From contig JAEEJY010000030.1 of assembly GCA_016282155.1 (NCBI GenBank), positions 1 through 64,000 on the forward strand: DNA of 64,000 bases. Reading direction: 5' to 3'. Of this stretch, positions 1 through 64,000 are shown piece after piece. The notes beneath the pieces were generated by a model. That model saw nothing but the letters and a program-made list of their open reading frames with translations, was not told where the DNA came from and did no database searches. The translations under genes were made by a program, and so were the position numbers. This DNA is from Caryophanales bacterium. GTDB taxonomy: Bacteria > Bacillota_I > Bacilli_A > RF39 > UBA660. Every line of letters begins with the position of its first letter. Positions within the stretch are counted from its first letter, which is position 1.

Positions 1-786
1 AAAAGTTTTAGAAATGAAATAACTCCAGGTAACTTTATCTTTAGAGTAAGAGAATTTGAACAAATGGAACTTGAATTCTTCTGTAAACCTAATACTGATT
101 TAGAATGGTTTGCTTTCTGGAAACAATATTGTTTAGATTTCTTAAAAGAATTAGGATTAGAAGGAAAGAATTTAAGATATAGAGATCACTCTAAAGAAGA
201 ATTATCATTCTATAGTAAAGCTACTACTGATATTGAATATTTATTCCCAATGGGTTGGGGAGAATTATGGGGAATAGCAGATCGTACTGACTATGATTTA
301 TCAGTACATATGAATCATTCAAAACAAGATTTAAGATACTTAGATCCTGAAACTAATGAAAAATATATTCCTTATGTTGTTGAACCTTCTGTAGGTGTAG
401 ATAGATTATTCTTAGCAATTTTAACTGAAAGTTATAACAAAGAAACTCTGGAAGATGGAAGCGAAAGAGAAGTACTTAAATTAAAACCTTTCTTAGCACC
501 ATACAAAGCTTGTGTTTTACCATTAATTAAGAAGAATCACAGTGAAAAAGCTTTAGAAATCTACCAAGATTTATCTAAATACTTCAGTGTTTCTTATGAT
601 GAATCAGCAAATATTGGTAAAAGATATCGTCGTGCTGATGTAGTAGGTACACCATTCTGTATTACTGTAGATGATGAAACTATTAATAATAATACAGTAA
701 CAGTACGTGATAGAGATACAATGGAACAAGTAACTATAAGTTTAGATGAATTAAAAGATTATATCGAAAAAAGAATTAAATTTTAA
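1..786 (+). CDS. glyQS: glycyl-tRNA synthetase, dimeric class II type (5' end outside window)
   Basis: The reading frame is open from base 1, so only the C-terminal 261 residues are seen. The enzyme charges tRNA-Gly with glycine in the cytoplasm. The visible part includes class II catalytic-core sequence (RVREFEQME, then GWGELWGIADRTDYDL), a motif 3 segment (EPSVGVDRL) and a C-terminal anticodon-binding domain starting near APYKACVLPL. This is the single-chain alpha2 type, not the GlyQ/GlyS two-subunit type. An ATG at 64 lies inside the conserved core and is not the start. A terminator hairpin overlaps the stop codon. Identification is secure; the true start cannot be seen. Confidence 0.96.
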   Translation, partial: KSFRNEITPGNFIFRVREFEQMELEFFCKPNTDLEWFAFWKQYCLDFLKELGLEGKNLRYRDHSKEELSFYSKATTDIEYLFPMGWGELWGIADRTDYDLSVHMNHSKQDLRYLDPETNEKYIPYVVEPSVGVDRLFLAILTESYNKETLEDGSEREVLKLKPFLAPYKACVLPLIKKNHSEKALEIYQDLSKYFSVSYDESANIGKRYRRADVVGTPFCITVDDETINNNTVTVRDRDTMEQVTISLDELKDYIEKRIKF

Positions 787-798
787 TTCTTTTTTTTG
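767..798 (+). terminator. intrinsic terminator of glyQS
   Basis: A perfect AT-rich inverted repeat (AAAGAATTAAA / TTTAATTCTTT) overlaps the stop codon and runs into a long T tract. Confidence 0.8.
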
Positions 799-834
799 TG
801 TTATAATAGTATTAGTGAGAATAAAAAGAAACTA

Positions 835-864
835 TTGAAAAAAGATATATATTTGTGATAGAAT
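835..864 (+). promoter_or_regulatory. likely promoter of sepF-divIVA
   Basis: TTGAAA (835-840), 18-bp spacer, TAGAAT (859-864) with a TG two bases upstream (extended -10). A second extended -10, TGTTATAAT, lies at 799-807 just after the glyQS terminator. Confidence 0.55.
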
Positions 865-902
865 TATATTAGAATGAAATAATAACGTAGGAGGAATAAA
901 TT

Positions 903-1298
903 ATGGGAATTTTAAAAGGTATATTTGGTGGTTCTGATGATGAAAGAACTGTTGAAACTGACAACTATTATAATGTAAAACCTGATGATGCTATTGATGA
1001 ATCTGGAAAGAGTAAAATGATTTTACTAGAGCCTAGAGCTTATTCAGAATCATACCAAATAATAGATCATTTAAAAAATAGAAAAACAGTTGTAGTTAAC
1101 TTAAAAAGAGTAACAGCAACTCAAGCTAAGAGAATTATGGATGTTTTAAATGGTGCTGTATGTGCTATTAACGGAGATATTCAAAAATTAGGTGGTGGAA
1201 TTTTCTTATGTACACCTAATAATGTAAATATTGAAGGAAAAATTTCTGACGAAACAGATAAGAAAGAAGAAGAAGTTAAAGAAGACGTTGAATGGTAA
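903..1298 (+). CDS. sepF: cell division protein SepF
   Basis: 131 aa. SepF bundles FtsZ filaments and links the Z-ring to the membrane at mid-cell. The N-terminal MGILKGIFGG stretch fits the membrane-targeting helix. The SepF domain spans about residues 45-115 and shows the family hallmarks: EPRAYSES, VVVNLKR, ...AKRIMDVLNGAV, and GGGIFLCTPNNV. A strong AGGAGG ribosome site precedes the ATG. divIVA follows after 26 bases, so the two are probably co-transcribed. In Bacillus, sepF and divIVA are separated by ylmG and ylmH, which are missing here. The position matches the division cluster of Firmicutes, although ftsZ is not nearby. Confidence 0.95.
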   Translation: MGILKGIFGGSDDERTVETDNYYNVKPDDAIDESGKSKMILLEPRAYSESYQIIDHLKNRKTVVVNLKRVTATQAKRIMDVLNGAVCAINGDIQKLGGGIFLCTPNNVNIEGKISDETDKKEEEVKEDVEW

Positions 1299-1324
1299 AA
1301 CTACTTAGGTAGTGGGGTGATGAT

Positions 1325-1783
1325 ATGGATAAATTTAATAGAACCCTTCATGGATATGATCCTGATGAGGTAAATGCATTCTTAGATCAAGTTATAAATC
1401 ATGTTGAAAAAATGGTTAATGAGATGAAAGAAAAAGATGCTAAGATAAAAGATTTAGAATCAAGATTAACTGTTAATGAAGACATGAAAGCTAAACTTGA
1501 AACTTATGAAAAACTCGAAGAATCATTAAAACAAACTGCTTTTATGGCAGAAAGAACAGGGGAGCAAATTAAAAATAATGCTTACCGTGAAAGTGAAATG
1601 ATTCTTGAAGATGCTAAGAAGAATGCTAACCGTATCGTAAATAATGCCTTATTAAAAGCTGAGAGAGCTAGTGATGAAGCTGCTTTACTTAAACGTAATG
1701 TAAATATCTTCAAAAGACGCTTAAGAAGTGTTATTGAAGAGCAACTTGAAATGGTAAATGAAATAGAGAAGATTGATTTTTAA
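1325..1783 (+). CDS. divIVA: DivIVA-domain cell division/polarity protein
   Basis: 152 aa. DivIVA family proteins sense negative membrane curvature at poles and septa and recruit division and wall-synthesis factors. The N-terminus (FNRTLHGYDPDEVNAFLDQV) is the conserved lipid-binding domain, although the family's exposed Phe/Arg loop cannot be assigned with certainty. Residues 25-145 are a long charged heptad-like coiled coil. It lies directly after sepF with a GGGGTGATGAT ribosome site. A GpsB-like role is possible because the protein is short, but the N-terminal signature fits DivIVA. A terminator follows at its stop. Confidence 0.92.
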   Translation: MDKFNRTLHGYDPDEVNAFLDQVINHVEKMVNEMKEKDAKIKDLESRLTVNEDMKAKLETYEKLEESLKQTAFMAERTGEQIKNNAYRESEMILEDAKKNANRIVNNALLKAERASDEAALLKRNVNIFKRRLRSVIEEQLEMVNEIEKIDF

Positions 1784-1798
1784 TCTTCTCTATTTTTA
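1764..1798 (+). terminator. terminator of sepF-divIVA
   Basis: Inverted repeat TAGAGAAGATT / AATCTTCTCTA overlapping the divIVA stop codon, followed by TTTTTAT. Confidence 0.85.
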
Positions 1799-1801
1799 TA
1801 C

Positions 1802-1830
1802 TTGAATTATCTTTAAATTTATTATATAAT
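1802..1830 (+). promoter_or_regulatory. promoter of the ileS T-box leader
   Basis: TTGAAT (1802-1807), 17-bp spacer, TATAAT (1825-1830). This predicts a transcript starting near 1837. Confidence 0.85.
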
Positions 1831-1839
1831 TATTGCATT

Positions 1840-2051
1840 GAAGCAGTTGATGAAGACGGTAAATAGGAACGTTTATAGAGAGGTTACGTTTGGTGGAAGT
1901 AACTAAATAGAACTATTTATAGATCACTTCGGATGTTTTTTATGGATAAGATAAAAACGGTAGCGCGTTATAGCTTTGAGGTAGAATTTATTCTATGAAT
2001 TAAGGTGGTACCACGCGTTTAACACGTCCTTATATAAGGATGTGTTTTTTT
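1840..2051 (+). promoter_or_regulatory. T-box leader controlling ileS (Ile specifier)
   Basis: A T-box riboswitch binds uncharged tRNA and switches between termination and readthrough. The Stem I apical sequence GTTTGGTGGAAGTAAC and the T-box AGGTGGTACCACGCG (2003-2017) are present. The terminator is the ACACGTCCTT/AAGGATGTGT hairpin with a T tract (2022-2051). The likely specifier codon is ATC (1923-1925), followed by A and CTT exactly as in the thrS leader of this window, which carries ACT. Low charged tRNA-Ile should switch ileS on. This leader fills the 1784-2066 gap. Confidence 0.93.
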
Positions 2052-2066
2052 GTTAGGAGGAATAAT

Positions 2067-5000
2067 ATGAATGAATTTAAAGAACTTGATAAAAGAACTG
2101 TTCATGAAGTAGAAACTGATATTTTAAAGAATTGGCAAGATGTTGATATCTTAAATAAAACTATTGAAAATAGAAATGGAAAAGAAGACTATGTATTCTT
2201 TGATGGACCTGCGACAGCTAATGGTATGCCAGGATTACATCATATGGTAGCTAAATTCTTAAAAGATAGTTTCTGTAAATACCAAACAATGAAAGGTAAA
2301 AGAGTACTTCGTAAAATAGGTTGGGATACTCACGGACTTCCAGTAGAAGTTAATGTAGAAAAAAAACTTGGTTTTACAGGTAAAGCTGATATCGAAAAAT
2401 ATGGTATTGAAGCATTTAACAAACTTTGTAAAGAAACAGTTTGGGATAATGAAAATGCCTTCCGTAGATTAACTAATGAAATGGGTCAATTTATTGATCT
2501 AGATAATAGATATATTACATATGATAATAATTATATTGAAACAGAATGGTATATCTTAAAGAAATTCTTTGATGAAGGTTTATTCTATGAAGGTGTTAAG
2601 ATTATGCCTTGGTGTCCAAGATGTGGAACAGGACTAGCTAGTCATGAAGTAGCTCAAGGATATAAAGAAATTGATGCTAATACAGTTATTGTTCCATTTA
2701 AGAGAAAAGATGAAGATAGTTATTTCTTAGTTTGGACAACAACTCCATGGACTTTAATAAGTAATGTTGGACTTTGTGTTAATCCAGATGAAACATATGT
2801 TAAAGTTGCTAGTAAAGGATATAATTTTATCTTAGCAAAAGCATTATTAAATAGTGTTATTGGCGAAGAATATGAAATTGTTGAAGAATACAAAGGAAAA
2901 GATTTAGAATATGTTGAATATGAACAATTAATTCCTAGTGATATAAAGATTACTGGTAAAGGATTCTTTGTAACATGTGATAATTATGTAACTATGTCTG
3001 ATGGTACTGGTATTGTACATATCGCTCCAGCTTTTGGTGAAGACGATGCTAAAGTAGGTAAAAAATATAAATTACCTTATGTTAATCCAGTAGGAGAAGA
3101 TGCTAGATATACTGAAGGATTATGGAAAGGTATGAATATCTTTGAAGCTGATCTTGAAGTAATTAAATGGTTAAAAGATAATGATAAATTATTCAAAAAA
3201 CAAAAAATTAAACACGACTATCCACATTGTTGGAGATGTGATTCACCACTTGTTTATTATTCAAGACCTTCTTATTATTTAGAAGTTACTAAATTAAAAG
3301 ATAAAATAATTGAAGAAAATAAAAAAGTTAATTGGTACCCATCATTTGTTGGTGAAAAACGTTTTGGTAATTGGCTAGAAAATATGAATGACTGGGCAAT
3401 TTCAAGAAATAGATATTGGGGTACACCACTTCCATTATGGAGATGTTCTTGCGGTCATATGGAAATGATTGGTTCAAGACAAGAATTAAAAGAAAAAGCT
3501 GTCGAAGAAGTTAATCCAGAAACTATTGATTTACATAGACCTTATGTTGATGATATTCATATTAAGTGTCCAGAATGTGGTAAATTAATGGAAAGAGATA
3601 AATCTGTTATCGATTGTTGGTTTGATAGTGGTGCAATGCCATTTAGTCAATACCATTATCCTTTTGAAAATAAAGAATTATGGGAAAGCCAATATCCAGC
3701 AGACTTTATTGCTGAAGGAATTGACCAAACTAGAGGATGGTTCTATTCATTACTTGTAATAGGTGTTTTTGTAACAGGAAAATCACCATATAAGAATGTT
3801 TTAGTAAATGAATTATTACTAGATAAATTTGGTCATAAAATGCATAAATCTAAAGGAAATGCTGTTGAACCATTTACTGTTATAAATAAATATGGTGCTG
3901 ATGCTGTAAGATGGTATTTAGCATACGTAAGTCCAACTTGGACTCCACTTAAATTTGATGAAGAAGGTATCAAAGAAGTAAATTCGAAGTTCTTTAATAC
4001 ACTTAAAAATACTTATACATTCTTTAGTATGTATGCTAATGCGGATAAGGTAGATCCACGTACTTATCATGTTGAATATGAAGACTTAGAAGAAATCGAT
4101 AAATGGTTACTTTCTAAATATAATAAATTAGTTAAATATGTAACTGATGCATTTAATGAATATGATTTAAATAAAGTAGTTCGTGAAATAACTAATTTTG
4201 CTAGTGAAGATTTATCTAACTGGTATATTAGACGTAATAGAAGAAGATTCTGGTCTAGTACATTAGATACAAGTAAAAAAGCTGTATATCAAACTACTTA
4301 TGAAGTATTAGTAGGATTAACTGAGTTAATCGCTCCAATTAGTCCATTTATTTCTGAAGAAATATATACTAAATTAACTGGTAAAGAATCAGTTCATTTA
4401 GCAGATTATCCAGAATTTGAAGCAGCTAAGGTAAATGAACATATCGAAGAAAGAATGGACTTAGTAAGAGATTTAATTTCTATCGGTAGAAATGCTCGTG
4501 AAGAAGCTAAAATCAAAGTTCGTCAACCAATTAGTGAAGTATTAATTGATTCAAGATATGAGAATATTATTAAAGATTTAGTTTCATTAATTGAAGAAGA
4601 ATTAAATGTTAAAGAAGTTAAGTTTGTAAGTGATGTTCATAATTATATGGACTTCATGGTAAAACCAAACTTCAAAGTAGCTGGACCTGTCTTTGGACCA
4701 AAAATTAAAGAATTAACTAACTACTTAAATGGTTTAAGTATGGAAGATATTAATACTTTAAGAAATGGTGATAGTTTAAATGCAACTATTGATGGTGATA
4801 GTTATGAAATAACAAGCGATATGGCTGATATTCGTATTAGTGCTAAGGAAGGATTTAATGTTGCAATGGATAATAATAAATTTGTAATTTTAAATACTGA
4901 ACTTACAGATGAATTAATTGAAGAAGGTATCGCAAGAGAATTTATTTCTAAAATCCAAAACATGCGTAAAACTAAAGATTATAATATCGTAGATCGTATA

Positions 5001-5168
5001 ACTATTTACTATAATGGTGATAGTGATGTAGATGCTACTATTAGTAATTTAAAAGAATTTATTATGAAAGAGACTTTAGCAACAGATATCGTTAAGAAAG
5101 ATAACTTAACTGAAAGTTTTGACTTAAATGGTCATGAAACATTCTTAGATACAGAAAAGAACAACTAG
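2067..5168 (+). CDS. ileS: isoleucyl-tRNA synthetase, long (eukaryote-like, IleS2) type
   Basis: 1033 aa. Charges tRNA-Ile. The HIGH-like motif is GLHH (residues 56-59, in GPATANGMPGLHH) and the KMSKS-like motif is KMHKS (591-595). Cysteine pairs near CPRCG, CWRCD, CSCG and CPECG fit zinc-binding sites. The length and the HIGH-region context match the roughly 1040-aa class found in eukaryotes and many Firmicutes/Bacteroidetes, a class known for naturally low mupirocin sensitivity. I chose ATG 2067 because AGGAGG lies just upstream; the in-frame ATG at 2040 is inside the leader terminator. The gene is alone under T-box control and ends in a terminator. Confidence 0.97.
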   Translation: MNEFKELDKRTVHEVETDILKNWQDVDILNKTIENRNGKEDYVFFDGPATANGMPGLHHMVAKFLKDSFCKYQTMKGKRVLRKIGWDTHGLPVEVNVEKKLGFTGKADIEKYGIEAFNKLCKETVWDNENAFRRLTNEMGQFIDLDNRYITYDNNYIETEWYILKKFFDEGLFYEGVKIMPWCPRCGTGLASHEVAQGYKEIDANTVIVPFKRKDEDSYFLVWTTTPWTLISNVGLCVNPDETYVKVASKGYNFILAKALLNSVIGEEYEIVEEYKGKDLEYVEYEQLIPSDIKITGKGFFVTCDNYVTMSDGTGIVHIAPAFGEDDAKVGKKYKLPYVNPVGEDARYTEGLWKGMNIFEADLEVIKWLKDNDKLFKKQKIKHDYPHCWRCDSPLVYYSRPSYYLEVTKLKDKIIEENKKVNWYPSFVGEKRFGNWLENMNDWAISRNRYWGTPLPLWRCSCGHMEMIGSRQELKEKAVEEVNPETIDLHRPYVDDIHIKCPECGKLMERDKSVIDCWFDSGAMPFSQYHYPFENKELWESQYPADFIAEGIDQTRGWFYSLLVIGVFVTGKSPYKNVLVNELLLDKFGHKMHKSKGNAVEPFTVINKYGADAVRWYLAYVSPTWTPLKFDEEGIKEVNSKFFNTLKNTYTFFSMYANADKVDPRTYHVEYEDLEEIDKWLLSKYNKLVKYVTDAFNEYDLNKVVREITNFASEDLSNWYIRRNRRRFWSSTLDTSKKAVYQTTYEVLVGLTELIAPISPFISEEIYTKLTGKESVHLADYPEFEAAKVNEHIEERMDLVRDLISIGRNAREEAKIKVRQPISEVLIDSRYENIIKDLVSLIEEELNVKEVKFVSDVHNYMDFMVKPNFKVAGPVFGPKIKELTNYLNGLSMEDINTLRNGDSLNATIDGDSYEITSDMADIRISAKEGFNVAMDNNKFVILNTELTDELIEEGIAREFISKIQNMRKTKDYNIVDRITIYYNGDSDVDATISNLKEFIMKETLATDIVKKDNLTESFDLNGHETFLDTEKNN

Positions 5169-5183
5169 TGTTGTTCTTTTTTT
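5155..5183 (+). terminator. ileS terminator
   Basis: AAAAGAACAAC / GTTGTTCTTTT with a TAGT loop, then T tract. It spans the stop codon. Confidence 0.85.
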
Positions 5184-5184
5184 A

Positions 5185-5213
5185 TTGTTTTTAAAAGAAT
5201 TTAGTGTTATACT
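5185..5213 (+). promoter_or_regulatory. promoter of the zinc-ribbon membrane protein gene
   Basis: TTGTTT (5185-5190), 17-bp spacer, TATACT (5208-5213) with an extended TG at -14/-15. Confidence 0.65.
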
Positions 5214-5239
5214 ATTTATAGAAAATAGGAGGGATATAT

Positions 5240-5875
5240 ATGAAATGTCCTAATTGCGGAAAAGAAAATAGTGAAGAATACAAATATTGTTATGATTGTG
5301 GAGAAGATTTAACTAGAGAAGAAGTAAAAGTTGTTAATTACAATTTAGAAGCTAAAACTAAAGTAATTATCACAGCGGCTATGATGTTAATAAGTGTTTT
5401 CTTCTTAACAGGAGTAAGTATTACTTTTAGTAGAAAAAATACTACTGAAGTTAGTGTTAACAATAATACTTTAGAACCTTCCGAAGAAATTGTTAATATT
5501 TTTACTTGTTCAAAAGTAGGTAATGATATCAACGAAGTAATTGCGATTACTCATCGTGATGGAGAGGTATTAGAGTATGCTAAAGAATATATCCTAAATA
5601 CTTACGGAATGACTAATGAATTAGTTAATAATTTAGTAACAAGATTTGGTATTATAGATAATGAAATAAGTGCTTATAAAAATGAAGTTGGTGTAAGTTA
5701 TTCTAAAGAAGATAGAATAGATTCAATAGTAGGAGCAAGAGTATTAACATTAAATTATTCTATAAGTCCTAAAAAAGTAAAAAATAAAAAAGTATTTAAC
5801 ATAGCTAAATACTCTGATTTAGAAATTGCTGATATTGTAAGATCTTACAAGAATGAAGGTTATGACTGCAAATAG
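5240..5875 (+). CDS. zinc-ribbon, single-pass membrane protein of unknown function
   Basis: 211 aa. A zinc-ribbon knuckle pair (CPNCGKEN...CYDCGED, residues 3-22) is followed by one membrane helix (about 42-62) and an extracytoplasmic region with no recognised domain. An N-terminal cytosolic zinc ribbon plus one membrane span is common in Firmicutes membrane proteins whose roles are mostly unknown. It is monocistronic, with its own promoter and terminator. The function is not recognisable from sequence. Confidence 0.8.
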   Translation: MKCPNCGKENSEEYKYCYDCGEDLTREEVKVVNYNLEAKTKVIITAAMMLISVFFLTGVSITFSRKNTTEVSVNNNTLEPSEEIVNIFTCSKVGNDINEVIAITHRDGEVLEYAKEYILNTYGMTNELVNNLVTRFGIIDNEISAYKNEVGVSYSKEDRIDSIVGARVLTLNYSISPKKVKNKKVFNIAKYSDLEIADIVRSYKNEGYDCK

Positions 5876-5888
5876 CAGTCTTTTTTTT
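5864..5888 (+). terminator. terminator of the zinc-ribbon protein gene
   Basis: GACTGC / GCAGTC stem spanning the stop codon, followed by eight T. Confidence 0.85.
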
Positions 5889-5893
5889 ACAAT

Positions 5894-5919
5894 AAAAAAA
5901 TGCTTATGCAGCATTTTTC
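5894..5919 (-). terminator. rpmB terminator
   Basis: Read on the minus strand: AAAAATGCT gcata AGCATTTTTTT, overlapping the last rpmB codons. It is symmetrical and may stop transcription from both sides. Confidence 0.75.
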
Positions 5920-6077
5920 TTTAATGTTCTTAATTCTCTAGAAGTCATTCTAACAGTTTGGCCATTTTCTAAAGTTACTTTTTGATAATTAGGTTTTTGA
6001 GCATGTCTTGTTGCTTTACATGAATGAGATCTTCTATTTCCAAATAATGGAGTAGTATTTGATACATTTTTTGCCAT
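5904..6077 (-). CDS. rpmB: 50S ribosomal protein L28
   Basis: 57 aa, starting MAKNVSNTT and ending LRTLKKNAA. L28 is a small basic protein of the large ribosomal subunit. Family features are the N-terminal GNRRSHSCKAT segment (matching the GNnVSHSxxkT pattern), PNYQKVTLENG, and a basic C-terminal stretch. The zinc-knuckle cysteines of some L28 forms are absent, so this looks like the Cys-minus type, although Cys20 remains. An AGGAGG ribosome site lies at the correct distance on the minus strand. The gene has its own promoter (6126-6154) and terminator. Confidence 0.95.
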   Translation of the reverse strand: MAKNVSNTTPLFGNRRSHSCKATRHAQKPNYQKVTLENGQTVRMTSRELRTLKKNAA

Positions 6078-6125
6078 TTTAATATTCCTCCTTACAAAAT
6101 TTAAATTTTGTTTCCACGCTATATA

Positions 6126-6154
6126 ACTTTACCATATATTTGCGTTATTGTCAA
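6126..6154 (-). promoter_or_regulatory. rpmB promoter
   Basis: On the minus strand: TTGACA (6154-6149), 17-bp spacer, TAAAGT (6131-6126). The leader holds a small AAATTT-rich inverted repeat. Confidence 0.85.
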
Positions 6155-6233
6155 ATATTTTGCGTGATTTTTTGGGATATTATTAATAGAAGGATATTTC
6201 CCCAATTATTATAGTTAAAAAATTCTTTATTCA

Positions 6234-6242
6234 TGATAAAAT
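6234..6242 (+). promoter_or_regulatory. possible extended -10 for dnaE
   Basis: TG-A-TAAAAT just upstream of an AGGAGG ribosome site; no clear -35 was seen. Confidence 0.4.
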
Positions 6243-6263
6243 ATAGGAAAGGAGGATAAGTAT

Positions 6264-9173
6264 ATGTATGCACCTTTATATATAAAAACAAATAATTCAT
6301 TACTTGAGAGTTTAATTAAAATTGATGAATTAATTATGTATGCTAAAGCACATAATATTAAAGCTCTTACTATCACAGATAATCGTATGTATGGCGTAAT
6401 GGAATTCTATAAAGCATGTCTAGCTAATGACATTAAACCTATTATTGGGTTAGAAGTAACTATGCCTAAAATATTTGTTTTATATGCTAAGACAAATACA
6501 GGATATAAAAACCTCCTAAAACTATCAACTATTCAATCAGAAAGAGAATTAAATATTAATGATTTAAAAGAATATAATTCTGATTTAATATGTATTTTAC
6601 CATTTGAAGCTAAAGACTTATATGATGAATATAAATCTATATATAAAGATATTTATTTAAGTTATCGTAGTAAAGAAGAAAGAGACTTAATAGATATAAC
6701 TAATAAAGTTTATATGAATGAAACTTTATATTTAACAAATAAAGATAAAGAATATATTAATTATCTATATGGTATTAAAGAAGGAAATCTTGTAAGTAAT
6801 ATTCGTTTAAATAAAAAGAATAATTATATTATAAGTGAAGATGTTATTAAAAAACATTTTGGGGAAGACATTAATAATATTTATGAAATCGTAAATATGT
6901 GTAATGTTGATATTAAATATACAAGTGATTTACTACCTAAATATGAATGTCCAGATAACATGGATGAATATTCTTATTTAAAAAAATTATGTATTGATGG
7001 TTTAAAGAGAATCTTTGGTACAACAGTAGGTAGTGTATATAAAACTAGATTAAAACATGAACTAGAAATAATTAATAAGATGGGATTTTGTAATTATTTT
7101 TTGGTTGTATGGGATTTAATCAAATATGCGAAAGAAAATGATATATATATCGGTCCAGGAAGAGGATCAGCAGCCGGTTCTTTAGTATCATATCTTCTTA
7201 ATATAACGGAAATAGATCCAATTAAATATAATTTATTATTTGAAAGATTTTTAAATCCTGAACGTGTTACTATGCCTGATATTGATATTGATATGGAAGA
7301 TAGTAGACGTGATGATGTAATTAATTATTGTATTAATAAATATGGTCTTAAAAGAGTTGTTCCAATAATAGCTTTCGGTACTCTTCAATCAAAACAAGCT
7401 ATTCGTGATGTTGGAAGAACAATGAATATTGAGTTAAGTATTATTGATTATATTTGTAAACAAATAGATTCAAGATTATCTTTAAAAGAAAATTTAGATA
7501 AAAATAAAAAATTAAAAGATTATATTAGTATGGATGAAGAGCTACTTAAATTATATGAAGTAGCTAGCAAACTAGAAGGTATTAAAAGACATACTACTAT
7601 TCATGCTGCCGGTATCATTATGTCAAGAGTAGATATTGATGAAATAGTACCCTTAGACAAGAGTCATGTTGATTTTTATACTACAGCGTATGATATGAAT
7701 TATCTTGAAGAATTAGGGTTATTAAAAATAGATTTCTTAGCCTTAAAGAATTTAACTATTATGCATGATATCGTAAGAGATATTAAAGATATTGATATTA
7801 ATAATATTCCTTTAAATGATAAAGAAGCATTAAAGATATTCTATGATGTTGATACTTTAGGAATATTCCAATTTGAAAGTGATGGAATGATGAATTTCTT
7901 AAGAAAATTTAAACCAACATCTTTTGAAGATATATTTGCCGCTATTGCGTTATATCGTCCAGGACCTATGCAAAATATCGATACTTATATAAAAAGAAAA
8001 AGTGGTAAAGAAAAGATTAATTATTATCATCCTTCTTTAGAAAGTATCTTAAAACCAACATATGGAATATTAATTTATCAAGAACAAATTATGCAAGTAG
8101 CAAGTACTCTTGCTTCATATTCTTTAGGTGAAGCTGATATTTTAAGAAGGGCTATGTCTAAGAAAAAAGAAGAAATTCTTATTAAAGAAAAAGATAAATT
8201 TATTAAGAATGCTACTAATAATGGAGTAGACTTAAATACGGCTAAAGAAGTATATGATTTAATATTAAAATTTGCTTCCTACGGATTTAATAGATCTCAC
8301 TCTGTAGCGTACTCAATGATTGCGTATAAAATGGCTTATCTAAAAGCTCATTATCGCATTTATTTCACAAAGAATCTTTTAAATAATTATTTAGAAGATA
8401 CAAATAAAAAGAAAAGTTATATCAATGAACTTCGTAAACATAATATTGAAGTAGTAGTCCCAGATATTAATATAAGTGAAAAAGAATTTGTTATTAAAAA
8501 TAATAAAGTTGTTTATCCTTTAGAAGGAATTAAAGGAGTAGGGGCTAACGCTATTAATCTTATTCTTGAAGAAAGAAATAAAGAAGAATTTAAAGATATT
8601 TATGATTTCTTTAAAAGATGTTATAGTAAGGCTGTTAATAAAAAAGTTGTAGAAAGTTTAATCTATGCTGGATGCTTTGATAGCTTTAATATTAATCGTA
8701 ATACTTTAATAAATTCTTTAGATGATCTAATTAATTATAGTGAAATATCAGGAGGATTTGATGACGAATTTAATCTAAAACCTGTTTTAAATGAAATAGA
8801 AGAATTTGATAAAAGAGAATTACTTCTCCATGAACACGATGTATTTGGATTCTATTTTACAAGACATCCAGTATCAGAATATAAAAATAGTACTTATGTA
8901 GAATTAGATAAATTAAATGAATATTTTGATAAAGATATTAAGACAGTTGTTTTAGTTGATAGAATTAAAGAGACAAGTACTAAGAAAAATGAAAAGATGC
9001 TATTTATTACAGGTAGTGATGAAATAACAACTGTTGATTTAGTAATGTTTCCTAGCGTATATAAAGATTATTTAGATCTTAAAGTAGGTAATGTTATTGA
9101 AGTATCTGCTCATGTTGAAAAGAGATTTGATAAATATCAATTAATTATTTCAAAGATAAAATATTTAAAGTAA
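6264..9173 (+). CDS. dnaE: DNA polymerase III alpha subunit, short DnaE type
   Basis: 969 aa. A C-family replicative polymerase; in low-GC Gram-positives DnaE extends primers before PolC takes over. The order is PHP domain (about 1-200), catalytic palm with GPGRGSAAGS and the metal-binding aspartates in PDIDIDMED (338-346), fingers with YRPGPM and RSHSVAY, a helix-hairpin-helix region (EGIKGVGANA) and a C-terminal OB-fold region. It is shorter than the usual 1100-1160 aa. The first PHP strand reads YIKTNNSLLES where active PHP domains have HVHSxYSLLDG, so the histidine metal ligands are lost. No editing activity is expected from this PHP. Confidence 0.97.
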   Translation: MYAPLYIKTNNSLLESLIKIDELIMYAKAHNIKALTITDNRMYGVMEFYKACLANDIKPIIGLEVTMPKIFVLYAKTNTGYKNLLKLSTIQSERELNINDLKEYNSDLICILPFEAKDLYDEYKSIYKDIYLSYRSKEERDLIDITNKVYMNETLYLTNKDKEYINYLYGIKEGNLVSNIRLNKKNNYIISEDVIKKHFGEDINNIYEIVNMCNVDIKYTSDLLPKYECPDNMDEYSYLKKLCIDGLKRIFGTTVGSVYKTRLKHELEIINKMGFCNYFLVVWDLIKYAKENDIYIGPGRGSAAGSLVSYLLNITEIDPIKYNLLFERFLNPERVTMPDIDIDMEDSRRDDVINYCINKYGLKRVVPIIAFGTLQSKQAIRDVGRTMNIELSIIDYICKQIDSRLSLKENLDKNKKLKDYISMDEELLKLYEVASKLEGIKRHTTIHAAGIIMSRVDIDEIVPLDKSHVDFYTTAYDMNYLEELGLLKIDFLALKNLTIMHDIVRDIKDIDINNIPLNDKEALKIFYDVDTLGIFQFESDGMMNFLRKFKPTSFEDIFAAIALYRPGPMQNIDTYIKRKSGKEKINYYHPSLESILKPTYGILIYQEQIMQVASTLASYSLGEADILRRAMSKKKEEILIKEKDKFIKNATNNGVDLNTAKEVYDLILKFASYGFNRSHSVAYSMIAYKMAYLKAHYRIYFTKNLLNNYLEDTNKKKSYINELRKHNIEVVVPDINISEKEFVIKNNKVVYPLEGIKGVGANAINLILEERNKEEFKDIYDFFKRCYSKAVNKKVVESLIYAGCFDSFNINRNTLINSLDDLINYSEISGGFDDEFNLKPVLNEIEEFDKRELLLHEHDVFGFYFTRHPVSEYKNSTYVELDKLNEYFDKDIKTVVLVDRIKETSTKKNEKMLFITGSDEITTVDLVMFPSVYKDYLDLKVGNVIEVSAHVEKRFDKYQLIISKIKYLK

Positions 9174-9188
9174 AAAATAATAAAACTA

Positions 9189-9197
9189 TGTTATAAT
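9189..9197 (+). promoter_or_regulatory. extended -10 promoter of frr
   Basis: TG-T-TATAAT, 22 bases before the frr ATG. The -35 box is not obvious. Confidence 0.55.
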
Positions 9198-9218
9198 ATT
9201 TAAGAAAGAGGTTATATT

Positions 9219-9761
9219 ATGGATGAAATTTTAATGGAAACAGAAATGGGTATGGAAGGTGCAATTGAAACACTAGATAAAAGACTTACTAATATTAGAG
9301 CAGGTAGAGCAAATCCATCAATCTTAGATGGTGTTATGGTAAGTTATTATGGAGTAGATACTCCTTTGAAACAACTTGCAACTATCTCTATACCTGAAGC
9401 TAGACAATTATCTATTAAACCATTTGATAGAAGTACTATCGGTACTATTGAAAAAGCTATTTTCGAAGCTAATATTGGATTAACACCAAATAATAATGGT
9501 GAAACTATTATTTTAAATATTCCAGCTTTAACAGAAGATACTAGACGTGATTATGTAAAACAAGCTAAACAAATTTGCGAAGAAGCAAAAGTTGCTTTAC
9601 GTAATGTAAGACAAGATGCCATGAATAGTATTAAGAAAAGTGAAGAAACAGAAGATGCTAAAAAAGGTTTAGAAGCTGATGTTCAAGATTTAATTAATAA
9701 ATATAATAAAATAGTAGAAGATAAATTCAAGGTAAAAGAAAGTGAATTAATGACTGTATAA
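9219..9761 (+). CDS. frr: ribosome recycling factor
   Basis: 180 aa, close to the usual 185. With EF-G it splits the post-termination ribosome. Family motifs are clear: LTNIRAGRANPSILDGVMVSYYG (residues about 23-45), the ARQLSIKPFD and IGTIEKAI segments, LNIPALTEDTRR, and a helical C-terminus with VRNVRQD-like LRNVRQDAM. In most bacteria frr follows pyrH (rpsB-tsf-pyrH-frr); here it stands alone between dnaE and a SanA-like gene with its own promoter and terminator. Confidence 0.97.
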   Translation: MDEILMETEMGMEGAIETLDKRLTNIRAGRANPSILDGVMVSYYGVDTPLKQLATISIPEARQLSIKPFDRSTIGTIEKAIFEANIGLTPNNNGETIILNIPALTEDTRRDYVKQAKQICEEAKVALRNVRQDAMNSIKKSEETEDAKKGLEADVQDLINKYNKIVEDKFKVKESELMTV

Positions 9762-9786
9762 AGTTCTTAATGAACTTTTTTTCTTT
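9761..9786 (+). terminator. frr terminator
   Basis: AAGTTC / GAACTT with a TTAAT loop, then a T tract. Confidence 0.8.
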
Positions 9787-9833
9787 TAATTAATGCTTAT
9801 ATAAGATATAATATTAATATGGAGGTAGTAGTT

Positions 9834-10508
9834 ATGAAAAAGATATTTAAAAGATTAATAATTCTAGCTCTTGTTATGGTAATAGCTCTAGGTATATTTG
9901 TCTTTGTAATTAATTATAAAGTTGTTAAATATGCCCGTCGATATATGTTAAGTGAAAACGCTGTTGATAAATATAATTATGATGCAGCTGTTGTTCTAGG
10001 AGCAAGTGTTAAGAAGGATAAAACTCCTAGCTTAATGCTTCAAGATCGTCTTGATAAAGCTGTAGTTTTATATACAAACGGTGTAGTTAAGAAAGTAATA
10101 ATGACAGGAGATCATATTGATGATTACTATAATGAAGTTAATCCTATGAAAGACTATGCTGTAGTTAAAGGAATAGATAGTAATAATGTATTCTTAGATC
10201 ATTATGGTATTAGTACTTATGATAGTATGTATCGTATGAAAGAAGTTTTTAGTACAGAAAAACCTTTAATCATTACCCAAGATTATCATTTATATAGAGC
10301 AATCTATATCGCTCGTAAATTAGGTATGGATGCTTACGGTATTAGTTCTAATGAAAGAGAATATACTATGCAATTTTATTATGACTTTAGAGAATTGCTT
10401 GCAAGGGTAAAAGATTATTTTAAAGTAATGAAGAAACCTACAAGTAAATATACAAGTAGTAAAATATCTTTAGCTACTGATGGTGATTTAACAAATGAAA
10501 AAGAATAA
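9834..10508 (+). CDS. SanA/YdcF-like DUF218 envelope protein
   Basis: 224 aa. One N-terminal membrane helix (about 8-27) is followed by a DUF218 domain: AAVVLGASVKKD, RLDKAVVLYTNG, KKVIMTGD, ITQDYHLYRA. SanA of Gram-negatives affects envelope permeability; the biochemical activity of the family is poorly known. ATG 9834 is chosen because GGAGG (9821-9825) lies 8 bases upstream. An earlier ATG at 9819 overlaps that ribosome site and is rejected. The C-terminus (KISLATDGDLTNEKE) is charged. The stop lies in a bidirectional terminator shared with the convergent gene. Confidence 0.87.
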   Translation: MKKIFKRLIILALVMVIALGIFVFVINYKVVKYARRYMLSENAVDKYNYDAAVVLGASVKKDKTPSLMLQDRLDKAVVLYTNGVVKKVIMTGDHIDDYYNEVNPMKDYAVVKGIDSNNVFLDHYGISTYDSMYRMKEVFSTEKPLIITQDYHLYRAIYIARKLGMDAYGISSNEREYTMQFYYDFRELLARVKDYFKVMKKPTSKYTSSKISLATDGDLTNEKE

Positions 10509-10528
10509 CTGATTAGTTATTCTTTTTT
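10503..10528. terminator. bidirectional terminator
   Basis: GAATAACT / AGTTATTC stem flanked by A and T runs, between convergent genes. Confidence 0.8.
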
Positions 10529-10815
10529 ATTGGTCGTATAATCTTTTCTTTTTCTTTTATTAATTCCGTATATTTAGCTACTATTTCTTCAACTTCATAA
10601 CTAGGTCTAATAGCGTTCTCTGCAAAATCTAAAGTTTCTTCTAAAGAATCAAAATAATAAGTTAAAGCAATCGTTGGGAAATCTTGATAAACAAGCATAC
10701 GATATACTACTTTATCTTTAGTAGGTAATATATCGATATGTAAGGCAAACTTCGCATATGATAGAAGTATAGCGTTATCTTTAACATAAAAATTGTTAGA
10801 TTTTATTGTTCCCAT
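10513..10815 (-). CDS. small hypothetical protein
   Basis: 100 aa, no recognised domain. It looks soluble and mixed alpha/beta, with a long helical C-terminal part (SLEETLDFAENAIRPSYEVEEIVAKY). An AGGTGATAAG ribosome site typical of this genome precedes the ATG, and the gene has its own space between convergent sanA-like and divergent ffh. This supports a real gene; the function is unknown. Confidence 0.7.
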   Translation of the reverse strand: MGTIKSNNFYVKDNAILLSYAKFALHIDILPTKDKVVYRMLVYQDFPTIALTYYFDSLEETLDFAENAIRPSYEVEEIVAKYTELIKEKEKIIRPIKKNN

Positions 10816-10864
10816 CTTATCACCTAAATATATTATATATTATCTTTTTTTTATTAGCAATTTT

Positions 10865-10873
10865 TGGTATAAT
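10865..10873 (+). promoter_or_regulatory. extended -10 promoter of ffh
   Basis: TG-G-TATAAT, 16 bases before the ATG at 10889; the ribosome site GAGGTGATATT lies between. Confidence 0.55.
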
Positions 10874-10888
10874 TAAAGAGGTGATATT

Positions 10889-12196
10889 ATGTTTGAAAGC
10901 TTAGGAGACAGATTACAAAAAGCCGTAGATAAAATTAAAGGATATGGAAAAATTACAGAAGATAATATATCTGAAGTAGTAAGAGAAATCCGCCTAGCTT
11001 TATTAGAAGCTGATGTTAATTATGTAGTAGTAAAAGAATTTATAAATAGTGTTAAAGAAAAAGCTTTAGGTAGTGAAGTAGCTAAATCTTTAAAACCAGG
11101 CGAAGCTTTTGTTAAAATACTTAAAGATGAATTAGTAGATTTATTAGGTAAGGAAAAAGCTGATTTAAATATAAATGGTAATCCAGCTACCTTAATGATG
11201 GTTGGTTTACAAGGTAGTGGTAAAACTACCACAGCCGGCAAATTATCATTATTACTTCGTAAGAAGTATAATAAGAAACCGCTTTTAGTAGCATGTGATG
11301 TTTATCGTCCAGCCGCTATTGACCAATTAAAAGAGTTAGGAAGACAACTTAATATTCCTGTTTATGACGAGGGATTAGGTGATCCTATCCAGATAGCGAA
11401 GAATGGTCTTAAGTACGCTAAAGAGAATAATTATAATTATGTAATTATTGATACAGCCGGTCGTTTACATATTGATGAAGACTTAATGAATGAACTTAAG
11501 AATATTAATAATGAAATTAAACCACAAGAAATCTTACTTGTTGTTGATTCAATGACAGGACAAGATGCAATTAATGTAATCACAGGATTTAATGAAGCAC
11601 TTCCATTAACCGGAGCTGTTTTAACTAAATTAGATGGTGATACAAGAGGTGGAGCTGCTCTTTCAATAAGACATTTAACAAATATACCAATTAAGTTTAT
11701 TGGTGTATCTGAACATATGGATGGACTTGAAGAATTCTATCCTGAACGTATGGCAACACGTATTCTTGGTATGGGAGATATCATGAGTATGATTGAAAAA
11801 GCGGAAGCTGCTATTGATAAAGATGAGGCTATGAATACAGCTAAACGTTTAGAATCAGGTAAATTTGATTTAGAAGATTTCCTAACCCAAATGAAACAAA
11901 TTAAGAAATTAGGACCTCTAGAAAACCTAATTAAGTTAATTCCTGGAGCTAAGAAAATGGGACTTAATGATGTAAAAGTTAATCCTAAAGATTTAGCACA
12001 TGTTGAAGCTATTATCTTATCAATGACTAAAGAAGAAAGAAGAAATCCAGATATCTTAAAAGCAAGTCGTAAAATACGTATTGCGAAAGGTTCTGGTCGT
12101 AGTGTTGAAGAAGTAAATAGATTATTAAAACAATTTGAAGAAATGAAAAAAATGATGAAATTATTAAAGAATGGTAATATGAAATTTCCATTCTAA
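10889..12196 (+). CDS. ffh: signal recognition particle GTPase Ffh
   Basis: 435 aa. Binds SRP RNA and signal sequences of nascent membrane and secreted proteins and docks with FtsY. An N-terminal four-helix bundle (1-85) is followed by the G domain with GLQGSGKTTTAGK, DVYRPAAIDQL, DTAGR and TKLDGD. The C-terminal M domain contains the SRP RNA-binding helix-turn-helix (RIAKGSGRSVEEVNRLLKQF, about 392-411) and a methionine-rich tail (MKKMMKLL). In Bacillus ylxM precedes ffh; here ylxM sits behind ftsY at 34.7 kb instead. Two small genes follow with short gaps. Confidence 0.98.
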   Translation: MFESLGDRLQKAVDKIKGYGKITEDNISEVVREIRLALLEADVNYVVVKEFINSVKEKALGSEVAKSLKPGEAFVKILKDELVDLLGKEKADLNINGNPATLMMVGLQGSGKTTTAGKLSLLLRKKYNKKPLLVACDVYRPAAIDQLKELGRQLNIPVYDEGLGDPIQIAKNGLKYAKENNYNYVIIDTAGRLHIDEDLMNELKNINNEIKPQEILLVVDSMTGQDAINVITGFNEALPLTGAVLTKLDGDTRGGAALSIRHLTNIPIKFIGVSEHMDGLEEFYPERMATRILGMGDIMSMIEKAEAAIDKDEAMNTAKRLESGKFDLEDFLTQMKQIKKLGPLENLIKLIPGAKKMGLNDVKVNPKDLAHVEAIILSMTKEERRNPDILKASRKIRIAKGSGRSVEEVNRLLKQFEEMKKMMKLLKNGNMKFPF

Positions 12197-12205
12197 AGGA
12201 GAAAT

Positions 12206-13168
12206 ATGGAAAGTATTAATGTAATATGTTCAATAATAATATTTTTATATTTAATATTAATTAATTTAATTAATGAGTATAAAATAGCTGTTCGTAAAAA
12301 AGAAAAGCATATTGTTGATATAAATAATTTTCCACAAACAATAAATATTTATTGCTGTGATTTATTATCATCAACAAAACTTTTCTGGATAACATTACTT
12401 GAACTAATTGATATGAAATACTACTCAGTAAAAGAACTTGATAATGATATTATTATTAAAATAAGCAGAAAAAAAAGAGATGAAGATTTATTAGAATATC
12501 AAAAAGAAGTCTTAAAATATGTTGATAAAATATTAGAAGATGAAAAAGAAATTTCTATTGAGAAATTAGAAGAATATACTTTGGGAGATTATAAGTTTAA
12601 TTATATTGTAAGTTTATATACAACGGGCATTCGAACTTATATTAAAGAACACATAGGTAGTCTAGATCGTATTCATAATTATATTTTGCCAATAATTATA
12701 AGTTTTATCTATTCTAATCAAGTATTATACTTCTTATCAACAGAAATAAATGTTGTGGGACGAATTTTAATATCATTACCATTTACTTACATAACAGTAG
12801 TTCTTGCAGATTTATTTAAGAATAAATATCATAAATTAAATAATAAAAAGTATTTTATATTATTTATTGTTTCATTATTACTTTCACTTTTAACTTCTAA
12901 TATATGGAATCAAGAGACAAATAATAATTATATTATTTTCCATATATTAATGGGTGTATTTACATATATGTATCCACTTTTAATAATAATTAATATAAAT
13001 ATTATTAAAAATAATTATGCATATCATAATAAAATTCAAAAATCTATAATTACTCAAATGGATGATGATGATATTAATAAGAATTATGTTTATCGTAAAT
13101 TATTAAAAAAGGATGTTGATAAGCATAATACTCTTATTGATAAATATTTTAAAATATTGGGTATATAG
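12206..13168 (+). CDS. polytopic membrane protein of unknown function
   Basis: 320 aa. One N-terminal membrane helix (about 3-22), a cytosolic region to about 150 with mixed charge, then four predicted membrane helices (about 155-180, 185-207, 217-236, 243-270) and a charged C-terminal tail. The cytosolic part (LSSTKLFWITLLELIDMKYY...) is weakly reminiscent of the winged-helix-like C-terminal region of DUF2207 proteins; this is a guess. It starts 9 bases after ffh and is followed 8 bases later by a prepilin gene, so it is likely in the ffh operon. Confidence 0.7.
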   Translation: MESINVICSIIIFLYLILINLINEYKIAVRKKEKHIVDINNFPQTINIYCCDLLSSTKLFWITLLELIDMKYYSVKELDNDIIIKISRKKRDEDLLEYQKEVLKYVDKILEDEKEISIEKLEEYTLGDYKFNYIVSLYTTGIRTYIKEHIGSLDRIHNYILPIIISFIYSNQVLYFLSTEINVVGRILISLPFTYITVVLADLFKNKYHKLNNKKYFILFIVSLLLSLLTSNIWNQETNNNYIIFHILMGVFTYMYPLLIIININIIKNNYAYHNKIQKSIITQMDDDDINKNYVYRKLLKKDVDKHNTLIDKYFKILGI

Positions 13169-13176
13169 GAGGATAT

Positions 13177-13575
13177 ATGAAAAAGGGATTTACATTAGTA
13201 GAATTAATGGCTGTTATTATAATTCTTGGAATAATAGCCCTAATATTAGTACCTAAAATAGGTGATATTATTGAGGATAGTACAATAGGATCTGATGAAA
13301 AAGCAGCAACTATGTATGTTAAGAATATTGAGAATGAATTAGCGGCTAAAAAAGCTAATAAAGAAAATGTTAATTATAATGGTACTTATACTCTTAAACA
13401 AGTAAAAAGAATAATTAAACCAGATTCAAGAATCACAGATGCTTCTATTGAATTTGAAGATAATGAAATAGTAAGTGCAGTTTTCTGCGTTGAAGATAGA
13501 GTAATTATCTATGATGGAAATAATTCAAAATATAATAAAGATAGATTATGTAGTAGAATAAATTCACCAGACTAA
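13177..13575 (+). CDS. type IV prepilin-like (pseudopilin) protein
   Basis: 132 aa. The N-terminus MKKGFTLVELMAVIIILGIIALILVPKI is a textbook prepilin signal: short basic leader, cleavage after G4, Phe5 to be methylated, Glu9, then the hydrophobic assembly helix. Its first half should be processed by a prepilin peptidase (PilD/ComC), and the mature part (about 105-115 residues) would form a small globular head with two cysteines (SAVFCVED, DRLCSRI). It resembles ComGC in size but is not obviously ComGC. No assembly ATPase, platform protein or peptidase is in the window, so it is an orphan here. An AGGAGG ribosome site precedes the ATG. Confidence 0.85.
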   Translation: MKKGFTLVELMAVIIILGIIALILVPKIGDIIEDSTIGSDEKAATMYVKNIENELAAKKANKENVNYNGTYTLKQVKRIIKPDSRITDASIEFEDNEIVSAVFCVEDRVIIYDGNNSKYNKDRLCSRINSPD

Positions 13576-13605
13576 AAAAGATAAGTTCAATGAACTTATC
13601 TTTTT
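13575..13605. terminator. bidirectional terminator
   Basis: Long perfect inverted repeat (AAAAAGATAAGTTCA / TGAACTTATCTTTTT) between convergent genes. Confidence 0.9.
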
Positions 13606-14588
13606 ACTATTAAATCTTCCTTTGCGTACATTTTAGTATATAGGGCTTCTTTTTGTAACTTGGTTTTACTTTTTTTAGAAGCATCATATCGTGTGAATTC
13701 TCTAATTCCTTTAATAAATGGTATATTTCTATAACATTCAACAGAATATCCCATGTTAGTTAATTTAGTAAATATTTCTTTATCTACTTCATCAAATTTA
13801 TCAGTACCATTATAAATGTAATAATGAATTTTACCATTATCATATAAATAGAAACATTTTATTGATATAACAGATCCATCTAATAATGTTTTACTAAATT
13901 TAGCACTTTCTATTTTATGATAATCGGTTCCTAAACAATTAAAGAAAACATGTTTTAAATAAGATGAACCATCAAAGAAATTTCTATTCTTTAAATCAAT
14001 ATGTTTAATTATATATTGCATCTTTTCAGCTAAGGAAGGGATATCCATAACTATATGTTTTAATTTAAGCATTTCATTATAGAATTTTTCTCTTTCCTCA
14101 GTATAACCTAATTTAGTATCAATATCTTCAATTAATTGATCAAATTTATTATCAATATCTAAATCTTCGTCATCCCCAACAGTATTAAGTAGGGAGAAGC
14201 ATCCTGGTTTATCACTTCTTTTAATACGTGATAAGTCCATATCACGATCCCCAGTCGCATCGGTATAAATAACATATTTATCTGTATGAACATTAACCCA
14301 AGCATGGGAAAATATATCATCAACTTTTATTTCATTTTTAATACCAACATAGTTTAATAAATCACTATAAATATGGGACCAGTTTTGACAATTAACGAAT
14401 GTATCGTCTAAATTAGTTATATCAATTTTACGATTGAATTTTTTCTTGTATGCTTCTTCGTTTGTATTAGATATTAAAGAAGTATCAAAGAATACTAATC
14501 TTCCAAGTTCTACATAGATAAAACGAGCTTTTTCTAAGTCTGTTAAATTAGCTGGCATTTTATTAATTATAAGTTCTATTAAGTTCAT
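13596..14588 (-). CDS. transglutaminase-like (papain-fold) cysteine protein
   Basis: 330 aa, no signal peptide. A likely catalytic triad of the transglutaminase/papain-like fold can be read: Cys67 in VNCQNWSHIYSDLLN, His95 in SHAWVNV and Asp110 in YTDATGDRD. The pattern Cys helix, LLNYVGI, HAWV, then (Y/T)DAT is typical of microbial transglutaminase-like domains, which usually act as proteases or amidases. The C-terminal 180 residues have no recognised domain. The ribosome site is GAGGTGATAAA. It is divergent from dacA. The substrate is unknown; the protein appears cytosolic. Confidence 0.7.
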   Translation of the reverse strand: MNLIELIINKMPANLTDLEKARFIYVELGRLVFFDTSLISNTNEEAYKKKFNRKIDITNLDDTFVNCQNWSHIYSDLLNYVGIKNEIKVDDIFSHAWVNVHTDKYVIYTDATGDRDMDLSRIKRSDKPGCFSLLNTVGDDEDLDIDNKFDQLIEDIDTKLGYTEEREKFYNEMLKLKHIVMDIPSLAEKMQYIIKHIDLKNRNFFDGSSYLKHVFFNCLGTDYHKIESAKFSKTLLDGSVISIKCFYLYDNGKIHYYIYNGTDKFDEVDKEIFTKLTNMGYSVECYRNIPFIKGIREFTRYDASKKSKTKLQKEALYTKMYAKEDLIVKR

Positions 14589-14629
14589 TTTATCACCTCA
14601 AAAAAATTATATCATAAAGGGGATATTTA

Positions 14630-14638
14630 TGCTATAAT
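14630..14638 (+). promoter_or_regulatory. extended -10 promoter of dacA
   Basis: TG-C-TATAAT, 15 bases before the ATG. Confidence 0.5.
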
Positions 14639-14653
14639 TGGAATGGTGATAAT

Positions 14654-15862
14654 ATGAAAAAGATATTAGTAACAGCATTAGTTTTTTTTAGTTTAATTCC
14701 TAGTGTTAAAGGACTTGAAATAAAAAGTGAACATGCTGTTTTATATAATTTAAATGACAATACAGTGGTTTTTGAAAAGAATAGTGATAGTGATACTGCA
14801 ATAGCGAGTTTAACTAAAATAATGACTACTATAGTAGCTATAGAGAACATTAAAGATTATAATGAAAAAGTTACAATTACTAGTGAAATGTTAAAAGGTC
14901 TTAAAGAAGCAAATGCTTGGCAAACAGGATTCTATGTAGGTCAAAAATTAACTTATGATGATTTATTATATGCAACATTCTTAGATAGTGGTGCCGATGC
15001 TGCTAGGGGACTTGCTTTCTCTCTTGCTGGTAGTGAAGAAGGATTTGTTAAATTAATGAATGCTAAAGCTAAAGAATTAGGTTTAGAAAAGACAACATTT
15101 ACTAATCCGGTTGGACTTGATTCTAAAACAGGACAAAACGCAACTGTTAAAGAGACAGCAGAAACTTTAATATATGCTTTAAAGAATGAAAAATTTAAAG
15201 AAATATTTTATAGTGATAGTTATACTTTAAGTACTAAAAAGGTAGTAAGATCTTCGATGCGTAGTAATGCTAAATCTAATAACCAAGATATATCTTATAT
15301 CTTAGGAGGTAAGACCGGTTATACCGATAATGCTGAAAGATGTTTAGCATCTGTTGCGAAAGATGAAACTAATAACATAACTTATTTATTAGTAACAACA
15401 AATGCTCCATCATATAAGAAATATTATTATACAATTGAAGATGCTAGAAATATTTATACTTATTATTTTGAAAATTATAAATATCATAATTTAGTTGATA
15501 CTAATGATATTTTAGTTACTTTAAAAACTAAATACGCTAAAGAGTTAGAAGTTAGTATTAAAGCTAAAAAAGATTATCCATTATATTATGAAAATACTTT
15601 TGATAAAGAAAAAGTAAAACTTACTTATGAAGGAACAGAAGAATTAGTAGCGCCTCTTAAAAAGGGAACTAAACTAGGTACTGTTAAAGTAAGTTATCTA
15701 GATAAAGAATATGAAACTATTGATATTATCTTAGATAGTGATTTAAAATTCTCTTTATGGGTATTTATTAAAACTAATATTGGTTATATTTTAACAGGTA
15801 TCTTATTTATTATAGGATTAATATTTATCTTAAAAAGAAGAAAAAGAGCAAAAAGAAAATAA
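14654..15862 (+). CDS. dacA: D-alanyl-D-alanine carboxypeptidase (PBP5/DacA, S11 family)
   Basis: 402 aa. Removes the terminal D-Ala from peptidoglycan stem peptides outside the membrane. An N-terminal signal peptide (about 1-20) is followed by the catalytic motifs SLTK (S52, K55), SGA (112-114, where SGN is usual) and KTG (220-222). A beta-rich C-terminal domain and a final membrane helix (about 375-393) with a RKRRKRAKRK-type anchor follow. The Asn to Ala change in the second motif is unusual. The gene is convergent with two VanY-type enzymes that act on the same bond, so this stretch is a wall-trimming cluster. Confidence 0.94.
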   Translation: MKKILVTALVFFSLIPSVKGLEIKSEHAVLYNLNDNTVVFEKNSDSDTAIASLTKIMTTIVAIENIKDYNEKVTITSEMLKGLKEANAWQTGFYVGQKLTYDDLLYATFLDSGADAARGLAFSLAGSEEGFVKLMNAKAKELGLEKTTFTNPVGLDSKTGQNATVKETAETLIYALKNEKFKEIFYSDSYTLSTKKVVRSSMRSNAKSNNQDISYILGGKTGYTDNAERCLASVAKDETNNITYLLVTTNAPSYKKYYYTIEDARNIYTYYFENYKYHNLVDTNDILVTLKTKYAKELEVSIKAKKDYPLYYENTFDKEKVKLTYEGTEELVAPLKKGTKLGTVKVSYLDKEYETIDIILDSDLKFSLWVFIKTNIGYILTGILFIIGLIFILKRRKRAKRK

Positions 15863-15882
15863 CTCGTAAGAGTTATTTTTTT
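15857..15882. terminator. bidirectional terminator
   Basis: AAATAACTC / GAGTTATTT with a GTAA loop, T tract on both strands. Confidence 0.85.
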
Positions 15883-16964
15883 AATACATAATAAGTAAAG
15901 TATTCTTCGTATGTAATGTTTTCATCATGAACTATTTTAGCGGCTTCTTTACCAATATAACGGTAATGCCATGATTCATACATATAACCAGTTATATATT
16001 CTTCTCCTTTAGGATATCTTAAGATAAAGCCATATTTATAAGCATTATCTTGTAACCATTTAAATTCTTTAGTTTGACCAAAATCGGAATTACTTAAACC
16101 TGTTGTAGTCTTAGTGGCAAAGTCAATTGCTAGAGCAGTTTGGTGTTCTGAATATCCAGCTCTTGCTGAATATGTGTCAGCTTTTTCTTTACCATCTTTT
16201 TTTACATAATTATTATAAATACTTGATTGAGTATTATATGATCTATATGGTGATTGAACTAAAATATTTAAATTTTCCTTTTTAGCTGCATTATACATTT
16301 CAATATAAGCTGCATATACTTCTTTATCTAAATATCCTCCATATCCTGGTTTTAAATAAGTACTAGCAACACTTACAATATTACTAGGTACATAAGTACC
16401 AATATTATAGTGTTTATTACAAATCATTTGGTATCCATAACTAGTATCAGTTTTTTCAACGTTTGTATAGAAATCATAATCAATATTACTATTAACTCTT
16501 TTAATGATTTCTTTTACTTCTAAATCTTGATGATCTTCTTGATAAGCTAAATATCTATCTAATCTTGTTTTTAAATAATATTTACTATTAATAAATTCTA
16601 TTAAGTTAGGACTATAATCATATTCAGTATAATCATTATTTACTAAGTATACTAAATCTTTACTAGTAACATCTTTATTATCTTTTTTATAAGATTTATA
16701 TTTATCTAAATTACTAAATTTAAATTCATCAACATTTATTAATTCAATTAATAAATTATCTTTTTTATTGTTTAAAGCGTATTTTGTTATCTCTTCATCT
16801 TTAATAATCTTATCAATAACTTTGGAAGAATATCCTTTCATTTTTAAACGAACAGACTCTTTTCCAAAATAATTTAAAGCTAGGGTACATCCTACAATAA
16901 GAACTAAGATTATTGTGATAAGAGTAAATATTGCGACTTTGTTAATTCTTACTTTTCTTTTCAT
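15873..16964 (-). CDS. VanY-type D,D-carboxypeptidase (M15B), paralogue 1
   Basis: 363 aa. Zinc peptidase that trims D-Ala from stem peptides. One N-terminal membrane helix (about 9-30) places it outside. The catalytic domain (about 200-355) shows SPYRSYNTQ, YSEHQTALAID (zinc His and Asp) and ESWHYRYIG (catalytic Glu, zinc His). The region between membrane and enzyme contains two copies of a helical module (NLLIELINVDEF..LDKYKSYKKDN and NLIEFINSKYYLK..LDRYLAYQEDH); the neighbouring paralogue has one. It lies 1 base downstream of that paralogue, so they form an operon. Such genes are normal wall-recycling enzymes; no vancomycin-resistance genes are nearby. Confidence 0.93.
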   Translation of the reverse strand: MKRKVRINKVAIFTLITIILVLIVGCTLALNYFGKESVRLKMKGYSSKVIDKIIKDEEITKYALNNKKDNLLIELINVDEFKFSNLDKYKSYKKDNKDVTSKDLVYLVNNDYTEYDYSPNLIEFINSKYYLKTRLDRYLAYQEDHQDLEVKEIIKRVNSNIDYDFYTNVEKTDTSYGYQMICNKHYNIGTYVPSNIVSVASTYLKPGYGGYLDKEVYAAYIEMYNAAKKENLNILVQSPYRSYNTQSSIYNNYVKKDGKEKADTYSARAGYSEHQTALAIDFATKTTTGLSNSDFGQTKEFKWLQDNAYKYGFILRYPKGEEYITGYMYESWHYRYIGKEAAKIVHDENITYEEYFTYYVLKK

Positions 16965-16965
16965 T

Positions 16966-17901
16966 TTATCTCACATAATAGGCATAATATTCATCAAATG
17001 TAATGCCTTCCTTTTCTATTTGTTTTGCTACATCTACACCAACATAACGAAGGTGATATGGTTCAAATTTAAAACCAGTTAAGTATTCTTTATCTTTTGG
17101 ATATCTTAAAATAAATCCATAAGTACTAGCATTTTCTACTAACCACTTATAAGTTTCTGATTCAACAAATTCTTCGTTTGGTAGGGAAGTATGAACGTCT
17201 ATTGCTAGTCCTGTTTGATGCTCTGAAAATCCTGGACGAGCAGCATATTTATCTGCATAAGCAGAACCTTTTTGGTTTCTTGCGTTCATATGTGCATTTT
17301 CTTGGGCTTTATAAGTACGATATGTTGTATTAGCATAAATCTTTATACCTTGTCGCTTAGCTGCGGATACTAAAGATTTAAACGCATCATAGACATGGCT
17401 GCGAATCTTTTTATTACTAGTTGCGTATTTAACTTCCATATTAACTAAATCTTCCGGTTCATAATCTTCGGACAAATGATAAAATTTATTGACAAGAATT
17501 AAATCTCCTTTAGACATATCAACTTCTTTTTCGTTACTATAAAAATCTTTACCATTTGTTACATTTATAATAGCGATGACATCTGCATAATCTTTATCAG
17601 GATATTTAGTTTTATATTTAATATAACTATCTAGATTACTTTCAATATAGTATTTAGATTCTAATATATCAATAAGATAAGGATTATATTCTCTTGATAG
17701 AAGCACTTTAATAATATTATTATTTCCAATAACACGATTAATTTCTTTTTCATTGTATCCTTGTTGTTTAAGTAGGTAAGGATTACTATGAATATAATTA
17801 TTGTGTTTAATATAAAGAATAGTTGAAACAATAATTCCCACAATAACTAAGACTAAAATATAAAATCCTTTTTTTAAGTGTAATCTTCTCCTTCTTTTCA
17901 T
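16966..17901 (-). CDS. VanY-type D,D-carboxypeptidase (M15B), paralogue 2
   Basis: 311 aa from ATG 17901, chosen because TTAGGTG lies 6 bases upstream; ATG 17907 and GTG 17910 overlap the ribosome site. A basic N-terminus and one membrane helix (about 12-32) precede a helical stalk module (YLIDILESKYYIESNLDSYIKY) and the catalytic domain with FSEHQTGLAID and EPYHLRYVG zinc/catalytic residues. The first gene of a two-gene operon with paralogue 1, with its own promoter. The tandem duplication with different stalk lengths suggests reach to different wall depths; this is inference. Confidence 0.93.
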   Translation of the reverse strand: MKRRRRLHLKKGFYILVLVIVGIIVSTILYIKHNNYIHSNPYLLKQQGYNEKEINRVIGNNNIIKVLLSREYNPYLIDILESKYYIESNLDSYIKYKTKYPDKDYADVIAIINVTNGKDFYSNEKEVDMSKGDLILVNKFYHLSEDYEPEDLVNMEVKYATSNKKIRSHVYDAFKSLVSAAKRQGIKIYANTTYRTYKAQENAHMNARNQKGSAYADKYAARPGFSEHQTGLAIDVHTSLPNEEFVESETYKWLVENASTYGFILRYPKDKEYLTGFKFEPYHLRYVGVDVAKQIEKEGITFDEYYAYYVR

Positions 17902-17918
17902 TATCATCACCTAATATA

Positions 17919-17947
17919 ATTATACACTTTTAGGACTTTAAAAACAA
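17919..17947 (-). promoter_or_regulatory. promoter of the VanY pair
   Basis: On the minus strand: TTGTTT (17947-17942), 17-bp spacer, TATAAT (17924-17919). It overlaps nothing of the divergent priA promoter but leaves only a few bases between them. Confidence 0.7.
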
Positions 17948-17953
17948 CAACCA

Positions 17954-17982
17954 TTTACAAGAACAAATGTTTGTGATAAGAT
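17954..17982 (+). promoter_or_regulatory. promoter of priA
   Basis: TTTACA (17954-17959), 17-bp spacer, TAAGAT (17977-17982) with an extended TG. Confidence 0.7.
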
Positions 17983-18003
17983 GAATATAGAGGTAGTGAT
18001 AAT

Positions 18004-20172
18004 ATGCAAGCTAATGTTTTAGTAGAGTTAAAAGCAAAACAAGTAGATAAGACATTTACTTATCATGTACCAACTATTTATGAAGATAAAATCAAAGTTG
18101 GTATAAGAGTATATGTTCCTTTTGGAAGACAAAAATTAGAAGGTTTTGTTTTAGATGTTCATAATGATAAAAAGTATGAATATGAAATAAAAGATATTAT
18201 TAGTCCTATTGATGATGAACCTGTTATTAATGAAGAAATGATTAATCTAGGTAAATTTATTAGTAAGAATACTTTTTCTACTTTAATAAGTGCATATCAA
18301 GCAATGCTACCAAATGCTTTAAAAGCGCATCATGATTTTGTCGTTAATAAAAAATATGAGACATATTTAGAAATTATAAATAGAGAATATATTCCTAAAA
18401 GTAATGCTACTTTAAAAGTATTAGAGCTATTTAAAAATAGTGATACTGTTTTAAGAAGTGTTGCTAATAAAATAAGTACATCAGCTGTTAATACTTTAGT
18501 AAAGAGTAAAGTATTAAACGTTGTTACTAAAGAAGTATATCGTCTTAATGAAGATGAAGAAATAGAAAAAACTAATATTACTTTAAATAAAGAACAAAAA
18601 GAAGCTGTTAATAAAATAAAAAATAGTTTGAATACTTATAATCCTTTTTTATTATATGGTGTAACTGGTTCTGGTAAAACAGAAGTATACATGCATATAA
18701 TTGAAGAAGTCTTAAAAAATAAAAAAGAAGCAATTGTTTTAGTACCAGAAATAAGTTTAACTCCCCAAATAGTTAATTTATTTAAAAAGAGATTTGGTAA
18801 AAAAGTAGCTATTCTTCATAGTCGTTTAAGTGATGGGGAAAAATATGATGAATGGCGTAAGATAGAAAGAAAAGAAGTAAGTATTGTTGTAGGAGCAAGA
18901 AGTGCTATCTTTGCTCCATTTACAAATTTAGGAATAATTATTATCGATGAAGAACATACAACAACTTATAAACAAGAAAATAATCCTCGTTATAGTGCTA
19001 TTGATGTAGCTTTATATCGTGCTAAGACATATAATTGTCCCGTAATTTTAGGTAGTGCAACACCTTCTATGGAAAGTTTTACAAGAGCAAAAGAAAATAT
19101 ATATACTTTATTAACTTTAAAAGAAAGAGTTAATAAGAAATTACCTCTTGTTACTTTAGTAAATATGCATGATGAAATGAAGAAGGGAAATCGTGTTATT
19201 AGTGATCTTCTTCATGATAAAATAAGTCGTGCTTTAAAAAATAATGAACAAGTTATTTTATTATTAAATCGAAGAGGATATACAACTACTTTAGTATGTC
19301 ATGATTGTGGTTATACAGCAAAATGTCCAAATTGTGATATTTCTCTAACATATCATAAAGGTATTAATAAACTTAAATGCCATTATTGCAATTATGTAAC
19401 TAATTTAATTACTAAGTGTCCTGAATGTAAAAGTGAAAAAATTAATAACTTTGGTATGGGAACAGAAAAACTAGAAGCAGTTATTAAAGAGATGTTTAAG
19501 GAAGCAAACGTAGTTCGTATGGATGTTGATACAACTAGTAGAAAAGGTGCTCACGAAAAAATAATAAGCGATTTTCGCGAGCGTAAATATGATATTTTAA
19601 TTGGTACACAAATGATATCTAAAGGACTAGATTTTCCTAATGTAACTTTAGTTGGAGTTATTAATGGTGATGCATCTTTAAATATCCCAGATTTTCGTAA
19701 TAGTGAAAGAACATACCAGTTATTATCCCAAACATCTGGAAGAGCAGGGCGTGGTGATAAAGCAGGGGAAGTAGTAATTCAAGCATTTAATCTTGATCAT
19801 TATAGTATTCAACTAGCAAAAGAACATGACTATTTAAAATTTTATGATGAAGAAATAAATGTTCGTAAGATATTAAAATATCCACCATTTTGTAATTTGG
19901 CATTTCTTTATTTAAAAGGTAAAGATTTGAATGTTTTAAATACTAATGGAAAAAATATTATTAATTTTTTAAATAGCAAGTTAAATAAAGTAGTAGTATT
20001 AGGTCCATCGATGTGTATGATACCTAAAATAAATAATATTTATAATATGCAGATAATTATAAAATATAAATCATTAAAAGAAATATATAATGCTTTAGAA
20101 TATTTAAATAATTATTATAAAGAAAAACAAAATATATCTTTTGAAATAGATATAAATCCTTTAAGAATATAA
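18004..20172 (+). CDS. priA: primosomal replication-restart helicase PriA
   Basis: 722 aa, full length. A 3'-5' superfamily 2 helicase that recognises stalled forks and reloads the replicative helicase. The N-terminal DNA-binding domain (1-110) is followed by the helicase core with Walker A GVTGSGKTE, DEEH box, and GSATPS, then an eight-cysteine zinc region (CHDCGYTAKCPNCD ... CHYCN ... CPEC), motif V/VI (ISKGLDFPNV, QTSGRAGR) and a C-terminal domain. It starts the priA-fmt group; def, commonly found between them, is missing. It works with the DnaB/DnaI proteins encoded at 45.6-47.8 kb. Confidence 0.98.
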   Translation: MQANVLVELKAKQVDKTFTYHVPTIYEDKIKVGIRVYVPFGRQKLEGFVLDVHNDKKYEYEIKDIISPIDDEPVINEEMINLGKFISKNTFSTLISAYQAMLPNALKAHHDFVVNKKYETYLEIINREYIPKSNATLKVLELFKNSDTVLRSVANKISTSAVNTLVKSKVLNVVTKEVYRLNEDEEIEKTNITLNKEQKEAVNKIKNSLNTYNPFLLYGVTGSGKTEVYMHIIEEVLKNKKEAIVLVPEISLTPQIVNLFKKRFGKKVAILHSRLSDGEKYDEWRKIERKEVSIVVGARSAIFAPFTNLGIIIIDEEHTTTYKQENNPRYSAIDVALYRAKTYNCPVILGSATPSMESFTRAKENIYTLLTLKERVNKKLPLVTLVNMHDEMKKGNRVISDLLHDKISRALKNNEQVILLLNRRGYTTTLVCHDCGYTAKCPNCDISLTYHKGINKLKCHYCNYVTNLITKCPECKSEKINNFGMGTEKLEAVIKEMFKEANVVRMDVDTTSRKGAHEKIISDFRERKYDILIGTQMISKGLDFPNVTLVGVINGDASLNIPDFRNSERTYQLLSQTSGRAGRGDKAGEVVIQAFNLDHYSIQLAKEHDYLKFYDEEINVRKILKYPPFCNLAFLYLKGKDLNVLNTNGKNIINFLNSKLNKVVVLGPSMCMIPKINNIYNMQIIIKYKSLKEIYNALEYLNNYYKEKQNISFEIDINPLRI

Positions 20173-20203
20173 AAAAATATGATAAAATTAGGTAGGTGAT
20201 AAT

Positions 20204-21178
20204 ATGTTAGATAATGAAGAAATTAATTATGACAATATAAAAATAGATCACGAACCTAAAATAGTATATATGGGGACTCCTGAATTTAGTGCAACAGTAC
20301 TAGAAGGATTACTTACTAAGTATCGTGTAAGAGCGGTTGTAACCCAACCTGATAAAGAAGTAGGGCGTAATAGAGAACTTAGAAAATCGCCTGTTAAAGA
20401 AGTAGCTGAAGCTAATACTATTTTAGTATTACAACCTGAACGTATTAAAAACTTTGTGGAAGAAATTAGAGCATTTGAACCAGACATAATTATAACTTGT
20501 GCCTACGGTCAAATGATTCCAAAAGAAATACTTGATATGCCAAGATTAGGGTCAATCAATGTTCATGCATCCCTTCTTCCGAGATTAAGAGGTGGTGCTC
20601 CTATTGAAAGATCAATTATGGAAGGACATTCAAAAACTGGTATAACTATCATGTATATGGATGAAAAAATGGATAGTGGTGATATTATTGCTACAAGAGA
20701 ACTTCCAATTTTAGATACAGATACCGGAAGTATTCTACGTGAAAAACTAGCAGTAGTAGGTAGAGACTTATTACTTGAAACTTTACCAAGTATTTTAGAT
20801 GGAACAAATACACGTACAAAACAAGATGAAGCAAGTGTTACATTTGCTCCAGTAATTAAAAGAGAAGATGAAAAAATTGATTTTTCTTTAAATAAAAGAC
20901 AAGTATTTAATAAGGTAAGAGCTTTAAATAATTTTCCGGGAGCTTATGCTATATACGAAGGAAAAATTATGAAGATATATAGTGTTATAGAAACAGACAA
21001 TACTTTTACAGGAGTATTAAATGGAACTATCACAGAAATATATAAAGAAGGTTTTGGTGTTAAAGTTGGTAATGGGGAAGTAATAGTTACTGAACTTCAA
21101 CTTGAAGGCAAAAAACGTATGAGTGCTAGAGATTTTATTAATGGTAATAAAGATATAAAAGGGAAGATACTAGAATGA
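20204..21178 (+). CDS. fmt: methionyl-tRNA formyltransferase
   Basis: 324 aa. Formylates initiator Met-tRNA with 10-formyl-THF. The core reads PKIVYMGTPEFSATVLEGLL, then HASLLPRLRGGAPI (catalytic His and formyl-THF site) and GITIMYMDEKMDSGDI; a C-terminal OB-like domain binds tRNA. There is a 17-residue acidic N-terminal extension (MLDNEEINYDN...) before the usual MxIVFMGTP start. ATG 20204 is still preferred because AGGTGATAAT lies upstream and no ATG begins nearer. It ends in TGA, overlapping the next ATG by four bases (ATGA). Confidence 0.96.
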   Translation: MLDNEEINYDNIKIDHEPKIVYMGTPEFSATVLEGLLTKYRVRAVVTQPDKEVGRNRELRKSPVKEVAEANTILVLQPERIKNFVEEIRAFEPDIIITCAYGQMIPKEILDMPRLGSINVHASLLPRLRGGAPIERSIMEGHSKTGITIMYMDEKMDSGDIIATRELPILDTDTGSILREKLAVVGRDLLLETLPSILDGTNTRTKQDEASVTFAPVIKREDEKIDFSLNKRQVFNKVRALNNFPGAYAIYEGKIMKIYSVIETDNTFTGVLNGTITEIYKEGFGVKVGNGEVIVTELQLEGKKRMSARDFINGNKDIKGKILE

Positions 21179-21804
21179 GAGAATATATAAAAAGTTTAAA
21201 GGTATTATGGTCTGATGAAAGAGGAAGAGCTATTATTAAATTAGGTATATATATCATATTTATGATGATTGTAGTTTTATATGCTCGCTCTTTATACAAA
21301 GTAAAGAGTACACCTAAAAAAACTGCCTTAGAAGCTTACGGCACAACTGTTGTTAAAGAGGAAACTATTCGTATTAACGATGATATTGAATATCAAGTAA
21401 CTTTTAAAGATCGAATTAAATTCTTTAATGATACTAAGGAATGTACAGTTTATGAAGAAACTAAATATGCTTGTGGGCCTATTTTTGAAGAAGCTGAAAT
21501 ATATTTTTGGAATATCAAACCTAAATTAATATATTCTTTAGTTAAAGATAAAAAACCTAAATATACAATTAATTATGATGATAATAAAACAACAGCTAAA
21601 GCTTACAGTGTCCCTTTAGATGAAATAGTAAGATATTTTAAAGGAGCTAAATTAGTTGACCTTGAAGAAGTTCATGGGGAAGTAAGTGAAGTTATTATTA
21701 CCGATAATGGTACTAAAGTAACTAAAGTAGCTATTGATTTATCAGATTATTATTTTTTAGCAACAAACAAATCAGAAAAATATAAAGTAGAAATAGAATA
21801 TTAA
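21175..21804 (+). CDS. single-pass membrane protein of unknown function
   Basis: 209 aa. A short cytosolic N-terminus (MREYIKSLKVLWSDERGR), one membrane helix (about 20-40) and a mainly beta extracytoplasmic domain with two cysteines (CTVYEETKYAC, possible disulfide). It is translationally coupled to fmt by an ATGA overlap. No family was recognised. Operon place between fmt and ruvAB does not define a role. Confidence 0.75.
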   Translation: MREYIKSLKVLWSDERGRAIIKLGIYIIFMMIVVLYARSLYKVKSTPKKTALEAYGTTVVKEETIRINDDIEYQVTFKDRIKFFNDTKECTVYEETKYACGPIFEEAEIYFWNIKPKLIYSLVKDKKPKYTINYDDNKTTAKAYSVPLDEIVRYFKGAKLVDLEEVHGEVSEVIITDNGTKVTKVAIDLSDYYFLATNKSEKYKVEIEY

Positions 21805-21814
21805 GAGGTTATAT

Positions 21815-22120
21815 ATGGATTTAATAATTGTAATTATATTAATTGCTCTTGTTATCTTCTTCTTTAGAAGATTTTCAAGTTGTATATATGCTTTAGGCAT
21901 AATAGATATATTTTTTAGAATTATAGCTTTTATAAAAACAAAATTAGTAACAGGTACAGTATATACTATTATGAATAAATATATACCTGCATCAATACCA
22001 GCTTTACTTGCTAAGTATTCGTCAGGATTATTATACGATGTTTTATTTTGGTTATACTTTGCTGGAATTATTATTTTTGAATTTTATTTAATAAGAAACT
22101 TTTTTACAAGGAGAAAATAA
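21815..22120 (+). CDS. small multi-span membrane protein
   Basis: 101 aa with three hydrophobic segments (about 2-17, 21-40, 70-95) and a basic end (RNFFTRRK). It sits between an unknown membrane protein gene and ruvA, overlapping the ruvA start by one base (TAATG). No recognised domain; it is probably co-transcribed and coupled with ruvA. Confidence 0.7.
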   Translation: MDLIIVIILIALVIFFFRRFSSCIYALGIIDIFFRIIAFIKTKLVTGTVYTIMNKYIPASIPALLAKYSSGLLYDVLFWLYFAGIIIFEFYLIRNFFTRRK

Positions 22121-22671
22121 TGTATTCATATTTAAAAGGAACAGTAACAGAAATTGATTCAACTTCTATTACTTTAGATGTAAATAATGTTGGATATTTA
22201 ATATATACAGCTAATCCTTATGAATTTATTATTGATAAAGAATATAAGGTTTATTTATATCAATATGTAAGAGAAGACGAAATAAGTTTATATGGTTTTA
22301 AAACTATTGAAGATCGTGAATTATTTCTAAAATTAATTAGTGTTAAAGGTTTAGGATGCAAGATGGCTTTACCAATGTTAGCAACCGGTAGTGTTGATGG
22401 CATTATGGATGCTATTGAAAGAGAAAATATTTTATATCTTAAAAAATTCCCTAAGATTGGCGATAAGGTAGCTCGCCAAATAATTTTAGATTTAAAAGGA
22501 AAACTTGCTTTGAAAACTGAAGTAGTAAATAAAAATTTAGATGAATTAACAGAGGTATTAAAAGGTCTAGGCTATAAAGCCCCAGACATTAAAAAGATAT
22601 TACCTAGTATCGATGATACAAAAGATATCAATAATCAAGTAAAAGACGCTTTAAAACTATTATTAAAATAG
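22120..22671 (+). CDS. ruvA: Holliday junction protein RuvA
   Basis: 183 aa, slightly shorter than the usual 190-205. Tetrameric RuvA binds four-way junctions and recruits RuvB. The N-terminal OB fold (YLKGTVTEIDSTSITLDVNNVGYLI) is followed by the double helix-hairpin-helix region (ISVKGLGCKMALPML and FPKIGDKVARQIILDLKGKL) and a short C-terminal domain III that contacts RuvB (LKGLGYKAPDIKKIL). It lies 11 bases before ruvB; ruvC is absent, as is usual in Firmicutes. Confidence 0.97.
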   Translation: MYSYLKGTVTEIDSTSITLDVNNVGYLIYTANPYEFIIDKEYKVYLYQYVREDEISLYGFKTIEDRELFLKLISVKGLGCKMALPMLATGSVDGIMDAIERENILYLKKFPKIGDKVARQIILDLKGKLALKTEVVNKNLDELTEVLKGLGYKAPDIKKILPSIDDTKDINNQVKDALKLLLK

Positions 22672-22682
22672 GAGGTGTTTAA

Positions 22683-23669
22683 ATGGATGAAAGAATAATG
22701 ACAAGTAACAAAATTAGTGGTGATATTGATTCTAGTTTAAGGCCTAGTTATATTGAAGAATATATTGGTCAAACAGAAGTAAAAGAAAACCTTAATATCT
22801 TTATTAAGGCTGCTAAGATGCGTGAAGAAAGCTTAGATCATGTTTTACTTTATGGTCCTCCAGGACTTGGTAAGACAACTCTTGCTTATATCATTGCTAA
22901 TGAACTTGGAAGTAATATTAAAACAACTAGTGGACCGGCAATTGAAAAAACAGGTGACTTAGCCGCTATCCTTTCAACTTTAGAACCGGGGGATGTCTTA
23001 TTTATTGATGAGATACATCGTATCCCAAAATTTATTGAAGAAATATTATATTCCGCAATGGAAGATTTTACATTAGATTTAGTTATTGGTGGTGATGCTT
23101 CAAGTAGAAGTATCAAAATAGATTTGCCACCATTTACCTTAGTAGGCGCAACTACAAGAGCAGGTGATTTAACAGGCCCTCTTCGTGATCGTTTTGGTAT
23201 TGTAGCTAAATTAAACTATTATACAGAGGAAGAACTTACAGATATTGTTAAAAGAACAAGTAGAGTTCTTGATTGTGAAATTGAGGAGGATGCCGCAATT
23301 GAACTTGCTAAACGTAGTCGTGGGACTCCACGTATCGCAAATAGACTCTTTAAGCGAGTAAGAGATTATGCTCTTGTTATGGGTAGTGGGGTAATAGATA
23401 AAGAGATTACAAAACTTGCCTTAAATAAATTAAAGGTTGATGAGTATGGTCTTGATGAAACAGATTATAATTTATTAAAATCAATTATAGAAAAATTTAA
23501 TGGAGGTCCGGTAGGTATTGATGCTTTAGCATCTTCAATAGGTGAAGAGCAAACAACTATTGAAGACGTATATGAACCATATTTATTACAAAATGGTTTC
23601 TTAAAAAGAACTAATCGTGGTAGAGTGGTTACTGATAAAGCATACAAGTATCTAGGTATAGAGAAGTAA
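22683..23669 (+). CDS. ruvB: Holliday junction branch-migration ATPase RuvB
   Basis: 328 aa. AAA+ motor that drives branch migration with RuvA. Landmarks: [14 protein letters not shown], Walker [12 protein letters not shown], Walker B LFIDEIHR, sensor 1 VGATTRAG, the arginine finger in GPLRDRFG, and the C-terminal winged helix ([33 protein letters not shown] region). An AGGAGGTG ribosome site is present. It forms an operon with ruvA and is followed after one base by an unknown gene. Confidence 0.98.
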
Positions 23670-23670
23670 T

Positions 23671-24261
23671 ATGAAATTAGTTAATAGAATAAGTAATGGT
23701 GAAGTACTAGATGATATTCTAGTAAAAGAAATTGAAGATTTAAGAAAAAGAACAGTTGCTGTAATTATGGATAGATATAGTGATGGTCAAGAAGAAGAAT
23801 ATCTTGATCTTGTTGAATCTAATTATTTATTTAATAAAGAGAAATTAGCTCATCTAAGTAATATAAAACAAGCAAATCAAAGAATGAAACTATTAGAATT
23901 TATTGCTTATCTTGATGGTATCGATATTACTAAAGATAATAAATTAACAACTCTTCTTACAACTATAACTCTTCTTTCAAATATGAAATATGCAAATATG
24001 GATGTTTCTGATTTATATTTGTTATCTACAGCGATGGTCGGTGTACCTATAAATAATTATGATAGCTATTTACTTGCTTTAGGAGATGAAGAAATTTTAA
24101 CACAAATAAGAGTTCGTACAAGCATTCCTAAAGAACAAAGAAAAATAGCTTATGAAATTCAAGATTATTGTGATACATTTGTCGCCGATAGAATTAATTT
24201 AAAAGATATCCGAACTATAATTGATAATAGTAATGTTAAAGAAAAGAATAAAGTAGCATAA
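23671..24261 (+). CDS. conserved-looking hypothetical protein after ruvB
   Basis: 196 aa, soluble and almost entirely helical. No recognised family. The start lies one base after the ruvB stop with no clear ribosome site of its own, so translation is probably coupled. The stop codon is inside the operon terminator. In Bacillus queA and tgt follow ruvB; here queA is 2 kb downstream past glmS. Confidence 0.7.
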   Translation: MKLVNRISNGEVLDDILVKEIEDLRKRTVAVIMDRYSDGQEEEYLDLVESNYLFNKEKLAHLSNIKQANQRMKLLEFIAYLDGIDITKDNKLTTLLTTITLLSNMKYANMDVSDLYLLSTAMVGVPINNYDSYLLALGDEEILTQIRVRTSIPKEQRKIAYEIQDYCDTFVADRINLKDIRTIIDNSNVKEKNKVA

Positions 24262-24290
24262 AGTACTTCGCTTGAAGTACTTTTATTTTT
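24261..24290 (+). terminator. terminator of the fmt-ruvAB group
   Basis: AAGTACTTC / GAAGTACTT with GCTT loop, then TTATTTTT. Confidence 0.85.
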
Positions 24291-24334
24291 GTGCTAATAT
24301 ATAATCATAAAATTATATTAGAGATAGGAGAGTA

Positions 24335-24467
24335 AGATATAATTAGCGCCAGGCCCTAAGGGGTGACGAGGATTAGTGCTATCGAAAGATTCGGCGGATG
24401 CACTAACGGGGAGTACTCGTAAGATATAGTAAAAAAGCAAAATCAAGATTGTAACAAATGCTATATC
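24335..24467 (+). promoter_or_regulatory. glmS ribozyme (GlcN6P-sensing riboswitch)
   Basis: This self-cleaving RNA uses glucosamine-6-phosphate as cofactor; cleavage triggers decay of the glmS message, giving feedback control. The conserved core is visible: AGCGCC (cleavage expected between A24345 and G24346), TGACGAGG (24364-24371) and TCGGCGGATG (24391-24400). Helix P2 pairs TTAGTGC (24373-24379) with GCACTAA (24400-24406). A 3' helix pairs GATATAG (24423-24429) with CTATATC (24461-24467). The ribosome site AGGAGG starts only four bases later. It fills the 24262-24480 gap together with the preceding terminator. Confidence 0.95.
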
Positions 24468-24480
24468 ACAAGGAGGAAAT

Positions 24481-26217
24481 ATGTGTGGAATAATAGGATA
24501 TATTGGTAAAAAAAATAGTATACCAATTATTATTGAAGGCTTAAAAAATCTTGAATATCGTGGTTATGATTCAAGTGGTATAGCTTATCTAAAAGATAAT
24601 AAAGTTTCTATAGTTAAAGAAGAAGGCAAAATTAGTAAGTTAGAAAGTATATTACCTAAAGGTATAAGTAATATAGCAATTGGACATACTAGATGGGCTA
24701 CACATGGAGCACCAAATAAAATAAATGCTCATCCTCATAAAGTAGGAAAAATAACATTAGTACATAATGGTATAATTGAAAATTATCAAGAATTAAAGAA
24801 ATTCTTAATGGAAAAAGGATATACATTTAAAAGTGATACTGATACAGAAATAGTCGCAGGTATAATTGATTATTATTATGCTTTAGATGAAGATATCCAT
24901 GTTACTTTGAGTCATTTAAAAGATATTGTAAAAGGTTCTTATGCTTTGGCCATTCTAGTTGATGGTATAGATAAAATATACGCAGTAAAATATAAGAGCC
25001 CATTAATAATAGGAATAACTAAGGACGGCTATATGTTAGCTTCCGATATCCCAGCTATTTTAAGTGAGACAAATAAATATATAATTTTAGAAGATAATGA
25101 TATCTGCGAGATATCAGATACTTTAAATATTTTTAACAATTATAAAAAGATTAAAAGAGAAGAATTAGAATACTTAGATAGCTATGATAGTGCTTTAAAA
25201 AATGGTTATGCGCATTATATGTTAAAAGAGATAAACGAAGAACCATTTTTAGTAGATCGCTTAGTAGGTTTACTTGATAAAGAAAAAACTATTAATTTAA
25301 AAAAATATTCAAATATTGAAATAGTTGCTTGTGGATCAGCATATCATGCTGGCTTAGTAGGTAAGTATTTAATTGAAAAATATTTAAATATTAAAACTGA
25401 TGTTTATATAGCTAGTGAGTATCGTTATAGTAAGATGTTTTATAATAAAAAGACTTTATTCATTAGTGTAAGTCAATCAGGAGAAACAGCGGATACTATT
25501 GCATCTTTAAACTTAGCTAAAGAGCATGGTATTCATACTTTAGGAATAGTTAATACTGTTAAATCAACTATTGCTAGATTATCTGATGAAGTATTATATA
25601 TCAATGCAGGTATTGAGTGTGCCGTAGCAACTACTAAAGCATATTCTTTACAATGTTTAATGTTTGCTATCTTAGTAAATAAATGTTTAAAGAAAAAATA
25701 TAATCTTAATAATATTAGTAAACATATGGAAAGTCTCCTTACATTTGATTATAAAAAAATAGCAAATAAATTGTATAAGAAAGAAGATATCTTCTTTATC
25801 GGTCGTCAAATAGATTATGCTTTAACAATGGAAGCATCTTTAAAAATAAAAGAAATATCTTATATTCATTCGGAATGTTATGCTGCTGGTGAATTAAAAC
25901 ATGGAACAATATCTTTAATTGAAAAAGATACACCTGTTATTAGTATTATTACGGATAATAATATTCTTGATAAAACAATTAGTAATTTAAAAGAAGTAAA
26001 AGCTCGCGGTGCTTATGTGTTAATCGTTTCATCAATAAATCTAGATAAGTATGATGACTTATATGATGATGTTATATATATTGACAAAATTAATGATTTA
26101 GTAGAACCAATTCTTGCAATTTTACCACTTCAATTACTTGCGTATAACGTAGCGCTTTTAAGAGGTTGTGATATTGATAAACCAAGAAATTTAGCTAAAT
26201 CAGTAACCGTAGAATAG
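24481..26217 (+). CDS. glmS: glutamine-fructose-6-phosphate aminotransferase
   Basis: 578 aa. Makes glucosamine-6-phosphate from fructose-6-phosphate and glutamine, the first step to UDP-GlcNAc and the cell wall. The N-terminus MCGIIGYIG gives the catalytic Cys (Cys1 after Met removal). The class II glutaminase domain (1-225, with GHTRWATHG and HNGIIENY) is followed by two SIS sugar-isomerase domains (ACGSAYHAG, SQSGETADT, GRQIDYALTMEASLKIKE) and the C-terminal DKPRNLAKSVTVE. It is slightly shorter than the usual 600 aa. It is controlled by the upstream ribozyme and ends in a terminator. Confidence 0.98.
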   Translation: MCGIIGYIGKKNSIPIIIEGLKNLEYRGYDSSGIAYLKDNKVSIVKEEGKISKLESILPKGISNIAIGHTRWATHGAPNKINAHPHKVGKITLVHNGIIENYQELKKFLMEKGYTFKSDTDTEIVAGIIDYYYALDEDIHVTLSHLKDIVKGSYALAILVDGIDKIYAVKYKSPLIIGITKDGYMLASDIPAILSETNKYIILEDNDICEISDTLNIFNNYKKIKREELEYLDSYDSALKNGYAHYMLKEINEEPFLVDRLVGLLDKEKTINLKKYSNIEIVACGSAYHAGLVGKYLIEKYLNIKTDVYIASEYRYSKMFYNKKTLFISVSQSGETADTIASLNLAKEHGIHTLGIVNTVKSTIARLSDEVLYINAGIECAVATTKAYSLQCLMFAILVNKCLKKKYNLNNISKHMESLLTFDYKKIANKLYKKEDIFFIGRQIDYALTMEASLKIKEISYIHSECYAAGELKHGTISLIEKDTPVISIITDNNILDKTISNLKEVKARGAYVLIVSSINLDKYDDLYDDVIYIDKINDLVEPILAILPLQLLAYNVALLRGCDIDKPRNLAKSVTVE

Positions 26218-26237
26218 TGTAGCTTATAGAAACTATA

Positions 26238-26268
26238 AAAAAACAGGACATTTATTCCTGTTTTTTTC
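26238..26268 (+). terminator. glmS terminator
   Basis: AAAACAGGA / TCCTGTTTT hairpin with a long T tract. Confidence 0.88.
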
Positions 26269-26331
26269 TTTGAAATCTTTTGGTTTTCCTCATTTTATGA
26301 TATATTATTAGATATAGAATGAAGGATGGAT

Positions 26332-27357
26332 ATGGAAACAAAAGATTTTGATTATTATTTACCTGAAGAGTTAATTGCCCAAACTCCTCTTGTAAAAAGA
26401 GATTCATCAAGACTACTTGTTCTTGATAAGAAAACAGGTGAAATTGAACATAAACATTTTAATAATATAATTGATTATTTAGTACCAGGAGATGTATTAG
26501 TTCTTAATGATACTAAAGTTCTTCCTGCGAGACTAATAGGTATTAAGGAAGAAACAGACGCAGTTATAGAAGTATTAATGCTAAAAGAAACTGGTGTTAA
26601 TACTTGGGAATGTTTATCTAAACCTGCTAAAAGAGTAAAAATAGGTACTGTTATTGATTTTGGTAATGGTAAATTAAAAGCTCGTTGTACGGGTATTGGG
26701 GAAGAGGGTATTCGTGAATTTGAATTTATCTATGAAGGAATATTCTTAGAGATATTAGAAAGTTTAGGAGAGATGCCACTTCCACCATATATTCATGAAA
26801 AATTAAAAGAAAAAGATAGATATAATACTGTATATGCGAGAAACATTGGTAGTGCTGCCGCTCCAACAGCAGGGCTTCATTTTACTAAAGAATTATTAGA
26901 AGAAATAAGTAAAAAAGGAATAAAAATAGAATATGTAACACTACATGTAGGACTTGGAACATTCCGTCCTGTTAGTGTTGAAAAAATCGAAGAGCATAAG
27001 ATGCACTCAGAATATTATATTATGAGTGAAGAAACTGCTAAAGTCTTAAATGAGGCTAAGAAAAATGGTAATAGAATTATTAGTGTAGGTACAACAAGTA
27101 CAAGAACACTAGAGACTATTATGAGTTTATATGGTGAATTTAGGGAATGCTCTGGTTGGACAAATATATTTATATATCCAGGATATGAGTTTAAAGCAAT
27201 TGATGCTTTAATAACTAATTTTCATTTACCAAAATCAACTTTAATTATGTTAGTAAGTGCGCTAGCTGGAAGGGAACACATACTTAATGCTTACAATATA
27301 GCAGTAGAGGAAAAATATAGATTTTTCTCTTTTGGAGATAGTATGTTTATAAAATAA
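26332..27357 (+). CDS. queA: S-adenosylmethionine:tRNA ribosyltransferase-isomerase
   Basis: 341 aa. Converts preQ1-tRNA to epoxyqueuosine-tRNA at the wobble base of GUN anticodons. Signatures: [76 protein letters not shown] and [18 protein letters not shown] 26332 is preferred: GAAGG ends 6 bases upstream, while ATG 26326 directly abuts it. The tgt partner is not in the window. The next gene starts after one base, so it is the head of an operon reaching miaA. Confidence 0.97.
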
Positions 27358-27358
27358 T

Positions 27359-28759
27359 ATGGAAGTAAAATCACACATTGAAGATAGTTTAGAAGAAAAA
27401 TTTAAATTAATTGAAAAAGAACGTTTAAGAAGAGAACATATAAATCATAAAGAAACATATGCTAAGTTAAATGATTATTTGTTTGACACTATTTATGGCC
27501 TAGGATATACAGCCGAGTCTTTCGAAATAGAAGAAAAAATAGCGGATATTGTTATCAAATATTTTTCTACGTTTAAGCTTAAAGAGTTTATTAATTTTCA
27601 CAGTTACAAAGGCCATCCAATGGGGACTCCTAGAGCTTATGATATTGTTCATGAAGTTTTAGAAAATATGGATGAAAATTTAGCAAAAATGCTAGATAAT
27701 TATCCAACATATAGTGAACTTGATGATATGTCATATGAAGAACTAGTTGAAATTTTATTTGATGAAGATGAAGAGTTTACTGAAGAACAATTTTGTATTC
27801 GTTATGTACTTATGAGAGAATATTATAGTTATAAAAAAATATTATTCACTCCTGAAAAATATGGAAGTTTCATAAATTTTGATGGTGAAGAAGAAGAGAA
27901 TATAAGTAGGTATTCTCCTTCTGATGATGTTATAAATATAATTGCAAGAAGAAATCTTTATGATGCTGGAGCGTTAATTCATGAGTTTGCTCATTATACA
28001 AATTACAATAATGCAGTTAGAACAAATACAAGTTCTTATTTTACGGAAAGTTTTTCGTTTGCATTTGAATTATATTTCATGCAATATTTAGAGGAAAATC
28101 ATCCAGAATATAAAAAGGAAAGTCAAGAAATAGCAAAATACTGTGCATATATTTGGTATCGTTATTCTCTTATAATGAAAACATTCTGCTATTTACTTAG
28201 AGCAAAAGAAAACGGAGAATGCATAAACTATAAACATATTGAAGGTCTAAAAGAATTTTATGATAATGACCCATATATATCTACAGTTATAGTTACAGAA
28301 GTAATTGCAATGTGTGATGGACTTTATAATAATATTTATTCAGCAAGACAGTATGATGTTGCAACAGCAGTATCAACTATCATGTTTGATCAATATCAAG
28401 GGAAAAATTTTGAAAATTTCCTTGAATTAAATGAAGCTTTACAAGATAAAAGTATTGAAGAAATATATAAGATTTTAGGAATAGTAAAAGGTAAAAAAGT
28501 ATTTAATGAGATTGATAAGGAAATACAAGATTCTGTTCTTTTTGATAAACTAAAAGAGGAATATAAAAAGGAACATCCAGGATGTTCTAAAATACCAACA
28601 AATGAAGAGTTATATGAAATGTATGAGATTAAATATAAAAAGAAACTTCTAGGTTCTCCTGATATTTCATATAGAAATGTTGATATTGATTTCACTGAAG
28701 TTGAGAAAAAATATGTAAAAACCATGAATAACATATTTGGTAAAAAATCAAAAAATTAA
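27359..28759 (+). CDS. M3-like zinc metallopeptidase, paralogue A
   Basis: 466 aa, no signal peptide. Zinc motif HEFAH at residues 208-212; a likely third ligand Glu230 lies in TESFSFAFELYF, matching the EAPSxxxExW segment of M3 (oligoendopeptidase F/thimet) enzymes. A pattern FELYFMQYLEENHPEY is shared with the next gene. The protein is shorter than M3 enzymes (about 600 aa), and its N-terminal 150 residues and C-terminal 80 residues have no recognised domain. Likely a cytosolic peptidase. It directly follows queA, with no clear ribosome site, and is co-transcribed with paralogue B. Confidence 0.7.
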   Translation: MEVKSHIEDSLEEKFKLIEKERLRREHINHKETYAKLNDYLFDTIYGLGYTAESFEIEEKIADIVIKYFSTFKLKEFINFHSYKGHPMGTPRAYDIVHEVLENMDENLAKMLDNYPTYSELDDMSYEELVEILFDEDEEFTEEQFCIRYVLMREYYSYKKILFTPEKYGSFINFDGEEEENISRYSPSDDVINIIARRNLYDAGALIHEFAHYTNYNNAVRTNTSSYFTESFSFAFELYFMQYLEENHPEYKKESQEIAKYCAYIWYRYSLIMKTFCYLLRAKENGECINYKHIEGLKEFYDNDPYISTVIVTEVIAMCDGLYNNIYSARQYDVATAVSTIMFDQYQGKNFENFLELNEALQDKSIEEIYKILGIVKGKKVFNEIDKEIQDSVLFDKLKEEYKKEHPGCSKIPTNEELYEMYEIKYKKKLLGSPDISYRNVDIDFTEVEKKYVKTMNNIFGKKSKN

Positions 28760-28777
28760 TTTGAATCGGGTGATATT

Positions 28778-29956
28778 ATGGCGGGAATTAAAACCAACTA
28801 TTTAAATTATTTAAAGAGTATTAAACAGTCATTAATAGATGCTGGTTATACTTCTTTTGATGCGGAAAGAATGAGTAATGAGTATTTAGTATATGATTAT
28901 ATTCTTAATCAAGAATCACTAGATGAAGATATAAAAAAACATGTTAAAGAAGAGAGTGTTGAAGAAGACAAGGATTATATTGCTAAGTTAGATGAAGATA
29001 TAATTAACTTTATGATTAATTGTAGTAAAGAAGCAACTGCTTCTTTAACAGAAGAATTACTACATGGAAGCAAATATAGTTACACTAAGAAGATTAATCC
29101 AAGCAAAACTTCGGAACTTGCTACTGAAGCTTTATATGCTTATAGCTATGAGCATTTTGAAAAATTAAATAAATTATTTGAGGAAGAAAGTGTTACTTTT
29201 ACAGATAAAGAAAGTTCTTATGATCCAAATAGTGACACAATAGAACTTCATGTGGCTACTGATATTGAAGCTCCATTTAGTTTGGTTCATGAATTTATTC
29301 ATTCGTTAACTTATGAAAATGTGGAAGCAGATTTAATTATTGAAGATTCTAATAATATTTTAGATCTATCTTTAGAAAAAGATAATAAAAGAAGTAGTAT
29401 GATGGAAGTTCCAAGTTATGCTTTTGAACACTATTTTACAGGATATTTATTAAAAAATCATAAAAGATATGCAGAAGATGTAAAAGAATATAATCGTATG
29501 CGTATTAGAAAAAGTTTGGATGCTGCTTTAATATTTAAGGTTTATAAAAGATTATATAATGACTCTTTAAATGGAGTTAAAATCGATGCCCGTAAAATAA
29601 ATGAAATATGTAATGATATGGTAGCTTTAGGATTAAATCCAGTTCATGTTGCTAAAATAATGGATGTCATTATTAAAATATTTAAGGATATAGATCTAGA
29701 TGCTGCTTTAGGAGCATCACCATACGAATCTTTATATACTCATGCTGTAAGTGATGTATTAGGATATTATTTATTCTATAAAGCAGTTGAAAATGATGAT
29801 AAATCTTACTTAGATACCATAACAAGTAATTTATTTAATATGAGTAAAGAAGATGTATTTGAATATCTTGGTTTAGTAAAGAATTCCAAAATAAATAAAG
29901 ATGCCATAAAAGAAATGCAAAAAGTATATATAAATAATATAAAAAAATTCTGGTAA
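28778..29956 (+). CDS. M3-like zinc metallopeptidase, paralogue B
   Basis: 392 aa, cytosolic. Zinc motif HEFIH (171-175) and a likely third ligand Glu210 in MMEVPSYAFEHYF, closely matching the M3 peptidase (E-x-PSQ-x-x-E) segment. It aligns with paralogue A over the region after HExxH (AFEHYFTGYLLKNHKRY versus AFELYFMQYLEENHPEY), and both end in a (E/S)(I/V)(Y/F)xxLG(I/L)-type helix. The ribosome site is GGGTGATATT. The gene lies between paralogue A and miaA in one operon. Substrate unknown. Confidence 0.7.
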   Translation: MAGIKTNYLNYLKSIKQSLIDAGYTSFDAERMSNEYLVYDYILNQESLDEDIKKHVKEESVEEDKDYIAKLDEDIINFMINCSKEATASLTEELLHGSKYSYTKKINPSKTSELATEALYAYSYEHFEKLNKLFEEESVTFTDKESSYDPNSDTIELHVATDIEAPFSLVHEFIHSLTYENVEADLIIEDSNNILDLSLEKDNKRSSMMEVPSYAFEHYFTGYLLKNHKRYAEDVKEYNRMRIRKSLDAALIFKVYKRLYNDSLNGVKIDARKINEICNDMVALGLNPVHVAKIMDVIIKIFKDIDLDAALGASPYESLYTHAVSDVLGYYLFYKAVENDDKSYLDTITSNLFNMSKEDVFEYLGLVKNSKINKDAIKEMQKVYINNIKKFW

Positions 29957-29969
29957 TAAGAGGGAAATA

Positions 29970-30854
29970 ATGAATAAGGTAATTGTAATATTAGGGCCTA
30001 CAGCGGTAGGTAAAACTAAAATGAGTGTCGAACTTGCTAAAAAACTTAATGGTGAAATAATTAATGCTGATTCAACCCAAGTATTTAAAACTTTAGATAT
30101 TGCAACAGCAAAAATTACCGAAGAAGAAAAAGAAGGAATAGTTCATCACTTATTTGATATTAAAGATGTTGAAGATTCTTATACTGTTTATGATTATCAA
30201 AAAGATTGTCGTAGGATGATTGATGATATTTTAAAAAGAGGAAAAACACCTATCTTAGTAGGTGGAACAGGCTTATATATAAAGGCTGCTTTATATAATT
30301 ATAATTTTGATGAAATAAGTGTACATAAAGATTATTCTAAGTACACAAATGATGAATTATATAATAAATTGCTTGCAATAGATCCTCATACAGAAATACA
30401 CAAAAATAATCGTAAAAGGGTAGAACATGCTTTAGATGTATATGAAGCAACAGGTAAGATAGTAGGACATGATAAATCAGATGAACTATTATATGACACA
30501 ATCTTTATTGGTTTAACAACAGATCGTAATGTTTTATATGAAAGAATTAATAAAAGGGTAGATGTAATGCTTGAAAATGGTTTATTAGATGAAGCTAAAA
30601 GAGTATATGATTCTAATATTCGTACTAAAGCAATTTTAACCCCAATTGGTTATAAAGAATTATTTCCATATTTTGCTAAGGAAAAATCCTTAGAGGAATG
30701 TTTAGATTTAATAAAACAAAATAGTCGTAAGTATGCTAAAAGACAATATACATGGTTTAATAATCAAATGAATGTAACATGGTTTAATGTTGATTTTAAT
30801 AATTTTAATAATACAATTACCGAAGTATATGATTATATAAAAAAGAGAAACTAA
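29970..30854 (+). CDS. miaA: tRNA dimethylallyltransferase MiaA
   Basis: 294 aa. Adds a dimethylallyl group to A37 of tRNAs reading UNN codons. Walker A GPTAVGKTKMS (8-18), NADSTQVFKTLDIATAK, HHLFDIKDVEDSYTVYDYQ, PILVGGTGLYIKA and RKYAKRQYTWF are all family hallmarks. It closes an operon that begins with queA, so two tRNA-modification genes flank two metallopeptidases. The stop codon overlaps that of the convergent rnj gene by four bases inside a shared terminator. Confidence 0.97.
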   Translation: MNKVIVILGPTAVGKTKMSVELAKKLNGEIINADSTQVFKTLDIATAKITEEEKEGIVHHLFDIKDVEDSYTVYDYQKDCRRMIDDILKRGKTPILVGGTGLYIKAALYNYNFDEISVHKDYSKYTNDELYNKLLAIDPHTEIHKNNRKRVEHALDVYEATGKIVGHDKSDELLYDTIFIGLTTDRNVLYERINKRVDVMLENGLLDEAKRVYDSNIRTKAILTPIGYKELFPYFAKEKSLEECLDLIKQNSRKYAKRQYTWFNNQMNVTWFNVDFNNFNNTITEVYDYIKKRN

Positions 30855-30872
30855 TTATTAGTTTCTCTTTTT
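30840..30872. terminator. bidirectional terminator of miaA and rnj
   Basis: AAAAAGAGAAACTAAT / ATTAGTTTCTCTTTTT, covering both stop codons. Confidence 0.9.
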
Positions 30873-32536
30873 ACATTCATAATTACGGGTAGAATTATAG
30901 GTTTTCTTCCAGTAGTATCAAATATATGTGTTGATAAATCATCAATAATTTGATTTTTTATTTCAGTATAATTGATATCTTTTGTTAATTTTGCGTTAAT
31001 TGCTTTTTTAGCAATTTCCTCTAATTCTTTAATCATGTCTAAGTTTTCATTTACTTGAACAAATCCTCTTGTTGTTATATTAGGGTTTGTAAGTAATTTA
31101 GCATTTGTTGTATCGACATTAGCAATAACAACAACAATACCATCATTAGCCATTATTTTTCTGTCTTTCATTACAGCATTAGATACGTCACCAATACGAT
31201 TACCATCAACGTAAACATCACCGGCTTGAACAAATCCTGAACGAGTTATTTTACCTTTGTATAAAGATAAGACATCTCCGTTACCTAGAATAAATGTATT
31301 TTCTCTAGGTATACCACATTCAACTGCGATATCTGCATGTGCTTTTAACATACGATATTCACCATGGAATGGCATAAAATATTTTGGATTTATAAGACGC
31401 ATCATAAGTTTTAATTCTTCTTTATTACCGTGTCCACTAGTATGGATATCAGATAAGGATGTATTAGTATAAACTTTAACTCCTTTTAAATATAATTTAT
31501 TAATTGTTCTTGAAATACTAACCGCATTACCTGGGATAGCACTTGAAGAGAATATAACTATATCATCAGAGTGTAATTTAATTTGTTTATGTGATCCATT
31601 AGCTATTCTTGATAAAGCTGCTAAAGGTTCACCTTGTGATCCTGTACATAATAAACATACTTCACTAGGAGGAAGTTGATTTGCTTCTTCTGGAGTAACA
31701 AAGATTTCTTTATTTTTGATATATCCACCTTCGATAGATATTTCTAAGTTATTTTCCATTGAACGTCCGAAAGTCGCAATTTTTCTTCCCATTTTTTTAC
31801 ATGTGTCAACGATATGTTTTAATCTATAAATATTAGATGCAAAAGTCGCTATAATAATACGACTATCTTTATGTTTAATAAATACTTCTTTTAAAGCTTC
31901 ATCGACTTTTGATTCACTAATTGAAAAACCTTCATTTAAGGCATTAGTTGAATCAGACATTAATAAAGCTACTCCTTCTTTACCAATCTTAGCCATTTTA
32001 TATAAGTTTGACATTGGACCGATTGGAGTTAAATCAAATTTAAAGTCTCCTGTAGTAACAATATTACCATTTGGTGTATGAATACACATACCGTGTGAAT
32101 CAGGAATAGAGTGGGTTGTTCTAAAGAATTCCACACTAATATTTTTAAATTTAACTACTGTATCTTCATTATAAACATATAAGTTTTTATATTGAATATT
32201 TCTTTCATCTAATTTTTTTCTAATTAAACCGACTGCTTGATTTGGGGCATATATTACAGGAATATTAACTTGTGTAAGTAAAAAAGGTATTCCTCCAATA
32301 TGATCTTCATGCCCGTGTGTAATAAAAAGACCTTTTATTTTATTTTCATTTTTCTTTAAAAAAGTAAAATCTGGAATTACATAATCAATTCCCATTAATT
32401 CTCCTTGCGGAAAGATAATTCCCGCATCCGTAATAACTATTTCATTTCCGTGCATTACACAATACATATTTTTACCGACTTCACCTAAGCCACCTAAAGC
32501 AAATATCTTTGTATCTGCACCTTCAAAAAATTTCAT
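30851..32536 (-). CDS. rnjA: ribonuclease J
   Basis: 561 aa. RNA exo/endonuclease of the metallo-beta-lactamase/beta-CASP class, central to 5' rRNA and mRNA processing in Firmicutes. The MBL motif HGHEDHIGG (residues 74-82) is intact, with SHGMCIHTPNGNIVTTGDFKFD, the beta-CASP LMSDSTNA...SES, CTGSQGEPLAALSRIA and ...HTSGHGNKEEL, PKYFMPFHGEYRML, and a C-terminal domain. Only one copy is visible here; it might correspond to rnjA or rnjB. It is monocistronic with its own promoter. Confidence 0.96.
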   Translation of the reverse strand: MKFFEGADTKIFALGGLGEVGKNMYCVMHGNEIVITDAGIIFPQGELMGIDYVIPDFTFLKKNENKIKGLFITHGHEDHIGGIPFLLTQVNIPVIYAPNQAVGLIRKKLDERNIQYKNLYVYNEDTVVKFKNISVEFFRTTHSIPDSHGMCIHTPNGNIVTTGDFKFDLTPIGPMSNLYKMAKIGKEGVALLMSDSTNALNEGFSISESKVDEALKEVFIKHKDSRIIIATFASNIYRLKHIVDTCKKMGRKIATFGRSMENNLEISIEGGYIKNKEIFVTPEEANQLPPSEVCLLCTGSQGEPLAALSRIANGSHKQIKLHSDDIVIFSSSAIPGNAVSISRTINKLYLKGVKVYTNTSLSDIHTSGHGNKEELKLMMRLINPKYFMPFHGEYRMLKAHADIAVECGIPRENTFILGNGDVLSLYKGKITRSGFVQAGDVYVDGNRIGDVSNAVMKDRKIMANDGIVVVIANVDTTNAKLLTNPNITTRGFVQVNENLDMIKELEEIAKKAINAKLTKDINYTEIKNQIIDDLSTHIFDTTGRKPIILPVIMNVKRETNN

Positions 32537-32577
32537 AATATCTCCTTTCTTTTTGAATTTGAAAAATTAACTATATA

Positions 32578-32606
32578 ATTATAACTTTTTTTTGCCGTTT
32601 TGTCTA
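32578..32606 (-). promoter_or_regulatory. likely rnj promoter
   Basis: Minus strand: TAGACA (32606-32601), 17-bp spacer, TATATT (32583-32578). Confidence 0.5.
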
Positions 32607-32624
32607 GTTCTAGGAATAAGAGTA

Positions 32625-32633
32625 TGTTATAAT
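32625..32633 (+). promoter_or_regulatory. extended -10 promoter
   Basis: TG-T-TATAAT, 21 bases before the ATG at 32655. Confidence 0.5.
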
Positions 32634-32654
32634 TTATTTAGGATAGGTGATTAT

Positions 32655-33668
32655 ATGACAGATATTATAAATGTAAGACAACTAATAAAAACTATCATAC
32701 TTATCATAGTATTACTAACCTTATATTTTATTTTAGCGGGTGTAATAGCGCCTAAAGAACATAAAAGTTTTCAAAATAAAGTAACTAAATTAGAAAATAA
32801 GATTGTTGATATATGTAAAAATAATAATGTAGAAGGTAATCCACATATTGAAAATTATCATATTGATAATGGATTACTATATGATGACAATAAAGATTTT
32901 ATCGGTGAATATAAAGATATTAATGGAAAAATAGTAGTTAATAAAAACTGTGATTTAACTTTTAATTTATATAATAAAAATTTAAAAGCTACTAAAACTC
33001 CAGGAAGTTTATTTATTGTTAAAGAAAGAAAAAAAGTAAAAAGTTGTACTTATAATAATGAATTAGAAGTAGGAACAGAAGTTACTTGTAATAATAATGT
33101 ATTTAATGTCATTGGTTTAAATGGTGACTCTGTTAAATTATTAAGCACCTATAATTTAAATAATAATAAACAAGATATAAAAGACAAGGAAATAACAAGT
33201 ATTAATCCTGTAGTTTTCGATGAAATTAATAACCGTAGTAATACAAACAGTACATACTGCGATAAACCTTTAAATGGCTGTAATGTCTATAGTAAGATAG
33301 ATGGTGAATTTACTAACGGTAAGCTAAAGGGTACTGTTAATGAAGTGTCTTCTATTAAATATCTAGTAGATCAGTATGCGATTACTTTAGGATTTGAAAA
33401 TAAATTAGTAAGCGCTAATTTAATTACTAAAGAAGACTTAATAAATTTAGGCTGTGATATTAAAAATAAAACTTGTCTAGATAGTAAATATCCATTTATC
33501 TATAGTTCAACATATTGGACAAGTTCGTACTATGGTGGATCTAGTATTTTAGTATATCGTGTTCAAAGTGATGGTAAGATAAATACTAGTAATGCTAATG
33601 ATAATGATACAACGGGTTTAAGACCTGTTATAACAGTAACAAAAGATTTATTAATAAAGAAAAAATAA
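32655..33668 (+). CDS. membrane-anchored extracytoplasmic protein with a C-terminal 'GLRPVI'-type domain
   Basis: 337 aa from ATG 32655, chosen for the AGGTGATTAT ribosome site; an earlier in-frame start at 32592 has none and covers the promoter. One N-terminal membrane helix (about 13-33) is followed by an outside region with several cysteines. The C-terminal part (YWTSSYYGG ... YRVQSDGKI ... TTGLRPVITV) matches a fold seen at the end of many Firmicutes surface proteins and pseudopilin-like proteins, often listed as DUF6273-like. The role is unknown. Monocistronic. Confidence 0.7.
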   Translation: MTDIINVRQLIKTIILIIVLLTLYFILAGVIAPKEHKSFQNKVTKLENKIVDICKNNNVEGNPHIENYHIDNGLLYDDNKDFIGEYKDINGKIVVNKNCDLTFNLYNKNLKATKTPGSLFIVKERKKVKSCTYNNELEVGTEVTCNNNVFNVIGLNGDSVKLLSTYNLNNNKQDIKDKEITSINPVVFDEINNRSNTNSTYCDKPLNGCNVYSKIDGEFTNGKLKGTVNEVSSIKYLVDQYAITLGFENKLVSANLITKEDLINLGCDIKNKTCLDSKYPFIYSSTYWTSSYYGGSSILVYRVQSDGKINTSNANDNDTTGLRPVITVTKDLLIKKK

Positions 33669-33690
33669 CTTACTAATTGTAAGTTTTTTT
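33667..33690 (+). terminator. terminator
   Basis: AACTTAC / GTAAGTT with TAATT loop and T tract. Confidence 0.75.
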
Positions 33691-33744
33691 CTATTATTTT
33701 TATAAAAAATAGTGTATAATTGTTATTAGGTAGAGAAGGTGAAC

Positions 33745-34734
33745 ATGATGGGTTTATTTGATAAATTTAAGAATCTTTTCGCAAGTAAGGAAAATAAAGA
33801 AGAAAAAGAAATTGTTGAGTCATATGAGACTGGTTTAGAAAAAACAAGAAATGTTTTTTCAAATAAATTAAATATTCTAAATAGTAAATATAAAAAAGTA
33901 AGTGAAGAATATTTTGAAGAGCTAGAAGAAATTTTAATAATGGCGGATATTGGTGTTGAAACTGTTATGAATTTCATTGATAAATTAAAGGCAAGAGTAA
34001 AAAAAGAACATATTGAAAATAGTGAAGAATTAAAAGAGATAATCGTTGATGAAATGTTCATTATTTATGTTAATAACGAGGTTTTAGTAAATAAAATTAA
34101 TTTTGCAAGTGAAGGCCCAACTGTAGTATTATTTGTTGGTGTTAATGGCGCTGGTAAAACTACAACTATTGGGAAACTTGCTTACAAATTAAAAAAAGAA
34201 GGCAAGAAAGTAATACTAATAGCTGGTGATACTTTCCGTGCTGGAGCTGTTGAACAAATTGAAGAATGGGGAAAAAGAGTAGATGTTCCAGTAATTAGTA
34301 AAGAATCAAATGATGCTGCAAGTGTTATTTATGAAGGCTTAGAAAAAGCAAAAGAAGAAAAATATGATGTAGTATTAATTGATACTGCCGGTCGTTTACA
34401 AAATAAAGATAATTTAATGCGTGAACTTGAAAAAATTAACAAAGTAATAGGTAATATTATACCTAATGCCCCTCATGAAACATTACTTGTTATTGATGCT
34501 ACTACCGGTCAAAATGGTATAAGTCAAGCAAAGAGTTTTAAAGAAATAACTAATATAACAGGTATTGTTTTATCAAAACTTGATGGAACAGCTAAAGGTG
34601 GTATTGTTTTAGCAATCAAAGAAGCTGTTAATATTCCGGTTAAGTTTGTAGGTATGGGTGAAAAGTTAGAAGACTTAAGAGTATTTGATATTGAAAAATA
34701 TATCTATGGTTTATTTAAAGATTTAAGTGAGTAG
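33745..34734 (+). CDS. ftsY: SRP receptor FtsY
   Basis: 329 aa. Membrane-associated GTPase that receives the SRP-ribosome complex. A short N-terminal helix (MGLFDKFKNLF) gives membrane contact; the acidic A domain is reduced to about 20 residues. The NG domain shows GVNGAGKTTTIGK, DTFRAGAVEQ, DTAGRLQNK, DATTGQNG and SKLDGTAKGG. Start candidates are ATG 33745 and 33748 (GTG 33739 is too close to AGAAGGTG); the choice changes one or two residues. ylxM follows after 8 bases, so SRP receptor and the SRP-associated HTH protein are co-expressed. Confidence 0.97.
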   Translation: MMGLFDKFKNLFASKENKEEKEIVESYETGLEKTRNVFSNKLNILNSKYKKVSEEYFEELEEILIMADIGVETVMNFIDKLKARVKKEHIENSEELKEIIVDEMFIIYVNNEVLVNKINFASEGPTVVLFVGVNGAGKTTTIGKLAYKLKKEGKKVILIAGDTFRAGAVEQIEEWGKRVDVPVISKESNDAASVIYEGLEKAKEEKYDVVLIDTAGRLQNKDNLMRELEKINKVIGNIIPNAPHETLLVIDATTGQNGISQAKSFKEITNITGIVLSKLDGTAKGGIVLAIKEAVNIPVKFVGMGEKLEDLRVFDIEKYIYGLFKDLSE

Positions 34735-34742
34735 GTGTTTGT

Positions 34743-35033
34743 ATGGATAAAGAAATATATTTATCAGCATTATATGACTACTATAGTCCATTATTAACTG
34801 ATAAACAAAAGAATTATTTTGAAGATTATTATTTTAATAATTTTAGTTTAGCTGAGATCGCAGAAAATAATAATACAAGTAGAAATGCTATTCATAAACA
34901 AGTAAAAGAGACAGAAAATAAACTATTAGATTATGAAGATAAATTAAAATTATATCGTCGTGCTAGTGAAATCGAAGAAATAATTAAAGATTTAGATGAA
35001 GAAATAAAAGAACAAATAGAAGAATTAATATAG
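34743..35033 (+). CDS. ylxM: SRP-associated HTH protein YlxM (UPF0122)
   Basis: 96 aa. The helix-turn-helix region (YYFNNFSLAEIAENNNTSRNAIHKQVKETE, about 28-57) is the YlxM signature; a coiled-coil tail follows. YlxM normally sits beside ffh and modulates the SRP pathway in streptococci. Here it is moved to ftsY, while ffh is 23 kb upstream. It starts 8 bases after ftsY. Confidence 0.93.
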   Translation: MDKEIYLSALYDYYSPLLTDKQKNYFEDYYFNNFSLAEIAENNNTSRNAIHKQVKETENKLLDYEDKLKLYRRASEIEEIIKDLDEEIKEQIEELI

Positions 35034-35042
35034 GGTGATAAT

Positions 35043-36803
35043 ATGTTTGGTAAAATAGTGTATCTAGCTAATAATGTAGCGCATATTGAGATTCCAGAAG
35101 GAACTCCAGTACATGAAAATTTAATGAATATGCACGTTGTCTTTGAAGATGCTAATAAGAAAATATTAGGAGAAGTTGAAGACATTGATGCTAAATTAGT
35201 TAAAGTTCGTTTCTTAGGTGAAATAGTAGGTAATAAATTTGTAGGTGGTGTAATTAGAAAACCAACATTACAAGCTAAATTACGTATTGTAACTAAAGAA
35301 GAACTTGCACTAATCGTAGGCGATAATTCACCATCTAGTATGATTTTAGGTAAATCTCCACTATATGATGATTGTGTTATTCGTATGGATATAAATGATA
35401 TATTTAGTAATCATATGGCAATATTTGGTAATACCGGTAGTGGTAAATCTTGTGGTGTAGCTCGTTTACTACAAAATGTATTTAGTAATCCTAATTTTAT
35501 GCCATATAAAGCTAGTTTCTTTATCTTTGATGCTTACGGTGAATACCATAATGCATTTAGCGAAATAAACAGAATTAACCCTAATTATAATTTTAAATAC
35601 TATACAACAAATCCTAATGATCCGGAACATCTTTTACGTATACCACTTTGGTTATTAGATAAAGATGATTTTGCATTATTATTAGAAGCAGAAACACATA
35701 CGCAACTTACAATTATTGAAACAATGTTAAAATTTGTATCAATCTTTGTTAGTGATGATGATGTATCAAGAAGATACTGTAATCACATTATTGCAAAAGC
35801 TTTAATGGCAATCTTATTTACTAACCAAACTTGTGCTAGTAAGAAAAATGATGTATATGCCGTAATTGATGCTTGTTCAACAGAACAGTTTAATCTTGAA
35901 GCAGAAGTTCAAGGAGTAGGGTATAAAAGAAAGTTTAGAGAATTATTTGTTATTGATTCAGCCGGTCAATTTCCTGAAAGTAATTTAATGGTTGAATACA
36001 TAACTTCCTTTATTGATGAAACATTAGATAAATATGAAGTTGCTAGTACAAAATATTATACTTTAGATGATTTAGAGAAAGCCTTAGCATTTACTTTAAT
36101 AAGTGAAGGTTTACTAAAAAATGAAAAAATGTATAATGAAGCAGTTACATTAAAAGTAAGACTTCATGAATTAGCAGTCGGTGAAAATAGAGGATTCTTT
36201 AATTTCCCACAATATATATCATTGAAAGATTATATTGCGATGTTAATAAGTGTTAATGGAAATAGAAAAGCTCAAATAATTAACTTTAACTTAGAAGAAA
36301 TAGATGATTCTTTTGCGAAGACTTTAACAAAAATATATTCAAAAATGTTATTTACTTTCACAAAGGGATTACAAGTAAGAGCGTCTATCCCATTCCATAT
36401 TTATCTTGAAGAATCACATAGATATGTTCAAAGTGATTCTGATAAATTCTTACTTGGATATAATATCTTTGAAAGAATCGCTAAAGAAGGACGTAAATAT
36501 GGTCTTATGTTAGATTTAATTAGTCAAAGACCGGTAGAATTATCAGATACCGTTATATCACAATGTAGTAACTTCTTAATATTTAAAATGAACCATCCTC
36601 GTGACCTAGAATATATTGCGAAGATGCTTCCAAATATTAGTGCAGAAATTGTTGAGATGCAAAAGTCTTTACAACCAGGTACTTGTGTAGCTTTTGGTAA
36701 AGCATTTAAAGTTCCTATGATTGTAAAAATGGATATGCCAAATCCAGCACCATCAAGTAGTAACTGTGATATCTTTAGTACATGGCAAGTTAATAGACAA
36801 TAA
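35043..36803 (+). CDS. HerA-like DUF87 ATPase
   Basis: 586 aa. The order is an N-terminal HAS-barrel-like beta domain (IVYLANNVAHIEI...VRFLGEIVGNKFVGGVIRKP, 1-85) and a HerA/FtsK-type ATPase with Walker A GNTGSGKSCGV (about 130-140), Walker B-like FIFDAYGEYH and late motifs (LEESHRYV; RKYGLMLDLISQRP). HerA hexamers pump DNA, usually with the NurA nuclease in archaea; bacterial homologues often lie in defence islands. Here it follows ylxM by 9 bases, and no nurA or SIR2/DUF4297-type partner is adjacent, so a housekeeping role is as likely as a defence role. Confidence 0.85.
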   Translation: MFGKIVYLANNVAHIEIPEGTPVHENLMNMHVVFEDANKKILGEVEDIDAKLVKVRFLGEIVGNKFVGGVIRKPTLQAKLRIVTKEELALIVGDNSPSSMILGKSPLYDDCVIRMDINDIFSNHMAIFGNTGSGKSCGVARLLQNVFSNPNFMPYKASFFIFDAYGEYHNAFSEINRINPNYNFKYYTTNPNDPEHLLRIPLWLLDKDDFALLLEAETHTQLTIIETMLKFVSIFVSDDDVSRRYCNHIIAKALMAILFTNQTCASKKNDVYAVIDACSTEQFNLEAEVQGVGYKRKFRELFVIDSAGQFPESNLMVEYITSFIDETLDKYEVASTKYYTLDDLEKALAFTLISEGLLKNEKMYNEAVTLKVRLHELAVGENRGFFNFPQYISLKDYIAMLISVNGNRKAQIINFNLEEIDDSFAKTLTKIYSKMLFTFTKGLQVRASIPFHIYLEESHRYVQSDSDKFLLGYNIFERIAKEGRKYGLMLDLISQRPVELSDTVISQCSNFLIFKMNHPRDLEYIAKMLPNISAEIVEMQKSLQPGTCVAFGKAFKVPMIVKMDMPNPAPSSSNCDIFSTWQVNRQ

Positions 36804-36829
36804 AAATACCTTCGGGTATTTTTTATTTT
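36802..36829 (+). terminator. terminator with UUCG tetraloop
   Basis: AAAAATACC TTCG GGTATTTTT followed by T tract. Confidence 0.92.
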
Positions 36830-36843
36830 TCATAAAAAATATA

Positions 36844-36871
36844 TTGTATTTTTATATATTTATGTTATAAT
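36844..36871 (+). promoter_or_regulatory. tRNA-Lys promoter
   Basis: TTGTAT (36844-36849), 16-bp spacer, TATAAT (36866-36871) with extended TG. Confidence 0.75.
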
Positions 36872-36888
36872 GAAAGAGCAGTTGATAA

Positions 36889-36964
36889 GTCTCCGTAGCT
36901 CAGCTGGTAGAGCAACTGACTCTTAATCAGTGGGTCCAGGGTTCGAATCCCTGCGGGGACACCA
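36889..36964 (+). tRNA. tRNA-Lys (CTT)
   Basis: 76 nt with encoded CCA. Acceptor GTCTCCG pairs with CGGGGAC; the anticodon loop CTCTTAA gives CTT, reading AAG. The GGTTCGAATCC T arm is standard. Confidence 0.96.
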
Positions 36965-36974
36965 ATTAGTATTA

Positions 36975-36999
36975 AAACGAACTTTTAGTTCGTTTTTTT
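36975..36999 (+). terminator. tRNA-Lys terminator
   Basis: AAACGAACT / AGTTCGTTT with TTT loop and T tract. Confidence 0.85.
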
Positions 37000-37034
37000 G
37001 TTTTTGTGATATAATATGCGCAAGAGGTGATATC

Positions 37035-37739
37035 ATGAATAAAAAGACTGCTACAGAAAATAGAAATGATTTCCTACATGAAGTTAATACTAAAATCGTT
37101 GACGAAGAAAGAAATATAAATTTTACCAATAAGCAACTTGATATTCTTAATCTTGGCCGTGACAATCATTTAAAAGGTAATCCTCGTGAAGTATACCGTC
37201 GAAATGTTATGGACACTAATGAAAGACTTAAAAATTGCGGTATTGAATTTTTTGGTGGACAATTTTATTTAAGAAAAGTATATCAAGAAGAATTAAATAC
37301 TCATTTAGAGGCTGCAATTAATGCACATAATAAGTTAGTAGAAAAATTAGATAAGATTGGTACAATATCTCATAAACATCCTAAAATAATAGGCAAATTA
37401 GCTCGTACAAGCTTATTCACTAAGATGTTAAGTCCAGAAATAAATGAATTTAATATTCATACACAAATGATTCGTGAATATAGAGTAGAGGATAATTTAG
37501 TAGCTTTACTATATAAAAAATATTCTGCTATTGATCCTACTAAAGTAGTTAGTGGTTCTGTATTCTTTGCTTATGCTTTAGACTTAAATATGATTGAAAA
37601 GATGGGATTAGATGAAAAGTTTGAACCGGCAAAAGCTGATATCGCAGGACTTGTATATATTAAAGAAGCAGATATCTTAAAACAAAAAGAAACAGGGGAA
37701 AAAGAGAAAGTAAAAACAATAGAAAAAAATGGTGAATAA
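37035..37739 (+). CDS. hypothetical soluble helical protein
   Basis: 234 aa from ATG 37035 (ribosome site AGAGGTGATATC). A longer frame reaching back to 36930 runs through the tRNA-Lys gene and its terminator and is not used. Mostly helical, charged, no membrane segment and no recognised domain. The C-terminus is Lys/Glu-rich (ETGEKEKVKTIEKNGE). It stands alone between tRNA genes, with a terminator overlapping its stop. Confidence 0.7.
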   Translation: MNKKTATENRNDFLHEVNTKIVDEERNINFTNKQLDILNLGRDNHLKGNPREVYRRNVMDTNERLKNCGIEFFGGQFYLRKVYQEELNTHLEAAINAHNKLVEKLDKIGTISHKHPKIIGKLARTSLFTKMLSPEINEFNIHTQMIREYRVEDNLVALLYKKYSAIDPTKVVSGSVFFAYALDLNMIEKMGLDEKFEPAKADIAGLVYIKEADILKQKETGEKEKVKTIEKNGE

Positions 37740-37751
37740 TTACCATTTTTT
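37724..37751 (+). terminator. terminator
   Basis: AAAAAATGGT / ACCATTTTTT around the stop codon. Confidence 0.8.
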
Positions 37752-37752
37752 C

Positions 37753-37781
37753 TTGCTTTTAGCTATAGATTTTGTTAAAAT
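37753..37781 (+). promoter_or_regulatory. upstream promoter P1 of the tRNA-Ile/Glu unit
   Basis: TTGCTT (37753-37758), 17-bp spacer, TAAAAT (37776-37781), extended TG. Confidence 0.5.
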
Positions 37782-37824
37782 ATTTCTTGTCAAGTGAAAA
37801 AATATTAAAAAATATAAAAAGTAC

Positions 37825-37853
37825 TTGTCAAAGAACTTAAAATATAATATAAT
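37825..37853 (+). promoter_or_regulatory. main promoter P2 of the tRNA-Ile/Glu unit
   Basis: TTGTCA (37825-37830), 17-bp spacer, TATAAT (37848-37853), placed 20 bases before tRNA-Ile. Confidence 0.85.
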
Positions 37854-37873
37854 TAAGTAGTCGCGAGATAAAT

Positions 37874-37950
<77 letters not shown>

Positions 37951-37968
37951 TTTATTTTTTATCTATAT

Positions 37969-38045
37969 GGCCAGTTGGTGAAGTGGCTTAACACACTGCC
38001 CTTTCACGGCAGCATTCATGGATTCGAATTCCATACTGGTCACCA
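37969..38045 (+). tRNA. tRNA-Glu (TTC)
   Basis: 77 nt with CCA. Acceptor GGCCAGT pairs with ACTGGTC (one G-U); loop CTTTCAC gives TTC. It lies 18 bases after tRNA-Ile, probably one transcript. Confidence 0.94.
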
Positions 38046-38054
38046 TTTGTTAAT

Positions 38055-38079
38055 AAAAAGCATCTCTGATGCTTTTTTA
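38055..38079 (+). terminator. terminator of the tRNA-Ile/Glu unit
   Basis: AAAAGCATC TCT GATGCTTTT, T tract. Confidence 0.85.
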
Positions 38080-38098
38080 TTTATTTATAAGAGAAATA

Positions 38099-38127
38099 TT
38101 GACATAGATTGATAAATAATGTAGAAT
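38099..38127 (+). promoter_or_regulatory. tRNA-Ser promoter
   Basis: Consensus TTGACA (38099-38104), 17-bp spacer, TAGAAT (38122-38127). Confidence 0.88.
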
Positions 38128-38140
38128 TAAATACAGCGAT

Positions 38141-38231
38141 GGAGTGATACTCAAGAGGCTGAAGAGGCGCCCCTGCTAAGGGTGTAGACCGGGCAACTGG
38201 TGCGAGGGTTCAAATCCCTCTCACTCCGCCA
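38141..38231 (+). tRNA. tRNA-Ser (GCT)
   Basis: 91 nt with CCA and a long variable arm, as expected for a class II tRNA. Acceptor GGAGTGA pairs with TCACTCC; loop CTGCTAA gives GCT, reading AGC/AGT. Confidence 0.95.
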
Positions 38232-38241
38232 TTATAAAAAT

Positions 38242-38264
38242 AACTGACGTATGTCAGTTTTTTT
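38242..38264 (+). terminator. tRNA-Ser terminator
   Basis: AACTGAC GTAT GTCAGTT then T tract. Confidence 0.88.
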
Positions 38265-38271
38265 ATTTGTA

Positions 38272-38280
38272 TGTTATAAT
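38272..38280 (+). promoter_or_regulatory. extended -10 promoter of the APH-fold gene
   Basis: TG-T-TATAAT directly after the tRNA-Ser terminator, 22 bases before ATG 38303. Confidence 0.5.
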
Positions 38281-38302
38281 TATTAAAGAAATGAGTGATA
38301 CT

Positions 38303-39184
38303 ATGGATTACGTAGATATTATAAAAAAATATATAAAAGATAGTGTTAGTATCGAAGAAGTTAGCCATACTAGTAATATTGTTTTTAAAGTAGTAAGAGA
38401 AAATGGTGAAGTATTATATGCAAAGTTTTATTTAAATAATTCTTCGCATATAGACCACGAAATGAACTTATATAAGTTAGTAGATAATAAATACTTAAAA
38501 GAGGTTGTATGTACTTCTATTAGCCCTAAAATGGCTATATTTAAGGAATTAAAAGGAACTACAATAGATGAATTATCTATTAGTGATAAAGCTAAATATA
38601 GTGACTTAATTATTGATAGTTTATATGAATTTTTTGAGAGTATTGCTTCTATTAAAGTAAATGGGTATGGTTTACTTGATGAGAATATGGAAGGTACTAG
38701 TGATAGTTTTATTGAGTTCTTAAATAGCCGTCAAAAAGGAACTGCGCTTAACTTAAAAGATTATCCATTTTTAAGTAATTTATTTGATTTAATATGTACT
38801 AAGTATAAAGATATTATTACTAGTGATAATAGTTTAATACCAATCGATACAAATATGAAAAATATCATGTTAACAGATAAAGAAGAGATTAAATTTATTG
38901 ATCCGGGAGAACTAATAAGTGCTCCTAAATTGATGGGATATGGAGATTTTGTTGCCCATACTTATAAAACAATTTTATATGATAAATTGATTAAGAAATT
39001 AAACTTAACTAAAGATGAAGAAAAATTACTTCGTATTTACGCAATATTTTCTTCATTAAATATCTTATCGTTCTTACATAATCTAGGTGTTGATAATTTA
39101 AAAGAAGTAATTCCTTTTGGAAACACATATACATTCTATGAATTAATTGAAGAACACGCTAAATACTTAGAATTAAATAAGTAG
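38303..39184 (+). CDS. APH/choline-kinase-fold phosphotransferase-like protein
   Basis: 293 aa from ATG 38303. The protein-kinase-like aminoglycoside phosphotransferase fold is suggested by a likely ATP Lys41 (LYAKFY), an acidic helix residue (Glu53 in HEMNLY), a catalytic-loop equivalent IDTNMKNIML (Asp182, Asn187, lacking the usual HxD His) and DPG (Asp200) replacing the DFG-like DxD. Substrate is not predictable; such chromosomal proteins include sugar, choline and macrolide kinases, and nothing here indicates antibiotic resistance. An earlier in-frame ATG at 38267 lies upstream of the promoter and is rejected. It is followed by two genes with minimal gaps. Confidence 0.7.
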   Translation: MDYVDIIKKYIKDSVSIEEVSHTSNIVFKVVRENGEVLYAKFYLNNSSHIDHEMNLYKLVDNKYLKEVVCTSISPKMAIFKELKGTTIDELSISDKAKYSDLIIDSLYEFFESIASIKVNGYGLLDENMEGTSDSFIEFLNSRQKGTALNLKDYPFLSNLFDLICTKYKDIITSDNSLIPIDTNMKNIMLTDKEEIKFIDPGELISAPKLMGYGDFVAHTYKTILYDKLIKKLNLTKDEEKLLRIYAIFSSLNILSFLHNLGVDNLKEVIPFGNTYTFYELIEEHAKYLELNK

Positions 39185-39192
39185 GTGATACT

Positions 39193-39828
39193 ATGAATAA
39201 AATAGATCTCTATAATAGGGCAAGTGAGATAATGCCTTATGCTTTAGAATTCTATGGTGATAAATATAGAAAAACAGTTTTAGAAACATATAGACATGCT
39301 GATATCGACTTTTTAGTAGATGAAACTAAAAAAGGAAGAGAAGGAACTTACAGTTATGAAGATTATCTTGACGGTAATTATCATCATGTAGTTCGTGTTA
39401 AAAATAATCCTGAATTATTAGATACAGTTTTAACTCATGAATTATTTGGCCATGCGGTACTATCGAATAATAAACCTTTTATTAAGAAAGATGGTATCTT
39501 ATATAGACGTAATGGTTTATGTTTAGTTAGATATGATGATCCTACAGAAAAGATTAATTTAATGCTTAATGAGGGAATAGTTGAATATATAGCTAATGAA
39601 ATAAAAAGATACTATACTAAGATAAACTATCCAAGAAATTATATTGATAGTATAAATATTGCGATTATCTTATTTGGTATCTATGGTAAAGATAAAATGC
39701 TTGATATTCTTATTAATAATAAAGGTGATTTTAGAGATTTAGATTTTTTTGATGATATGAGTAGGGAACTTGATAAAGATAATCCTGACATGAGTGAGTA
39801 TGTTTTAAAACTTGTAAGGAGGAACTAA
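39193..39828 (+). CDS. hypothetical protein with an HELFGH segment
   Basis: 211 aa, soluble. The segment THELFGHAV (His82, Glu83, His87) and NEGIVEYIANEI look like a metallopeptidase active site, but the spacing is HExxxH with one extra residue, so canonical zinc binding is not assured. No family is recognised. The ribosome site is AGGTGATACT. It overlaps the next gene by one base (TAATG), so translation is coupled with the pseudouridine synthase. Confidence 0.65.
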   Translation: MNKIDLYNRASEIMPYALEFYGDKYRKTVLETYRHADIDFLVDETKKGREGTYSYEDYLDGNYHHVVRVKNNPELLDTVLTHELFGHAVLSNNKPFIKKDGILYRRNGLCLVRYDDPTEKINLMLNEGIVEYIANEIKRYYTKINYPRNYIDSINIAIILFGIYGKDKMLDILINNKGDFRDLDFFDDMSRELDKDNPDMSEYVLKLVRRN

Positions 39829-40637
39829 TGCTTATAGATTATTTAATGAATAATATGGGTTTAACTCATAAAAAAGCTAAACAAGTACTAACTAATAAAC
39901 AAGTATTAGTTAATAATAAAGTAATTACTAAATATAATTATCTTATTAAAGATAAAGATGAAGTTAGTATTAAAGAATACGGAAATAGTAAAATTAATAA
40001 TATTGATATTATTTATGAAGATAAAGATATAATAGTTGTTAATAAACCTAGTGGTATCCTTACGATAGCGTCTTCTTCAGAAAAAGAAAAAACTTTATAC
40101 CATTTAGTAGGAACTTATTTAAAAGAAAGAAATAAATTTGCTAAAGTATTTATTATTCATCGTTTAGATAAAGATACAAGTGGTATTGTAATGTTTGCTA
40201 AGAATGACAAAGTAAAAAAACTATATCAAGATAAATGGAATGACATAGTTAAATATCGTGGTTATGTAGCTATCCTTGAAGGAATTTTACCTAAAGAAAA
40301 AGATACTATTAAACTTAACTTAGATGATAGTGATGAATTTAAAGTAAGAGTTAGTAAAAGTGGTAAAGAAGCTATTACTGAGTATAAAGTTATTAAAACT
40401 AATAATAATTTATCTTTAGTAGATATAAATTTACATACGGGAAGAAGAAATCAAATAAGAGTAACTTTCTCTTATTTAAATCATCCTGTTTTAGGAGATT
40501 TCAAATATGGATCTAAAGTAAAAGCTAAAAGACTTATGCTTCATGCTTATAAACTAAGTGTTATAAATCCATTTACAAAGAAGGAAATGGTATTTGAAAC
40601 AAAGACTCCTAAAGAATTTAACAATTATTTAAAATAA
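39828..40637 (+). CDS. RluA-family ribosomal RNA pseudouridine synthase
   Basis: 269 aa. An N-terminal S4 RNA-binding domain (residues about 1-60) and a catalytic domain with HRLDKDTSGIVMFAK, where the Asp is the catalytic nucleophile, then LHTGRRNQIRV and HPVLGDFKYG. It is most like the RluD/RluC/YhcT group; which base is modified cannot be told. A perfect terminator overlaps the end. Confidence 0.93.
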   Translation: MLIDYLMNNMGLTHKKAKQVLTNKQVLVNNKVITKYNYLIKDKDEVSIKEYGNSKINNIDIIYEDKDIIVVNKPSGILTIASSSEKEKTLYHLVGTYLKERNKFAKVFIIHRLDKDTSGIVMFAKNDKVKKLYQDKWNDIVKYRGYVAILEGILPKEKDTIKLNLDDSDEFKVRVSKSGKEAITEYKVIKTNNNLSLVDINLHTGRRNQIRVTFSYLNHPVLGDFKYGSKVKAKRLMLHAYKLSVINPFTKKEMVFETKTPKEFNNYLK

Positions 40638-40662
40638 TGTTTTACAAACATTATTTTTTTTT
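40631..40662 (+). terminator. terminator
   Basis: AAATAATGTTT / AAACATTATTT with T tract. Confidence 0.88.
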
Positions 40663-40687
40663 GCTATAATCTTACTTGGTGATATAT

Positions 40688-41575
40688 ATGTGGTTTATAA
40701 TGGCAATCTTAACCTTATCTTTATGGGGATTTGCAGATTTATTCTATAAGAAGGGAAATAATGAAAAAGATAAATATAGTCATTTAAAGACAGGTATTTT
40801 AGTAGGTCTAGTAATGGGTATTCATGCAACACTATATTTAATATTTACAAATACTGGTGTTACATTTATGGATATGCTTAAATATTTACCAGTATCTATA
40901 TGTTATATAGCTTCAATGGTAATAGGGTATAAAGGACTTAAATACATTGAACTATCTATAAGTAGTCCTATTCAAAATTCAAGTGGGGTAATTACATCAT
41001 TACTTCTAGTACTTGTTTTTAAATTATCTTTATCAACTCTTAATATAATAGGTATAGCTATTTTATTTATTGGTGTTTTATTATTATCAATAATTGAGAT
41101 TAAAAAAGATAAATTAAACAAACAAGATATCTTTAATTTCTTAAAGATTCAAGTAGTATTCTTTCCTATAATATATTGTATATTGGATGGTCTTGGAACT
41201 TTCTTAGATTCAGTATATTTAGATCAATTAGAATTAATTAGTGAAGATACAGCTTTACTTGCTTATGAATATACTTTCTTAATATATGGTGTTGTTGTAT
41301 TTATCTACTTAAAATATTTCAAGAAAGAAAAAATAAGTATAAAATCTGAGAAAGATAAAGTAGTAGCTGCGATATTTGAAACATTAGGACAATTTACTTA
41401 TGTATATGCAATTGCATCACATTCAGCTATATCTATTCCAATTGTTTCTTGTTATAGTGCTTTATCAATATTACTTTCAAGAATATTCTTAAAAGAAAAA
41501 TTAACTATTGCACAGTACGCTGCTATTCTTATAATATTTATAGGTATTATTATATTAGGAATTGCTGAAGCATAA
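40688..41575 (+). CDS. EamA/DMT-superfamily transporter
   Basis: 295 aa from ATG 40688; a TTG at 40676 overlaps the GGTGAT ribosome site. About ten membrane helices in two EamA repeats (1-140; 150-295), each ending with a helix rich in Gly/Ile (FIGVLLLSIIEIKK; FIGIIILGIAEA). The second repeat contains a typical SAISIPIVSCYSALSILLSRIFLKEKLT segment. DMT proteins move amino acids, sugars, nucleotide precursors or drugs; the substrate is unknown. Monocistronic. Confidence 0.88.
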   Translation: MWFIMAILTLSLWGFADLFYKKGNNEKDKYSHLKTGILVGLVMGIHATLYLIFTNTGVTFMDMLKYLPVSICYIASMVIGYKGLKYIELSISSPIQNSSGVITSLLLVLVFKLSLSTLNIIGIAILFIGVLLLSIIEIKKDKLNKQDIFNFLKIQVVFFPIIYCILDGLGTFLDSVYLDQLELISEDTALLAYEYTFLIYGVVVFIYLKYFKKEKISIKSEKDKVVAAIFETLGQFTYVYAIASHSAISIPIVSCYSALSILLSRIFLKEKLTIAQYAAILIIFIGIIILGIAEA

Positions 41576-41576
41576 T

Positions 41577-41603
41577 AAAAAACTCACAGATGTGAGTTTT
41601 TTT
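41577..41603. terminator. bidirectional terminator
   Basis: AAAAACTCACA GA TGTGAGTTTTT between convergent genes. Confidence 0.88.
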
Positions 41604-42466
41604 TATCGATATAATTCTTTTTTTAATAGATCAATATTATTATTCATAATTGAAATATATGTTTCTTTATCAGAACGTTCTTTTTCTGTTATATTTGATA
41701 AATTATGAATATGTGTAATAGAAGCATTTGTATCATCTAGAATAGCTTGAACTCTATCACTTATTTCATCGTTAGTTAAATCAAATATTGTTGTTGATTC
41801 ACCACTCTTTAATAATTCTTTAGCTGTTGCATAAGCTTTATCATTAGCTGTATCTTTATCTAAAGAAATAATATTAAATCCATATTTTGTTAAGAAATTA
41901 AATGCATCATCAGTAACAATTATTGTTTTATGATTAGCGTTTTCAATTGTTGTTGTAAAAGTTGCATCTAGTTTAGATATATTAATTTTTAATTCTTCAT
42001 ATTTACTTGAAACTTGATTCATTATGTATTGATTTGTTAAATATTCATTAAAACCATTTTTAATATTTTGTGCTATCATTAAGAAGTTAGATGGATTTAA
42101 CCATAATTCTTCTGTACGATAATCATATTCCATAGATTGGGTAGCATCAATTATTTTGATTTTTTTATTTTCTTTAAAGAATTTAGTAACGTAATCTTTT
42201 TCACTATTTAAACCATTAAATATTAATAAGCTGGAATCACTATAATCTTTAATTTGTTTACTAGTAAGTTTATAATCATTAACATTAACGCCATCTGGAT
42301 AAATACTATGAATATTACTAAAATCTCCATATAAGATACTAGTGATATATTCGATAGGGTAAACAGTTGTATAAATATCAATGTCTTCCATCTTATCACT
42401 CTTACAACCTGTTAGGGTAAAACATACTCCTAAGAGAATTAATAAACTAAATATTTTTTTCTTCAT
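41603..42466 (-). CDS. ZnuA/TroA-like substrate-binding lipoprotein, metal ligands altered
   Basis: 287 aa. A lipoprotein signal peptide ends in LTGC (Cys21). The body resembles metal-binding ABC solute receptors (cluster A-I): IYTTVYPIEYITSILYGD, NVNDYKLTSKQIKDYSDSSLLIFNG. In true ZnuA/MntA the pattern around here includes conserved His (xHDYEPT, HxWLDP); this protein has NVNDYKLT and ELWLNPSNF, so the His ligands are missing. No permease or ATPase gene is adjacent. It overlaps the upstream yidD gene by 20 bases. A metal-binding role is doubtful. Confidence 0.8.
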   Translation of the reverse strand: MKKKIFSLLILLGVCFTLTGCKSDKMEDIDIYTTVYPIEYITSILYGDFSNIHSIYPDGVNVNDYKLTSKQIKDYSDSSLLIFNGLNSEKDYVTKFFKENKKIKIIDATQSMEYDYRTEELWLNPSNFLMIAQNIKNGFNEYLTNQYIMNQVSSKYEELKINISKLDATFTTTIENANHKTIIVTDDAFNFLTKYGFNIISLDKDTANDKAYATAKELLKSGESTTIFDLTNDEISDRVQAILDDTNASITHIHNLSNITEKERSDKETYISIMNNNIDLLKKELYR

Positions 42467-42689
42467 TTTTTCTACTCCTTTTTATTACGGGATCATAACC
42501 ACTTTTATTATTAAAAGGGTTACATCTTAATATTCTTTTAATACCTAAATATACACCTTTAATACTCCCATATTCGTTAATTGCGTCTATCATGTAATTA
42601 CTACAAGTAGGATAGAACTTGCAATTATTATGAAAATTTCCTGGTATTTTTTGGTATATTTTTATTAAGCCAATTAAAACTTTCTTCAT
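42447..42689 (-). CDS. yidD: membrane protein insertion efficiency factor YidD
   Basis: 80 aa. The family signature is clear: LIKIYQKIPGN, CKFYPTCSNYMIDAINEYGSIKGVYLGIKRILRCNPF, GYDPV. YidD aids YidC-dependent insertion. Usually it follows rnpA and rpmH near the origin; here it is alone next to a lipoprotein gene, which it overlaps by 20 bases, and divergent from rnc. Confidence 0.95.
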   Translation of the reverse strand: MKKVLIGLIKIYQKIPGNFHNNCKFYPTCSNYMIDAINEYGSIKGVYLGIKRILRCNPFNNKSGYDPVIKRSRKNEEKNI

Positions 42690-42786
42690 TTTAACACCAT
42701 TATAATTATACTATAAAATAGCTATATTTGTAAAATAAATATTCATAATAGTCTAAATTTTGGTATAATGATTGTAGGTGGTATTA

Positions 42787-43449
42787 ATGAAAATTTTAGA
42801 TAAATTAAATATAGATACAGATAATATAAAATTATATGAAAAAGCTTTTACTCATACAAGTTATGCTAATGAGAATAATGTTGAAAGTTATGAAAGATTA
42901 GAGTATTTAGGAGATGCTGTTTTAGAACTTATTATGAGTGAATATTTATATAAAAATACAGAATGTGAGGAAGGAGAAATGACTAAACTTCGTGCACACT
43001 ATGTATGTGAAAATGCTTTATATGAATATTCAATTAGATTAGGTTTAAATGAAGAATTGTTATTAGGTCATGGTGAAGAAGAAAGTGGCGGTAAATTTAG
43101 AAAAGCTATTGTTGCCGATATTTTTGAAGCTTTCTTAGGAGCTATGTATTTAGATAAAGGTTTAGAATTTGCAAAGAATTATATTTATAAATATATAATT
43201 CCATTAATTGAAAGTAAGGAAATAGATTTCTTTGATGATTATAAATCTGTTTTACAAGAACTTGTTCAAACAGATAAAAGAAGTCTTGAATATATAGTTG
43301 TAAATGAGGAAGGACCTAGTCATAATAAAACATTTACTGTTGAAGTTAAAGTAGATGGTATTTTATATGGCAAGGGTACTGCGCATAGTAAAAAAGAAGC
43401 TGAACAAGAAGCAGCTAAAGATGCTCTAAAAAAGAGTGCCAGTCTTTAA
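42787..43449 (+). CDS. rnc: ribonuclease III
   Basis: 220 aa from ATG 42787 (AGGTGG upstream; GTG 42778 overlaps it). Cleaves double-stranded RNA, processing rRNA and scRNA. The catalytic signature YERLEYLGDAVLEL (residues 35-48) and KAIVADIFEAFLGAMYLD are intact; the C-terminal double-stranded RNA-binding domain (DYKSVLQELVQ..., HSKKEAEQEAAKDAL) is complete. The usual smc/ftsY neighbours are absent. It overlaps the next gene by one base. Confidence 0.97.
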   Translation: MKILDKLNIDTDNIKLYEKAFTHTSYANENNVESYERLEYLGDAVLELIMSEYLYKNTECEEGEMTKLRAHYVCENALYEYSIRLGLNEELLLGHGEEESGGKFRKAIVADIFEAFLGAMYLDKGLEFAKNYIYKYIIPLIESKEIDFFDDYKSVLQELVQTDKRSLEYIVVNEEGPSHNKTFTVEVKVDGILYGKGTAHSKKEAEQEAAKDALKKSASL

Positions 43450-43760
43450 TGATAACTGTTAAAAGAAAAAAGGGTATTGATGATGATATCCCATATATTA
43501 TTGTTGTTGATGGTAATGATATGGGTGAGGTAAAAGCTGGCGAAGAGAAAAAACTTCGCTTACGTTCAAATAGTTATAAAATTTGGATTGAAGCTTATTA
43601 TGAAGGAGTTTGCTTTAAAAGTAAGGAAATTCCTTTTAATATTCAAAAAGAAGATGTTGTATTTATATGTCGTAGTAAATATTTAAATAATAGTATATCT
43701 AAGTATTTACATCGTGAAGTCTTTAAAGATGGAATATCTTTAAAGAAAGAAAAGTGTTGA
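43449..43760 (+). CDS. small hypothetical beta-rich protein
   Basis: 103 aa, coupled to rnc by a TAATG overlap. Appears to be a beta-sandwich-like cytosolic protein (ITVKRKKG...YIIVVDGNDMGEVKAGEEKKLRL...YKIWIEAYYEGVCFKSKEI), the layout of small DUF-type proteins with a carrier-like 'hook' domain; no firm match. The stop is TGA. The function is unknown. Confidence 0.7.
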   Translation: MITVKRKKGIDDDIPYIIVVDGNDMGEVKAGEEKKLRLRSNSYKIWIEAYYEGVCFKSKEIPFNIQKEDVVFICRSKYLNNSISKYLHREVFKDGISLKKEKC

Positions 43761-43784
43761 TATTACACCAAAAAATGGTAAAAT
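43757..43784 (+). promoter_or_regulatory. yebC promoter
   Basis: TTGATA (43757-43762), 16-bp spacer, TAAAAT (43779-43784), extended TG. Confidence 0.55.
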
Positions 43785-43807
43785 AGTTATGTCTAAGGAG
43801 GAATAGT

Positions 43808-44521
43808 ATGGGAAGATTTCCTAATATAGCCGCTGCAAAAGCAGCTACAGGAGCCGCTAAAGGTAAATTATATGGAATGTATGCAAAAGAAATATATTTA
43901 TCTGCAAAGAATGGAGGAGTAACTCCAGAAGGTAATCCTAGTTTAAAAAGATTAATTGAAAAAGCTAAAAAAGATCAAGTACCTGCTGATATTATTAAAA
44001 GAGCAATTGATAAAGTTAATAGTGGTGTAGGAGAAAACTATGAAACATTAACTTATGAAATTTTTGGACCAGCCGGATCTACATTAATGGTTGAATGTTT
44101 AACTGATAATGTAAATCGTAGTGTTTCAGATTTACGTGCTGTTATTAATAAATGTCATGTAAAAATGGGTGCTATGGGTAGTGTTTCATATATGTATGAT
44201 AATTTATGTACTGTTGGATTTAAAGGACTAACAGAAGAAGAAGTAATGGATGCATTAATTAGTAATGATGTTGATTTTGTTGATTTAGAAAGTGAAGATG
44301 GACACATTTCTATTTATGGACAACCTTCAGATCTATATAAAATTAAAGAAGCAATTACTTCTGTAAAAAGTGATATTGATTTTGATATTGATGAAATATC
44401 ACAACTTCCAAAAGAAAGAATTACTTTAACAGGAGAAGACTTAGAAATATTTAATAAATTACTTACATTACTTAATGAAGTTGATGATGTACAAAATGTA
44501 TATCACAATGTAAATTTATAA
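43808..44521 (+). CDS. yebC: YebC/PmpR-family (TACO1) protein
   Basis: 237 aa. MGRFPNIAAAKAATGAAKGKLYGMYAKEI is the conserved N-terminus in the shorter YebC-II (YeeN-like) form; GNPSLKRLIEKAKKDQVPADIIKRAI, YEIFGPAGSTLMVECLTDNVNRS and the C-terminal acidic domains follow. The family has been described as transcription regulators and more recently as helpers of ribosomes stalled at proline stretches; YebC-II paralogues may act on other motifs. The gene has its own promoter and terminator. Confidence 0.94.
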   Translation: MGRFPNIAAAKAATGAAKGKLYGMYAKEIYLSAKNGGVTPEGNPSLKRLIEKAKKDQVPADIIKRAIDKVNSGVGENYETLTYEIFGPAGSTLMVECLTDNVNRSVSDLRAVINKCHVKMGAMGSVSYMYDNLCTVGFKGLTEEEVMDALISNDVDFVDLESEDGHISIYGQPSDLYKIKEAITSVKSDIDFDIDEISQLPKERITLTGEDLEIFNKLLTLLNEVDDVQNVYHNVNL

Positions 44522-44550
44522 GAGATTTATTTGTGTAAATCTCTTTTTAT
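44521..44550 (+). terminator. yebC terminator
   Basis: AGAGATTTA / TAAATCTCT then TTTTATT. Confidence 0.85.
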
Positions 44551-44562
44551 TATATAAAATTA

Positions 44563-44571
44563 TGATATAAT
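44563..44571 (+). promoter_or_regulatory. extended -10 promoter of lepB
   Basis: TG-A-TATAAT, 28 bases before the ATG. Confidence 0.5.
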
Positions 44572-44599
44572 ACTAATAGATAGAAAGATAAGTGATAGA

Positions 44600-45139
44600 A
44601 TGGACTTTAGAAATTTAAAAGAATTTTTAAAAGATGCATCAGTTTATATATTAGTAATTATCTTTGTTTTATTTGTTGTTAATTATGTATTTACTTTCCA
44701 ACAAAATGTAGGACCATCAATGAGTCCAACCTTAGAAAATGGGGATGCATTTATTTTAAATAAACTTGCTTATAAAGTTGGAAAAATAAAAAGAGGTAAT
44801 GTCGTTGTAATTAACAATAATAATTCTAAATACTTAGTAAAAAGAATTATTGGTCTTCCTGGAGAGACAGTTGAATTTAAGGATAATGTTTTATATATAA
44901 ATGGTGTAGCATATAAAGAAGACTATTTAGGTAGTGATGTTGAAACATATGATTTTACAATGAATGATATCAAGGGTACTACTGGAGGGAAAATACCTGA
45001 TAAACATTATTTAGTATTGGGGGATAATCGAACTAATTCAAGTGATAGTAGAGAATTTGGTTTAGTTTGGGAAAAAGAAATAGTAGGTCGTACAACTATA
45101 AGAATTTGGCCTTTAAATAAATTTGGTTTAGTAGGATAG
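44600..45139 (+). CDS. lepB: signal peptidase I (Gram-positive P-type)
   Basis: 179 aa. Removes signal peptides on the outer membrane face. One membrane helix (about 14-33), catalytic Ser40 in GPSMSPTL, general base Lys81 in YLVKRIIGLPGE, and the DNRTNSSDSREFG box. The Ser/Lys pair means it is the ordinary bacterial type, not the ER-type SipW enzyme that handles TasA-like fibres in Bacillus. It may still process the secreted proteins at 55.9-64 kb. The next gene starts after 9 bases. Confidence 0.96.
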   Translation: MDFRNLKEFLKDASVYILVIIFVLFVVNYVFTFQQNVGPSMSPTLENGDAFILNKLAYKVGKIKRGNVVVINNNNSKYLVKRIIGLPGETVEFKDNVLYINGVAYKEDYLGSDVETYDFTMNDIKGTTGGKIPDKHYLVLGDNRTNSSDSREFGLVWEKEIVGRTTIRIWPLNKFGLVG

Positions 45140-45148
45140 GAGATAAAT

Positions 45149-45538
45149 ATGGCTTATATAAAATATAAAGAATTAACTAAATATTTTAATTTTAATCAAA
45201 AATTAGATACTGGTGATTTACCTAAATATGTAACTGACTATGTTGATAGTGATGAAAAAATAATCGCTGCTTATAAGACTAGTAGAGATAAATCAATATT
45301 TACAAATAAGAGAATGATTCTATTTGATGTTGTACCATTTACGGGGGTAAAAAGAATTCATATTTTACCATACAAGAATATCTCTACTGCCACTATCGAA
45401 TATGATTTAAGCAGATGTTCATTATTTATTTCATATAATAGTGGTTACCAATTAAAACTAAATTTTGTACATATGAACGCAGCTGATAAGACTGATTTAA
45501 GAATTTTATATTCGAAGATAATGAAAGACCAAAAATAA
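45149..45538 (+). CDS. bacterial PH-domain protein
   Basis: 129 aa, no membrane segment. The core (DEKIIAAYKTSRDKSIFTNKRMILFDV...KRIHILPYKNISTATIEY) matches the bacterial pleckstrin-homology domain family (bPH), where a turn like 'TNKR(M/L)I' is characteristic. Role unknown; it is probably co-transcribed with lepB. Terminator at its end. Confidence 0.8.
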   Translation: MAYIKYKELTKYFNFNQKLDTGDLPKYVTDYVDSDEKIIAAYKTSRDKSIFTNKRMILFDVVPFTGVKRIHILPYKNISTATIEYDLSRCSLFISYNSGYQLKLNFVHMNAADKTDLRILYSKIMKDQK

Positions 45539-45562
45539 TCATACGAAAAGTATGATTTTTTC
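45535..45562 (+). terminator. terminator
   Basis: AATCATAC GAAAA GTATGATT with T tract. Confidence 0.85.
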
Positions 45563-45615
45563 TTTTATTTTACAAGGAAATTTGGTAAAATATTTCTAGA
45601 ATGTGAGATGATACT

Positions 45616-46893
45616 GTGAAAAATATTAGTTTAATGCCACTAGATACTTTTACTGTTATCAATCGTACTGTTTTAAATGATCGTGATAGATCAATTTTAA
45701 TTATGCTTTATCAACCAATTATTGGTTCAACAAGTATTAATTTATATTTAAATTTATGGTCACTTTTAGATCGTATTGAAGTTATGTCAAAAACTTTAAA
45801 TCATAAAAATCTTATTAGTTTAATGGGAATAAGTTTAAAAGAATTATTAGAGTCTCGTGAAAAATTAGAAGGTGTCGGGCTTATAAAAACCTATCTAAAA
45901 GAGGGAGAAATTAATGATTATGTTTATGAATTATATTCACCACTTCAAGTATCCGAATTCTTTAATAATCCAATTTTAAATACTTGCTTATATACAAGTG
46001 TTGGTAGTATTGAATATAAACGTATTAAAGAATCCTTTAAAATACCATCATCGAACTTAAAAGACTATGAAAATATAAGTAAGAAGTTTAGTGATATTTT
46101 TAAGACAGATACTTTAATGGATATAGATACAACTGGTATTGTTAAAAAGAATTATGCCCATCTTGGAATTGCGTCTAATATTGATGTTGATGATTTACTA
46201 GAAAATATCCCAGATATTATGCTTAATCATACAAAGGTATCTGATACAACTAAGGATTTAATAATTAAACTTGCTTATGTATATAATTTTAGTAAAGAAC
46301 AAACTTTAGATATCATAAATAATTCAATTAATGAAAAACATAATATTGATACAAATTTACTTCGTAATAATTTTAGTAATTATTTTACTTTTGAACACGG
46401 AGGTAATCTCCCTAGTATTATGTTTAAGACCCAACCTGATGGTTTAAAGAAAGAAATTACAAGTACTAGTCCTAAAGCTAGAATGATTTATAAATTTGAA
46501 AATACAAGTCCATACAATTACTTATGTATGAAAAGTAAATCTAAAAAACCAACACCATCAGAATTAGATATTGTAGCTTATCTACTTGTAGATATCGGCT
46601 TATTACCGGGTGTTGTTAATGTATTAATTGATTATGTTTTAAAAATTAATAATAATAAATTAACGAAGAATTTTATTACTGCTATTGCGAGTCAATGGAA
46701 AAGAAGTAATATAAGAACAGTAGAAGAAGCTATTAAAATAGCTAAAGAAGAACAAACTAAGAAGGTTGAGACTCCTAAAGTTATTAAAGTGACTAAGAAG
46801 GAAGAAACTCCTGAATGGTTTGATAAAGAAATAGAAAAAGGTAAAGATGAAGAAAAAATAAGTAAAATGAAAGCAATGTTAAGAGGTGAATAA
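45616..46893 (+). CDS. dnaB: replication initiation/membrane attachment protein DnaB (Bacillus type)
   Basis: 425 aa, GTG start (GATGATACTGTG). In Bacillus this protein, with DnaD and DnaI, loads the replicative helicase DnaC at oriC and restart sites. The N-terminal winged-helix domain (DRSILIMLYQPIIGSTSINLYLNLW) and the C-terminal DnaD-like helical domain (about 310-375) are visible, plus a charged tail. It overlaps nothing and abuts dnaI with no gap, matching the Bacillus dnaB-dnaI order. nrdR, often upstream, is missing. Confidence 0.93.
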   Translation: MKNISLMPLDTFTVINRTVLNDRDRSILIMLYQPIIGSTSINLYLNLWSLLDRIEVMSKTLNHKNLISLMGISLKELLESREKLEGVGLIKTYLKEGEINDYVYELYSPLQVSEFFNNPILNTCLYTSVGSIEYKRIKESFKIPSSNLKDYENISKKFSDIFKTDTLMDIDTTGIVKKNYAHLGIASNIDVDDLLENIPDIMLNHTKVSDTTKDLIIKLAYVYNFSKEQTLDIINNSINEKHNIDTNLLRNNFSNYFTFEHGGNLPSIMFKTQPDGLKKEITSTSPKARMIYKFENTSPYNYLCMKSKSKKPTPSELDIVAYLLVDIGLLPGVVNVLIDYVLKINNNKLTKNFITAIASQWKRSNIRTVEEAIKIAKEEQTKKVETPKVIKVTKKEETPEWFDKEIEKGKDEEKISKMKAMLRGE

Positions 46894-47802
46894 ATGGAAG
46901 AATTTAAAAGTATAATTAATAAGAAAAGTTCTAATTCTTCTTTAGAAGAATCTTATAATGAAGCTTTAAAAGATCCAGATTTTAAAGAATTTGTATCAAA
47001 AATTAATTTACCTAAAGAAAAATTAATGAAGTATACTTCACTTCTAAAAACAAGTAAAGAAGAATACTGTAATTGCAAAAATTGTAAGAGTATTATGGCT
47101 TGTAAGAATAATATTGAAGGATATGCTTATTTACCAACAATTGATAATGATCGTTTAGTATTTAATTATCGTGAATGTCGTTATCGTGAAAAATTAAGAG
47201 AAAAAAATGCTTTTAAGAAAAATATCACATTATATCAAACACAGGATGGTATATTAGATGCTAATATGAAAGATATTTATGCTGATGATGATAAAAGATT
47301 TGATGCAATCGAATTTTTAACTAAATTTAAAAGCAGTTATCCTAAAGTAGATAAAGGCATTTATTTACATGGATCTTTTGGCTCAGGTAAAAGTTACTTA
47401 GTAACAGCAATCTTAGTTGAACTTGCTAAGAAAGATGTTAAAAGTACAATTGTGTTCTGGCCAGAATTTTTAAGAGAATTGAAAACATATTTTGGTGATG
47501 ATATTAGTTTAAAGAGAATTATGACTAATGTTAAAGAAACAGAAATATTATTTATTGATGATATTGGAGCTGAAAACTTAACAGCTTGGGCAAGAGATGA
47601 AATTTTAGCACCAATTCTTCAATATCGCATGGATAATAATTTAAAAACAATGTTTACTTCTAATTTAACTTTAAAGCAACTAGAAAAACATTTAAGTATT
47701 ACTAAAGATGGGGTTGAAGAAGTTAAAGCAAGAAGAATTATTGAAAGAATTAAACAATTATCCAAAAACATTGAATTAACAAGTGCAAACTTAAGAAAAT
47801 AA
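46894..47802 (+). CDS. dnaI: primosomal helicase-loader ATPase DnaI
   Basis: 302 aa. The N-terminal helicase-binding domain contains the zinc motif CNCKNCKSIMAC (about 58-69); the AAA+ domain shows Walker A GSFGSGKSYL, Walker B LFIDDIGAE, sensor 1 FTSNLT and an arginine-finger region (RRIIERI). It loads the hexameric helicase onto DNA. It forms an operon with dnaB and a following RNase II/R-like gene. Confidence 0.96.
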   Translation: MEEFKSIINKKSSNSSLEESYNEALKDPDFKEFVSKINLPKEKLMKYTSLLKTSKEEYCNCKNCKSIMACKNNIEGYAYLPTIDNDRLVFNYRECRYREKLREKNAFKKNITLYQTQDGILDANMKDIYADDDKRFDAIEFLTKFKSSYPKVDKGIYLHGSFGSGKSYLVTAILVELAKKDVKSTIVFWPEFLRELKTYFGDDISLKRIMTNVKETEILFIDDIGAENLTAWARDEILAPILQYRMDNNLKTMFTSNLTLKQLEKHLSITKDGVEEVKARRIIERIKQLSKNIELTSANLRK

Positions 47803-47814
47803 CAGGAGGGTTTT

Positions 47815-49944
47815 ATGGTAGACAATAAAGTTTTAAAAACACAACTAAAAAATAAAAATGATTATTCTTTAGTAAAATTAGCGAGTAAAAACAATGTAAC
47901 TATCAGTGAGATAATTGCGGCTTTATTGTCTATTCTCCGTAACGAAACATCAAAGTTAAAGGATGTTAATGATTTAGAAAGAAATAAATATTTATTTAAA
48001 ATAATAAGTCTTCTTGATAGAGTATCTGATAAAGAAGACCTAACATATATAAAAAATAATTTAGAAGATATTAAAAGAATATGTGCTAGAAGAAAAACAA
48101 GTGTTGGTAAGTCTAAGGTTTTAGATAGATTAATGTTAGAAATTGATGCTTACTTTGAACGCGCAATGATGAAAAGAGAAGAAAATGTAAGTTCTGTAGC
48201 GCAAGATATTCTTAATAATATTATTTTTGAATTAAAAGATTTGGATTATTTAAAAATATTTTTAAAAGAAAATCCTGAAAAAATGGCAGTTAAGCATAAT
48301 GATAAATTATATATCGAAGAATTAATTGACCAATATATTCTTGAATTAATAACAGAAAATCATGATGAATACTTATACTTAGAAAATGTTCTTAAAGCAT
48401 TAATAAAGAGTGAAAAATTAGAGATTGATAAGAATAGTAGAAAAAAAGTAATTAGACGTTTATATGGTTATATGGATGAAATTGATCAATTTAATATTAC
48501 AGATGATCAAAAAGAAAAAGAGCTATATCATTTAAATGAAGTAATAAATTATTTTGATAAAAATAACTATACAAATGATGAGATGGTTTTAAATATATAT
48601 GATCTTTTACGTTCATTAGACTTATCGAAATTAACAGTTGACGCAAAAGCAGCGGTTGAAGAAAATATTCAATATCTTAGCGATTTAGTAATAAACGAAA
48701 ATTATAATCTTAATGATATTAATAAGATTAATCGTATCTCTTTAGAAATTGGTAAGATGGCGATTGATCCAACAATGAAATATGCTTTAAGAAGATTATG
48801 TAGTAGGGTTATTAAATATCTTCAAAGTATTAATATTCCTAAAAAGAAATATGAGTGTATTGACTATAAATATGATATAAATGCTAGTAATAGTGAAGCT
48901 TTAAAAAAATTAAGCAATATTATAACTTATGATGGTAAAGATGTTATTGACTGTACTGATAAATTCACTATTAGTATTGATAATGCAGGAACTAATATCT
49001 ATGATGATGCCATATCTTTAGATAGTTATAAAGATGGTACAAAAGTACTAGGTATTTATTTAGCTGATGTACCATCATATGTTAAAAGAGGCGATTTAGT
49101 TGATATTACTGCCCGTCATCAAGCAGAGTCAATATTTGCTCCAAGAAAAAGAATTACAATGCTTCCAGAAGAATTATCAATTAGATTGTCGCTAACAGAA
49201 AATATGAAGAAACATGCAACGGGTTATTTCTTTATCTTTGGTCCAAACGGGCAATTAATTGAATTTAAAGTAGCAAAATGTTTAATTAAAGTTGACAAGA
49301 ACTTTGATTATGATGAAGCAAATGAATTATTAATTGGTCCTACAAGTAATCCTGAAATAAAATTCTTAAAGAATATGCGTGAGATGGCAGATAAAGTAGA
49401 TGTTTGTCGAACTATTGAATATCGTCAGTTAAAGAATTTAAGAAAACAAGCTTTAGATAGTGAACCTTATGATTTAACGACTTCATCAAATATGATATTT
49501 AATTTTATGGTATTCTTAAATACTTATATTGCGGATTTCTTTGCTAAGCATCCGGAAATACCATTTATTTACCGTAATAATTTATCAAAATTTAACCAAG
49601 AATTAATTGATAGGTTAATTAAAGATGCGGGTAATGATGATATATATAAAGAAGTTATAAAAAATACTAACAAGGTTTATTATCGACCATCATATTATTC
49701 AACAATTAATGATGGTTATACAGGATTTAATAACGGTGCTTATTGTCATGCATCTAATCCAATAAGAAATTATTGTTCTTTAGAAATAGGAAGAATAGTT
49801 GATGAAAGATTAATTAAAAAGAACATGGAAATAATCGAAGGCGAAAGAGAATATTTAGAAAATTTATGTGTAGAGTTAAATGATCGCCGTGAGATTAATG
49901 AAATGTATGTTAGAGAAGCAAAAGAATTAATTTTACATAGATAG
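47815..49944 (+). CDS. RNase II/RNase R-like (RNB) protein with altered active site
   Basis: 709 aa. The C-terminal half (about 345-709) has RNB-domain landmarks: IDNAGTNIYDDAISLD, LGIYLADVPSYVKRGDLVD, ITMLPEEL, and ASNPIRNYCSLEIGR corresponding to the SPIRRYxDLxxHR box. In E. coli RNase II the metal ligands are D201, D207, D209 and D210; here the aligned residues are Asp389, Ile395, Asp397 and Asp398, so one ligand is lost. The first 340 residues are helical and unlike the usual cold-shock domains. The gene lies 12 bases after dnaI. Catalysis may be weak or absent. Confidence 0.78.
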   Translation: MVDNKVLKTQLKNKNDYSLVKLASKNNVTISEIIAALLSILRNETSKLKDVNDLERNKYLFKIISLLDRVSDKEDLTYIKNNLEDIKRICARRKTSVGKSKVLDRLMLEIDAYFERAMMKREENVSSVAQDILNNIIFELKDLDYLKIFLKENPEKMAVKHNDKLYIEELIDQYILELITENHDEYLYLENVLKALIKSEKLEIDKNSRKKVIRRLYGYMDEIDQFNITDDQKEKELYHLNEVINYFDKNNYTNDEMVLNIYDLLRSLDLSKLTVDAKAAVEENIQYLSDLVINENYNLNDINKINRISLEIGKMAIDPTMKYALRRLCSRVIKYLQSINIPKKKYECIDYKYDINASNSEALKKLSNIITYDGKDVIDCTDKFTISIDNAGTNIYDDAISLDSYKDGTKVLGIYLADVPSYVKRGDLVDITARHQAESIFAPRKRITMLPEELSIRLSLTENMKKHATGYFFIFGPNGQLIEFKVAKCLIKVDKNFDYDEANELLIGPTSNPEIKFLKNMREMADKVDVCRTIEYRQLKNLRKQALDSEPYDLTTSSNMIFNFMVFLNTYIADFFAKHPEIPFIYRNNLSKFNQELIDRLIKDAGNDDIYKEVIKNTNKVYYRPSYYSTINDGYTGFNNGAYCHASNPIRNYCSLEIGRIVDERLIKKNMEIIEGEREYLENLCVELNDRREINEMYVREAKELILHR

Positions 49945-49948
49945 ATAT

Positions 49949-49976
49949 TTGACAAACAAATATTTTGTAGTATAAT
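49949..49976 (+). promoter_or_regulatory. promoter of the thrS T-box leader
   Basis: TTGACA (49949-49954), 16-bp spacer, TATAAT (49971-49976). Confidence 0.85.
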
Positions 49977-49984
49977 CAGTACAT

Positions 49985-50195
49985 AAAGCGAAGAACAAGA
50001 CGAGATTTATATATTGTGTTTTAAAGAGAGTTAGCGTTTGGTGGAAGCTAATAAATAGATATATAGATTACTACTTGGGAGCCGAACAAGAAATTGAATT
50101 CCGGTTATTCCGTTATCATAAAAATTAAGCAACAAGGTAGGATGGTACCGCGTATATACGCTCCTTATATATAAAAATATATAAGGAGTTTTTTA
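49985..50195 (+). promoter_or_regulatory. T-box leader controlling thrS (Thr specifier)
   Basis: Stem I apical sequence GTTTGGTGGAAGCTAA, T-box AGGATGGTACCGCG (50139-50152) and a terminator of a long perfect stem (CTCCTTATATAT / ATATATAAGGAG, 50161-50190) with T tract. The specifier is probably ACT (50070-50072), followed by ACTT as in the ileS leader. Shortage of charged tRNA-Thr should raise thrS expression. It fills the 49945-50223 gap. Confidence 0.93.
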
Positions 50196-50223
50196 ATATT
50201 TAAAAATAAGGAGGAAAAAAGTT

Positions 50224-51975
50224 ATGGTAAATTTTAAAGAAGATGAAAGATTAAATCCCTTAAACCATTCTTGTGCTCACTTAATGGCACAAGCAATTAA
50301 ACATTTATATCCAAATGCTAAGTTTTGGGTAGGACCTGTAATTGAAGAAGGATTCTATTATGATATTGATTTAGATGATAAAGTAATTACAGAAGATGAT
50401 TTAGCGTCTATTGAAAGAGAAATGAAAAAATGTGCTAAAGATGCTAAAAATATTATAAGAAGAGAAATATCTAGAGAAGAAGCTTTAGATATGTTTAAAG
50501 AAGATCCATATAAGATTGATTTAATTAATCGTATGGAAGATGAAGCAGTTATTACTTGTTATTCGCAAGGAGATTTTACTGATTTATGTCGTGGACCTCA
50601 CGTAGAAAATACAAAATTACTTAAGAATTTTAAATTACTTAAAGTAAGTGGAGCTTACTGGAAAGGTGACGCTAATAATAAGATGCTTCAAAGAATATAT
50701 GGTGTTTGTTTTGAAACTCCAGAAGATTTAGAAGCATATCTACAAGAATTAGAAGATGCTAAAGAAAGAGATCATCGTAAAATAGGAAAAGAACTAGGAA
50801 TATATATGATGAGTGATTTAGTAGGTAGAGGACTTCCTATGTATCTACCAAATGGATTTACAGTATGGAATTTACTTGAAAACTACATTAGAGATAAAGA
50901 ATTAAAGAGAGGATATGTTCATGTACAAACTCCACCTTTAGGTAATGTAGATTTATATAAAACTTCAGGACACTGGGATCATTATCAAGATGCAATGTTC
51001 CCTAAAATGGAAGTAGAAGGAGAAGAATTCGTTCTTCGTCCAATGAACTGTCCACATCATATGGTTATTTATGGTAATGATATTCACTCATATCGTGATT
51101 TACCATTAAGAATAGCTGAAATAGCTCGTGATTGCCGTTATGAATCATCAGGTTCATTAAAGGGAATTGAAAGAGTTAGATCATTCTGTCAAAATGATTG
51201 TCATATCTTCTGTACACCAGAACAAATTGAAGCTGAATTCAAAGGTGTAGTTGATTTAATTCTAGAAGTATATAAAGAAATGAATATTAAAAATTATCGT
51301 TTCGAATTATCTTTAAGAGATCCTGAAGATAAAGTTAAATATCATCAAGATGACAAAATGTGGGATATGGCTGAAAACAAATTAAGAGAAGTATTAAAAG
51401 ACTTAAATATTGATTATGTTGAAAAAATAGGTGAAGCAGCATTCTATGGACCAAAACTTGATGTTCAAGTTAAACCTGCTGTAGGTAATGAGTATACTTT
51501 ATCTACTTGCCAATTAGATTTCTGCTTACCAATGAAATTTGATTTAAAATATATTGATAAAGATGGTTCTAAACAAACTCCAGTTGTAATCCACCGTGCT
51601 ATTTTAGGATCAATTGATAGATTCATTGCTTTCTATTTAGAAGAAACAAAAGGTAACTTACCAACATGGCTTGCTCCAGTTCAAGTATCAATTTTACCAG
51701 TTAATAACGAATATCATTTAGAATATGCAAATAAATTATATGAATTATTAAAAGAAAATGATATAAGAGTGGAACTAGATAGTCGTGAAGAAAAATTAGG
51801 TTATCGTATGCGTGAAAGTCAAACTCGTAAAATACCATTTAGTTTAGTACTAGGTAATAACGAAAGAGATAATAATGAAGTTACATATCGTCGCTTTGGT
51901 AGCGAAGAAAAAGTAACAGTTAAAGTAGATGAATTTATTGAATTAATTAAAAAGGAGATAAAGGAGAAAAAATAA
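50224..51975 (+). CDS. thrS: threonyl-tRNA synthetase lacking the N-terminal TGS domain
   Basis: 583 aa, against about 640 usually. The protein begins directly at the second additional domain/editing site (LNHSCAHLMAQAIKHLYP, with HxxxH, and CRGPHVENT), then the class II catalytic core (motif 2 FRCRYE-like RDCRYESSGSLKGIERVRSF, zinc ligands in MNCPHHM, motif 3 LGSIDRF) and a C-terminal anticodon-binding domain (PVQVSILPVNNEY). The roughly 60-residue TGS domain is missing; AGGAGG lies just upstream of ATG 50224 and the region before it is leader, so the short form appears genuine. T-box regulated. Confidence 0.96.
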   Translation: MVNFKEDERLNPLNHSCAHLMAQAIKHLYPNAKFWVGPVIEEGFYYDIDLDDKVITEDDLASIEREMKKCAKDAKNIIRREISREEALDMFKEDPYKIDLINRMEDEAVITCYSQGDFTDLCRGPHVENTKLLKNFKLLKVSGAYWKGDANNKMLQRIYGVCFETPEDLEAYLQELEDAKERDHRKIGKELGIYMMSDLVGRGLPMYLPNGFTVWNLLENYIRDKELKRGYVHVQTPPLGNVDLYKTSGHWDHYQDAMFPKMEVEGEEFVLRPMNCPHHMVIYGNDIHSYRDLPLRIAEIARDCRYESSGSLKGIERVRSFCQNDCHIFCTPEQIEAEFKGVVDLILEVYKEMNIKNYRFELSLRDPEDKVKYHQDDKMWDMAENKLREVLKDLNIDYVEKIGEAAFYGPKLDVQVKPAVGNEYTLSTCQLDFCLPMKFDLKYIDKDGSKQTPVVIHRAILGSIDRFIAFYLEETKGNLPTWLAPVQVSILPVNNEYHLEYANKLYELLKENDIRVELDSREEKLGYRMRESQTRKIPFSLVLGNNERDNNEVTYRRFGSEEKVTVKVDEFIELIKKEIKEKK

Positions 51976-52154
51976 TGCGTTATATTTCAGAAGTAGAATT
52001 TCAAAGAGAATTAGCTAGATTAAATGAAGCTTTAAAAGAAGCTAAAAGTAATAGTGAAAAACAAAAAATTCAAAGTGATATTGCATACTTAAAGAAACAA
52101 CGTGAAGAAAGTGTAAGAAACGAAAAATTACACATATTTAATGAAAGAAGATAG
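51975..52154 (+). CDS. 59-aa coiled-coil hypothetical protein
   Basis: 59 aa (MRYISEVEF ... IFNERR), entirely charged and helical, probably a small coiled coil. The ATG overlaps the thrS stop by one base (TAATG) and AAGGAGA in the end of thrS acts as ribosome site. A terminator covers the stop. Coupled translation supports it as a real small protein; no family recognised. Confidence 0.75.
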   Translation: MRYISEVEFQRELARLNEALKEAKSNSEKQKIQSDIAYLKKQREESVRNEKLHIFNERR

Positions 52155-52171
52155 AAATATCTTCTTTTTAT
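52144..52171 (+). terminator. terminator of the thrS operon
   Basis: AAAGAAGATA GAAA TATCTTCTTT then TTATT. Confidence 0.85.
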
Positions 52172-52183
52172 TAAAAAAAATAC

Positions 52184-52212
52184 TTGAATAACAGGTTATT
52201 ATGTAGTATAAT
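52184..52212 (+). promoter_or_regulatory. tRNA-Arg promoter
   Basis: TTGAAT (52184-52189), 17-bp spacer, TATAAT (52207-52212). Confidence 0.85.
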
Positions 52213-52232
52213 CAATGTTGTTCAAGCGAGAT

Positions 52233-52309
<77 letters not shown>

Positions 52310-52320
52310 TTTAAGAAAAT

Positions 52321-52361
52321 AAGAAGTATTAAGGTTTTGATTACTTTAATACTTCTTTTTC
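52321..52361 (+). terminator. tRNA-Arg terminator
   Basis: AAGAAGTATTAA / TTAATACTTCTT with T tract. Confidence 0.82.
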
Positions 52362-52415
52362 TATTTTACTAAATTTTTAAGAATTATTATTAATTTGTAT
52401 AAACTGCTAAATATT

Positions 52416-52436
52416 ATGGCACCAAGTATGGCACCA
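52416..52436 (+). repeat. two direct copies of ATGGCACCA
   Basis: ATGGCACCA at 52416-52424 and 52428-52436, 12 bases apart, in the otherwise gene-free 52362-52500 stretch between the tRNA-Arg terminator and the cassette terminator. Might be a remnant of a recombination site; nothing else was seen here. Confidence 0.5.
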
Positions 52437-52500
52437 TTATAAAGACCTATCAACTTTAATTATCAAATTGGCAAGTTATTGGTAGGAAAATAAATGTTCT

Positions 52501-52526
52501 AAAAAAGTAGGATTTTAGCCTACTTT
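52501..52526 (-). terminator. terminator of the nuclease/membrane cassette
   Basis: On the minus strand AAAGTAGG / CCTACTTT with a seven-base loop, then six T. Confidence 0.85.
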
Positions 52527-52529
52527 CTT

Positions 52530-53714
52530 TTAGTTTATTTTTGATGTGAAATAATCAATAACATTTAATCCTTCCTTGTGAATTGTGTGCAGACTATCAA
52601 TTACTTGATTTATATCACTAAATGTCTTTGTTTTTACCAGTCTTTGTTCTTGATTATCTGCAATTTTTTCAAAACTATCAATAACCTTATTTATATTTTT
52701 TTGCTGTTGTTTTTTATTAGCTGAAATAAATGATGGGATTAGTAAGGCCGGATATAATGTTCTACCAATTGCTAATATAATTGTTAATGCTTTAATGAAT
52801 GTTATGTTTCCTTCTACTGATGAAGTTAATCCTAAACAGAATAATATAAAATCAATAAATGTTATATTATCTTTTATAATATAATATGAAGGGTTAATTT
52901 TATATAATGTATAAAATATAAGTGCTAAGCAAAATACAAGAAGTATTAGTGTGAAAATCCAAATTATAAAGTCTTGATAAAAATAATTTTTCTGGTTGTT
53001 ATATTCTTTGTATTTTTTAGAAATAAAAAGGGTAATTCTATTTAAAAGTACTACTCCAAAAACTTTTGTTACTTTCTCATCTGTTTTTTCGAGTTTATTA
53101 AATTCTTTAATATTTATATTATTAATATCTATATCTTTGCTGCTTGATTTATTTACAAAATCTATTATTTTCTTGTAAGCATTAAATAAATTATTATTAT
53201 TACCTCTAATTGACTTGTATATAAGTTTTAGATTCGACAAAATTAGAAAGGTATAAAATACAATGCTAAACCATAAAAGATAGATATTGTTTGAATTAAT
53301 AGTAAAATGAATTGATAATATTGATAAAATAAAAATACAAATCTTATATCTAAATTTACTTAGTGACATTATTAATATATTAATATAAGATATTAATCCA
53401 TTTGATTTGGAAATTTTAAAAACTTTATAAGGTAAATGTATTAATATCTCATAAGGTATAAATAGTAAAAAAAATAGAATATTAAGTATAATAGAAGTAA
53501 CATCTTTTTTTGATGTTAATATTATTATTATAACTAGTATTAATGGCTTATATTTAATGATCCATAAATAATTTGGAGCTATTTTTTGTAATAATAGTAT
53601 ATCCCAATCAAAAACAAGTTTTATGATTAATCCTACCCACAATATTAAAAAAAGAATTTCTTTAAATATATCTTTATATTTCTCTTTCTTTTTATTTTTA
53701 ATTTCTTCTTCCAT
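52530..53714 (-). CDS. polytopic, possibly channel-like membrane protein (cassette gene 2)
   Basis: 394 aa. A charged N-terminus (1-15), about five hydrophobic segments (18-36, 56-68, 75-92, 123-140, 144-163), a cytosolic stretch (165-245), then two membrane helices (248-270, 305-330) flanking a hydrophobic re-entrant-like segment (284-303, FIDFILFCLGLTSSVEGN) and a helical C-terminal tail (335-394). The helix-loop-helix end resembles the pore module of two-TM ion channels, but the TVGYG filter is absent, so this is only a suggestion. It is translated 18 bases after the nuclease gene (TAAGGAGG ribosome site), so they form a unit. No family recognised. Confidence 0.65.
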   Translation of the reverse strand: MEEEIKNKKKEKYKDIFKEILFLILWVGLIIKLVFDWDILLLQKIAPNYLWIIKYKPLILVIIIILTSKKDVTSIILNILFFLLFIPYEILIHLPYKVFKISKSNGLISYINILIMSLSKFRYKICIFILSILSIHFTINSNNIYLLWFSIVFYTFLILSNLKLIYKSIRGNNNNLFNAYKKIIDFVNKSSSKDIDINNINIKEFNKLEKTDEKVTKVFGVVLLNRITLFISKKYKEYNNQKNYFYQDFIIWIFTLILLVFCLALIFYTLYKINPSYYIIKDNITFIDFILFCLGLTSSVEGNITFIKALTIILAIGRTLYPALLIPSFISANKKQQQKNINKVIDSFEKIADNQEQRLVKTKTFSDINQVIDSLHTIHKEGLNVIDYFTSKIN

Positions 53715-53732
53715 AATTCCTCCTTAATTGAT

Positions 53733-54899
53733 TTAATTATCTATATATTCCCAATGATATCCGCCACATGTTTCATCATATCCTCTATATTTTTTACAGA
53801 CAGATGTAATTCTACAAGGCTTTCTATTTACAAATTGTGCTGCTTCTTGAACTGAATTAAATACTTTATTTAGTTCGATACATCTTACTTTTTTATAATA
53901 TTTATCTTTTTTGCATTTTGGGCATTCACATTTATCATTTCCTGTTCTAGATGCTATTACAGAACTATAGCTATGTCCTTTTGGACATATCCACCATGCT
54001 TTTTTCCCGGTATGAGCAAAAACTTTATCTGGAGTTAATGGATAATTTTTTTCGTAATCCCATTCTTTGGCTATTTCTGGATATAAGTATTCTAGTGAAT
54101 TGAATCCAACAGTTGATAGAATTCTTTTACAAATATCTGCATTATCTCTTAAACAATTAACATCGATTTTAATATCATGATTATAATCTTTATTAATGAT
54201 ATTTATAATATTCTTTATAGGAATAGTCATGTGTGTTCCGTTGCTTGTCGTTTTTGGAGTAATAATACAATATTTTATTCCACTAATCTTAGGACATTCT
54301 GGTTCTCTTACTCGAATTAATGTTATACCATTTTCTTCACACAATTTATTTTTTAATATATCTTTGTTAGTATCTTTATGCCAATTTTTACCATCATATT
54401 CAATTCCTAATTTTAGTTCTGGGATATAGATATCTATTTCTCTGCCTTTTAAGAATTTTGGTCTATATTGTTCCTTTATATCATTAAAGCATTTTGACAA
54501 ATAGTAATATATCATTTTTTCTGGTATAGAAATATGTGACATACATATTCCACAACTAATTGATTTTGAACCTTTTAAATTGCTTTCAATTATTACTTTT
54601 GTTCTACCACATATGCATTTACATAACCATTGTCTTTCATGTGCTTTGCTTCTAGGCTTAATATAATCTTCTGCTTGTTTAATAACTGTTAAATATCCAA
54701 ATTTTTCTCCTATTAAATTATAATTAACATGTTTACAACCATCTCTTTTTAATTTAATGTTTTTGTTAAACCAATTTGTTGTTATAATCACTTCATTATT
54801 ACATTTTTTACATATACATTTCCATTTGCTATTACCTAAATATTCTTTAGCAATTAGTGTTCCAGATTTTTTACCTATTAAGTTTGTTGGATTGGGCAT
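53733..54899 (-). CDS. multi-domain zinc-finger VSR-like nuclease (cassette gene 1)
   Basis: 388 aa. Domains in order: two zinc-binding repeats with the mobile-endonuclease accessory pattern (10-60; 62-120, ending CKCICGRTK..SCG), a PD-(D/E)XK/VSR-DUF559-like nuclease (about 126-200: KGREIDIYIPELKLGIEYDGKNWH; Asp156, Glu167, Asp169), a treble-clef zinc ribbon (about 272-331: EIAKEWDY, WWICPKGHSY, CECPKC) and an IENR1/NUMOD1-like DNA-binding repeat (336-388: FNSVQEAAQFVNRK). These modules occur in phage and homing endonucleases. It is the first gene of the cassette, with its own promoter region. Likely mobile or defence related; catalysis is inferred only. Confidence 0.75.
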   Translation of the reverse strand: MPNPTNLIGKKSGTLIAKEYLGNSKWKCICKKCNNEVIITTNWFNKNIKLKRDGCKHVNYNLIGEKFGYLTVIKQAEDYIKPRSKAHERQWLCKCICGRTKVIIESNLKGSKSISCGICMSHISIPEKMIYYYLSKCFNDIKEQYRPKFLKGREIDIYIPELKLGIEYDGKNWHKDTNKDILKNKLCEENGITLIRVREPECPKISGIKYCIITPKTTSNGTHMTIPIKNIINIINKDYNHDIKIDVNCLRDNADICKRILSTVGFNSLEYLYPEIAKEWDYEKNYPLTPDKVFAHTGKKAWWICPKGHSYSSVIASRTGNDKCECPKCKKDKYYKKVRCIELNKVFNSVQEAAQFVNRKPCRITSVCKKYRGYDETCGGYHWEYIDN

Positions 54900-55059
54900 A
54901 GTTATACTCCTTTAATATATTTTATTATATCATATATTATACAGATAATTATTACTTTGGATGGCAGAATTTATTAGTATATAGAGCCTGTAGAGTACAA
55001 ACTAAATCATCTATCTTCAATAGGAATTATATTTATGATATACTAAAGTAGGTGATATT

Positions 55060-55224
55060 ATGAAAAATAACGCAGCTATAGTTGTATTAATAGGAATCAT
55101 CTTTGTATTATTTACTTTTTTAGTTTATGCCTATGAAGATAAGATAGATAGTTTAAATCAAGAAATAAGAGAAGCTAAGGAAGAAGTTGCGACTTTAAAA
55201 TCAGCTTGTACTAATGTTGAATAA
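55060..55224 (+). CDS. 54-aa single-span membrane/coiled-coil protein
   Basis: 54 aa: a membrane helix (residues 6-24) followed by a short coiled coil (EDKIDSLNQEIREAKEEVATLKSAC) facing outside. Ribosome site AGGTGATATT is typical. It overlaps the NUDIX gene by one base (TAATG). Too short for domain assignment; its layout resembles small divisome-like membrane proteins, which is only an analogy. Confidence 0.7.
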   Translation: MKNNAAIVVLIGIIFVLFTFLVYAYEDKIDSLNQEIREAKEEVATLKSACTNVE

Positions 55225-55739
55225 TGGAAAAGATATTCTTTAATGATGATAATTTAACTAAAGAAGAAATAGATGAGACTGTAATCCGTTTAAAAGCTTT
55301 AATATTAAACTCAAATGACGAATTACTTCTTGGATATTCGTATAATACATATCAGTTTCCGGGAGGACACTTAGAAGAAAATGAATCGCTTCTAGATGGT
55401 TTAAAAAGAGAGTTAAAAGAAGAAACTGGTATAGAATTTGAGGTGTCTAATTTAGAACCGTTCCAAGAAATTAGATATTATAGTAAAAATTATCGCAATA
55501 CAAATAAAAATAGAGAAAATATTATTTATTATTATCTAATTAGAAGTGATAAAGATTATGATTTAAGTAATACAAATTATGATACACATGAAATTGAAGG
55601 TAATTATAAGCTAGTTAGAGTAAAATTAGGTGAAATAGAGCGTGTTTTGAAAGATTCTATAATGCCAAATAATATTAATGAACTAATTGTAAAAGAAATG
55701 CTTATTGCCATAAATAATAGTGGTATTTTAAATAACTAA
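55224..55739 (+). CDS. NUDIX hydrolase
   Basis: 171 aa. The NUDIX box GGHLEENESLLDGLKRELKEETGIEF (residues 47-72) is complete: Gx5Ex7RExxEExG. NUDIX enzymes hydrolyse nucleoside diphosphates linked to another group; the substrate is unknown. It is coupled to the upstream small membrane protein by a TAATG overlap and ends in a strong terminator before the surface-protein operon. Confidence 0.92.
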   Translation: MEKIFFNDDNLTKEEIDETVIRLKALILNSNDELLLGYSYNTYQFPGGHLEENESLLDGLKRELKEETGIEFEVSNLEPFQEIRYYSKNYRNTNKNRENIIYYYLIRSDKDYDLSNTNYDTHEIEGNYKLVRVKLGEIERVLKDSIMPNNINELIVKEMLIAINNSGILNN

Positions 55740-55770
55740 AAAAAGGGTAAACTTGGTTTGCCCTTTTTTT
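55738..55770 (+). terminator. terminator separating the NUDIX gene from the surface operon
   Basis: AAAAAGGGTAAAC TTG GTTTGCCCTTTTT (one G-T pair) with T tract. Confidence 0.88.
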
Positions 55771-55816
55771 ATAAAGAAATATGAAAATTTCGTGATTTTT
55801 TCTCAATTTTAATCTG

Positions 55817-55844
55817 TTGACATGCCTCTTATTTATGATATAAT
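55817..55844 (+). promoter_or_regulatory. strong promoter of the surface-fibre operon
   Basis: Consensus TTGACA (55817-55822), 16-bp spacer, TATAAT (55839-55844) with an extended TG. A roughly 70-base leader follows, with less AT than the surroundings and an AGAAGGGG ribosome site 10 bases before ATG 55922. Confidence 0.85.
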
Positions 55845-55921
55845 GTAATTGTATTGTAAAGGATATCAAAATATGGTATGCGCTTTTATGCTATACGATT
55901 AAGAGAAGGGGCGCTGTTAGA

Positions 55922-56641
55922 ATGGATAATAACAAATTTGCTAAAAATACAAACAGAATTAATCGCGACAAACTAATAGTAAAAATAGCAAAGTTAACAT
56001 TACTTATTCTAATTTTGCTACTCGTAATCGTTTATATCGTTTTTCGTGTCATTTATAATAGTGGAAATTTCAGTATAACATTGGATCGTAATATGTACCT
56101 TGAAAGAGGACTTGTCATCTATGATGATCCTGAGTACAAACAATTTAGAGGAGAACTATTTGCAAAATCGCCTGATACATTCAACAATATATCATCTAAA
56201 TGGCTTCCGGATGATGTTGATAATTATGAGGGATCACATAATGGTGATAATTATCTTGCATACACTTTCTATATTGAAAATACAGGTACAAATGTTACTG
56301 ATTATTGGACAGAACTAATAATCGACGATGTTATCAAGAACGTAGATGAGGCTGTAAGAGTTAGAATCTATAAGAATGGCGTTCCAATTACATATGCTAA
56401 GATCGGAGCTGGTGGATATCCTGAAAGGGATACAACTCCTTTTGAAAGTAATAATGTAGTTGTTAGCGAGCATGTAATAGATTTTAGTCCTGGTGATATT
56501 GATAAATACACCATTCTCATATGGCTCGAAGGCACTGACCCAGAGTGCACCGACAATATACTGGGTGGAGAAATAAAACTCCATATGGAATTTATTTCAG
56601 AAATTATTGACGAAAAGAAGGAGAAGGAAAATGAAAAGTAG
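55922..56641 (+). CDS. fibre-operon protein 1: membrane-anchored surface protein
   Basis: 239 aa. A basic N-terminus, one membrane helix (about 23-44, no cleavage site seen) and an outside beta-rich domain. Near the C-terminus YTILIWLEGTDPEC (WLEG at 201-204), ...GGEIKLHMEF recurs in similar form in the next three proteins (for example IYIWLEGQDID ... VSISLDF), so all four share a terminal module. It ends with a charged KKEKENEK tail. Its codon use (CTC, GGC, CGT, ACC) is less AT-biased than that of neighbours. It overlaps the next start by 11 bases. Possible role: membrane anchor or base of the fibre. Confidence 0.75.
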   Translation: MDNNKFAKNTNRINRDKLIVKIAKLTLLILILLLVIVYIVFRVIYNSGNFSITLDRNMYLERGLVIYDDPEYKQFRGELFAKSPDTFNNISSKWLPDDVDNYEGSHNGDNYLAYTFYIENTGTNVTDYWTELIIDDVIKNVDEAVRVRIYKNGVPITYAKIGAGGYPERDTTPFESNNVVVSEHVIDFSPGDIDKYTILIWLEGTDPECTDNILGGEIKLHMEFISEIIDEKKEKENEK

Positions 56642-57908
56642 AAATAACAGACATGTTCAACGTGTTAAAAAAATGGTTGTTACTTGTGCTATGATTGCCT
56701 TAATCTTAGGTGTATCAACTTATGCATGGTTCATTGGTATGAAAACTGTTAACGTATCTACATTCGATGTATCAATCGCTGCTATCGATAGTTTATCATT
56801 ATCTTTAGATGGTTCTAAATGGTCTGATACTGTTACAATTAATGGTACAAACTATAATGATACTAGTGTAGTTTATACAGGAAATACTAATAGCTGGGGA
56901 GGAACTGGACTTGTTCCAATGTCTTCAGTAGGTAAAATTGATTCTGGATCATCAAGATTAATTTTATTCGAAAAAGGTAGTTTAACTGTTACTCCAGGTG
57001 GATACAGATTAATGGCTAGCCAAGTAAATAATACTGCATCAGGTGTTACAGAACAAAACGGTTATGTTGCATTTGATTTATTTGTTAAAAACTTATCTGG
57101 TAATGCTTACTATGATAATTTAGATGTTAGAAATGAGGAAGCTGTATACTTAACTATTGATTCAGAAGTTAAAGTAGCCGAAGGTGGACAAGCTGGAACA
57201 GGTATTGAAAACTCAGTACGTGTTGCATTTGCTCAAATCGGACGTGTTTCTGCAAAAGCAGCAACATCTACTCAAGCTGTAATCACAGGTATTGCATGTG
57301 AAAATGGAGAAGGAAGTACTGTAACTTCAATTTGTTCTAGAGATGCTCAAATCTGGGAACCAAATGATAGATTACATGTTCAAAATGCAATTAATTGGTA
57401 TACTACTTCATGTAGAAGAAGAACAGGTGCTACAACTACATCAGAAGCTTCTTATACAGGAAACTATGGTGGATGTGGTACTGTAGGTAATGGTGGAACT
57501 TATCCAACATATGCTGTAAGTGGTGAAATCACTTTAGGTGATAGCGTAGATGTATATGATGGTCCTGCTTACAATGGATATTCAGGAACAATCGCATCAA
57601 CTGCTACAACTGGTAAATTAATGGCTTATCCAACATTTACTGATTCTATGAAATTACAAGAAGGAACTGCTCGTCCAACATTCATGACATTAGCTCCAAA
57701 TAGTATTACTAAAGTAAGAGTATATGTATATATTGAAGGACAAGATATTGATAATTATGATTTTGCATCATTAGGAAAGAAAATTTCTGTTGCATTTGGA
57801 TTCACTAAAGAAAGATTCTTCGGTGAAGATACAAATTACGATGATACAAATACTGCTACATTACCAGCAGATGTAGTTAGAGCAAATCATATAACTGCTG
57901 TACAATAA
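56631..57908 (+). CDS. fibre-operon protein 2: TasA-like secreted subunit
   Basis: 425 aa from ATG 56631 (AGGAGAAGGA upstream; a frame opening at 56607 has no ribosome site). Basic N-terminus, hydrophobic segment (15-30), then TYAWFIG (30-36): signal peptidase cleavage after YA would leave WF at the mature N-terminus, similar in layout to TasA/camelysin fibre proteins. The mature part has four Cys, the motif AQIWEPND, and a C-terminal module PTFMTLAPNSIT, YIEGQDIDNYDF (about 368-379), FGFTKERF. Closely related to the next protein (same YAWFIGMKTVNVS and terminal module). No LPXTG or wall anchor. Codons look like those of highly expressed genes. Confidence 0.8.
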   Translation: MKSRNNRHVQRVKKMVVTCAMIALILGVSTYAWFIGMKTVNVSTFDVSIAAIDSLSLSLDGSKWSDTVTINGTNYNDTSVVYTGNTNSWGGTGLVPMSSVGKIDSGSSRLILFEKGSLTVTPGGYRLMASQVNNTASGVTEQNGYVAFDLFVKNLSGNAYYDNLDVRNEEAVYLTIDSEVKVAEGGQAGTGIENSVRVAFAQIGRVSAKAATSTQAVITGIACENGEGSTVTSICSRDAQIWEPNDRLHVQNAINWYTTSCRRRTGATTTSEASYTGNYGGCGTVGNGGTYPTYAVSGEITLGDSVDVYDGPAYNGYSGTIASTATTGKLMAYPTFTDSMKLQEGTARPTFMTLAPNSITKVRVYVYIEGQDIDNYDFASLGKKISVAFGFTKERFFGEDTNYDDTNTATLPADVVRANHITAVQ

Positions 57909-57928
57909 TTTAAAAATTGATATTAAAA

Positions 57929-57952
57929 GGAAACCTAGTCAACTAGGTTTCC
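57929..57952 (+). other. perfect intergenic RNA hairpin without U tract
   Basis: GGAAACCTAG TCAA CTAGGTTTCC between fibre proteins 2 and 3, with no T run (CTATAATATTG follows). It may stabilise or process the upstream message and tune subunit ratios rather than end transcription. Confidence 0.75.
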
Positions 57953-57980
57953 CTATAATATTGTTAGAAAGGGACAAAAT

Positions 57981-59363
57981 ATGAAACAATCAAAACGCTC
58001 TAAAAAAATTAGAAGATTAGTTGCTATTTGCTTCTTATGTACTTTAATGCTTGCTGTTTCAGCATATGCATGGTTCATAGGTATGAAGACTGTTAATGTT
58101 TCACCATTCGATATCGATATCGCTTCAACTGAAGGTTTATTCTTATCAATGGATGGAGAAAATTGGTCTTACACATTAGATGCAAGAAATGCAACTCCAT
58201 ATACTGCTAATACTAATACTTGGGCTCCAGAAGGATTAATCCCAATGTCTTCAATTGGTGATGTTGATTCAGCTGTATCAAGAATGGTTTTATTCGAAAA
58301 AGGTAGTTTAACTGCTACTAAAGGTGGATATAGATTACTTGCTAGTCGTGTTCACAATTATGATACTGCAGCCGGAGAAGGAAAATTAGGAACTGCTGAA
58401 GCTAAAGGTTATGTAGCATTCGATTTATTTATTAAAAATATTTCAGGTAACGCTTATTATGACGGACTTGATTTATTAAATGAGGAAGCAATTTATTTAA
58501 CAACAAATTCAAAAGTTACAGTATCATCAAGTGGTGAAGCTGGAACTGGTATTGAAAACTCAGTACGTGTTGCATTCATTCAACTTGGACGTGTTCAATC
58601 AAATGATAGTACTCTTCCAAACGAATCAACAGCAACTACTGAAAGAATTACAAGTATTACTTGTGCTGATGATTCTACAGCTAACCAAGCTAAGATCACA
58701 GGTATTTGTCGTAATGCCCAAATTTGGGAACCAAACGATACTAAACACGTTCAAAATGCTATCAACTGGTATGATACTTCATGTAAGAAGAGAGTTGATG
58801 CTGACGTAACTTTAGCATCTTCATACGATACAGCTACAGCTTGTAAAACAGTTGCCGATGGAACTACTGTTCCAACTTATGCAATTGCTAATGAATTAGC
58901 TGTAGGAGCAAATGTAGACGTATATGATGGTACAAGATTCAACTATTATACTGATACTACTATTAGTTATGATGATTCTAGAAATACAGAAGGAGCTGCA
59001 GCTGCTAAAACTGCTAAAAAACAAGGAATGGCAGTAAGTTCAGCTAAATTAGTTGATTTCCCATACTTTACTGATACTATGAAATTAAAAGAAGGAACTG
59101 AACGTCCAACATTCATGACTTTAGCTCCAAATAGTATTACTAAGTTAAGAGTTTACATTTATATTGAAGGACAAGACATCGATAATTACGATTTTGCTCA
59201 ATTAGGAAAATCTATTTCAATTAACTTTGGATTCACTAAAGAAAGATATATTGAAAGTGATGTTAACTATGATAATGTTACACCATTACCAGCAACAAAT
59301 CCTTCAGATAATGCAACAATTCCAAATCAACACAAAAATACAACTCCTCAATCTGGAGAATAG
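57981..59363 (+). CDS. fibre-operon protein 3: TasA-like secreted subunit, paralogue of protein 2
   Basis: 460 aa. Basic N-terminus, hydrophobic segment (12-28), AYAWFIGMKTVNVSPFDI (28-45). It parallels protein 2 along its length: LSMDGENW, LIPMSSIGDVDS, YRLLASR, VAFDLFIKN, GIENSVRVAFIQLGR, four Cys including NAQIWEPND and TSCKKR, then PTFMTLAPNSITKLRVYIYIEGQDIDNYDFAQLGK. The last 30 residues are Asn/Pro-rich and low complexity. No transmembrane C-terminus. Probably a second structural subunit arising from tandem duplication. Confidence 0.8.
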   Translation: MKQSKRSKKIRRLVAICFLCTLMLAVSAYAWFIGMKTVNVSPFDIDIASTEGLFLSMDGENWSYTLDARNATPYTANTNTWAPEGLIPMSSIGDVDSAVSRMVLFEKGSLTATKGGYRLLASRVHNYDTAAGEGKLGTAEAKGYVAFDLFIKNISGNAYYDGLDLLNEEAIYLTTNSKVTVSSSGEAGTGIENSVRVAFIQLGRVQSNDSTLPNESTATTERITSITCADDSTANQAKITGICRNAQIWEPNDTKHVQNAINWYDTSCKKRVDADVTLASSYDTATACKTVADGTTVPTYAIANELAVGANVDVYDGTRFNYYTDTTISYDDSRNTEGAAAAKTAKKQGMAVSSAKLVDFPYFTDTMKLKEGTERPTFMTLAPNSITKLRVYIYIEGQDIDNYDFAQLGKSISINFGFTKERYIESDVNYDNVTPLPATNPSDNATIPNQHKNTTPQSGE

Positions 59364-59384
59364 TAAAATAACAATATAGATTTT

Positions 59385-59415
59385 AAATAAAGAGTAATCC
59401 AATTACTCTTTATTT
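59385..59415 (+). other. long perfect intergenic RNA hairpin
   Basis: A 14-bp stem (AAATAAAGAGTAAT / ATTACTCTTTATTT) with a CCA loop between fibre proteins 3 and 4, followed by ATATC without a clear T tract. It could be a weak terminator giving lower expression of the downstream gene, or an RNA-stabilising element. Confidence 0.7.
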
Positions 59416-59442
59416 ATATCTATTAAATTAAGGTGGTGTTTT

Positions 59443-60594
59443 ATGTTAAAACATAATGGGGACCAAGCACCTACACCAGCTAAAAAAGCAGTTAAAAATA
59501 CTGCTAAAAAGGCAAAAAGTAGGAGAATAAAAGTAGTTTACGAGAACGATGAAGTAATAGAATCTAAGAGAAGATTTTTTACATATTTAATCATTCTTGC
59601 TTTTGGCGTACTCCTAATTTTTGGAACTTATGCTTGGCTATCAACAACTTTAAATGTAAAAATTAACATGTTTAAAATGTCCGTATCTAAAAACGGAGGT
59701 TTATCTATTTCCTTAGATGGTGTTAATTTTGGTAAGACTGTTGATATATCATATGACACAATTATTGTTGATCTAGGTAGATTATATCCAAATCATCGTA
59801 GTCAGTGGTCTGCAGGATTAACTCCTGTATCATCACCGGGTAATACTAACCCAAATCTTCCATATTTTGATTTTTATGGTAGTGCTGGTGTTAAATACCG
59901 TAGTAGAAAAAAGGATATAGGATATGTATCAACAACTTTTATGCGTGATGAAAAAGTTTCCCCAGCGAACGTTTTTCTAGCGTTTGATGTGTTCTTTAAG
60001 AATGACTCAGGGAGTCCAATTGCGGATAATTTATACTTGGAAGATTCTTCACTTTTTGAACTTGATTATGATGAGAATGTTGCAACTATGACTGAAGATA
60101 AACAAGAAATGATTGGTCTTACAAATTCTGCTCGTGTCGGGTTCTTGAAAATAGGATCAGTTCCGAAAAAAGCTGATGTTAATACTATTCAAAATGTGGG
60201 TTGTAATGGTGGATGTACCGGTGTAATCTGGGAACCAAATTATGATCAACATGGACCTTTATCGATTGAAAGAGCAAGAAAATATGGTATAAATTTACAT
60301 AATGGTTATGCTTTCCCAACATATGCTTGGGTAAGAGAAGGTGGACCTTTAGAAACACAAAATATTGTTTCGGGTACTGCCGGAATGGATATGAGTTATT
60401 TTAAATTACAAGATACTGTTAAAAACTTGCCAGCTTCTTTATTTACTATTCCTGATGGAATTACCAAAGTAAGAATATATATTTGGTTAGAAGGGCAAGA
60501 TATTGATAGTTTAGAGACTGACTCTGAAGGTGCCGATGTTTCTATTTCACTAGACTTTAGTAAAGATACATTTGGTTATACAGCGTTAGATTAA
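59443..60594 (+). CDS. fibre-operon protein 4: divergent TasA-like subunit
   Basis: 383 aa. A long basic, Ala/Lys-rich cytosolic N-terminus (1-44), hydrophobic segment (46-62), then TYAWLS (62-67) and a mature part with NGGLSISLDGVNFG, two Cys in GCNGGCTGVIWEPNYDQHG (sharing IWEPN with proteins 2 and 3), and PDGITKVRIYIWLEGQDIDSLETDSEGADVSISLDF. It keeps the terminal module but lacks the other paralogues' middle region and ends earlier. It may be a minor or tip/anchor subunit. Ribosome site AAGGTGG; likely lower expression than proteins 2 and 3 because of the upstream hairpin. Confidence 0.78.
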   Translation: MLKHNGDQAPTPAKKAVKNTAKKAKSRRIKVVYENDEVIESKRRFFTYLIILAFGVLLIFGTYAWLSTTLNVKINMFKMSVSKNGGLSISLDGVNFGKTVDISYDTIIVDLGRLYPNHRSQWSAGLTPVSSPGNTNPNLPYFDFYGSAGVKYRSRKKDIGYVSTTFMRDEKVSPANVFLAFDVFFKNDSGSPIADNLYLEDSSLFELDYDENVATMTEDKQEMIGLTNSARVGFLKIGSVPKKADVNTIQNVGCNGGCTGVIWEPNYDQHGPLSIERARKYGINLHNGYAFPTYAWVREGGPLETQNIVSGTAGMDMSYFKLQDTVKNLPASLFTIPDGITKVRIYIWLEGQDIDSLETDSEGADVSISLDFSKDTFGYTALD

Positions 60595-60615
60595 TAAAAA
60601 GGGAAAGGTGATAGT

Positions 60616-60765
60616 ATGGAAAAAAATGATAAAAAAGTTGATTTTGATTTATCCGCTTTATCTTTACAAGAATTAATTCAAGTTTATGAAGAAATGAATG
60701 AATTCATGGACTTCTTAAATTCTAATAAGATTGAAGAAGAAAAAGTGGAGGATGAAGATGAATAA
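60616..60765 (+). CDS. 49-aa acidic cytosolic protein
   Basis: 49 aa, very acidic (MEKNDKKVDFDLSALSLQEL ... EDEDE), predicted helical, no hydrophobic segment. Ribosome site AAAGGTGATAGT. It overlaps the next gene by 8 bases. It has no recognised family, but its position between fibre protein 4 and the 547-aa protein suggests a regulator or chaperone; this is inference. Confidence 0.7.
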   Translation: MEKNDKKVDFDLSALSLQELIQVYEEMNEFMDFLNSNKIEEEKVEDEDE

Positions 60766-62401
60766 TTTTTTAGAGTTTATTGAAAAAGATATTAGTGCAA
60801 AAAAGACTTTAATTTCCACTATGCCAAAAAAGACAAAAACAAATCAAAAAAAATTAAATAGTACAATCGCAGATATAGAAAAGAAATATGATGATTACAA
60901 GACTAGTGTACGTAATTATATGCTTGCTAAATCAAGATCTTTTAGTGTAAAAAATCCTGATGATTCTGACAAGATAGCTGAATTAAAAGAACGTATTTTA
61001 TCTTTAGGAGAAGTAAAATTCTTACTTAACCCATCTAATACATATTTAGAAAAAATGGGATTTGATAATTTACTATATCAAATAAGTAATTACTATGTAT
61101 TTAACTTTAGTTGCTTAAATGATATTATTAATGCTTTCTTAGATAAATTCGAACAAGCAGATATTAAGATAACAAGTGCGGATTTTGATTATACTTGTTA
61201 TGTACATGAATATATGAGTGCTTTCTTAGATGTACGTAATAAAAAAGTTGATGGGTACGATAAAGTATCTGAAATATTTGAACAAGTATATTGGGTTAAT
61301 CCTGATATAGTTGCGCATATTGAACTTAATTTTAGACGTATAATTAAGAAGAATGCGCGTAAATTTGAAGCCTATTTATCGCGTATTCAAAAAGAAGTAA
61401 TGCATGAAAATAAGGTTGATAATTACGCTAGTTGTTTAGATAAGTTAGAGGCATGTTATATTGAACTTAATATGGCTCAAAAAGAAGATATTGGTGATAT
61501 TATTGAACTTGCTAAACAAGGTAAAATTGATATTTCTCATTATCTAGAAGATAGTAAAGTAAGAGCGGCGGCTTACGATTTACTAATTCCTGAATCAGTA
61601 GATCGTACAGATAAAAAGGTTATGTCGAAGATATACCGTGCTTTAGCTAAATTTACTTTAACTATTGATGAATATAAAGAATATTTAGAATTTGCTCCTT
61701 TATTTGAAAATTTCAAAAACGAATATGCTAAATTAGTTAAAACTGAGCAAAACACAAAAAAAGGAGAAAATAAAGATATAAAGACTATTGAAGCAAATAT
61801 AGTCGCCAAAGAAAATGAATTAAACCGTATTAATAAAAAAATCTTTAGTGGTAAACCAGGACTATTTGAATTTAAATCTGATAAAGGATTAAAACAATTA
61901 AAACAAGAGTCTGTACATATTGCTAAAGAATTATATACATTATATGAAAAATATGATGCTGAGTACTTTAAAGATAAAGTTTCATCTATTTTAAATAATA
62001 TGTTAACTGTATCTGATGTACTTAACTTATATTCAAGTTATGATTACTTCAAAAAGATTGCTATTAAGAAAGTATATAACTTAGATAAATATGAAGATAT
62101 TTTAGAATATAGTAATAACTTTGATAGTTTTGCTTTAGATCCAACAAACATTATTATTGATGGTATTCCTGTATTTGAAGAAGTAGATATACCTAAGATA
62201 ATAGCAAATAAATATCGTCTTAATAATATTAAAATTTCGGAAGATGAACTTGATGAAGGTAATCTTGAAAGTCTAAAGGGACAAATCGAATTGTTAATTC
62301 GTATCGATACTATTGAAAATAGTCCTTTAGACATTGAAAAAATATGGTTTATGACACAAGTAGAAAAACTTGTTGCAAAAGAAAAAGTAGATGATAAATA
62401 A
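60758..62401 (+). CDS. large soluble helical protein of unknown function in the fibre operon
   Basis: 547 aa from ATG 60758 (GGAGG 60747-60751). No signal peptide or membrane helix, almost all helical, with coiled-coil stretches (about 20-50 and 340-400, EANIVAKENELNRINKKI). No recognised domain. Despite being cytosolic it is coupled to the preceding small gene and ends in its own terminator, so it belongs to the operon. It may act in the cytosol on assembly or regulation of the fibre proteins; this is a guess. Confidence 0.7.
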   Translation: MNNFLEFIEKDISAKKTLISTMPKKTKTNQKKLNSTIADIEKKYDDYKTSVRNYMLAKSRSFSVKNPDDSDKIAELKERILSLGEVKFLLNPSNTYLEKMGFDNLLYQISNYYVFNFSCLNDIINAFLDKFEQADIKITSADFDYTCYVHEYMSAFLDVRNKKVDGYDKVSEIFEQVYWVNPDIVAHIELNFRRIIKKNARKFEAYLSRIQKEVMHENKVDNYASCLDKLEACYIELNMAQKEDIGDIIELAKQGKIDISHYLEDSKVRAAAYDLLIPESVDRTDKKVMSKIYRALAKFTLTIDEYKEYLEFAPLFENFKNEYAKLVKTEQNTKKGENKDIKTIEANIVAKENELNRINKKIFSGKPGLFEFKSDKGLKQLKQESVHIAKELYTLYEKYDAEYFKDKVSSILNNMLTVSDVLNLYSSYDYFKKIAIKKVYNLDKYEDILEYSNNFDSFALDPTNIIIDGIPVFEEVDIPKIIANKYRLNNIKISEDELDEGNLESLKGQIELLIRIDTIENSPLDIEKIWFMTQVEKLVAKEKVDDK

Positions 62402-62414
62402 TCTACTTTTTTAG
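62386..62414 (+). terminator. terminator of the fibre operon
   Basis: AAAGTAGAT / ATCTACTTT around the stop codon, followed by TTTTT. Confidence 0.82.
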
Positions 62415-62433
62415 TGCAATAATATATAGTTTA

Positions 62434-62442
62434 TGATATAAT
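62434..62442 (+). promoter_or_regulatory. extended -10 promoter of the adhesin gene
   Basis: TG-A-TATAAT, 39 bases before ATG 62482; a -35 box was not clear. Confidence 0.5.
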
Positions 62443-62481
62443 TATAGTATAAATAATAGACTAATGATAGAAGGTGATAGC

Positions 62482-64000
62482 ATGAATAAAATAAAGACTT
62501 TTTTTAGTGGTTTAACTAAGAAGCAAATTATCTTATTTATCGCTATTTTTATTTGCCTTTTATCTTTTACTGTTATACCTGCTTTTGCTAGTCATAAAAA
62601 TAAAATAAATTTAAATGAGTTAAGTCTTTGGGATGGTTCTATTGCTAGTAGTTACCGTAGAGGAGATGGAACAGAAGAAAATCCATATATCATAGCTAGT
62701 GGTGAAGAGTTAGCTTATTTAGCTACGAATAACGAAGATACAACTAATAAATATTATAAATTAAGTAATAATATAGTTATTAATAACGGAATATTTGAAT
62801 ATGAAGATAATAATATTTTATATACCTTAGATGGAGATGCTTATTATGTTAAACCTTACACAAATCAATGTTACAGTGATGCAGAATTAACTAGTTTTGT
62901 AGGAAGAATAAATATATTCCCAAATATAGATAACTTTAAAGGTAACTTAGATGCTAATAGTTATACAATTTATGGTCTTTATATGACAGATAGTACTAAA
63001 GAAGAACTTGCTTTATTTACTAAATTAAGTGGTAGCATTAAAGATTTATATTTAGAAAATAGTTTTACTTATGGTGGTGATATAACTGCTACTTTAGCAT
63101 CAACTACAAGTAATGCAACTATTACAAATGTTTTAGTAAATGGTATTACTACTTCAAATAGTACAGTTAAAGAAAAAACAATAACTAAGACAGTTGGTGA
63201 TATTCAAGAAGCATCAACAAGTACTGAATTAACTGTTACAAGAAACTTAGATTATAAACAAGATACAGCTAACTTAAAAAATAGTAAAGTAACAGGAACA
63301 GTTACTTTATCGGCAGGGGATTTAACAACAACCAATCTAACTATTAATGGTATAAGAGTTACAAGTAATAATTTTGAATTAGATCTTGGTACTAATTATA
63401 TAAATAAATTAGTAGTTAAGATGACTAGTCCAAATCCTACTGTAGTTACAGTATCAAATATTATTTATGAAGAAACTTATTATGAATCAGTTACTTCAAA
63501 TATTGTTGGTATTGCTAAGAGTTCTACTTTAACAGGACTAATTAATAACGGAAAAGTATTTGGTAATACTATCGGGGCTGGTATTGTTGGAGTATCTGTA
63601 GATACAACACTTACTGATGCATATAATACTGGTGCTATTACAGGAAGTGTAAGTGCGGGTATTATTGGTGAAACATTAAATACACCAACAACTATTACGA
63701 ATGTTTATAATACAGGTACTACTACTTACGGTTTAGTTGGAATAATAAATGCAAGTAGTACAACTACTCTTACAAGTGTATTTGATCCGACTACAAGTAT
63801 TAAAATAGGAGCAAGAGTAAGTACCGTTAATATTGTAAATGGTTATAAACTTAGTGGTAATGATGTAGGATTTACTACTACAACTGAAGCTAATTTAAAA
63901 AATGTAACATTCATGAATAATCTTGGATTTATTACCTATGATGAAGAGGATATAGAAAATAAAAAATGGATTTATTTAGCAGATATTTATCCTGTTTTAT
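62482..64000 (+). CDS. GLUG/adhesin-like secreted protein (3' end outside window)
   Basis: At least 506 aa, frame open to the window end. A signal peptide (about 16-34, FIAIFICLLSFTVIPAFA) is followed by a Thr/Asn/Ser-rich region: GRGDGTEENPYIIASGEELAYLA (a common start of beta-helix 'right-handed' surface domains), and repeating AYNTGAITGSVSAGIIGE, NVYNTGTTTYGLVGIIN segments that fit GLUG motifs of bacterial adhesins and IgA peptidases. It probably forms a beta-helix at the cell surface. Its start is sound (AGGTGATAGC). The C-terminal anchor cannot be seen. Confidence 0.85.
   Translation, partial: MNKIKTFFSGLTKKQIILFIAIFICLLSFTVIPAFASHKNKINLNELSLWDGSIASSYRRGDGTEENPYIIASGEELAYLATNNEDTTNKYYKLSNNIVINNGIFEYEDNNILYTLDGDAYYVKPYTNQCYSDAELTSFVGRINIFPNIDNFKGNLDANSYTIYGLYMTDSTKEELALFTKLSGSIKDLYLENSFTYGGDITATLASTTSNATITNVLVNGITTSNSTVKEKTITKTVGDIQEASTSTELTVTRNLDYKQDTANLKNSKVTGTVTLSAGDLTTTNLTINGIRVTSNNFELDLGTNYINKLVVKMTSPNPTVVTVSNIIYEETYYESVTSNIVGIAKSSTLTGLINNGKVFGNTIGAGIVGVSVDTTLTDAYNTGAITGSVSAGIIGETLNTPTTITNVYNTGTTTYGLVGIINASSTTTLTSVFDPTTSIKIGARVSTVNIVNGYKLSGNDVGFTTTTEANLKNVTFMNNLGFITYDEEDIENKKWIYLADIYPVL

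Follow-up and report, generated by a model that had tools for sequence, protein, structure and literature searches.

A conserved gene cluster with SipW-type signal peptidases and an McrB-like NTPase as a candidate sortase-independent surface-fibre system

The genes described here form one conserved unit of approximately 20 kb, in which exported and membrane-anchored proteins are encoded together with SipW-type signal peptidases, an McrB-like AAA+ NTPase and its DUF2357 partner. The best explanation, which we hold to be probable rather than assured, is a sortase-independent surface-fibre (pilus-like) system, the subunits of which are released by dedicated SipW peptidases and the McrBC-like motor of which is coupled to processing or assembly; both the formation of fibres and the function of the motor are what we infer. 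The window, that is the whole stretch of DNA that was analysed, covers positions 1 to 64,000 of C34, a contig of 92,482 bases in a 1.17-Mb draft genome. A preliminary description of this DNA regarded the operon as self-contained at position 62414, which was wrong and an artefact of the window edge: the stretch then described (55817-62414) is only the first part of the cluster, and the operon continues on C34 for approximately 13 kb, to about position 75,750. Ahead of the operon there is a promoter on the plus strand (55817..55844), TTGACA-N16-TATAAT with TG before the -10 element, which agrees with the consensus at 12/12 positions and is the sole perfect promoter of this kind in 54900-62500. 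Upstream of the cluster, on the minus strand (53733-54899), a Cys-rich protein of 388 aa is encoded, with a mobile-element- or nuclease-type look by eye. Elsewhere in the window, Rfam finds T-box leaders at 1838-2034 and 49982-50168 and a glmS ribozyme-riboswitch at 24334-24477.

Four consecutive genes of the plus strand had been said to encode exported or anchored proteins with a common C-terminal module, and this is borne out. The first of them (55922..56641) encodes a putative membrane-anchored base or anchor protein of 239 aa, with a transmembrane helix at residues 26-44, a cytosolic N-terminus and a beta-rich extracellular domain ending in WLEGTDPEC...GGEIKLHMEF (model pLDDT 82.9). It is followed by the major exported subunit A (425 aa, 56631..57908), whose ATG at 56631 stands behind GGAGAAGGA and which has a signal ending in TYAWF, the motif IWEPN and the C-terminal module YIEGQD, by the major exported subunit B (460 aa, 57981..59363), a paralogue of A with 56% identity, and by the exported subunit C (383 aa, 59443..60594), a more divergent paralogue with a beta-rich model (pLDDT 80.9, pTM 0.76). 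In the related loci the pattern [WYI]xEGxD occurs in 105 of the 116 members of the anchor and subunit families, the background being 4/547 unassigned ORFs and 6/547 after shuffling, and profile-profile alignment of the anchor with the subunit families matches them at the C-terminal module (41 columns, P = 1.6e-6). The YAW(F/L) signal and the (Q/V)IWEPN motif with a nearby Cys, reported as common to three of the proteins, are likewise present and conserved.

The main subunit body has no sequence match in Pfam, NCBIfam or PDB, and the model of subunit C has no significant fold match in the PDB or viral libraries. When the families of the subunit, the anchor and the small exported proteins were searched against PDB sequences, no useful match came up, and for the small exported ones Pfam and NCBIfam yielded scattered weak matches only. 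The anchor model has its best PDB fold match in 7ueg, a subunit of an archaeal bundling pilus (E = 2.4e-4, with a low TM-score of 0.27/0.33 and an rmsd of 12.5), and there is a weak match also to the archaeal thread 7pnb, both of which are donor-strand filaments (PMC9715654); TasA is not among the fold matches listed for this model.

The exported proteins had been called TasA-like paralogues, and as far as the class of signal peptide is concerned the name appears to hold. TIGR04088, the profile of the SipW-dependent signal peptide, was matched by 9/45 subunit-family members (best E = 5.2e-5), the protein encoded at 59443-60594 not being among them. According to the relevant passage of PMC10269814, TasA of B. 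subtilis is cut by SipW and has Phe at the second position after the cut site. An aromatic residue at the second position, counted from the inferred cut sites of the proteins studied here, is found in 58/59 exported proteins of the subunit A type, 74/79 of the LAWF type and 96/113 of the minus208 type, and in 41/195 controls. As far as the main subunit bodies are concerned the name fails, and these proteins are not members of the TasA family by sequence or fold search. The PF12389 (TasA/camelysin) profile gave 0 matches in the genome, its best single value (E = 0.033, below the cut-off) belonging to a small exported protein, and the TapA profile gave weak matches in 3/31 small exported proteins. 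What is supported is that proteins which are exported and anchored in the membrane, and whose signals resemble that of TasA, are encoded in a neighbourhood that is conserved.

Two cytosolic proteins had rightly been placed in the operon. One is an acidic microprotein of 49 aa (60616..60765, plus strand), which is below the length of the ORF list and the stop of which overlaps the start of the next gene; the other is a protein of 547 aa of no recognised family (60758..62401, plus strand). The cluster includes the latter in 31 loci, and the 49-aa ORF precedes 30 of these 31 copies, a few of the copies being duplicates of one genome. The best PDB match of the 547-aa protein, to a glutathione transferase (E = 0.0042 over ~95 positions), was judged a chance one. 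Next on the plus strand is a long exported surface protein of 1176 aa, which starts at 62464, leaves the window at 64000 and extends to contig position 65994. The remaining genes lie outside the window: two small exported proteins (C34:66001-66570 and C34:66572-67441), a SipW homologue without the catalytic dyad (C34:67477-68025), a radical SAM gene inside the operon (C34:68100-68969, equal to L021:8100-8969), a SipW of 697 aa with a cytosolic C-terminal domain (C34:69094-71187), the McrB-like AAA+ protein of 516 aa (C34:71190-72740), the DUF2357 (McrC-like) protein of 378 aa (C34:72759-73895), a second SipW with the dyad (C34:73900-74496), an exported LAWF protein of 407 aa (C34:74528-75751) and, on the minus strand, an exported protein of 208 aa (C34:75809-76435). 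Only two of the examined loci gave a match to the radical SAM family, and in L038 the gene sits away from this position, so it is not counted in the core system.

The statement that SipW is absent is true inside the window only. The two dyad-bearing SipW proteins of the cluster match the TIGR02228 signal peptidase profile at C34:69139-69585 and C34:73957-74433 (E = 1.6e-23 and 2.6e-23; 82.8 and 82.0 bits at a cut-off of 51.85), and among the aligned copies of the SipW family the Ser-His dyad is present in 137 and absent in 66. Weak TIGR02228 matches below the cut-off were also noted at 44642-44857 of the window and at C34:81761-81970, perhaps ordinary signal peptidases. In the long SipW, the C-terminal domain corresponds to what is elsewhere a separate protein of ~330 aa, encoded directly before the NTPase gene (hhalign P = 3.3e-41; E = 6.2e-49 for the protein of this genome), with fusion in 24 loci and separation in 54. 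The predicted membrane helices would place the C-terminus of the fused SipW inside the cell. Of the evidence for a coupling between the NTPase and the cutting of signal peptides, this fusion is the strongest.

It had also been stated that no assembly ATPase is found nearby, and this is false for the operon, as the McrB-like AAA+ protein with its membrane helix belongs to it. The NTPase profile matches McrB structures, for example 6hz4 (E = 1.4e-5), and Walker A together with an NND motif, which fits NxD, is found in 87/87 of the NTPases. A transmembrane helix at residues 58-76 is followed by a charged, helical-looking, coiled-coil-like stretch, for which Pfam gave no DivIC match. The partner protein matches PF09823 (DUF2357, E = 4e-10), and no nuclease domain was found in it. 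An AAA+ NTPase with a DUF2357 partner is what the cluster shares with the McrBC restriction systems (6hz4); unlike these, no nuclease or DNA-recognition domain was found in it, and it has the membrane helix and the coiled-coil-like stretch instead.

The conservation of the neighbourhood was assessed in 80 loci that were retained when named genome contigs were scanned with an alignment of the NTPase. Metagenome assemblies account for nearly all of them, with gut or rumen as the source of many, and the labels they carry are Bacilli, Tenericutes, Erysipelotrichaceae or Clostridia. In 79 loci the gene immediately after the NTPase is DUF2357, and SipW is next in 75/78. A LAWF-type exported protein is present in 74/80 loci and a minus208-like one in 70/80, and the long exported surface protein, whose length is 1176 aa here and reaches about 2700 aa elsewhere, is a regular member of the cluster; 39/80 loci are without a subunit-family gene in the fetched stretch, partly since contigs end. 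In loci L109 and L110 the NTPase and DUF2357 are followed by a homologue of the surface protein of ~2760 aa, with no SipW in the fetched stretch. Among the sampled genomes of the class the NTPase family is found in 81/247 (E <= 1e-60). The full set of anchor, subunits, SipW, NTPase and DUF2357 is retained by L127 and L132, which belong to distant families of the class, and L130, likewise distant, retains all of these but DUF2357. Loci L126, L128, L131 and L133 contain NTPase relatives without SipW in the fetched stretch, and the motor is therefore not confined to this use.

The absence of a sortase from the neighbourhood has been confirmed, since none occurs in the cluster and the sole sortase gene found, over the Pfam cut-off, is on another contig of the genome (G000:C19:36961-37455). 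The PF00905 transpeptidase is present in this genome and two relatives, and none was detected in genomes G202, G130, G149 and G211, of which G202, G149 and G211 carry the core and G130 is known from the NTPase match alone. The absence of this one family suggests that these relatives are without a cell wall; loss of peptidoglycan has occurred repeatedly in related orders (Field et al., PMC10868615). As all three far core carriers are without PF00905, wall sorting is probably not needed.

The system was said to be not obviously described, which is nearly correct, as nothing beyond a naming in a single passage was found. Bell, Makarova, Koonin and colleagues (eLife 2024, PMC11090510) describe NxD NTPases of the McrB type that carry a fused FtsB-like segment and have signal-peptidase-family neighbours, and in one passage name them CoCoPALM, deferring their study to a later paper; according to the same passages, none of the NxD-type McrB proteins has been characterised so far. 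Beyond this work and its preprint nothing on CoCoPALM was found among open-licence papers, where a later paper could be missed. The cluster likely belongs to CoCoPALM: it shares the NxD McrB-type NTPase, the DUF2357 partner and the signal-peptidase-family neighbours, and its transmembrane helix with the coiled-coil-like stretch may correspond to the FtsB-like segment. The main-text passages of Bell et al. mention neither the exported subunits and their anchor nor the microprotein, the fusion or the SipW without the dyad. With tapA-sipW-tasA of B. subtilis it has in common a SipW-type peptidase with its own substrates, independence of sortase and an aromatic residue after the cut site; that operon, however, is without a motor, while here there are several SipW copies and the subunit bodies match neither TasA nor camelysin. 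To the archaeal bundling pili (Pyrobaculum, 7ueg) and threads (Sulfolobus, 7pnb) there is a weak fold resemblance of the extracellular domain of the anchor, but no sequence match, and the TM-scores are low. We know of no comparable NTPase cluster for these archaeal filaments.

A surface coat or adhesin display, in which the subunits would surround the long surface protein as a layer tethered to the membrane, with the motor controlling the export of that protein, is regarded as rather unlikely. It would account for the regular presence of the long exported protein and for several subunits of unequal size, and a protein coat would be useful in those relatives that seem wall-less; nevertheless, several paralogues with a common terminal module and SipW-class signals suit the subunits of a polymer better, and the best fold match of the anchor, though weak, is a donor-strand pilus. 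The SipW-class signals, together with SipW itself and the few weak TapA matches, could also be taken for a diverged, ordinary tapA-sipW-tasA biofilm operon that merely adjoins an unrelated NTPase pair, which we consider highly improbable. Nothing in the genome matches the camelysin profile, the adjacency of NTPase and DUF2357 (79/80) and the SipW fusion argue against chance neighbours, and because the NTPase pair is conserved such an operon is largely excluded.

Shuffling of genes is typical of defence islands, and the same adjacency, with SipW adjoining in nearly all loci, is unlike it. This, and the lack of a detected nuclease domain in the DUF2357 protein, leaves hardly any room for anti-phage defence, in which the exported proteins would act at the cell surface by sensing or blocking phage. 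In its favour, most relatives of McrBC are restriction systems, and the NxD McrB relatives named CoCoNuTs are predicted defence systems in the passages of Bell et al. (PMC11090510).

In the favoured surface-fibre system, the two dedicated SipW peptidases, themselves shown by profile and dyad, would cut the exported proteins, and the third paralogue, having lost Ser and His, may hold or escort substrates. The anchor, with the same C-terminal module, would be the membrane base, and the subunits may join by beta-strand exchange. The membrane-tethered McrB-like NTPase may act as a ring, which DUF2357 would stimulate and which a cytosolic domain would tie physically to SipW; by spending NTP on gating the cutting or the handover, the ring would keep assembly ordered. 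It is tentatively proposed, at somewhat less than an even chance, that this is an NTP-driven, sortase-free fibre machine common in the class, in walled and apparently wall-less bacteria alike, in which a ring of the McrBC type, taken over from the restriction of nucleic acids, now governs the cutting of signal peptides and the assembly of extracellular filaments. The fusion and the dyad-less SipW offer direct, testable links between cutting and assembly. Whatever its role, the NTPase family is common in the class. If the proposal is true, it would describe a fibre system with a restriction-enzyme-like motor acting at the membrane, assign a function to CoCoPALM, a group so far unstudied, and show how wall-less bacteria could still carry fibres.
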